From IMG/VR virus record IMGVR_UViG_3300017991_000352, positions 1 to 27,266 of that record: a stretch of DNA of 27,266 nt. One strand, 5' to 3'. The translations under genes and the position numbers were made by a program. Origin of the DNA: a virus. Numbering within the stretch: position 1 is the first letter of the stretch; each line of letters begins with the position of its first letter. This document shows, piece after piece, positions 1 to 27,266 of this stretch. The notes below the pieces were generated by a model. The model searched no databases and was not told where the DNA came from. It saw nothing but the letters and a program-made list of their open reading frames with translations.

Positions 1-279
1 GTGGCTTTCCCGGATGAGGGGGATATACTCGACGACACGGACGCCGAGACGCGGACCGTTCGCGTCGGCCTTTTCGGGGACGTGTATGCCTACATGCGGA
101 AAGACGGTAAGGTGTATGAGTTTCGAGACGACGAGGAAGGCTACAGGGATTTCGAATTCGCCGTCGGGGACTACTTGGTGATTTCTCTTCGCCGCATTCC
201 CGATAGATTTCTCACCGATCGAGTCCGAGAGCTGAAAAAGCACAGTCGCGACTTCTTTTTGCTCGCAAGGGAGAGATGA
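1..279 (+). CDS. Small acidic protein of unknown function, 5' end possibly missing
   Basis: This 92-residue frame opens with a GTG at the first base of the window, so the true start may lie upstream and the ribosome binding site cannot be judged. The N-terminus is acidic (DEGDILDDTDAE), followed by a likely beta-rich middle (RVGLFGDVYAYMRKDGKVYEF) and a basic C-terminal helix (about residues 68-92). I do not recognise a family. Its TGA overlaps the ATG of the kinase gene, so the two are probably translationally coupled and may work together. In T4-like gene orders the portal gene would be expected somewhere upstream, but nothing here resembles a portal. Confidence 0.6.
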   Translation: MAFPDEGDILDDTDAETRTVRVGLFGDVYAYMRKDGKVYEFRDDEEGYRDFEFAVGDYLVISLRRIPDRFLTDRVRELKKHSRDFFLLARER

Positions 280-1331
280 TGCAGCCTACGCAGCAACCGG
301 CTTTAGACGAGTTTCTGTCGACGGTAGACGCGATTGCTGGAGGAGACCACTCCCCGGACACGCTGCAAAAGATGTGCGTTCTGTGTTCGCCTGACTATGA
401 GCCCACGCGCGAAGACAAGGTTCGATTGGGTGGCGAAGCGATTGTCCTAAAAGTATCAAATACTGTGCTTGATCGCGCAGAAGTATTAAAAATACCCCGA
501 CGCGCACTGGTCGAGAATAAGAGGCTTCTGGCACGGTATTTTCGGGGAATGCAACTGCAAAGCCGTGTCCACCGCTACGTTCGCGCCGGAGTCCCAGAAG
601 TGTACGCAGCACGATATAATGCCCCGTTTGTCAGCATGGAGTGGATTCGCGGGCTGGCACTACTCCGCTTCCTCGAGCAAGCGGGCCAGCGAGAGTCCGC
701 CCGGTTTTTTGTTAGCATCTTGGACTTGGTAGCCAGCCTGCATGATCGAATGGTGATTCATCGGGATCTTACACCCTCTAATATACTCGTGGGGGTGGAT
801 CCTGTAACGGAAGCTCTTTGCCCTTACCTTTTGGATTTCGGCCTCGCAAAGCGCGTGCAAGGCGAATCAACGCTTACGGGAATTGGAGCAAAGCTGGGGA
901 CGAACGGCTGGGCGAGTCCGGACCAGCTCGATGATGCCGCGCGTGCTGATTTCCTGGACGACGTGTACACGGCGGGGCGTTTGCTCTACGTGATGGCTAC
1001 TTATGCCACGACAAAAGCCTGTCCGCGGAAAGATCGCGATTATGACGAGCGGCTTTTACCTGGGGAGTGGCTTCCAATTTTTCAGGCGGCGACCGCTCCA
1101 CGAGAGGCTCGCTACCAATCTATCAGGGAGCTTCGGGCTGCCGTCGCTCGTGTCGTGGGGATCGAGGACGTAAGTATTGTTAGGGTGCCCGACCCCATTT
1201 CGGTTTTCTCAGAAGATCTACGGTCGACCAGAAAGATTCGGAAAGTTTCGCCCCCTCCCGAGAGTACGGAAGGGGATGACCTCGTAGACCTTTTCGTAAA
1301 AGCGGTAAGGTCTGCAATTTATAACTCGTAG
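276..1331 (+). CDS. Hanks-type serine/threonine protein kinase
   Basis: A 351-residue protein with a full eukaryotic-like kinase fold signature. Seen: a degenerate glycine loop near residues 51-56 (LGGEAI), the ATP-anchoring lysine K72 in VLKIPRR, the catalytic loop H162-R163-D164 with N169 (HRDLTPSN), the magnesium-binding D187-F188-G189, an APE-like segment at about 213-216 (ASPD), and the subdomain IX aspartate D229 in DVYTAG. These residues predict an active Ser/Thr kinase, presumably cytoplasmic or virion-associated. There is no membrane segment or PASTA repeat. About 80 C-terminal residues follow the core and are unrecognised. Two ATGs are possible (276 and 279); AAGGGAG at 267-273 is better spaced for the second. 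The gene overlaps its upstream neighbour by 4 bases and heads a run of small virion-type genes. Its sampled GC is lower than the head genes, which suggests acquisition. The substrate is unknown. Confidence 0.9.
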   Translation: MMQPTQQPALDEFLSTVDAIAGGDHSPDTLQKMCVLCSPDYEPTREDKVRLGGEAIVLKVSNTVLDRAEVLKIPRRALVENKRLLARYFRGMQLQSRVHRYVRAGVPEVYAARYNAPFVSMEWIRGLALLRFLEQAGQRESARFFVSILDLVASLHDRMVIHRDLTPSNILVGVDPVTEALCPYLLDFGLAKRVQGESTLTGIGAKLGTNGWASPDQLDDAARADFLDDVYTAGRLLYVMATYATTKACPRKDRDYDERLLPGEWLPIFQAATAPREARYQSIRELRAAVARVVGIEDVSIVRVPDPISVFSEDLRSTRKIRKVSPPPESTEGDDLVDLFVKAVRSAIYNS

Positions 1332-1343
1332 GAGGGACGGCAA

Positions 1344-1952
1344 GTGACGATAGGAAATTACGGTTTGGAATTTACTTTCACCAATGAAACGGACGGGATC
1401 GTGTCCGCCAATCAGCTCGGGATCCCCGGCCTGGCCCCGGGAGAGACGGTAACGATTTATGAAAACAAGTTGCGCCCGGGGCATTTCGGCATGGTCGATG
1501 GGGGGAAACTCTCGGTGTCTCCGGAGCTTCCCCCCGACCTCGTGACGCGCGCGGCGTCGCTGAACTGGCAGGACTCGGAGTGGAGGAAACTCCTCGAGAT
1601 GCTGGCCGCCAGCAAAGACAGCCTGGCTTTCGCTTCGGACGCACCGGCCACCGCCGACGTCGACGCCGAAGTCGAGGTGGAGCTTTTCCTGCTCGACGCG
1701 GCGGGAGTACCGATCCTGCTCGACTCCGAAGAGGAAGTGGACATCAGCGTGGACACCGGGCTGATCGTGGACGTGTCCGGTTACGTGTCCGGAGACTTGA
1801 ACGACGTCGGGCCGATTCGCGCGAAGTGCGCGTCCGGGCTTATCACGATCACCGTGACCGACGACGCGGCCGAAGCGCAAACGATTTCGCTCGCAAACCC
1901 GTCGACCGCCGGACTGACCGTCACCGACACGCACGTCGTAACTTACAGTTAA
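1344..1952 (+). CDS. Putative minor virion protein with beta-sandwich C-terminus
   Basis: A 202-residue protein starting at GTG 1344, supported by TAGGAGGG at 1329-1336. The N-terminal half has short beta-type segments (YGLEFTFTNET, GETVTIYENKL) and a helix with SEWRKLLEMLA near residues 76-87. The C-terminal part, from about residue 110, is acidic and strand-rich (VEVELFLLDAAG, DISVDTGLIVDVSG, LITITVTD) and looks like an Ig-like or bacterial adhesion-type sandwich. No signal peptide or membrane segment is visible. I do not recognise a specific family. Position between the kinase and the head genes suggests a head accessory or decoration protein, which is inference only. It ends with tandem stops TAA TAG. 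Confidence 0.65.
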   Translation: MTIGNYGLEFTFTNETDGIVSANQLGIPGLAPGETVTIYENKLRPGHFGMVDGGKLSVSPELPPDLVTRAASLNWQDSEWRKLLEMLAASKDSLAFASDAPATADVDAEVEVELFLLDAAGVPILLDSEEEVDISVDTGLIVDVSGYVSGDLNDVGPIRAKCASGLITITVTDDAAEAQTISLANPSTAGLTVTDTHVVTYS

Positions 1953-1965
1953 TAGGGAGCGCGGG

Positions 1966-2316
1966 ATGATGACGATTTCCGTCAAGGGGGCCGTGCAGGT
2001 AAAAAACGAGCAGGGGCGCGTCGAATACTCGGAGCTGCTGGCGAAGGATTTTTCTGTTGCTGAACACTATATTCGGCATTTGAAAATAGCCGCCGGCTCC
2101 ATAGACGCCAACCTGGACTTGGGCGGGGTGAGCGACATCACTTTCGCCCTGATCCTCTCTGATCTGCCCGTGGCCCCGAAAATAAACGGAGCCCTGTCGG
2201 CTCTCCCGGCCGGAAACATGTTTGTTTTCAGCGGATCGACGGGAAGCTACATCACAGACATTAAGCTGTCGAACGCGGCCGGCACGGACGCTAACTTGCG
2301 CGTTATTTTGGGGTAA
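1966..2316 (+). CDS. Small unrecognised protein, probable virion component
   Basis: A 116-residue protein with two consecutive ATG codons at 1966 and 1969; GGGAG at 1955-1959 is spaced for either. The sequence alternates strands and turns (ISVKGAVQVKNEQGRVEYSE, SITFALILSDLP-like stretches, a Gly/Ser-rich loop FSGSTGSYITDIKLSN). It ends LRVILG with no charged tail. No catalytic motif, signal peptide or membrane segment is seen. Its beta-rich composition and place in the run of small genes ahead of the prohead protease fit a minor structural role, but I cannot assign a family. Confidence 0.6.
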   Translation: MMTISVKGAVQVKNEQGRVEYSELLAKDFSVAEHYIRHLKIAAGSIDANLDLGGVSDITFALILSDLPVAPKINGALSALPAGNMFVFSGSTGSYITDIKLSNAAGTDANLRVILG

Positions 2317-2320
2317 TGCC

Positions 2321-2602
2321 ATGAGTAGCAGCTTGACATATTACTACTACCTACAGGCCTTCCCGTACCCCCGCGCGGGATCGTATCCTCGGAGACCGCG
2401 AGACGAGGCGTTCGAGGAGAAAGTGGATCGTCCAATGTCCCCCAGCGCCAGAATGATAAATGAGAATTTGGCGACGACCAAGGGGGCTATGCTGTGGTGG
2501 TATTGGGGGCTCGGTGCTTATCCGTACCCGACCGCCGGGCAATACAACAAGAAGAAAAAAAAGAAGCGAAAGGGGATAAGCCCATGGGACTCGCTAACGT
2601 AA
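2321..2602 (+). CDS. Tyr/Trp/Pro-rich small protein with duplicated aromatic motif and poly-Lys run
   Basis: Starting at ATG 2321 this frame encodes 93 residues; the frame stays open upstream to about 2222, but that part overlaps the previous gene. Two related aromatic segments are visible: residues 7-22 (YYYYLQAFPYPRAGSY) and 59-75 (WWYWGLGAYPYPTAGQY), sharing the core PYPxAGxY. After the second copy comes a run of six lysines, then RKGISPWDSLT. The start has no strong ribosome binding site, so coupling to the upstream stop at 2316 is likely. The lysine run is encoded by an A8 tract that contains a correctly phased A AAA AAG heptamer. The frame overlaps the next gene by 19 bases. No known family is recognised. 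Confidence 0.55.
   Translation: MSSSLTYYYYLQAFPYPRAGSYPRRPRDEAFEEKVDRPMSPSARMINENLATTKGAMLWWYWGLGAYPYPTAGQYNKKKKKKRKGISPWDSLT
2557..2563 (+). promoter_or_regulatory. Candidate -1 ribosomal frameshift site (A AAA AAG)
   Basis: The heptamer lies in the exact phase needed for tandem slippage: in the 2321 frame the codons are AAA (2558-2560) and AAG (2561-2563). A -1 shift moves translation into the frame of the 2584 gene, which is open from 2494 to 2994, and would give a fusion of about 224 residues. The same heptamer drives dnaX frameshifting in E. coli. I see no strong upstream Shine-Dalgarno stimulator and only weak downstream pairing (GGGG ATAA GCCC). A homopolymer sequencing error or transcriptional slippage on A8 are alternatives. 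Confidence 0.35.
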
Positions 2603-2994
2603 AAGTGGGGGGCTTCGCGTTCAAGGCGGACGTGGAGTTCAACGCGGACCCGCGCCAGAATATCGCATACATCTTGAAGATTTTGGGCGAGCCGGCGAGC
2701 AAGCTGTATCCGTCAGTGCCTTCGAACTCAGCCCCCCCTCCCGGACGCGGTTTGCAGTTCGACGTCCGCCCGGAGAGTGGGGACCCGATTCCCGGCGGCG
2801 TGGGCTTGCGCGCTGTCGGAATTCGCGAAGTCGTTACGGCTCCGCCGGGGGCGCTGGGGATTAACGATCCTTTCCCGGAGGATTACGGGACCCTCGAGGT
2901 TTTCGATCCGAACGACTCGGGCTACGAAGCCCCGTATCCTAATGACAGGTTTCCTTCAACCCCTCCGGAGCTTCCGGAAAAGACGTTTCCGTAA
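2584..2994 (+). CDS. Proline-rich small virion-type protein
   Basis: Starting at ATG 2584 the protein has 136 residues; AAGGGG at 2570-2575 sits 8 bases upstream. The first 40 residues look folded (ANVKVGGFAFKADVEFN, then a helix with NIAYILKILGEP). From about residue 43 the chain is rich in Pro, Gly, Asp and Tyr (NSAPPPGRG, PPGALGINDPFPEDYG, PYPNDRFPSTPPELPEK) and is probably extended or disordered. The frame is open upstream to 2494, so it can also be read as the -1 extension of the upstream gene. The aromatic/proline bias of both proteins suggests they belong together. I recognise no family. Confidence 0.6.
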   Translation: MGLANVKVGGFAFKADVEFNADPRQNIAYILKILGEPASKLYPSVPSNSAPPPGRGLQFDVRPESGDPIPGGVGLRAVGIREVVTAPPGALGINDPFPEDYGTLEVFDPNDSGYEAPYPNDRFPSTPPELPEKTFP

Positions 2995-3003
2995 GGGGGG
3001 AAT

Positions 3004-3255
3004 TTGCTCGAGACAAAGATTTTTCCACCGAAAGATGCGGAGGCCTATGACTTCCATCGCGAGGCGTACTCGCCTTTTGTCAAGGTCTCTCTGCCTGGGG
3101 GCGGCGATGAGTACTCGTTGCTGTGGGAAGAGTTCGTCTCGTGGTTTCGTCGCGTGTGCCCGGCCTATTGGCCGCGCGATCGCGCGCAAACATATCTTTT
3201 CAACTTTCGAAAGTTGCGGTTTTTCCTTGAGACTCAGGATTTTATACCGCTGTAA
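3004..3255 (+). CDS. Small unrecognised protein
   Basis: An 83-residue frame starting at TTG 3004 immediately after a GGGGGG tract at 2995-3000. There is no in-frame ATG near the 5' end, which makes TTG the best start. The protein has a strongly aromatic middle (LLWEEFVSWFRRVCPAYWP) and a basic helix (YLFNFRKLRFFLETQDF). It has a single cysteine and no repeat or membrane segment. Gap to the next gene is only 12 bases, in line with one operon. Function is unknown; the location suggests a minor head or assembly factor. Confidence 0.55.
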   Translation: MLETKIFPPKDAEAYDFHREAYSPFVKVSLPGGGDEYSLLWEEFVSWFRRVCPAYWPRDRAQTYLFNFRKLRFFLETQDFIPL

Positions 3256-3267
3256 AGGAGAAAAATC

Positions 3268-3528
3268 ATGCCTACCGGAATGGTTCGCGACTTGAAAATC
3301 ATCCCGTCGCGTAAAGAGAACGGGAATGTCGACATCACCACGCCGCACGGAGACGAGATGGACGCCGTCTTCTCGGGCACTCCGGCCGCCGCCGCCGAAT
3401 ATCTCGTGGACAACCACGGGTTGACATTGCAGGCGGCTCAGGAGTGGATAGCCCGGGCGCGTGAGGTTCGAGGCATCACGAAAGGCGTGGGATACACGCA
3501 GGTACACCCCGCCGTAGGCCTCGGCTAA
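3268..3528 (+). CDS. Small unrecognised protein ahead of the prohead protease
   Basis: An 86-residue protein from ATG 3268 with AAAGGAG at 3254-3260. The N-terminal part is basic and strand-like (GMVRDLKIIPSRKENGNVDI). The middle carries an Ala-rich helix (TPAAAAEYLVDNHGLTLQAAQEW), followed by AREVRGITKG. The HGLTLQAAQEWIARA segment looks like a compact helix-turn-helix or UBA-like packing, but this is too short to call. It may be a small prohead core component of the kind found beside gp21 and gp22 in T4-like phages. That is inferred from position only. Confidence 0.6.
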   Translation: MPTGMVRDLKIIPSRKENGNVDITTPHGDEMDAVFSGTPAAAAEYLVDNHGLTLQAAQEWIARAREVRGITKGVGYTQVHPAVGLG

Positions 3529-3541
3529 CGGCGGCGGCGTG

Positions 3542-5356
3542 ATGACTACGACAACGCCGAAATGGTTTCTCTACGACTCGGTTCTACTGGATTACTCCAT
3601 TACCGAGAGCGCTGAAGGGCTCTTGATTTTGCGCGGGAAGGTGCAGCACGCCGACATAAAAAACGACAACAACCGGGTGTATCGTTACTCCGTGCTGGAC
3701 AAGGTTTTGAAAGCGCAAAAGGTAAGAGACCGGCTGCGTCGGCGTCTCATGGTCGGGGAGCTGGAGCATCCTGAAGACGGCATCACGAAATTCTATCGAG
3801 TTTCGCATCTGGTGACGGATCTCCGTTGGGGAGAGGGAAAGGTCGTCTTGGGCTCCTTCGAGATTTTCGATGACGTTCCGCATGGAATAATCGTGGCGCG
3901 CCTGATCCGTCGGGGGGTTCCTGTGGGAGCCTCCACGCGCGGGAAGGGGACGTCTCACGAGCAGGATGACGTCGAATTCGTGGACGACAACTATGATCTG
4001 GAGACGGTCGACATTGTCTACAACCCTTCGACTCCGGGAGCGTACCCCAAGCCCGTGAAAGTTGCCATGTCCGGGGAACTTCCGACCTGGGAGCGAGATG
4101 AGGAGAAGACATCCAGAAAACTCGTGAGCCTGGCCGATGATGCGGGTCGGGTTCGCGTGGCCGCTTCACGCGGAAAAGCTAGCGATGAGGAGATACGGCG
4201 TTGTGAGAGGGACCTCTCGGGGGTGTCCGGACATGGCGACGCGCTCCTCGAGAAGTTTTGTGAGTTAATCAACAGGGACTTGAAGGAGGCCAGAAAAATG
4301 GCGAAAAGCAAGTTGACCGTCCCCGTCCAAGCGGTGAGCCAGATGATAGAGGCGATCCGGTCAGACGAGGAGGAATACAAACCCCCCACCGAGGAGCGAA
4401 AGAAGCGGCGTAAGACCGAGCAGGAGGGGGACGAGTACGAAGAGCGGAAAAAGCGCCGGCGCAAATCGGAGCAGGCCGAATACGAAGACGAGTACGAAGA
4501 GCAAGATGACGAAGAAGGCTTGGACGACGAGGAGTACGAAGAGCGCAAGCGGCGTCGGAAAATGGAGGCGAAGAAGAAACGCCAGCGCAAATCGGAGCAG
4601 GCCGAATACGAAGACGAGTATGAGGAGCAAGATGACGAAGAAGGCTTGGACGACGAGGACGAGTACGAGGAGCAGGACGAGCCCGAAGAGGAGTACGAAG
4701 AGCAGGACGACGAAGAAGAAAAGCCCGCTCCTCCTCCCCCCGTCGAAAAGAAAAGCTTTCTCTCTCGCAAGGAGAGGAAATGCGAATCCGCCGGCGTGCT
4801 GAGAAAGGCTCTCGTCCGCGAGCGCAAGCTCAAAAACGCGCTCGTCGAGCGCGCGCGTCAGCTTCGCGCGGCAAACTCCGTGTTGGCGTCGAAGCTCGAC
4901 AGCTCTGTGGACTTGATCGCAAAAGTGGTCGAGCGGGTGGAGGCGGAGAAAAAGCGCCGTATCCTCTCGCGGGCGACGGCCGAAAACCCGGAGATGGGAA
5001 ATCTGCTCCCGGTGCTGGAGCGGTGCAGCGCACGCGAACTCGAAGAGGCTGTCCGTTTGGTGCAGGAAAGCAGGGAAACCAAAATGCGGGAAGAGGAAAG
5101 CCGTCGTCAGGAGGAAGCAGCTCGACGTACCCCGCCTTCGCGCAGAAGGTACACACCGCCGCCGGCCAGAACGCGAGAACTGATGGTCGAATCTCAGGAT
5201 CTCCCCGCCGAGGACCTTCCGAAAAAGCAAGTGAAGGAAAACAAACTGTCTTTGGGAAGGATTCTCGAGGAGAGCCGCCACGGGGCGGATAGCGACTATT
5301 CGCGAATGGCCGATAACCTGATCGACGGCGGGCACCTTCCGCCCGGATGGATGTAG
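3542..5356 (+). CDS. Prohead protease (T4 gp21-like serine protease) fused to acidic scaffold-like region
   Basis: A 604-residue protein from ATG 3542 (a GTG at 3539 is also possible). Residues 1-180 match the T4 gp21/phage prohead serine protease pattern: DIKNDNNRVY near 38-47, the candidate catalytic histidine H76 in GELEHP, the candidate serine S131 in VGASTRGKG, and VDIVYNPSTPGA near 156-167. Known members cut scaffold and capsid propeptides inside the prohead. Residues about 275-400 are extremely acidic, with duplicated EYEDEYEEQDDEEGLDDE units alternating with basic RKKRRR clusters. The C-terminal 200 residues are charged and helical, as expected of a scaffold or core protein. The fused layout resembles lambda C with its nested Nu3. 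A separate scaffold gene was not found between this gene and the capsid gene, supporting a dual role. Confidence 0.85.
   Translation: MTTTTPKWFLYDSVLLDYSITESAEGLLILRGKVQHADIKNDNNRVYRYSVLDKVLKAQKVRDRLRRRLMVGELEHPEDGITKFYRVSHLVTDLRWGEGKVVLGSFEIFDDVPHGIIVARLIRRGVPVGASTRGKGTSHEQDDVEFVDDNYDLETVDIVYNPSTPGAYPKPVKVAMSGELPTWERDEEKTSRKLVSLADDAGRVRVAASRGKASDEEIRRCERDLSGVSGHGDALLEKFCELINRDLKEARKMAKSKLTVPVQAVSQMIEAIRSDEEEYKPPTEERKKRRKTEQEGDEYEERKKRRRKSEQAEYEDEYEEQDDEEGLDDEEYEERKRRRKMEAKKKRQRKSEQAEYEDEYEEQDDEEGLDDEDEYEEQDEPEEEYEEQDDEEEKPAPPPPVEKKSFLSRKERKCESAGVLRKALVRERKLKNALVERARQLRAANSVLASKLDSSVDLIAKVVERVEAEKKRRILSRATAENPEMGNLLPVLERCSARELEEAVRLVQESRETKMREEESRRQEEAARRTPPSRRRYTPPPARTRELMVESQDLPAEDLPKKQVKENKLSLGRILEESRHGADSDYSRMADNLIDGGHLPPGWM
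4298..5356 (+). CDS. Putative nested scaffold protein from an internal in-frame start
   Basis: Inside the protease gene, AAGGAGG (4283-4289) stands 8 bases before an in-frame ATG at 4298. Initiation there would give a 352-residue protein (MAKSKLTVPVQAVSQ at its N-terminus) lacking the protease domain but holding the acidic repeats and the helical C-terminus. This matches the logic of lambda Nu3, a scaffold made from an internal start within the C protease gene. Such a product would be needed in far more copies than the protease. The match in strength and spacing is unlikely to be chance in a coding region, but expression is inferred and not shown. Confidence 0.55.
   Translation: MAKSKLTVPVQAVSQMIEAIRSDEEEYKPPTEERKKRRKTEQEGDEYEERKKRRRKSEQAEYEDEYEEQDDEEGLDDEEYEERKRRRKMEAKKKRQRKSEQAEYEDEYEEQDDEEGLDDEDEYEEQDEPEEEYEEQDDEEEKPAPPPPVEKKSFLSRKERKCESAGVLRKALVRERKLKNALVERARQLRAANSVLASKLDSSVDLIAKVVERVEAEKKRRILSRATAENPEMGNLLPVLERCSARELEEAVRLVQESRETKMREEESRRQEEAARRTPPSRRRYTPPPARTRELMVESQDLPAEDLPKKQVKENKLSLGRILEESRHGADSDYSRMADNLIDGGHLPPGWM
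4451..4657 (+). repeat. In-frame direct repeat (81 bp, 126-bp period) encoding acidic units
   Basis: Copies at 4451-4531 and 4577-4657 differ at about four positions, two of them third-base changes in a Tyr-Glu codon pair. The offset of 126 bases equals 42 codons, so the reading frame is kept. The repeat encodes a basic-then-acidic unit (KSEQAEYEDEYEEQDDEE and onward). Near identity at DNA level points to a recent duplication, and the region is a likely site of length variation. Confidence 0.85.
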
Positions 5357-5394
5357 ACGACGCGCTACAAAGCGCAAAACGAAAGGAGAAAAGC

Positions 5395-6831
5395 ATGTTG
5401 ATGCCACAGATAGAGGGGGTCCCCCCCATTGCCAACCTGGCGGAAAATCTCCAGATGGGCGGCCAGACAATCCTGGAACGCACCCAGGAGAAGGGAGCCA
5501 AGCTCGCCGCCGAGGATTGGAGTCACCTTTGCCGCCGCCTCCCGAAAAACATGCGGTGGCGAACCGCCATCCTGCTGGAAAACACGAAGTCTTACTTCAA
5601 GAACTTCAACGAGACCGTGCGCCAGCAAGCAATCGGGAACTTCGACAAGTTCGCCTTCCCGCTGATCCGGGCCATATACCCGAACCTGGTGGCCCAGGAA
5701 CTCGTTTCCGTACAGCCCATGACCGGGCCCATCTCCCTGATTTTCTATCTCGACGCTTTGTACGGCTCGAACAAGGGGAGCGTCCAGGCGGGACAGGCCG
5801 CGTTCGATGCGGTCTCCGGCCCCAACGAAAACCCGTCTTACAGCTCCGAAGACGTCGAGCTGGAGCCGCTCGGCGCCGGCGACGACGCGGAGACGAACTT
5901 CACGGGAAACGTAGGATACACCCCCATATACCAGGGGACTGTGCAGGTGGCCGCCGGCGATGTCGTTGGTTGGGACGATGGGGACGGCAACATAACCGGA
6001 ACCGGGATTGCGGCGGGAAGCATCGACTACGACACCGGAGCCTACGACATCACTTTCTCTGTGGCCCCGGTGGGCGGGACGATCATCACGGCCTCGTACC
6101 GTTTCGACATGGAAGGCTCGGAACTGGTGCCGCAAATGGACATCGGGATGGTCTCCACCCCTGTCGTTGCCCAGCACCACAAGCTGAGAATCCGCTGGTC
6201 GATCGAGGCTCAGGCTTCGGCCAGATCCCTCCACGGCCTGGACGCGCAAAGTGAACTCATGGCATTCACGGCGGAGGAACTCAAATTCGAAATCGACCGC
6301 CGTGTCATAAGGGACTTGTACAACATCGCCCTCGCCGGACACGTTTTCTGGCAGATCACCCAGCCGGCCGGCGTGAGCTTTACCGAACACAAGCTGTCTT
6401 ACATCGACGCTTTGATCGAGCTGGGCAACTTGATTTTCCGTGCAACTCGGCGTGGGAACATGAATTTCATCGTGACGTCCGTGGAGGTGGCAAATATCAT
6501 CGAAAGCCTCCCCACTTTCGTCGCCGAGCCGAACGCTTTTTCGGTCCAGAGGACGGCGGGCGTGGTCAAGGTCGGCGTGCTCAACAACAGGTGGACCGTC
6601 TACAAAGACCCCTTCCTCGGTAACGGACAGCCGAACCCGAGAGTGTTTTTCGGCGGCTACAAAGGCGGGAGCTGGATGGACGCCGGCTATGTCTTCGCTC
6701 CGTATCTCCCCCTGTACACGACTCCTACGATCTTTTTGGATGACTTCTTGGGGAGGAAAGGTTTGGGCATCGCCTACGGAAAAAAGACGATCAACCCCAG
6801 ATTTTACGGCACCGGCGAAGTCACCGCGTGA
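5395..6831 (+). CDS. Major capsid protein (T4 gp23-like)
   Basis: A 478-residue protein from ATG 5395, chosen because AAAGGAG (5382-5388) precedes it; an earlier in-frame ATG at 5347 has no such site. The gp23 family signature is clear: FPLIRAIYPNLVAQELVSVQ near residue 83 and QPMTGPISLIFYLDALYGS just after, then the helical core ELMAFTAEELKFEIDRRVI and the C-terminal YPTIFL-type and GKKTINPRFYG segments. It forms the icosahedral HK97-fold shell. Residues about 167-240 form a strand-rich, Gly/Asp-rich insertion (GDGNITGTGIAAGSIDYDTG) that probably protrudes from the capsid surface. The first 30 residues hold possible protease sites (LAE/N at 17, ILE/R at 28). No gp24-type vertex paralogue is seen. 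A hairpin follows the stop. Confidence 0.93.
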   Translation: MLMPQIEGVPPIANLAENLQMGGQTILERTQEKGAKLAAEDWSHLCRRLPKNMRWRTAILLENTKSYFKNFNETVRQQAIGNFDKFAFPLIRAIYPNLVAQELVSVQPMTGPISLIFYLDALYGSNKGSVQAGQAAFDAVSGPNENPSYSSEDVELEPLGAGDDAETNFTGNVGYTPIYQGTVQVAAGDVVGWDDGDGNITGTGIAAGSIDYDTGAYDITFSVAPVGGTIITASYRFDMEGSELVPQMDIGMVSTPVVAQHHKLRIRWSIEAQASARSLHGLDAQSELMAFTAEELKFEIDRRVIRDLYNIALAGHVFWQITQPAGVSFTEHKLSYIDALIELGNLIFRATRRGNMNFIVTSVEVANIIESLPTFVAEPNAFSVQRTAGVVKVGVLNNRWTVYKDPFLGNGQPNPRVFFGGYKGGSWMDAGYVFAPYLPLYTTPTIFLDDFLGRKGLGIAYGKKTINPRFYGTGEVTA

Positions 6832-6842
6832 TTCGGGCAATC

Positions 6843-6866
6843 GCGGGGAGGGCTTTTCCTCCCCGC
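6843..6866 (+). terminator. Strong hairpin after the capsid gene (possible terminator or mRNA-stabilising stem)
   Basis: GCGGGGAGG (6843-6851) pairs perfectly with CCTCCCCGC (6858-6866) across a six-base GCTTTT loop, 11 bases after the capsid stop. It lies in the largest gap within the head and neck region (84 bases). No T-tract follows the stem, so it is not a canonical intrinsic terminator; attenuation or protection of the capsid mRNA 3' end are equally plausible. Confidence 0.6.
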
Positions 6867-6915
6867 ACGCCCATACACTAATTAGCCTGGAAAGCAGAAG
6901 AAAAGGAGAAGAGAA

Positions 6916-7398
6916 ATGACGCAGCAAACCCAACAGAAATTCATCAATAACCGACCGTACAGGGTGGTAGGCCTCAACGGAGCCGGCGGGCGGAAAGAAG
7001 TGGCCCCCGGGGCCGTGGTAGGCCCAGAGTTCGCAAGCCTCGTCAACCAGCGAAAAGGCCTCGTACCTTACGACGGGCCGCGCCCTCTCGGCCAGATGCA
7101 AAAAAGCGGAAAGGGAGCGCCCAAGCGCCCCAAATTCGCTCAGATGCTCGGGGCGAACGACGACGCGAAAGAGGCGCGCGACCGCGCCCAGAAAGCCAAG
7201 GCCATAGCCGGAGGTGAAGCCTATATGGATCAGAGTTATGAAGAGTGGTGCGACGTCGCCGCGCAAGGAAAACTCGAATCGTTTTCGCGTTCCCAACTTT
7301 TAGGACTCGGGCGTTTTGTGGGGATCGACTTTGCGGAGGCGACCGCGAAAAAAGACATCATAGGCACGCTCAGAACCAAGCTCGCTCCCGGAAAGTAG
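6916..7398 (+). CDS. Unrecognised protein with C-terminal SAP/HeH-like helical motif
   Basis: A 160-residue protein from ATG 6916 with a good site in AAAAGGAGAAGAG just upstream. The N-terminal part (residues 1-55) contains YRVVGLNGAGGRKEVAPGAVV, a short beta segment. The middle is basic and Ala-rich, probably flexible. The C-terminus (about 118-160, ESFSRSQLLGLGRFVGIDF then KKDIIGTLRTKL) has the spacing of SAP/HeH/Rho-N-like helix-extended-loop-helix domains, which often bind nucleic acid. Located directly after the capsid gene and before neck genes, it could be a head completion or DNA-interacting capsid protein. The domain call is tentative. Confidence 0.65.
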   Translation: MTQQTQQKFINNRPYRVVGLNGAGGRKEVAPGAVVGPEFASLVNQRKGLVPYDGPRPLGQMQKSGKGAPKRPKFAQMLGANDDAKEARDRAQKAKAIAGGEAYMDQSYEEWCDVAAQGKLESFSRSQLLGLGRFVGIDFAEATAKKDIIGTLRTKLAPGK

Positions 7399-7405
7399 GT
7401 AGACG

Positions 7406-8461
7406 ATGGCAGAAGTAGTGCAGCGCTCCTCCTCTTTCAGCCCGCAAGGAAACTCGGCGCCAGACCTGCTGGTAATTGAAACCAGTTTTCAGCGGGGCGG
7501 CCGGGCTGTCGCCGTGAGCGACCTGGTTTTGCGTGTGTTTTCGGATGGAGTGCAAATACTCCCAGACATTACGGCAAGCACGGAACCAGCAATCGAGCGT
7601 AAAGTGTCCGGGTGTGGAACGTACTACTTCGTCCGCCTCAATCCCGATGGTTTGGGGGAATCACCGCTGGAAGCCCGATGGTATGCCACCTACGACGGAA
7701 AGCCCTGGTGCCCCTCCCCCCAGATCACCATGGTCGCCACACAGTCGACCATGGATGGCGTCTTGCTATCGTCAGAGCTTCGCGACTGGATTTTGCGTAA
7801 GTTGGGCTGGCCGAAGCAGGGGGTGGAGCTGGACGAATCACAGATTTGCGATTCTATCGCAGACGCGCTTGCCGAATACAATCAATACGTGCCGAGGTGG
7901 AAATATGGCGAGATCCGTCTCGTCACCGGGCGGAAAGCATACACTATAACCGAATTCGGCCGCGGGGTTTATGATGTCCAATTTCGTCGGAAAGAAGGAA
8001 CTCCGATCATCTCAGACCCTCTATTTGGTCGTCACTACCCCAGGTTTTCGCAGTTGGCTTTCGATGACTTCGTTTTGTCACAATCGCATTACGGGACGGT
8101 CCTTCGTGTCACTGGACAAGAGCCAATTTGGCGTTGGGATCCGGGGACCCCGACAAAAATTTTTATTGACACGGGTGAGTGGGATCGCTCCTTCTACGAG
8201 GTCACATATGCTTACGGGGTAGACCACCGCCTGGGAGACATCACGCCGGCGCACCAGCAAACTTTGAAACGTCTTGCCCTGGCGCGCGCCAAGATCGTTC
8301 TTGGAGAGATCCGCGAAAAATTCGGGGACTCTGTAATCACTCCAGGCGGGAACGTGCAGCTCAACGGCGGGAAGCTGAAGGATGAGGGGTTTCGGGAGGC
8401 GGAGGCCTTACAGGAGATACTGCAAGGCCTCGCCATCCCAATGTGGCCGATCTATGGCTAA
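7406..8461 (+). CDS. Putative neck/head completion protein
   Basis: A 351-residue protein from ATG 7406. Residues 1-110 are strand-rich (LLVIETSFQRGGRAVAV, CGTYYFVRLNPDG, LEARWYATYDGKPW) and look like a beta-sandwich. From about residue 118 a helical section begins (SELRDWILRKLGWP, then ELDESQICDSIADALAEYNQY), a pattern recurring in connector and neck proteins of T4-like myoviruses, where a helix ending in LG-P precedes an acidic 'D-x-x-I-x-D-A-L' helix. Further strands and a C-terminal helix (LKRLALARAKIVLGEIREKFG) follow. Placed after the capsid gene and before tail completion genes, where T4-type orders have gp13/gp14. Exact orthology to gp13 is not established. Confidence 0.6.
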   Translation: MAEVVQRSSSFSPQGNSAPDLLVIETSFQRGGRAVAVSDLVLRVFSDGVQILPDITASTEPAIERKVSGCGTYYFVRLNPDGLGESPLEARWYATYDGKPWCPSPQITMVATQSTMDGVLLSSELRDWILRKLGWPKQGVELDESQICDSIADALAEYNQYVPRWKYGEIRLVTGRKAYTITEFGRGVYDVQFRRKEGTPIISDPLFGRHYPRFSQLAFDDFVLSQSHYGTVLRVTGQEPIWRWDPGTPTKIFIDTGEWDRSFYEVTYAYGVDHRLGDITPAHQQTLKRLALARAKIVLGEIREKFGDSVITPGGNVQLNGGKLKDEGFREAEALQEILQGLAIPMWPIYG

Positions 8462-9007
8462 ATGTGGATAAGTGGGGGAAAAGCCGTGTACGACGCGGAG
8501 CTACCTGTAGACTTTACAGGCAATTACGACATAGAAGTATATCGCGCGCTCCATCTGGAAAACTGGAAGCGTGATGTATCTTTTATGTGGTGGCGCCGCT
8601 TGATCCGTGATCCCCGCCTTGTCTACGATGCTGGCTACAGGTACGACGCACAATACAAGTACGACGAATACGATTCGGTAGACCCCCTCTACAACGAGGC
8701 AATGGAAAAACGCTACCACCCACCTGTTCGCATCAGGATTTTCTTTCAGGAGCAGGGGAACCAGGCGGACCTGTTCAAGCTTGGGATTATCGAGAGCCGG
8801 CCGGCAATCTGCAAGTTTTCGGTTTTCGCGCTGGAAGAGGCGGGCTTCTCCTCGGACGCTGTAGCTCCAGGGGATTTGATTCTGTACGAGCAGCACGAGT
8901 ACGAGATTTCGACTGTAATTGGGGATGTCGAGGCTCAGTGGTTGTCAAGCTCTATCCCATTCATCCTGCTTTGCAAACTCAACGTGGTTGACAGGATTTC
9001 AGCGTAA
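8462..9007 (+). CDS. Putative neck protein with YD-repeat motif
   Basis: A 181-residue frame whose ATG directly follows the upstream stop. A GTG at 8486, preceded by GTGGGGGAAAA, is an alternative start. The N-terminal half is aromatic and charged (DVSFMWWRRLIRDP) and carries a periodic Tyr-Asp motif, YDAGYRYDAQYKYDEYD, at residues 55-71. The C-terminal half is strand-rich (VRIRIFFQEQG, ICKFSVFALEEAG, GDLILYEQHEYEIS) and resembles small OB/SH3-like neck proteins; the GDLI-Y-x-x-H-x-Y-E-I pattern is common in T4 gp14-like or head-tail joining proteins, though I rely on memory here. The next ATG overlaps its stop by one base, so translation is coupled. Confidence 0.55.
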   Translation: MWISGGKAVYDAELPVDFTGNYDIEVYRALHLENWKRDVSFMWWRRLIRDPRLVYDAGYRYDAQYKYDEYDSVDPLYNEAMEKRYHPPVRIRIFFQEQGNQADLFKLGIIESRPAICKFSVFALEEAGFSSDAVAPGDLILYEQHEYEISTVIGDVEAQWLSSSIPFILLCKLNVVDRISA

Positions 9008-9642
9008 TGGCGAAAAAACTGAAAATGGGAGTCTCCTTTCGGGGGGACACGCACAAGATGAAGCGCTACGTCGCGAAAGTCGCTCGGGAAGCCGGAATGA
9101 AGGCCGCCCGGGAATTTCTCCTCGAGCTGGGAGGAAGCTTTCTCTTCCGGCTGCAAGAGGCGATTTTGCGTCAGGACCTCGATCTTGCAGCTCTCAGCAA
9201 GCCTTACGTGGAGTTCAAAAAGCGGGCCGACCTCGATCCTAGAACACTGATAGCTACAGGGGAATACGTCGAGTCAATCGAGATACAGGAACGGATGCGC
9301 GGTGAAAACTACATGGTTGTGGTCACTGTGCCTGACCGAGAGCATGAGACGTCAGGAGTGAATCTGCAGCTACTCGCGCGCGTGCTGGAGTACGGGAGCG
9401 TCAAAAACAACATACCTCCAAGGCCTCACTGGCGCGCAATCAAGGAGATGTTTTTGCTGCAAGAGGATATGATCTCTCGACGCGCCGAGGAGAAGATCGC
9501 GCGCGAAGTTCGTGAGGCGATAAAACGCGGGCGCGTCGAGGCGGCTTATCGCAAAGCCAGCGAGCAGTGGAAGGAGTTGAATCCAGCGGAGGAAGCGCGT
9601 CTGCACGGTGTGGCGGAGTCTTTTCGGAGTGGTCGTATATGA
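9007..9642 (+). CDS. HK97 gp10-like/virion morphogenesis tail completion protein
   Basis: A 211-residue basic protein. Its most telling segment is LARVLEYGSVKNNIPPRPHW near residues 119-138, the 'A-x-x-x-E-x-G-(x)n-I-P-x-R-P' signature of HK97 gp10-like and Mu gpG-like proteins that act at the head-tail interface or tail terminus. Before it are helices (KRYVAKVAREAGMKAAREF) and LIATGEYVESIEIQ, also typical of this family ('l-x-x-T-G-x-l-x-x-S-i'). The C-terminal 70 residues are a long charged helix extending past the usual family length. Start and stop overlap neighbours by one and four bases, indicating a tightly coupled operon with the neck genes. Confidence 0.7.
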   Translation: MAKKLKMGVSFRGDTHKMKRYVAKVAREAGMKAAREFLLELGGSFLFRLQEAILRQDLDLAALSKPYVEFKKRADLDPRTLIATGEYVESIEIQERMRGENYMVVVTVPDREHETSGVNLQLLARVLEYGSVKNNIPPRPHWRAIKEMFLLQEDMISRRAEEKIAREVREAIKRGRVEAAYRKASEQWKELNPAEEARLHGVAESFRSGRI

Positions 9643-10508
9643 GCATAAACAACCCACCCCCAGGAATCGAGTTTCTGTCCTCGTTCACAGAGGCAAATCC
9701 GGTAGACCAGCTCCGGCTTTATGACGACCAGATTAAGCGCTGGGTGCTTACTTTCAGCCATCCAGACATCAAGACGCGATCGACAAGCGAGTGCGCGCCC
9801 AACGGACAGCCCGGGCCGATGTTTACTCAGATCGCGACGCCTGACCGGCCTTTCGCCGAGATGCGAAACCTGTACAACAAGCAGCTTCCGGAGAGGGAGC
9901 GCCGGCGCGACCCGATTATCCGCCCGGACTTTCCGGCTTGTTCGATAACTCGCATGGGGCCGCAAAAAGACATGGGGCGCCGGCGTCACCGCGGGGTTTT
10001 TCGGCGTGCCGGGTGGGTTAGCGACCAGCAAAAAGAGGTATATCAGATTCCTTACCCGGACCCCTGGAATATACCCTATCAGGTCGACGTCACTGCGATA
10101 AACCGGCGCACGCTTAACCTCGTGCAGACATGGATGATGTTACAATTTGACGACGATCGCTTTTACGTCACTGTGGATTTTCGTCAGGTCCACGCCGAGG
10201 CCTACAAGTATCCTTATGTATTTCCGGTTCGCTTTGACTCTCTTGACGACACGAGCGATCTCGAGGTGGGGGATGGCGAGAGATTTTTTAGGCTGACCTT
10301 GACCGTGACGGTTGAGGCCATGCTCATGCGCCCGGTACGCAAAGTGCCGGTCGTGCATACCTACAACTACGATTTTTACGAGTACGAGGAGGCGAGGATT
10401 TCGCAGGCCGCGGAGAGGATGCCTGAATTCACGTTGGCGCCCCCTGTAGTTGCGGCGGAGCCTCCCGACGCGGTTATCCTGGAAATCCAAACTGGAGGGA
10501 TTCCCTAA
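9639..10508 (+). CDS. Putative tail sheath stabiliser/completion protein (T4 gp15-like)
   Basis: A 289-residue protein. ATG 9639 overlaps the upstream stop in an ATGA arrangement; the frame is open further upstream but would overlap more. The central segment (residues about 145-235) has a Pro-rich lead (PYPDPWNIPYQVDVTAINRR), helix NLVQTWMMLQF, strand DRFYVTVDFRQ, and RFFRLTLTVTVEAMLMRP. This 'PW-x-I-P-Y-x-(V/I)-x-(V/I) ... LVQ ... F ... TLT' layout fits gp15-type proteins capping the sheath and tube end. The N-terminal 60 residues contain QLRLYDDQIKRWVLTF. The place just before the sheath gene supports it. Confidence is moderate because no residue is diagnostic. Confidence 0.55.
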   Translation: MSINNPPPGIEFLSSFTEANPVDQLRLYDDQIKRWVLTFSHPDIKTRSTSECAPNGQPGPMFTQIATPDRPFAEMRNLYNKQLPERERRRDPIIRPDFPACSITRMGPQKDMGRRRHRGVFRRAGWVSDQQKEVYQIPYPDPWNIPYQVDVTAINRRTLNLVQTWMMLQFDDDRFYVTVDFRQVHAEAYKYPYVFPVRFDSLDDTSDLEVGDGERFFRLTLTVTVEAMLMRPVRKVPVVHTYNYDFYEYEEARISQAAERMPEFTLAPPVVAAEPPDAVILEIQTGGIP

Positions 10509-10699
10509 TGCCACACACGATCAAAAACAAGCTCCGGCAAATGCAGCCGGTGCTGGTAAAAGACACCGCCACCGGGAGATCGAAGGTCTTAAACCTCCTC
10601 CCGCGCGCGACGGTGGAGGTGGACAGCGCCGCCGTGACAGCGGACGTTGAGAAGAGGCATACGGCCGGCCTGGTCGTATTGACAGAGATCGGAGGTTAA
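10508..10699 (+). CDS. Small unrecognised protein preceding the tail sheath
   Basis: A 63-residue frame whose ATG overlaps the preceding TAA. It is basic at the N-terminus (HTIKNKLRQMQPVLVKD) and then strand-like (LNLLPRATVEVDSAAVT, AGLVVLTEIGG). The layout suggests a small beta-barrel or hairpin protein. Such short ORFs just before sheath genes are common in contractile-tail clusters, where several lack assigned functions. Coupled translation with the flanking genes suggests a role in neck or sheath assembly. Confidence 0.6.
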   Translation: MPHTIKNKLRQMQPVLVKDTATGRSKVLNLLPRATVEVDSAAVTADVEKRHTAGLVVLTEIGG

Positions 10700-10703
10700 G
10701 AAC

Positions 10704-12572
10704 ATGGCCGAATACATTTCCCCGGGGGTCTACTCGCGCGAGATAGATCTCTCTCAGTACGCGCCGGCGCTCGCCACCGCAATTTTCGCTGTAGTCGGAA
10801 CGGCCCAGAAAGGCCCAGTGAACGACCCTACTCCGGTTACAAGCGCTCTGGAATTGCAAAACAAGTTCGGCGTGGGGGCGCTCACGCATTACGCCGTGTA
10901 CGCGATGGAGCAGTACTTGCGAAATGGCCGTCAAGGGCTCTTTGTGCGCGTGACCGACGGGACGGAGTCGGCAGCCTCGAAAGCCGTCGCTGGGGCGGCG
11001 CAAATCGCGTTCTTCAAGGGGTTCAAAAACCTGTCCGGCGGAATCGACTTGAGCGTGCGCTATCGGATTCGCGTCACCATCGACGGGAGCAGTCACGACA
11101 TCAACCTGCGCGACAGCTACACCGGGGACCTCACCGACGTCCCGATCGAGCAGATAATCACGGCGATAAACAATACGGTTGCTGGCGCCGCGGCGAAAGA
11201 CAATCTCAATGCCTACCCAATAATCCGAGGTACGGTGGCGGGGGAGGCGTCGGGAGAGGTGACAATAGAGGCCTACGCCGACCCCCTGACCGACGCCGGC
11301 CAGCATGTTTTCGGCGTGCCGTCCATCCCCTACACCGTCACTGGGATTGACGCCGAAGCGGCGGCTCTCACCGTGTACGCGGAGAGTCCGGGGACTTTCG
11401 CCAACGGCTTGCAAATCCGGATAGAGAACGGGACTACGACGGGGACCTTCAAGCTTTCGGTCTGGGACGTCCAAAGCAATCTGCTCGAGACCTACGACAA
11501 CCTGACCAAAGCGAACGTGGAAAAGACGATAAACGGTGTCAGTGCTTACATCGTGGTGGACGACGAAGGGAACGACAGCCTTCCGGACCCGGCGACTTAC
11601 TTGGCGACCCCCCCGACTCCCGTCTCCTACTCTCTCGCCGGAGGGGCCGACGGAATTTCTACCATTTCAGACGCCGACTACATCGGGACCGTCACGGGCG
11701 GCGTGAAGACCGGGCTGAAAACGCTGAACAATCCGGAAATCATCGACGTCAACATCGTTGCCACTCCTGGGGTTTCCAGCGGCCCGGTCGTCCTGGAGCT
11801 GCTCGAGCTTTGCCGCTCCCGCGGCGATTGTCTCGCGATCGTCGACCCCCCGATGGGGCTCGACTACGACGACGTGATAGATTGGCACAACGGGAACGGG
11901 GCCTACGACGGCTTGCATCCCACGTTCAACTCGTCCTACGGGGCCACCTATTGGCCGTGGGTCGAGCAGTACGACCCGAACGCCGAAGAGCGGGTTTTCA
12001 CGCCACCGTCCGGCTGGGTGGCCGCTCAGATGGCCTTCACCGACTACCTGAACGATCCCTGGTATGCTCCGGCCGGCCTCACGCGGGGGCGGCTTAACAC
12101 TGCCCTTCGGCTCGAAAAGCCTTCTCCCGATCTGGGACAGAGAGACTTTTTGTATGGCAATGGAAACGCCGTCAACCCCATCGTCGACTTCCCGCGTGAT
12201 GGGATCTTGATTTACGGCCAGCGCACCCTGCAGCGGACGGCGAGCGCGCTCGATCGAGTAAACGTCCGAAGGATGTTGCTCTTCGCGCGAAAGCTCATCG
12301 CTACCGTATCGCAGATACTCGTTTTCGAGCCGAATGACTCCACTTTGTGGCGTCGCGCGACGAATCTTATCAATCCGATTTTGAACAGAATCAAAGCCGG
12401 CCGTGGAATAGAAGAGTTTCAGGTGAGGATCGACTCCAGCACCAATCCGCCCGATGTCCGGAACAGAAACGAGATGCACGGGAAACTCTTTATCATCCCG
12501 ACAAAGGCCGCGGAAAAAATCGTACTCGATTTTGTGATTTTGCCCTCGGGGGCCGAATTCTCCGAAGGTTAA
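10704..12572 (+). CDS. Contractile tail sheath protein (T4 gp18-like)
   Basis: A 622-residue protein from ATG 10704, with GGAGG upstream. The N-terminus is diagnostic: ISPGVYSREIDLSQYAP followed by ATAIFAVVGTAQKGP, the signature of phage and tailocin sheaths. Residues about 100-320 are an insertion with strand-rich repeats (IRVTIDGSSHDINLRD, LTVYAESPGTFANGLQ), forming outer domains. The conserved core resumes at about residue 340 (LNNPEIIDVNIVATPG) and the C-terminal domain includes RRMLLFARKLIATVSQ and FEPNDSTLWRRATNL. Sheath subunits stack around the tube and contract on infection. Length is within the usual 450-700 range. It is followed after 11 bases by the tube gene. Confidence 0.95.
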   Translation: MAEYISPGVYSREIDLSQYAPALATAIFAVVGTAQKGPVNDPTPVTSALELQNKFGVGALTHYAVYAMEQYLRNGRQGLFVRVTDGTESAASKAVAGAAQIAFFKGFKNLSGGIDLSVRYRIRVTIDGSSHDINLRDSYTGDLTDVPIEQIITAINNTVAGAAAKDNLNAYPIIRGTVAGEASGEVTIEAYADPLTDAGQHVFGVPSIPYTVTGIDAEAAALTVYAESPGTFANGLQIRIENGTTTGTFKLSVWDVQSNLLETYDNLTKANVEKTINGVSAYIVVDDEGNDSLPDPATYLATPPTPVSYSLAGGADGISTISDADYIGTVTGGVKTGLKTLNNPEIIDVNIVATPGVSSGPVVLELLELCRSRGDCLAIVDPPMGLDYDDVIDWHNGNGAYDGLHPTFNSSYGATYWPWVEQYDPNAEERVFTPPSGWVAAQMAFTDYLNDPWYAPAGLTRGRLNTALRLEKPSPDLGQRDFLYGNGNAVNPIVDFPRDGILIYGQRTLQRTASALDRVNVRRMLLFARKLIATVSQILVFEPNDSTLWRRATNLINPILNRIKAGRGIEEFQVRIDSSTNPPDVRNRNEMHGKLFIIPTKAAEKIVLDFVILPSGAEFSEG

Positions 12573-12583
12573 GGAGGTAAATT

Positions 12584-13165
12584 ATGCCTATAACTCCAAT
12601 GACGAGCAATCATCTCGCCTCTCAGCTCGGAACCTTCGAGCCTCAGCGGCGAAACCACTATCAAATCCGATTTTTCTTGGGCAACTTCCTGGATGAGGAA
12701 ATGCTCACACTCGGAATCGTCGGAGGCTTCATGCCGTCCGAGGGCAATGAGGAAATTCAGATCCCGCACAAGAACGAAGACGTTTGGGTGGCCGGACGGC
12801 GAACGCTCGAAAGCGGAACGATCCGCGTTCGCGATTACGTCGACCGCGAAACGCTGGCGGCCATCCTCCGTTGGCGCCAGCAAGTCTACAATCCTTTGAC
12901 GGGCGGCGTGGGCTTCGCAAGCCTCTACAAAAAATCCGGGGAAATTCTGCTCACGGCTCCGGATGGAATCAGCAACGAACGCATTTGGCAACTTATCGGG
13001 TGCTGGCCGACGCAGGCGAACCCCGGGGAGCTGGCCGACGACCAGAACGATGTCGTCGTTGCCGACGTCACGATCCGATTCGACAAAGCCATTCCGCTTT
13101 TTGCAATCTCGGCGGAATCGAGTTTGGCCGCTTCGATTCCTTCGGTAGCCGGCGGCCTGGTCTAA
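12584..13165 (+). CDS. Tail tube protein (T4 gp19-like)
   Basis: A 193-residue protein from ATG 12584 with AAGGAGGT, one of the strongest sites in the window, as expected for a highly expressed subunit. Family features of gp19-like tubes: an early strand NHYQIRFFLGN, GFMPSEGNEEIQIPHKN, then ILRWRQQVYNPLTGG and a C-terminal strand VVVADVTIRFDKAIPLF. These form a beta-barrel hexamer. The order sheath-tube-chaperone-tape measure is the standard one. No duplicated second tube gene is present. Confidence 0.93.
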   Translation: MPITPMTSNHLASQLGTFEPQRRNHYQIRFFLGNFLDEEMLTLGIVGGFMPSEGNEEIQIPHKNEDVWVAGRRTLESGTIRVRDYVDRETLAAILRWRQQVYNPLTGGVGFASLYKKSGEILLTAPDGISNERIWQLIGCWPTQANPGELADDQNDVVVADVTIRFDKAIPLFAISAESSLAASIPSVAGGLV

Positions 13166-13190
13166 AAAGTAAACAGAAAGGAAGTCTGCC

Positions 13191-13982
13191 TTGGAAAATA
13201 TACCTGAAAGTACTATCTTTGAGGACGTTGTCCTACCGTCTCGTGGTTATCTCTACAAGACGGACGCCGGGGAGCTGATAATTCCCGATGGCAAGATACG
13301 GATACATGCCATGACCGGCAAGGCGGAGAAAATCCTGTACGGAAGCGCCGGCGAAGGGAAAATAGACGCCTTGATTCGACTCTGCACGACCCTTCCCGGC
13401 GCTCTCTCCCCAGCCGAATTGACGATGGGGGATCGAAATTACATCCTGGTAAAACTCCGAATACTCTCCTTGGGGGAGGCCTACCCGGTGCGCTGTCGTT
13501 GCGAATCTTGCCGAGAGCAATTCGCCTATCAGGTGGACCTGTCAAGGCTTGACGTGAACAGTTTCGGGGACGAAGCGGAGGCCGAACCGTTCAAAGTTAC
13601 GTTACCTCTGAAAGGCTGCGAGGTGGGGTTTCGGCTTCTCCGCGGTCGGGATGAAGAGGTTGTCCGAAAGTTTCGCCGGCGGTGCCAGCTCGAGGGAAAG
13701 CAAGAAGGCGGAGGGGACGCTTACATCTTCTCACTTTCCCGCCGGATTGTGTCAGTAAACGGACACGCTTCCGAGGGGGCAGCATCCTTCGACTTCGTGG
13801 AAAACCTAGTGTCACGAGACTTGACAGCTTTTCGTCACGCATACGACGAAAAGAATGTCGGGGTGAACATGGAGCTGAAAGTGGTGTGCCCTTCGTGCTT
13901 GTACGAGTCCGAAGAGACACTTCCTTTCAGCGATGAGTTTTTTCGCCCAAAGCGTCGACATGTACCGGAGCGTGCTTTTTGA
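13191..13982 (+). CDS. T4 gp26-like zinc-ribbon baseplate/tail assembly protein
   Basis: A 263-residue protein from TTG 13191 with AAAGGAAG upstream. The N-terminus VVLPSRGYLYKTDAGELI resembles the 'LPS-x-G-x-x-Y' start of T4 gp26-type baseplate hub/assembly proteins. Cysteines C102, C104 and C107 (RCRCESC) and C233/C236 (CPSC) can form a split zinc ribbon with 125 residues between the knuckles. It lies in the tail assembly chaperone position between tube and tape measure. Its 3' end overlaps the next ORF by 50 bases in the +1 frame at a TTT TTT C run, raising the chance of a shifted fusion product. Confidence 0.7.
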   Translation: MENIPESTIFEDVVLPSRGYLYKTDAGELIIPDGKIRIHAMTGKAEKILYGSAGEGKIDALIRLCTTLPGALSPAELTMGDRNYILVKLRILSLGEAYPVRCRCESCREQFAYQVDLSRLDVNSFGDEAEAEPFKVTLPLKGCEVGFRLLRGRDEEVVRKFRRRCQLEGKQEGGGDAYIFSLSRRIVSVNGHASEGAASFDFVENLVSRDLTAFRHAYDEKNVGVNMELKVVCPSCLYESEETLPFSDEFFRPKRRHVPERAF

Positions 13983-14139
13983 GCAGTTCAACCTGATCCA
14001 CCATTCAGGTTTTGATTATGGATCTCTGGAGAACATGCCGACGCCCGAGCGCCGGTTTTTCCACAAAACGCTGGTCGACCTGCTCGAAAAACAGAAAAAC
14101 GAAATTGAGCGGGCGGCCGCAAAAAGGAGCAAAGGGTAA
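13933..14139 (+). CDS. Small tail assembly chaperone-like ORF overlapping the gp26-like gene
   Basis: A 68-residue frame with ATG 13933 inside the previous gene. It has an aromatic helix (MYRSVLFEQFNLIHH), then SGFDYGSLENMPTPERRFF and a charged C-terminal helix (HKTLVDLLEKQKNEIERAA). The 'MP-x-x-E-R-R-(F/W)-(F/Y)' motif is seen in small proteins after gp26-like genes in T4-like phages, which assist hub or tape-measure assembly. No good ribosome binding site is visible (nearest GAAGAG is about 17 bases away), so it may be made by coupling or by a +1 shift from the upstream frame. Confidence 0.65.
   Translation: MSFFAQSVDMYRSVLFEQFNLIHHSGFDYGSLENMPTPERRFFHKTLVDLLEKQKNEIERAAAKRSKG
13938..13944 (+). 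promoter_or_regulatory. Candidate +1 frameshift site (TTT TTT C)
   Basis: In the 13191 frame the codons are TTT TTT CGC. Slipping one base forward re-pairs tRNA-Phe on TTC and continues as Ala-Gln-Ser in the 13933 frame, giving a fusion of about 315 residues. Both frames encode Phe-Phe here. The overlapping layout at a chaperone position is what frameshifted gpG/gpGT-type systems show, but those usually use -1 shifts. There is no rare or stop codon in the shifted position to slow the ribosome, so support is weak. Confidence 0.25.
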
Positions 14140-14143
14140 ATAG

Positions 14144-16279
14144 ATGCCTCGCGAGCATGATCTTGGATTTATGCTTTCCCTCAAAGACAACATGTCAAAA
14201 TCCATAAAGGGGATCGAGGGAGCTATTGACGACCTGACGGAGTCCATCGAAAAGGCTGAAAGGCAGACGGAGAAGGACTTCGATGGTGTCGGCGGGGCAA
14301 TCGAGAAGATGGGACGCAAACTCGAGGAGGGACATAAAGAGGCAAAGACATTTCGTGAGCGCTTATCGGGAGCGCGTAACAGTGTGCTTTCTGGCTTGAA
14401 GGACACTCGCGGCGGCATGTCAGACCTTGCCAATATGACCGACGACCTTATAACCTCGATGCGTTCGATTTTTTCGATCGAGGGTGCCGTGGGGATGGCT
14501 AACCGTTTTGTCGCGGCCGCCTCGACAGTCGAGGAAAGCCTTGTCGCGATGCACCGCCGAATCGACCTGATTGGGGAAACCAGGTCCGATGTGAGTGGTC
14601 TTACGGCAACCTTCGCGGACATGCGAGAAGAAGTCCTGGACGTGCAGAGGGAGCTTCGAATCGGGTTTGAGCGCACCGACGCGCTCGTGCGAACGCTCTC
14701 GATCGACCAGATGCGCCTGGCGCGCGGGCCCATGCGCGAGTACATCGCATCCGTTTCAGCTTTGTCCTTTGCGACCGAGCTTTCGGAGGGGGAAGCGGCA
14801 AATGCCTTACAAACATATCAAGTCTGGTACGGGGCCGAGGATGGCTTCCGCCAACTGTCCAACCAAATTCGGTTTCTCGCCGCGACAACGCGCATGTCCG
14901 CAAGCGAGGCCGTCGACGCGGCCCGCTCGTTTCAGGACGTGGCTCTTGCAATGGAAATGCGTGGGCGTGGGGGAACAGGGCTTGCAGCGCAAATAAACAC
15001 GATAACGGCGATGGTCCGGGAGACACGAGGGGACGTGTCCGAATACGCCGGGCTCATGACAAGACTCACGAGTCCGGACATGGCGACCATGCGCCAGGCC
15101 CGGGCGCAACTGCGGGCCTTCTTCCAGCAAGCGGGGATGACCGTAAATCTTGACGACCTGATAGACCGTCAGGGGGATCTCGTTGAAGTCTTTCTGCAGA
15201 TGCAGGAGGCCACGCGCGCGCTCAGCCAAGACAGGTTCATGCTGCTCAACAAGTCCATGGAAGACCTGACAGGGGTCTCGGGCCGAAACCTCTTGCTGAT
15301 GCGCCAATACGAAGGATCCCTCCGGGGGATTTCGGAGGAGTCTGCTGAGGCTGCAACCAGGACGGACGATCTCGACGCCGCGGCGGAGAGGTCGCGGCAA
15401 ACTCTCCGCGAGCAGGCGGACCAGATGCGCGCGGCCTTCGCGCCAATGATGGCCGAGCTGGGAGAAAACATCCGGGAAGTCGTCGTCTACATGGGGGACC
15501 ATCTAATCCCTGTAATTTCTGAGATAGCTGATAATTTCTCTTCTGTCGATCGCTTTGTCGAGTCCATCGGCGCCGGTATCGACGCTTGGGCTGAAAAATA
15601 TCCCGCGTTCGGGACGCACCTTGAGGGTCTAAAAGAAGTGTTGTCTTGGGCATGGGAGACAATACAGCAAATAGGGAGCTACCTTTCGGGGATTGGAGAG
15701 GACTTTGGGCATTACATAGAAGGTATAGAATCCGACATCGAGAGGATTCAGCACATTTTAGATGCATTGGTTGAGACCTGGCACAGGATAAAGGCCTTTC
15801 TCGGCGCGGAAGACACCCAGCTTCGCGCGGATCTGCCTGAAAGCTTTCGCGAAGAAATACGTGGGATGACAACGGGAGAACTCCCGATGGGGGTGGGCCC
15901 TCACGAGTTCGAGCCTATGGCCGGCGGCGGAATAATCCGGCGCCCCCTCCTTCTTGGGGAGGGAGGAGAAGAAGCTGTAATCCCTTTTGACGACCTGGGA
16001 GCGCTTTTCGCGGATACGCTTGACACCATGAGCCGAAGCCGGGTCACGCGCGCGGCGGCCGAACACGTTCGCGCCGTGACGGCTCCCGCGGTCGTGCAGA
16101 TGGGTGGAAGGTCGGCCGTTCCGTCGACGGGAACTCCGGCCGTCCGCCTCGATGCGCGCAAAGTCGTAAACGTGCTTCGTGAGCTTCTGGCTGAGGTAAA
16201 GCGGGGGGGCGGCCAGATGCGCGCCGGCAAAATTGAGATGTCCGACGAGGAAAAGCTCCTCTATCAGTGGGGGATATAA
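14144..16279 (+). CDS. Tail tape measure protein
   Basis: A 711-residue protein, the largest in the window, from ATG 14144 with AAAGGG upstream. It is mostly helical and charged, with coiled-coil stretches at the N-terminus (LTESIEKAERQTEKDF, KMGRKLEEGHKEAKTF) and many Met/Ala/Arg-rich helices through the middle. The C-terminal part has PLLLGEGGEEAVIPFDDLG near residue 601, the 'G-E-x-G-x-E-x-x-I-P' motif typical of tape measures. At about 1.5 angstrom per residue the length predicts a tail near 105 nm. No peptidoglycan hydrolase motif or long hydrophobic segment was noticed. Position after the chaperone genes and before hub genes supports the call. Its stop overlaps the next ATG. Confidence 0.85.
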   Translation: MPREHDLGFMLSLKDNMSKSIKGIEGAIDDLTESIEKAERQTEKDFDGVGGAIEKMGRKLEEGHKEAKTFRERLSGARNSVLSGLKDTRGGMSDLANMTDDLITSMRSIFSIEGAVGMANRFVAAASTVEESLVAMHRRIDLIGETRSDVSGLTATFADMREEVLDVQRELRIGFERTDALVRTLSIDQMRLARGPMREYIASVSALSFATELSEGEAANALQTYQVWYGAEDGFRQLSNQIRFLAATTRMSASEAVDAARSFQDVALAMEMRGRGGTGLAAQINTITAMVRETRGDVSEYAGLMTRLTSPDMATMRQARAQLRAFFQQAGMTVNLDDLIDRQGDLVEVFLQMQEATRALSQDRFMLLNKSMEDLTGVSGRNLLLMRQYEGSLRGISEESAEAATRTDDLDAAAERSRQTLREQADQMRAAFAPMMAELGENIREVVVYMGDHLIPVISEIADNFSSVDRFVESIGAGIDAWAEKYPAFGTHLEGLKEVLSWAWETIQQIGSYLSGIGEDFGHYIEGIESDIERIQHILDALVETWHRIKAFLGAEDTQLRADLPESFREEIRGMTTGELPMGVGPHEFEPMAGGGIIRRPLLLGEGGEEAVIPFDDLGALFADTLDTMSRSRVTRAAAEHVRAVTAPAVVQMGGRSAVPSTGTPAVRLDARKVVNVLRELLAEVKRGGGQMRAGKIEMSDEEKLLYQWGI

Positions 16280-16995
16280 TGGCCGTACAAAACGCAGACG
16301 CCAGCCAACCAGAAATAGCGGACGCCTTTATCAAGATCGTTGTTCCCCCCAATCCACGCGATTTCGGAGTACAGCGAGACCAGCTTAATTTCACTTCGAC
16401 CCCGATAATTTCTGGGGTGGCCTCGAACGCACAGTACATGAGCCAAGACGTATTCGGGGGGTCCGAGCCGATAAAGCTCTGGCAACATACGGGGATGAAA
16501 ACTTTTGCGCTGGCGACTAAGTTTTTCGTGCAGAACAACCCACAAAGAGACGTGATAGATCGCGTGCGCTGGTGCGAGGCGCTGCAGTACCCTATTTCTG
16601 TCGAGGGGGGGTCGAACGCTTTTCACCCCCCGATCGTGCTTGTCCGGATAGGCTCGTGGTTTCGGGCCCGCTGCGTGGTTACTCAGGTTTCTTACGACCC
16701 GAATTTAATGGCTACTGTGGGGGATTTCCCTGGGAACACGCGATTTGATCGCCGGAACTTTTTCGATCTCCTCTCGGACGTCGTTTCCGGAGTCCAAAAC
16801 CCGGAGGCGGCGCCGGCGCCCCTGGCGACATATCCGGTTTCGGTCGATGTGTCTTTGATGTTCGAGGTGACAACGCAGATCCTGAACCGCGCACAAGCGG
16901 ACGCGAACGAGCAGGGGACTATGCAGCCGTCGCGTTACACTTTTCAAACGGTGGCCTCTGGCCTGCAGGGCTTCAACCCGGAGGATATACGATGA
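16279..16995 (+). CDS. Putative baseplate tube-initiator protein (gp54/gp48-like)
   Basis: A 238-residue protein; ATG 16279 overlaps the tape measure TAA and follows GGGGG, preferred over an earlier in-frame ATG at 16267. The segment IKLWQHTGMKTFALATKFFV (about residues 70-89) and HPPIVLVRIGSWFRARCVV (about 117-135) match a recurrent pattern in baseplate proteins with a tail-tube-like fold ('W-x-x-x-G-x-K-x-F-x-(I/L)' then 'PP-x-V-x-V-x-I-G'). In T4 gp48 and gp54 join hub and tube and nucleate tube polymerisation. The position right after the tape measure and before the gp53/LysM-like gene fits. Orthology is inferred from layout and fold pattern. Confidence 0.6.
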   Translation: MAVQNADASQPEIADAFIKIVVPPNPRDFGVQRDQLNFTSTPIISGVASNAQYMSQDVFGGSEPIKLWQHTGMKTFALATKFFVQNNPQRDVIDRVRWCEALQYPISVEGGSNAFHPPIVLVRIGSWFRARCVVTQVSYDPNLMATVGDFPGNTRFDRRNFFDLLSDVVSGVQNPEAAPAPLATYPVSVDVSLMFEVTTQILNRAQADANEQGTMQPSRYTFQTVASGLQGFNPEDIR

Positions 16996-17342
16996 GCCGG
17001 CGCCTACTTCTAAGCGCAAACAGCAGGTATCAACTCACTCCGTATTTCTCGCGCCGAATCTCTGAGAAAACCCCATCGACAGGAAGCGTCCAGTTTTTTG
17101 GAACCTTTGTAGCACCGGAAATATCTCCAGGAAACGACGACGCACTATACACCATGCGCGAAAGCGACAACGGCCGCCTCGATCTCGTAGCGTACAGGTA
17201 TTATGGGACTTCGGAGCTGTGGTGGGTTATCGCGCTCGTGAACGGGATTGCTGATCCCCTGCAAGGGGTGGACGCCGGGACAGTCCTCACCATCCCCCGG
17301 CTTAAGAAAGTGTTTTCCGCGCTCACGGAAGGGGAGTTCTGA
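16992..17342 (+). CDS. Baseplate wedge/LysM-like protein (gp53-like)
   Basis: A 116-residue protein with ATG 16992 in an ATGA overlap and GGAGG at 16980-16984. Residues about 50-105 have the LysM/tail protein X pattern: DLVAYRYYGTSELWWVIALVNG, ADPLQGVDAGTVLTIP. In T4 gp53 and P2 gpX-type proteins this domain sits in the baseplate and helps lock wedges around the hub. The N-terminal half (LTPYFSRRISEKTPSTGS) is typical of gp53-like proteins, which begin with a short strand and an aromatic residue. Length and context agree. It is followed by the hub gene with a one-base overlap. Confidence 0.75.
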   Translation: MSRRLLLSANSRYQLTPYFSRRISEKTPSTGSVQFFGTFVAPEISPGNDDALYTMRESDNGRLDLVAYRYYGTSELWWVIALVNGIADPLQGVDAGTVLTIPRLKKVFSALTEGEF

Positions 17343-18550
17343 TGCCAAGGAGCTTGACGTCGCCGCCGGTCCTCGAGTATCGAATAGGAGACCAGGACGT
17401 GATTTCCCCGGCCAGCGTCGTTGAGAGTTTCGAATTCTCCTCTGTGATCTCGCCACCAGGGGCCGACGTCCACCAGGTGACGATAGCAAACCCGCAATTC
17501 CAGGGGTTCAACGCACAGCGGATACAAGAGCGCCAGGAGATCTCCTTTCGTTTTGGCTGGGCCGGCGAAATCGACCGGGCCCCTATTCGGCGCGCGCTAT
17601 TGGTCGACTACGACGTGGTTTTCGAAGGCAGAAGCTCACGACTTACAATCACGGGGGCGGACAAAAGCGTTGAGATCAATAGGGGGACAAGAAACCAGGC
17701 CTACGTGGAAAAGCCTATATCCTCGATAGTGCAAGAAATTGCTGGACGAAACGGGGTCTCGGCCGACATAGAAGAAACGAGGGGGGCTTACACCCTACGG
17801 CAGGTTTGGATTTCGGACATCCAGTTCATAACTCGTGTCCTTCTCCCTAAAGCAATTTCGGCAAAAACCGGCCGGGGGGACTATGATTTGTATTTCGATG
17901 GCAAGGGGGTTCTGCACTTCCACCCCCCAAAGCTTGGAAATCAGGTCTACAAAAAGTACACCCTGAGCGACGGCGGGGGTCCGATCTCGAAATTTCGCGT
18001 GTTTTTCCGCGGTGAATACTCGAATGCGGCTGGGGGACTGTCAACGACGGCTTTCGGCTACGACCCCTTCGAGAAGCGGACATTGCAGTTCACGGCGCGG
18101 GACACGACGACGCGGGAGAAGGACCCCCAAGGAACAAAGTCGTTCCTTTTCAGCCTCCCGCGCGCGGCGACAGATGGGAGGTTTTTGCACAACGGCTATC
18201 CGATCACTCAAAGCGGCGTCGAGAACGAGGCGAAAGCCCAATTTTACGCGGCGCACCGGAAACGGTATGGGGCTGTGGCGGTCATGACTGGGGACCCCTT
18301 TATCGAGCCCGGGAAGCAAGTCTCTATCCAGATCCCCACGGACGCTGGAGGGAGGTTCCACCTGCTCTCCGGCCGCTATCTCGTCGAAGGTGTGCGCCAT
18401 CTGATCGACGCCGACAAATTCGTCTCGGTCTTGTCGCTCACGAAATCGGCTGCAGCCGACGGGGAGGAGACGGTTTCGGGCGTGCGTCCGGGAGTGATCC
18501 AAGAAGAGGTGACGAGCGCAACCGTGAGAGAGGCGGTGGAGTTGCCATGA
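17342..18550 (+). CDS. Baseplate hub protein (gp27/gpD-like)
   Basis: A 402-residue protein with features of the late control gene D/gp27 hub family: an early strand pair (VESFEFSSVISPPGADVHQVTIANP), ISFRFGW, and a VDYDVVFEGRSSRLTITGADKS block near residues 90-120 ('F-x-G-x-(x)-L-x-I-x-x-x-D'), followed by ISSIVQEIAGRNGVS, matching the helical 'v-x-x-I-a-x-x-x-G' element. A second barrel region runs from about residue 200, and the C-terminus carries the 'G-x-x-(V/I)-x-I-x-x-x-A-G-G-R-F' strand and YLVEGVRHLID. Trimeric hubs cap the tube and hold the spike, encoded immediately downstream with a 4-base overlap. Confidence 0.78.
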   Translation: MPRSLTSPPVLEYRIGDQDVISPASVVESFEFSSVISPPGADVHQVTIANPQFQGFNAQRIQERQEISFRFGWAGEIDRAPIRRALLVDYDVVFEGRSSRLTITGADKSVEINRGTRNQAYVEKPISSIVQEIAGRNGVSADIEETRGAYTLRQVWISDIQFITRVLLPKAISAKTGRGDYDLYFDGKGVLHFHPPKLGNQVYKKYTLSDGGGPISKFRVFFRGEYSNAAGGLSTTAFGYDPFEKRTLQFTARDTTTREKDPQGTKSFLFSLPRAATDGRFLHNGYPITQSGVENEAKAQFYAAHRKRYGAVAVMTGDPFIEPGKQVSIQIPTDAGGRFHLLSGRYLVEGVRHLIDADKFVSVLSLTKSAAADGEETVSGVRPGVIQEEVTSATVREAVELP

Positions 18551-19611
18551 TAGGTGGAAACACGAAGCCGGCCCGGTTCCAACGGGATCAGCAAGTATTC
18601 CCCGGGCTTTACCGGGCTTCGGTTGTCGACAACAACGACCCGGACCAACTTTGTCGGCTGAAAGTGAAAGTTTTCGACCTCTACCGGGACATCCCACCGG
18701 AAGGACTTCCGTGGGCATGGCCTTGCTACCCCGACGGCGGAGGAAACGACTACGGGCACGTTTTCATCCCGGAAATCGGGTCCACAGTCTGGGTGATGTT
18801 CGAGCAGGGTAACGTCGACCGCCCGGTTTGGATGGGGACTTTTTACGGCTCCCCGGAGGGACAAAAAGAAACTCCGGCCGTTTTCCGGGGAGACCCCTCC
18901 GACCCGGCCGCTCAGGACTCGGAACCGCTGATCGACGAGCCATCATCCTGGGCGGCCGAATACCCGAAAAACCGAGGAATTCGCACGAAAAATGGAATCG
19001 TGATCGAGTACGACGACACGGACGGGGCCGAGAGGATTCACCTGTATCACCCCTCCGGATCGCACATGGAATTCCGGGCAAACGGTGATGTGGTTTTGCA
19101 CGTCGTTGGAGACTATCACGTTGTAGTCGATGGCGATGTGGAGGAGTACTACAAACAGAATCACCACCAGGAAGTGGATGAGGACCAGTTAAAGGAAATC
19201 CACGGGAGTCGTGAGGAGACCATCGACGTCGACAAGACCCTCGAGGTTTTGGGGGAGAAGACCGAAGAGGTTGTGGGCCCCGTAACGCACCAGTATTTGA
19301 ACACGTTGACAGAGACTGTCGTCTTACAGGTTCTGCAGAACTTCCTCAACACCTACACGCGCACGGTCACGCTCCCGGGAACCGAAAACTACCAGGCTAC
19401 CTACACGCGCGCGGTCACGCTCGACGCGATCGAGACGTATTTGGCGAACTACACGAAAACCGTGAACCTGCAAATACTCGTGCAGTCTCTCCTGGATAAC
19501 ATTCGAATCACGAACGAGACCGCACCTGAGAAGAAAATTTTCATCACGGCGCACCCGGATTCGGGCCAGATTATCTTGTCGGCCGGCGGCGACACGTCGG
19601 TTATCGGATAA
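18547..19611 (+). CDS. Baseplate central spike (gp5-like OB domain and beta-helix, no lysozyme)
   Basis: A 354-residue protein. Residues about 18-110 form a gp5/VgrG-type OB domain: GLYRASVVDNNDPDQLCRLKVKVF, LPWAWPCYPD, GHVFIPEIGSTVWVMFEQGNVDRPVWMG. The 'P-E-x-G-(S/D)-x-V-W-V-x-F-E-x-G' strand is characteristic. The C-terminal part is a repeated beta-prism: short octad-like units (HVVVDGDVEEYY, TIDVDKTLEVLGEK) and then longer repeats TYTRTVTLPGTENYQA, TYTRAVTLDAIETYLA, NYTKTVNLQILVQ. It ends in a Gly/Ser-rich tip. T4 gp5 has a lysozyme domain between OB and beta-helix; none is present here, so peptidoglycan cutting must be done elsewhere. The ATG overlaps the hub stop. Confidence 0.82.
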   Translation: MIGGNTKPARFQRDQQVFPGLYRASVVDNNDPDQLCRLKVKVFDLYRDIPPEGLPWAWPCYPDGGGNDYGHVFIPEIGSTVWVMFEQGNVDRPVWMGTFYGSPEGQKETPAVFRGDPSDPAAQDSEPLIDEPSSWAAEYPKNRGIRTKNGIVIEYDDTDGAERIHLYHPSGSHMEFRANGDVVLHVVGDYHVVVDGDVEEYYKQNHHQEVDEDQLKEIHGSREETIDVDKTLEVLGEKTEEVVGPVTHQYLNTLTETVVLQVLQNFLNTYTRTVTLPGTENYQATYTRAVTLDAIETYLANYTKTVNLQILVQSLLDNIRITNETAPEKKIFITAHPDSGQIILSAGGDTSVIG

Positions 19612-19620
19612 GGAGGCGAA

Positions 19621-20025
19621 ATGCCTACGATCCCCTCTATCCCTCAGCCGATAAAAAGGCGGACACGGGGGTATTTTTCCCCCCAGGACGGCCTGGCGAC
19701 CATACGCGATTCCATCGTGACAATTCTCGTTACGAGGATCGGGGAGCGCGTCCACCTCCCGGAGTTCGGGTCTCGTCTCCACGAGCTGGTTTTCGAGCAG
19801 CAAGACGAGGCTTTTCAGGTCCTCGCCCAGGAGTATGTTTTCGAGGCGCTCAGGACGTGGGAGCCACGAATTGATCTCATATCGGCCGTGGTGTCTTTTT
19901 CGAAACACAGGGAGCATACGGCCGAGCTGGCAATACAATTTCGTGTTCGCCAGCCAATCCCGGCTGAATCGAGCTTGACATTGGCAATCAACCGAGACAC
20001 TGGATTTATTGAGTTAGGGAGGTAG
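19621..20025 (+). CDS. Baseplate wedge protein (T4 gp25-like)
   Basis: A 134-residue protein from ATG 19621 with AAGGAGG. The gp25/gpW family core is easy to see: DGLATIRDSIVTILVTRIGERVHLPEFGSRLHELVFE, with conserved 'G-E-R-x-x-x-P-x-F-G-(S/C)-x-L'. A strand-rich C-terminus (AELAIQFRVRQPIPAESSLTLAI) completes the fold. This protein is part of the wedge and helps start sheath assembly. Length is normal for the family. It is followed after five bases by the gp6-like gene, the usual partner. Confidence 0.9.
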   Translation: MPTIPSIPQPIKRRTRGYFSPQDGLATIRDSIVTILVTRIGERVHLPEFGSRLHELVFEQQDEAFQVLAQEYVFEALRTWEPRIDLISAVVSFSKHREHTAELAIQFRVRQPIPAESSLTLAINRDTGFIELGR

Positions 20026-20030
20026 GAAAT

Positions 20031-21821
20031 ATGCCAGCTCCGAGCATACCGAATCCAACAGCGGATCCTAATGACCGCTATCCGGCAATAGACTATTCGT
20101 CTCGGGACTTCCCGACCGTCAAGCAAGCGCTCATCGAATTCATAAAGGCTCGTTTCCCCGCAACATTCACGGACTTTACGGAATCTAACTTGTCGGTGAT
20201 GCTCCTCGAAGTGTGTGCGTGGGTGGCCGACATGTTGAGCTTTACAATCGACATGGCCGCGAACGAATGCTACCTCCCCACGCTGCGTCAGCGGGAAAAT
20301 GCTGTAAATTTGGTGAAGCTTATAGGCTACGAGCCATCGCCACCGGCTGCGGCCTCGGCCGAGTTGCTTGTGGACACGAATATTGTCGGCGGCCTCGCTC
20401 AGGACGCCACTATTTCGGCGGGGGCGTCGATTTCCGTTCAAGGTCTGACCTTCGAGCTTCTCGAAGATTTTGTTCTACTCGCCGGCAACCGCGACGCTGG
20501 CCCGGGAAGCACTACCGGGCTGCCTGGGCCCACGTTCGCCGAAGGCGTGAGCTACGACGAATCATTTACGGTTCCGGCGTCGACACCGAATCAAATCTAC
20601 ACCTTGGGAAACTATCCCGTAATTCGGGGGAGCGTGGAAGTCAGGGTCAACGGCTCCTTGTGGAATGAAGTGGAGGCCTTGGTCTTTGCTGGGCAAGCGA
20701 ATTCATACGCTCTCGATTTCGATGGTGACAACAGGCCGACCATTCGCTTCGGGGACGGCGTAAGCGGTAACATCCCGCTGGCCGGGTCGCTTATCGAGGT
20801 CTATTCGCGCGTTGGCGGGGGGGAGGCCGGGAACATCGGGGCCGGTCTCATTTCCACCCAGCTTTCGGCGACCACGATTTCGGGGACCGTTCAGCTCGCC
20901 GCGACCAACCCGAACCCGGCAAGCGGAGGAGCTGAGGAGGAGTCCCTCGATTCGATCAAATTCAACGCTCCTCGGTATGTCCGGACACATGGCAATGCCA
21001 TATCGAAACTCGACTATGACACCTTGATTCCGATTTTTGTAGACCCCACTTACGGAGCTATCGCAAAGGGTGTGGCCTTTCCGCGCGTTGGGAAAACGAA
21101 CTCGAGCGCTAACGAGATTGACGTGTTCGTGTGGACCCGAACGGCCGGCGCTCTCGTTGGTGGAGCCAGCCAGGGGCTCAAAGAGGCCTTGCTCGACTAC
21201 CTGAACATCAGGAAAGTGCTTAACCTCGACATTTTTATCAACGACGGTCTCTTGAAGGACATCGACATGGTAGTCACGCTTTTCGTCGACCAGCGCGTCA
21301 AGCTCGCCGATGAAATCGTTGCCGATGTCGAGACGGCCTTGCAGGATTTCTTCGACCGGGACAGCCTGGAGCCGGCGCAAACTTTTTTTGTCTCGGAAGT
21401 CTACTACCTGTTGATGGGCCTTGCCGGAGTTCAGCAGGTGAATCTGGGGGTTCCAGGAACGGAAGACACGGCCAGCGACAGCGTGGACGGGTTTTTCATC
21501 GCAGGCCTCACCACGGAGGTTACGTTGACGGCCGGCGGATTGGTCCCGAACGCTTACGCGGGCGGGAGAATCGTCTACACGTCCGGAGCCTTGAACGGGA
21601 GGCAGTTCCCTATTTTGCGAAACACCGCTAGCGTGGTCACGGTCGACGGAATAAATTCGCTCCTCGCCCCCGGGGACACTTTCGACTTGTTTTCGTTGTA
21701 CGATCCGCTAAACGACATCGCGGTGGCGGACAACGAAATCTATCGGCTCGGGTCGTACACAGTGGCCGCCTACGAGCGCAGCCAGGACACGCGCGAGAGC
21801 TTCCTGATAACCTACGTGTAA
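20031..21821 (+). CDS. Baseplate wedge protein (gp6/baseplate J-like)
   Basis: A 596-residue protein from ATG 20031 with AGGGAGG. The N-terminus has YPAIDYSSRDFPTVKQAL, then FTDFTESNLSVMLLEVCAWVADMLSF and YLPTLRQRENAVNLVKLIGY, the conserved helical domain of T4 gp6-like wedges. The middle (about residues 220-480) is like baseplate J: IRFGDGVSGNIPLAGSLIEV, GGEAGNIGAG, SLDSIKFNAPRYVRTHGNAIS, and a late DIDMVVTLFVD strand. The C-terminal 100 residues (after FVSEVYYLLMGLAGV) are an extra strand-rich domain with a repeated Gly/Thr pattern. Dimers of this protein form the inner ring around the hub. Confidence 0.88.
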   Translation: MPAPSIPNPTADPNDRYPAIDYSSRDFPTVKQALIEFIKARFPATFTDFTESNLSVMLLEVCAWVADMLSFTIDMAANECYLPTLRQRENAVNLVKLIGYEPSPPAAASAELLVDTNIVGGLAQDATISAGASISVQGLTFELLEDFVLLAGNRDAGPGSTTGLPGPTFAEGVSYDESFTVPASTPNQIYTLGNYPVIRGSVEVRVNGSLWNEVEALVFAGQANSYALDFDGDNRPTIRFGDGVSGNIPLAGSLIEVYSRVGGGEAGNIGAGLISTQLSATTISGTVQLAATNPNPASGGAEEESLDSIKFNAPRYVRTHGNAISKLDYDTLIPIFVDPTYGAIAKGVAFPRVGKTNSSANEIDVFVWTRTAGALVGGASQGLKEALLDYLNIRKVLNLDIFINDGLLKDIDMVVTLFVDQRVKLADEIVADVETALQDFFDRDSLEPAQTFFVSEVYYLLMGLAGVQQVNLGVPGTEDTASDSVDGFFIAGLTTEVTLTAGGLVPNAYAGGRIVYTSGALNGRQFPILRNTASVVTVDGINSLLAPGDTFDLFSLYDPLNDIAVADNEIYRLGSYTVAAYERSQDTRESFLITYV

Positions 21822-21838
21822 GGATTTTTCGGATTTTA

Positions 21839-21855
21839 CTCTATCCTGGATAGAG
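21839..21855 (+). promoter_or_regulatory. Hairpin next to the ribosome binding site of the tail protein I-like gene
   Basis: CTCTATC (21839-21845) pairs with GATAGAG (21849-21855) around a three-base loop. The 3' arm runs into AGGAGGG (21854-21860) that serves GTG 21869. Pairing would partly cover the site, so it could slow initiation of the adhesin module. Similar GGATTTTTCG segments flank it at 21822-21831 and 21859-21869. Effect is inferred only. Confidence 0.4.
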
Positions 21856-21868
21856 GAGGGATTTTTTC

Positions 21869-23323
21869 GTGGTAGACCAGTTTGATTTTTACGCGCGGCT
21901 TATACCGTTTCGGCATCGCGCGGCGGACGTCGATGAGGCCCTGAAGGCCATCGTTGACGCTTTTCAGGGGGAAATTCTATCCCTGAAGGCCTCCGCGATA
22001 GCTTTGCCAGAGCTACAATCTCTTGACGACGTGCCCTGCGACTATCTGGCCTACCTCGCGAATTTGATCGGGCTGCAAACCGAGGATTGCGACCCGTGCG
22101 CCCTCATCCGAGAGCAAATCCGCGCGGCTGTGCCGATTTACGGGATAAAAGGGACCACGCTGAGCTTTGAGGCTCTCATGCGAACGCTAGGGTTCCAAGC
22201 TACCGTGATCCCCCTCTTCGAAGACAGCCCGGACAGCGCAATAACGATCGACGAGAGCGCCGCGATAACCGGATTCAACACGCGCCTCCCCGGCTGGCAT
22301 ATGTCCTCGAGAATAAGGCTGGAACTCGAGAGACTTCCGGAAGCCGAGCTTCTCTCGATTTGCGGCTTTGAAGGGGGTTTGCTCACCCCATTCCTCCTCG
22401 CGCGCTTGTTGAAGAAGCTTCGAGAAATCACGCCCATTCACATCGAACTCGATATGAACACGGTCTACTCGTTTTCAGACGTCATTGGCGTTGATGATGC
22501 CGTTTTGATTGCGATAGACTACTTGACGCGCGTCAAAATGGGTTGCTGCTGTTACCACGGCAAGGGCGCGCGCGTCGAGAACTACCACACTGTCGTAAGG
22601 TATGACGCTGGGTTCAAGTATGACGAAAGCCCTCCGAGAATCTACGATGAGCCTGGGGAGCATTCGCGCGCGCCAGAGATGGATTACCCCCCGTTTTATT
22701 ACGATACGGTCTACTCGCACGAATGCCAATATCCCGACCATATCTATGATCCTTTTCGCTATCGGCTTTCCGGGATATATTGCCGGCGCGACGAAAGCAA
22801 TGCCTTCGCGCTGCAGCGTTATGGCTACAACAAAGGCGGTGGCGCGGACATGTCAATCTCTACGCTTCTCGACACGGTTTCAGCCCCGTCCGCAAAATTC
22901 GTCTCCAATATGCACGTAATCGTAGGGGATTTCGTGCGGATCAATCACGAGTACCGCAAGGTGGAAGAGGTCCTGGGAGAAACGAGCCTTCGCATAGTCG
23001 CTCCGTTCTCCTGGCCCGATGGAATTTACGACTACGAGATTATCTTTTCTGACGCCTACCACAGACGCGAAGCAACGCACAAAGACCCTTTAAACTTCAC
23101 GGTGCCGACATATTACCATCGCATCGAGCTTACTATATATAACCTGTTCGACACGGGATTACTTTTCGACGACGGGCTATTTTTCGATGACGGAGGGCTG
23201 AAGCACAATTGCTGTATATCCGAAAAGCTCGTGTCTGAGGAAGACGGAAGTGGGGTGGAGGAAGTACACTACCCCGATGAAACAATTATCCCCGGAAGTG
23301 AGGGAATACTTCTGAAGCCGTAA
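21869..23323 (+). CDS. Baseplate/tail protein I-like protein with extended Tyr/Cys-rich C-terminus
   Basis: A 484-residue protein from GTG 21869 with GAGGAGGG eight bases upstream. Residues about 1-200 have the P2 gpI-like pattern: PFRHRAADVDEALKAIVDAF, LDDVPCDYLAYLANLIGLQ, and IREQIRAAVPIYGIKGTT followed by SFEALMRTLGF. Such proteins join wedge to tail fibre. The rest is unusual: a CCC cluster at 226-228 (MGCCCYHG), a Tyr-Asp motif YDAGFKYDE from residue 245, many aromatic residues (YPPFYYDTVYSHECQYPDH), and repeated FDxGLLFDDGLFFDDG near the C-terminus. The added region may bind metal or attach fibres. Its C-terminal 200 residues match no family I recognise. Confidence 0.75.
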   Translation: MVDQFDFYARLIPFRHRAADVDEALKAIVDAFQGEILSLKASAIALPELQSLDDVPCDYLAYLANLIGLQTEDCDPCALIREQIRAAVPIYGIKGTTLSFEALMRTLGFQATVIPLFEDSPDSAITIDESAAITGFNTRLPGWHMSSRIRLELERLPEAELLSICGFEGGLLTPFLLARLLKKLREITPIHIELDMNTVYSFSDVIGVDDAVLIAIDYLTRVKMGCCCYHGKGARVENYHTVVRYDAGFKYDESPPRIYDEPGEHSRAPEMDYPPFYYDTVYSHECQYPDHIYDPFRYRLSGIYCRRDESNAFALQRYGYNKGGGADMSISTLLDTVSAPSAKFVSNMHVIVGDFVRINHEYRKVEEVLGETSLRIVAPFSWPDGIYDYEIIFSDAYHRREATHKDPLNFTVPTYYHRIELTIYNLFDTGLLFDDGLFFDDGGLKHNCCISEKLVSEEDGSGVEEVHYPDETIIPGSEGILLKP

Positions 23324-23348
23324 GATGGCTGGAAAGGGATTTGACGTT

Positions 23349-23840
23349 ATGCCACAAGAATTCAACAAGGCCTATCCGGAGTATAACGCCGACGTCGTTT
23401 CCTCCAGGTTGCGCGCCCAGTTTAATGCCTTGGCGTCCCAGAGTGAGGGCGCAAGCGAGCCCCCCGACCTGCAGCGCGGAATGCTCTGGCTGGACATGGC
23501 CGAAACTTTGAACTGGAAGCTGAAAATGCGAATCGAGGGGGACGGCGCCAACCCGGATCGCTGGGTGGTCCTCTTCGAAAACGTGAACACCCTGCTCGGG
23601 TCCCCCACAGCTCCTGGCGGATCCAGCCAGTACGAACATGACCAAGCCGTGGCGGCGAATCCGTGGGCCGTAAATCACGCGCTGGGCCGACAATTCGTAA
23701 GCGTCGAAATAATCGACACGTCGGCGTCCCCGCCGAAAAACGTGGACCCGAGCGCTTACACCGTGGAGTATGACGACGAGGACAACTGCACTATCACTTT
23801 TGTCACGGGAGCCACCAGTGGAAAAGCCATTGTTTCTTGA
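23349..23840 (+). CDS. Small fibre-attachment protein (shares N-terminal module with the 25341 gene)
   Basis: A 163-residue protein. I prefer ATG 23349, behind AAAGGGA at 23333-23339, over ATG 23325, because its N-terminus MPQEFNKAYPEYNADVVSS then aligns with the N-terminus of the 25341 product (MTQLFNKAFPAFKQGITSE). Both continue with 'R-x-x-F-x-x-L' and a Trp-rich 'LW-(L/Y)' strand. The middle (MLWLDMAETLNWKLKMR) is seen in phage fibre and baseplate-proximal proteins. The C-terminus ends with strands (YTVEYDDEDNCTITFVTG). It probably links a fibre to the baseplate. Its 3' end overlaps the next gene by 23 bases. Confidence 0.6.
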   Translation: MPQEFNKAYPEYNADVVSSRLRAQFNALASQSEGASEPPDLQRGMLWLDMAETLNWKLKMRIEGDGANPDRWVVLFENVNTLLGSPTAPGGSSQYEHDQAVAANPWAVNHALGRQFVSVEIIDTSASPPKNVDPSAYTVEYDDEDNCTITFVTGATSGKAIVS

Positions 23841-24294
23841 CCGGCTACCGATCAAGCTCAACGTCGAAATAATCGAGTATCGGCAGGGTGGCGTGATCCC
23901 GCAAAAGGTATGGCGCAAGAAAAACGTCGTCGTCAATGTCGGGCGTGAGCAAATCGGTCTGATGCTCGCCACAGGAATTTCAAACCAGATCACGGAAATC
24001 GCCTGGGGGGACGGCGGACACGACGTCGGGGACCCCTCGCAGTACACGCCGGCGTCCTTGACCGATACGGCCTTGGTCAACGAGATTTTCCGGAAGGCCA
24101 TAACAAGCGTTACGGCTCCGTCTCAGACGTCCGTAAGATTTACGGGACTCCTGGAATCCTCCGACATTGTAGGTCAAGGAATCTCAGAAATGGGCTTGTT
24201 TCACGATGCTGGGGAGATGTTCGCGCGGCTGGCTTTCCCACTGATATACAAGGGGCCTGTGCCGTTGGAATTTCGCTGGACGATAGAGATATAA
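23818..24294 (+). CDS. Phage tail fibre-associated beta protein
   Basis: A 158-residue protein from GTG 23818, with CGGGAG upstream; the frame is open further back but would overlap the preceding gene more. The pattern NVGREQIGLMLATGISNQIT followed by IAWGDGGHDVGDPSQY and ALVNEIFRKAITSV, then GISEMGLFHDAGEMFARL and FRWTIEI, matches small fibre/collar-linked proteins found next to fibre genes in many phages and prophages ('G-R-x-x-I-x-x-L-x-x-G ... I-x-x-x-G-D-G ... I-x-E-x-G-L-F'). It probably lies at the baseplate-fibre junction. Its catalytic function, if any, is unknown. Confidence 0.65.
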   Translation: MEKPLFLDRLPIKLNVEIIEYRQGGVIPQKVWRKKNVVVNVGREQIGLMLATGISNQITEIAWGDGGHDVGDPSQYTPASLTDTALVNEIFRKAITSVTAPSQTSVRFTGLLESSDIVGQGISEMGLFHDAGEMFARLAFPLIYKGPVPLEFRWTIEI

Positions 24295-24306
24295 GGAGCT
24301 GAGACG

Positions 24307-25326
24307 ATGGGAGTACCTCCTCCGAATGGCGACCTGGACGTCAATGGCCTTACAGCCGTAAGATTTTACGACGTTCATGATCCTGTTTATGCTGACGTGG
24401 ACAACCGTCCCCTCTCCGACCTTCGTCAGCGCGACGTCGAAGTGCAAACGATAGCGGAAGGGGCCGCCTCCGCGGCCGCAACCGTAGCCTCTGGACTGTC
24501 CACGCTGGCCGATAAAGTCGGTGAAGACACGACCACCCCCAAAGGGACCCCCCCTTCCGGGCCGCCGACGTACCGAGCAACTCCTTACACGGTGGCGAAC
24601 GGAGACGATCACACAACCGCGATCGGGAAAGTAGACTTGAAGCAGGAGCTTCAGGACGTCGACATAGCCGCGCTTCAAGCGGCTGTGGTTGCCTCCTCCG
24701 TGCCGGCCGGCACGGTCCTGTTCATCGACGCCGACACGCCCCCGTCCGGTTATCTGGAGGCGAACGGGGCCTCGGTTTCGCCGACGACCTATTATGCTCT
24801 CGCCGCGGCTCTCGCCGGAAGACATGGATTTTTCGATACGAACGCGGTTGCCGTGGATTATACGACGGACACCTTCACGTTTGCCTCGCACGGGCTGGTA
24901 GACGACGACGTAATTTTTTTGTCGGCAACGGCCATGCCAACAGGGTTAAGCGCAGGAGTCCCTTACTTTATCGTTAACGCCTCCCTGACCACCTTTCAGG
25001 TTTCCCTCACAGAGGGGGGGAGCCCGGTCGATTTTTCCGACAATGGGACTGCAGTCAACTTTCACACACTGCTTTACCTGCCAGATCTCCGGGCCGAATT
25101 TATTCGTGGATGGGACAATGGGCGTGGGGTGGATTCCGGGCGCGTTTTAGGGTCGTTCCAGGCTGACCTGCTTAAGTCACATGCCCACTCTGTGACCTAT
25201 GCTTCTGGAGGCTTTTGGGTCGAAAGCGGAAATGACATCCCTTGGGGTGGCAGTTCGACCGGATCTACTGGTGGGGTCGAAACCAGACCGCGAAACGTGG
25301 CTTTGCTCCCCGTAATTAAGATTTAA
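24307..25326 (+). CDS. Tail fibre with phage collar domain carrying an inserted domain
   Basis: A 339-residue protein from ATG 24307 with AAGGAG. The N-terminal 45 residues (LTAVRFYDVHDPVYADVDNRPLSDL) are an attachment segment. A collar domain begins near residue 132 (VPAGTVLFIDADTPPSGYLE). It is interrupted at about 175-255 by a strand-rich unit (TDTFTFASHGLVDDDVIFLS, TGLSAGVPYFIVNASLT) of the 'G-H-G-L ... D-x-V' kind seen as modules in baseplate proteins. The collar resumes with YLPDLRAEFIRGWDNGRGVD and ends RPRNVALLPVIKI with LKSHAHSV before it, the signature of collar fibres with a metal-binding HxH. It likely forms a trimeric receptor-binding fibre. Confidence 0.85.
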   Translation: MGVPPPNGDLDVNGLTAVRFYDVHDPVYADVDNRPLSDLRQRDVEVQTIAEGAASAAATVASGLSTLADKVGEDTTTPKGTPPSGPPTYRATPYTVANGDDHTTAIGKVDLKQELQDVDIAALQAAVVASSVPAGTVLFIDADTPPSGYLEANGASVSPTTYYALAAALAGRHGFFDTNAVAVDYTTDTFTFASHGLVDDDVIFLSATAMPTGLSAGVPYFIVNASLTTFQVSLTEGGSPVDFSDNGTAVNFHTLLYLPDLRAEFIRGWDNGRGVDSGRVLGSFQADLLKSHAHSVTYASGGFWVESGNDIPWGGSSTGSTGGVETRPRNVALLPVIKI

Positions 25327-25340
25327 AGGAGGGCCGAGGA

Positions 25341-25982
25341 GTGACACAGTTATTCAACAAGGCCTTTCCAGCTTTTAAGCAGGGGATCACGTCCGAAGAG
25401 TTTCGAAACATCTTCGCGTCTTTGGTATCACACCACGCGGGCCCCTCTCCGCCAGGAGGCACGATTGACACCGATCCTGAAGGTGGGTGGTTGTGGTACA
25501 AGGACGACACCGACGAGTGGTTTTATTATCGGGCTCCCACCGCCTCGTGGGTGGCATGGACAATCGGCGGAGGGGGTGGGGAATCCGTCTTAGGGCCGAT
25601 GCGCCTGGCGCATTTTGGCGCCTTCCCTCAGTCGACGGTGCGCGACTTGTACGACGCGGAGGGTGCCTACTCTGGAGTTGAGATGCCCAGCCTGGGGTCG
25701 GTAATCGCTGTTGTGCTTAAAACCACAAACCCACGGACGGCGGGGTCCCTGTCGGCACGGCTGACGAAAAACGGTAGCCCATTAGCTGCTGGTGGGCTCG
25801 ACGTCGCTTTGAATGCGACGAACCCAACGAGAGCGGCCGCGATCGTCTTACCCAATACGGCACCGTATACGTTTGTCGCCTGGGATACAATTGGCGTGAG
25901 GCTCACGAGCGACGGGGTTTGGCTTCCAAACACGGGACTGGAGAAATTGATAACTTTCGATTTCTTTGCGAGCCTGACGTAA
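25341..25982 (+). CDS. Fibre/receptor-binding protein with shared N-terminal module
   Basis: A 213-residue protein starting at GTG 25341 behind AAAGGAGG. Residues 1-40 repeat the N-terminal module of the 23349 product (FNKAFPAFKQGITSEEFRNI). A Trp-rich linker follows (GGWLWYKDDTDEWFYYRAP, WVAWTIGGG). The C-terminal 120 residues are a strand-rich, Ala/Thr-rich domain (SVIAVVLKTTNPRTAGSLSARL, LTSDGVWLPNTGLEKLITFDFFA) that looks like a jelly-roll receptor-binding head. The protein is short for a fibre and may be an adhesin tip or fibre cap. Family-level assignment is not possible by eye. Confidence 0.6.
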   Translation: MTQLFNKAFPAFKQGITSEEFRNIFASLVSHHAGPSPPGGTIDTDPEGGWLWYKDDTDEWFYYRAPTASWVAWTIGGGGGESVLGPMRLAHFGAFPQSTVRDLYDAEGAYSGVEMPSLGSVIAVVLKTTNPRTAGSLSARLTKNGSPLAAGGLDVALNATNPTRAAAIVLPNTAPYTFVAWDTIGVRLTSDGVWLPNTGLEKLITFDFFASLT

Positions 25983-25998
25983 TCGAGGAGGGAATATT

Positions 25999-27266
25999 TT
26001 GGCAAGCAAAATAGCAAAAGTGTCGAGTGGTCGAAGAGCCTTTGCGGAGCTGTCCCCCTCGGATTTTACGGACCTTACGCGCTCGACGATGCTTGTTTCT
26101 GCTGCGAGTGAGTCGGCATTTGAGACCGCTATAGGGCGCTCGGCCCAGGAGAAAGACGAATATTGGAATTCAGCGGCGAAGGTCAGAGGCTGGCATGACG
26201 GCACCCAATGGAATTACGAAGAACGAAGCTATATCCGCAGAGATGGGGCGGCTGGGTTCACACGAACTTCGACTTCGACATTCACAGTAACGGATAATTC
26301 CGACAATCAGGGTATCTTCAAACCTGGCTTACCTCTCGCCTACAGGACATCCGCAGGGTCAGGGGCCTTTTCCTACGGCATCATCAAGTCTTATTCTTCC
26401 GGGACCGTGACCATAATGGGTGTAGCCCTGCCGTCTACTGTCGGTGAGCTTCGAGTAGGGCCCTCGCATAAGGTCGTGCAAGTCTCGTTACAGGTGGCTG
26501 GAGAGCTTGCCGTTGGTGACGACCAACTTAAAACTGTCATGGCTACAGCCTTCCGTTGGTTATTGGCCTCTGGGTATCTGGTAGGGGTCCGGGCCTGGGT
26601 AGAAACAGCGGCTGCTGGTGCCAACCTGCTTATCCAACTTGGTATAGGGGCTGCTGGACAAGACCTGCTATCTTCGCAACTTTCTCTAGGACAGGCCACA
26701 ACCGAGGTAGACAGCGGAGTCACCATCTCTAACACTTATTACAACGTAGATTTCTTAGACAAGGTTTTTCTTAATGTAGATCAGGTGGGGAGCACGACTG
26801 CTGGCGAAGATCTAACCGTTGAACTTATCAGCGTCTTGCCAGAGCTTGGGTCTATGCCTGGAACGCCGATGGAGGCAGACACCTACCCACACGTTGTTAC
26901 TTGCTTCCAAGATGAGGCCGTGGCAGAAGTAGGGACGCTTGCCGTTGCATCTAACAATGACTCTTATTACGAGTATTCCGTCTGGAATGATAGTGCCAAC
27001 GACCTTGATGAGCGAAGTCACGAGATCCTCCTACGAGCAGGCTCATGGACAATCTATGTTATGGGAAAGACTTTTACTTCGCGACCCTATGTGGATATAA
27101 TGCTGGATTCTACTGTCAAGGGTACTCAGGACTGGTATGGTGGCGATGCTAACAACGTAGTAAAAACAACTTCGTTCACTGTGTCAAAGTCCAACAGGTA
27201 CAAACTGCGTCTGAAAATCAACGGGAACAACCCCTCAAGCAGTGGTTACATATTTTTCGCCACCAA
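25999..27266 (+). CDS. Large tail fibre/adhesin protein, 3' end beyond the window
   Basis: An open frame of 422 complete codons beginning at TTG 25999, behind GAGGAGGG, and reaching the last base without a stop. The N-terminus (ASKIAKVSSGRRAFAELSPS) differs from the shared module of neighbours. Residues about 30-75 look helical with DEYWNSAAKVRGWHDGTQWNY. The remainder is strand-rich: VVQVSLQVAGELAVGDD, FRWLLASGYLVGVRAWVETA, LTVELISVLPELG, and a C-terminal jelly-roll-like segment (SWTIYVMGKTFTSRPYVDIM, LDSTVKGTQDWYGG). These resemble carbohydrate-binding or fibre head modules. Base composition is lower in GC (45% in 26701-26820) than the tail genes, suggesting an exchanged adhesin. Confidence 0.7.
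   Translation, partial: MASKIAKVSSGRRAFAELSPSDFTDLTRSTMLVSAASESAFETAIGRSAQEKDEYWNSAAKVRGWHDGTQWNYEERSYIRRDGAAGFTRTSTSTFTVTDNSDNQGIFKPGLPLAYRTSAGSGAFSYGIIKSYSSGTVTIMGVALPSTVGELRVGPSHKVVQVSLQVAGELAVGDDQLKTVMATAFRWLLASGYLVGVRAWVETAAAGANLLIQLGIGAAGQDLLSSQLSLGQATTEVDSGVTISNTYYNVDFLDKVFLNVDQVGSTTAGEDLTVELISVLPELGSMPGTPMEADTYPHVVTCFQDEAVAEVGTLAVASNNDSYYEYSVWNDSANDLDERSHEILLRAGSWTIYVMGKTFTSRPYVDIMLDSTVKGTQDWYGGDANNVVKTTSFTVSKSNRYKLRLKINGNNPSSSGYIFFAT

Follow-up and report, generated by a model that had tools for sequence, protein, structure and literature searches.

Why does a T4-type myovirus carry a protein kinase gene among the genes of its virion, and on which proteins might the enzyme act? The question is raised by a window of 27,266 nucleotides of viral DNA (the whole stretch that was analysed), which matches positions 39893–67158 of the 95,867-bp IMG/VR contig IMGVR_UViG_3300018080_000139 (G001) at 100% identity. 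A sequence-only reading of the window had placed the kinase inside a structural operon, overlapping the gene before it and running directly into those after it, and the gene map agrees. The kinase gene (276..1331, plus strand; contig 40168–41223) shares an ATGA (276–279) with the upstream ORF and is followed, 12 nt past its stop, by a gene for a 202-aa protein without assigned function (1344..1952, plus strand), which adjoins the kinase in a sister phage as well (G009; 42% identity). On the same strand come a 116-aa ORF of the same operon without family match (1966..2316), a gp21-type prohead protease (3539..5356; Peptidase_S77, 3.6e-14) with a long acidic, partly repeated region, a gp23-type major capsid protein (5347..6831; 1e-55), the tail sheath (10704..12572; 6.3e-12) and a gp19-like tail tube protein (12584..13165; 2.5e-5, below the Pfam cut-off). 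The portal is encoded beyond the window (contig 77293–78981). Within the protease gene, an acidic repeat of ∼100 nt (window 4447–4673) has copies with 91% identity, and a Papain-family (C1) peptidase (contig 73241–74110; 52% in G009) lies a few kb before the portal. A 'terminase' label for the ORF preceding the portal was discarded, as it reflected position only and no family match was found.

Upstream, the window edge cuts a gene for an FHA–GAF-like protein, so that positions 1..279 (plus strand) hold its 3′ end, the final 92 of 506 codons (contig 38651–40171). It is preceded by genes for a membrane protein (contig 38200–38643) and a coiled-coil protein (contig 37801–38178) and, farther upstream in the same direction, by a patatin-like phospholipase (contig 36897–37829; 7e-27) and two giant ORFs that lie side by side (2422 and 2579 aa; contig 19962–34957). 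The second giant ORF has weak HEAT-repeat similarity, and ORFs at contig positions 35017 and 35183 have a C-terminal motif in common. Promoter-like sites near the kinase gene do not rise above chance. Terminator-like sites do (9 found versus 4.1 expected, SD 2.1), and those on the plus strand near the kinase fall inside genes. The kinase gene has the lowest GC3 of the 24 genes compared (0.56; mean 0.68, SD 0.05), and the values for the FHA–GAF, coiled-coil and membrane protein genes are ordinary. From gene position only, we infer that the kinase is made late.

The ORF (351 aa, ATG start) is a genuine protein kinase gene, as had been claimed. Pkinase (PF00069) matches it at 4.5e-15, far beyond chance, and at 56.2 bits against a curated cut-off of 31.7, the best stretch in HMMER being 118–244 only, mainly the C-lobe, with a divergent N-lobe; phrog_2361 ('serine-threonine kinase') matches at 1.3e-22. 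The AF2 model built from a 19-row alignment has a bilobal kinase fold (pLDDT 83, pTM 0.80), its top Foldseek match is PknB (9.6e-12) and the nearest solved sequence is Staphylococcus aureus Stk1 (2.2e-13). The fold is PknB-like. N-terminal helices (6–37) precede the kinase domain (∼49–294), and a linker of low model confidence (302–336) leads to a last helix (333–350). No transmembrane (TM) segment is predicted in the protein, and Pfam finds no PASTA, CSD or FHA domain on it.

The statement that all catalytic motifs are present holds in part. K72 (the VAIK lysine), HRD 162–164, N169 and DFG 187–189 were found; the alphaC glutamate is replaced by glycine and the glycine loop is degenerate. As to the lysine, two family-only alignments put K59, not K72, opposite the lysine of the relatives, and K72 is favoured by the 19-row alignment and by the model strand 67–74. 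The glycine loop reads LGGEAIV, in which GxGxxG is not recovered. The alphaC Glu column of the 19-row alignment falls on G91, and no Glu occurs in 81–107, between E80 and E108, the predicted alphaC helix being 82–101. The catalytic loop (HRDLTPSN) has Thr where the other 18 of the 19 rows have the Lys of HRDxKPxN, and the APE motif reads SPD. Phosphotransfer activity is plausible but not assured, because of the degenerate loop, the Gly in the alphaC Glu column and the Thr in place of Lys.

Conserved linkage of the kinase with the gp21 and gp23 genes, which the sequence-only reading had put forward for checking, is seen in the sister phage and not in the other gp23 loci listed. G009 (kinase locus L032) resembles the window phage in gp23 (57%), sheath (62%), portal (52%) and gp21 (37%) and has its kinase in the same place, beside a gene homologous to that for the 202-aa protein. 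When the kinase, gp23 and FHA–GAF proteins of the window phage served as single-sequence queries, its own contig was the only match. Among the best 80 gp23 loci listed, which did not include G009 or G005, none of the 79 others shows the kinase with E under 0.1, 42 of them having 5 kb or more of upstream sequence; one (L124) gave a marginal match (0.11). All 15 gp23 relatives with 38–50% gp23 identity and 5.9–10 kb of upstream sequence lack the kinase and have other genes upstream of gp21. Conversely, gp23 was sought in 50 other kinase contigs and found in three (G009, G005 and G008), in G008 (L031) ∼28 kb from the kinase. Divergence is mixed. Between G001 and G009, the kinase (25% identity) has diverged far more than gp23, sheath and portal, and the tape measure stands at 26%; between G001 and G005, a more distant myovirus-like contig, the kinase (28%) has diverged no more than those proteins (gp23 24%, sheath 30%, portal 23%). 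In the Thornevirus phages SP-15 and LIS04, ribonucleotide reductase genes lie between portal and protease, so late operons of the group do carry cargo there. The 595-kb uncultured phage LR756511.1 has a capsid match of gp23 type as well as a Ser/Thr kinase that is not linked to it (115101 and 523536). Linkage to gp21 and gp23 is not general; what is conserved is linkage to membrane and coiled-coil or helical proteins upstream, joined by the FHA–GAF protein in two of five phages.

These five phages were brought together by the kinase itself. A kinase-alignment scan of IMG/VR gave 79 loci, the window's own included, from the best 80 of 116 relatives, and L026 and L205 were reached via the tree and a further scan. 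In a 60-row tree, the kinases of G001, G009 (L032), G005 (L028), L026 and L205 form one clade against 55 others (support 99/95), on long branches that meet there and may mislead the tree. An 80-row tree, built without eleven near-copies or fragments and without ORFs lacking HRD, groups the window kinase with L026, L032 and L028 (SH-aLRT 91 and 84, not starred). For the 60-row tree, ten more rows were removed because their branches were long or their sequences short (L088, L076, L084, L037, L079, L092, L067, L100, L098 and L099), together with further near-copies and the four hand-added kinases of the 80-row tree; L205 is present in the 60-row tree only. The clade has a signature in the 19-row alignment, whose 14 non-member rows were hand-picked from the 79 loci: E54, a Glu after two loop positions, occurs in five of five members against 0/14 others, and Gln at position 95 in four of five against 0/14. 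The alphaC Glu column (91) holds Gly in four members and, in L028, Ser, as in four KKP-type kinases; the alphaC pattern is found in three of 87 sequences, near-copies included (window, L026 and L032). Four of the five retain the VAIK Lys, L028 having Asn, and all five retain the HRD Asp, the catalytic Asn and the DFG Asp, with the variants DFS in L026 and L205 and DWA in L032. L004 encodes a DNA polymerase A whose N-terminal part is a uracil-DNA glycosylase domain (6901–9564) and a protein with a GrpE match (1395–2387). Kinase matches came from 26 records of the 'phages' collection. Of the eight that were read, five have PASTA-like repeats, judged by eye, and one more is a shortened version of the same kind; these look like bacterial contigs deposited as phage and were not counted as phage evidence. 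MT835604, MT835527, MT836719 and OR846588 are records named as phage, with kinases bearing PASTA-like repeats by eye, and look bacterial.

All five clade members have the gene order coiled-coil or helical protein, membrane protein, optional FHA–GAF protein, kinase. The kinase of the window is thus a member of a small cassette shared with four other, quite different phages, two of them myovirus-like (G009 and G005) and two with siphovirus-type tail genes (L026 and L205), in which it lies among tail genes; in G005, the FHA–GAF and kinase genes lie ∼3 to 5 kb downstream of the portal. The FHA–GAF gene stands between the membrane protein and kinase genes in G001 and G005, the kinase gene overlaps its upstream partner in three of the five cassettes, and a lipoprotein-like gene directly follows the kinase in L026 and L205 (37% alike). 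With low-complexity and composition corrections off, the coiled-coil proteins are similar between L026 and L205 (9e-20), G001 and L205 (3e-6) and L032 and L205 (1e-5); the G005 helical protein is placed in the set by its position. The membrane proteins share a position without clear sequence likeness (best E 0.005), the window phage's having one predicted TM segment over threshold plus a weaker hydrophobic stretch, and those of the other four phages two predicted segments each. Upstream neighbours were scored at 74 kinase loci (near-copies counted), and a neighbour with exactly two predicted TM segments stands at L026 and L032 only, both clade members. The L205 membrane protein matches a holin PHROG weakly (E 0.043); none of the genes near the cassette was identified as a lysis gene, and no endolysin match was found among the proteins scanned, a part of the contig's ORFs. 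That the cassette recurs suggests that it serves in signalling at a late stage of infection.

The FHA–GAF-like protein (506 aa) has an FHA-like region at 25–81, a GAF-like region at 170–288 and 200 C-terminal residues without domain match. The two similarities (GAF E 0.0009 for the excised domain, FHA E 0.006) are below the Pfam cut-offs, and FHA domains normally have GR where this one has GT; the FHA assignment is supported by the G005 homologue, just upstream of its kinase, which passes the FHA cut-off (2.2e-6). An FHA domain was found in two of 49 kinase contigs, both clade members and both just upstream of the kinase, in a test that is not fully sensitive, since it missed FHA in the KKP-type contigs tested, whose PfkB reportedly carries one. 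A PP2C or SpoIIE reading of the C-terminal residues, made by eye, was rejected: neither family matched, and hhalign against six KKP-type PP2Cs gave 0.1–0.2% probability. Genome scans with the lipoprotein-like and FHA–GAF proteins found no relative.

Several known systems invite comparison. Bacterial PASTA kinases (S. aureus Stk1, StkP and PknB) supply the nearest solved sequences and folds, but continue beyond the kinase domain with a TM segment and PASTA repeats, neither of which is present in the 351-aa phage protein. Planktothrix phage PaV-LD, like the window phage, has an annotated Ser/Thr kinase (ORF037R) next to a signalling gene; it differs in that the kinase is paired with a phosphatase (ORF036R) and lies on the strand opposite to the nearest head gene (a decoration protein ∼2 kb away). 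The PaV-LD kinase matches that of L032 weakly (2e-6) and is not among the window kinase matches at E 0.01. The kinases of T7 and 933W, which we take to be gp0.7 and Stk, are likened to the window kinase by description only, as phage-encoded protein kinases. Few phage protein kinases have been characterised, and Benler et al. 2021 (PMC8008677) name two, that of T7, acting early in host takeover, and that of 933W, expressed in lysogens. The same paper describes a HipA-like kinase gene of Gratiaviridae, of unknown function, between portal and major capsid protein genes; it has a glycosyltransferase and an AAA ATPase upstream, whereas the window kinase is PF00069/PknB-like and HipA is not among the families listed for it. 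KKP, as presented by Guo et al. 2024 (PMC11341870), resembles the cassette in its phage-borne Hanks-type Ser/Thr kinases, its involvement of FHA and its spread over diverse phages, and its occurrence in Mu-like and other prophages is a precedent for a kinase among structural genes. KKP has a PP2C and two kinases with CSD (PfkA) and FHA (PfkB) domains, whereas the cassette has one kinase, membrane and coiled-coil partners and, in two of five phages, a separate FHA–GAF protein; the window's contig has one kinase match only, and no PP2C was found among the kinase neighbours scanned (Pfam and hhalign). The features tested as diagnostic of KKP, PASTA and HipA-like kinases are missing from the window kinase. 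A KKP-like PP2C–kinase–kinase triplet was also observed in L185 (5073–12100; IMGVR_UViG_3300006920_007197), between genes that are Mu-like by eye.

On these grounds we lean, at somewhat below an even chance, to a late, membrane-docked and host-facing phospho-signalling cassette rather than a head-protein kinase. The kinase would be its catalytic member, a soluble Hanks-type enzyme that the membrane protein anchors to the inner membrane of the phage-producing cell, and the FHA–GAF protein, where present, may sense or relay. Late in infection, the enzyme would phosphorylate a protein of the envelope or of the host, and the timing of lysis or the reaction to superinfection may be set in this way, a control step that we infer; the virion genes would be its transcriptional neighbours, not its substrates. 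The cassette reading is supported by the gene order in five of five phages, the single kinase clade with its own signature and the location among or near virion genes. It is weakened by membrane proteins without clear sequence likeness, the missing FHA–GAF gene in three of five phages and the long branches, and also by a kinase that diverges from G005 like virion proteins and a tape measure that is likewise at 26% versus G009.

Assembly was the first idea of the sequence-only reading, in which the kinase phosphorylates head or tail proteins to guide it. Proximity speaks for this (two phages have the kinase a few kb from gp21 and gp23, two have it among tail genes and one has it close to the portal), as does conservation versus G005 equal to that of virion proteins; yet with the kinase missing from the 79 other gp23 loci among the best 80 listed, and with a G001–G009 divergence far above that of gp23, sheath and portal, the idea is very improbable. 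The kinase is linked to a membrane protein instead, and this linkage, with that to coiled-coil or helical proteins, points to a role in signalling at the membrane rather than in phosphorylating head proteins. The head genes around the kinase would suit an enzyme packaged with the head, ejected and acting on host proteins at the next infection in an Alt-like manner, and the giant ORFs and patatin-like phospholipase upstream, in the same direction, are plausible injected proteins. Injection of late-linked polyvalent proteins, some with kinase domains, is predicted by Iyer et al. 2017 (PMC5512222), and a possible phage kinase is listed for P-SS2 virions in PMC2784084, at an average of 0.5 peptide, the same as terminase and hardly above background. 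We consider injection a serious rival but distinctly doubtful, since the linked membrane protein and, in two phages, the lipoprotein-like gene are unlike soluble cargo, and in two phages the cassette is among tail, not head, genes.

Cargo for immunity or defence, either a phosphorylation system akin to KKP and directed against other phages or a counter to host kinase-based defence, is a further serious rival but unlikely, even though the prophage system KKP, with its kinases, FHA and PP2C, is itself a defence (PMC11341870). Triplets KKP-like by motif among the kinase matches, the patchy distribution and low kinase GC3, and the Ser that L028 shares with four KKP-type kinases would fit; against this, the cassette has one kinase, no phosphatase detected beside it and no CSD domain, its clade excludes the KKP-type kinases in the 60-row tree, the PADLOC matches are unspecific, with the same models matching each of the five kinases scanned, and no promoter beyond chance lies near the kinase gene. 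A degenerate kinase serving as an ATP-binding scaffold or pseudokinase is decidedly unlikely. Such a role might be read from the absent alphaC Glu, the degenerate loop and the catalytic-loop Thr of the window kinase, from the Asn for the VAIK Lys in L028 and from DFS in L026 and L205 and DWA in L032; the VAIK Lys is nevertheless kept in four of the five, the HRD Asp, catalytic Asn and DFG Asp in all, and four KKP-type kinases also lack the alphaC Glu, KKP kinases being reported to act on host targets (PMC11341870).

A fuller form of the preferred cassette reading is possible though doubtful: coiled-coil protein, two-TM protein and kinase, with or without the FHA–GAF protein, may form a dedicated late inner-membrane complex, common to myo- and siphoviruses, which works through protein phosphorylation to fix the moment of lysis or to detect superinfection, as a phage counterpart of a split receptor kinase. 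Phage kinases, also near structural genes, are already known, and this cassette appears to be new within a partial literature coverage, mostly outside subscription papers, in which no description of a phage coiled-coil/TM/kinase cassette was found. If the cassette does span tailed-phage types, it would offer a compact system in which to test whether phages use protein phosphorylation at late stages of infection, and its linkage would redirect the search for the substrate from the capsid to the envelope.
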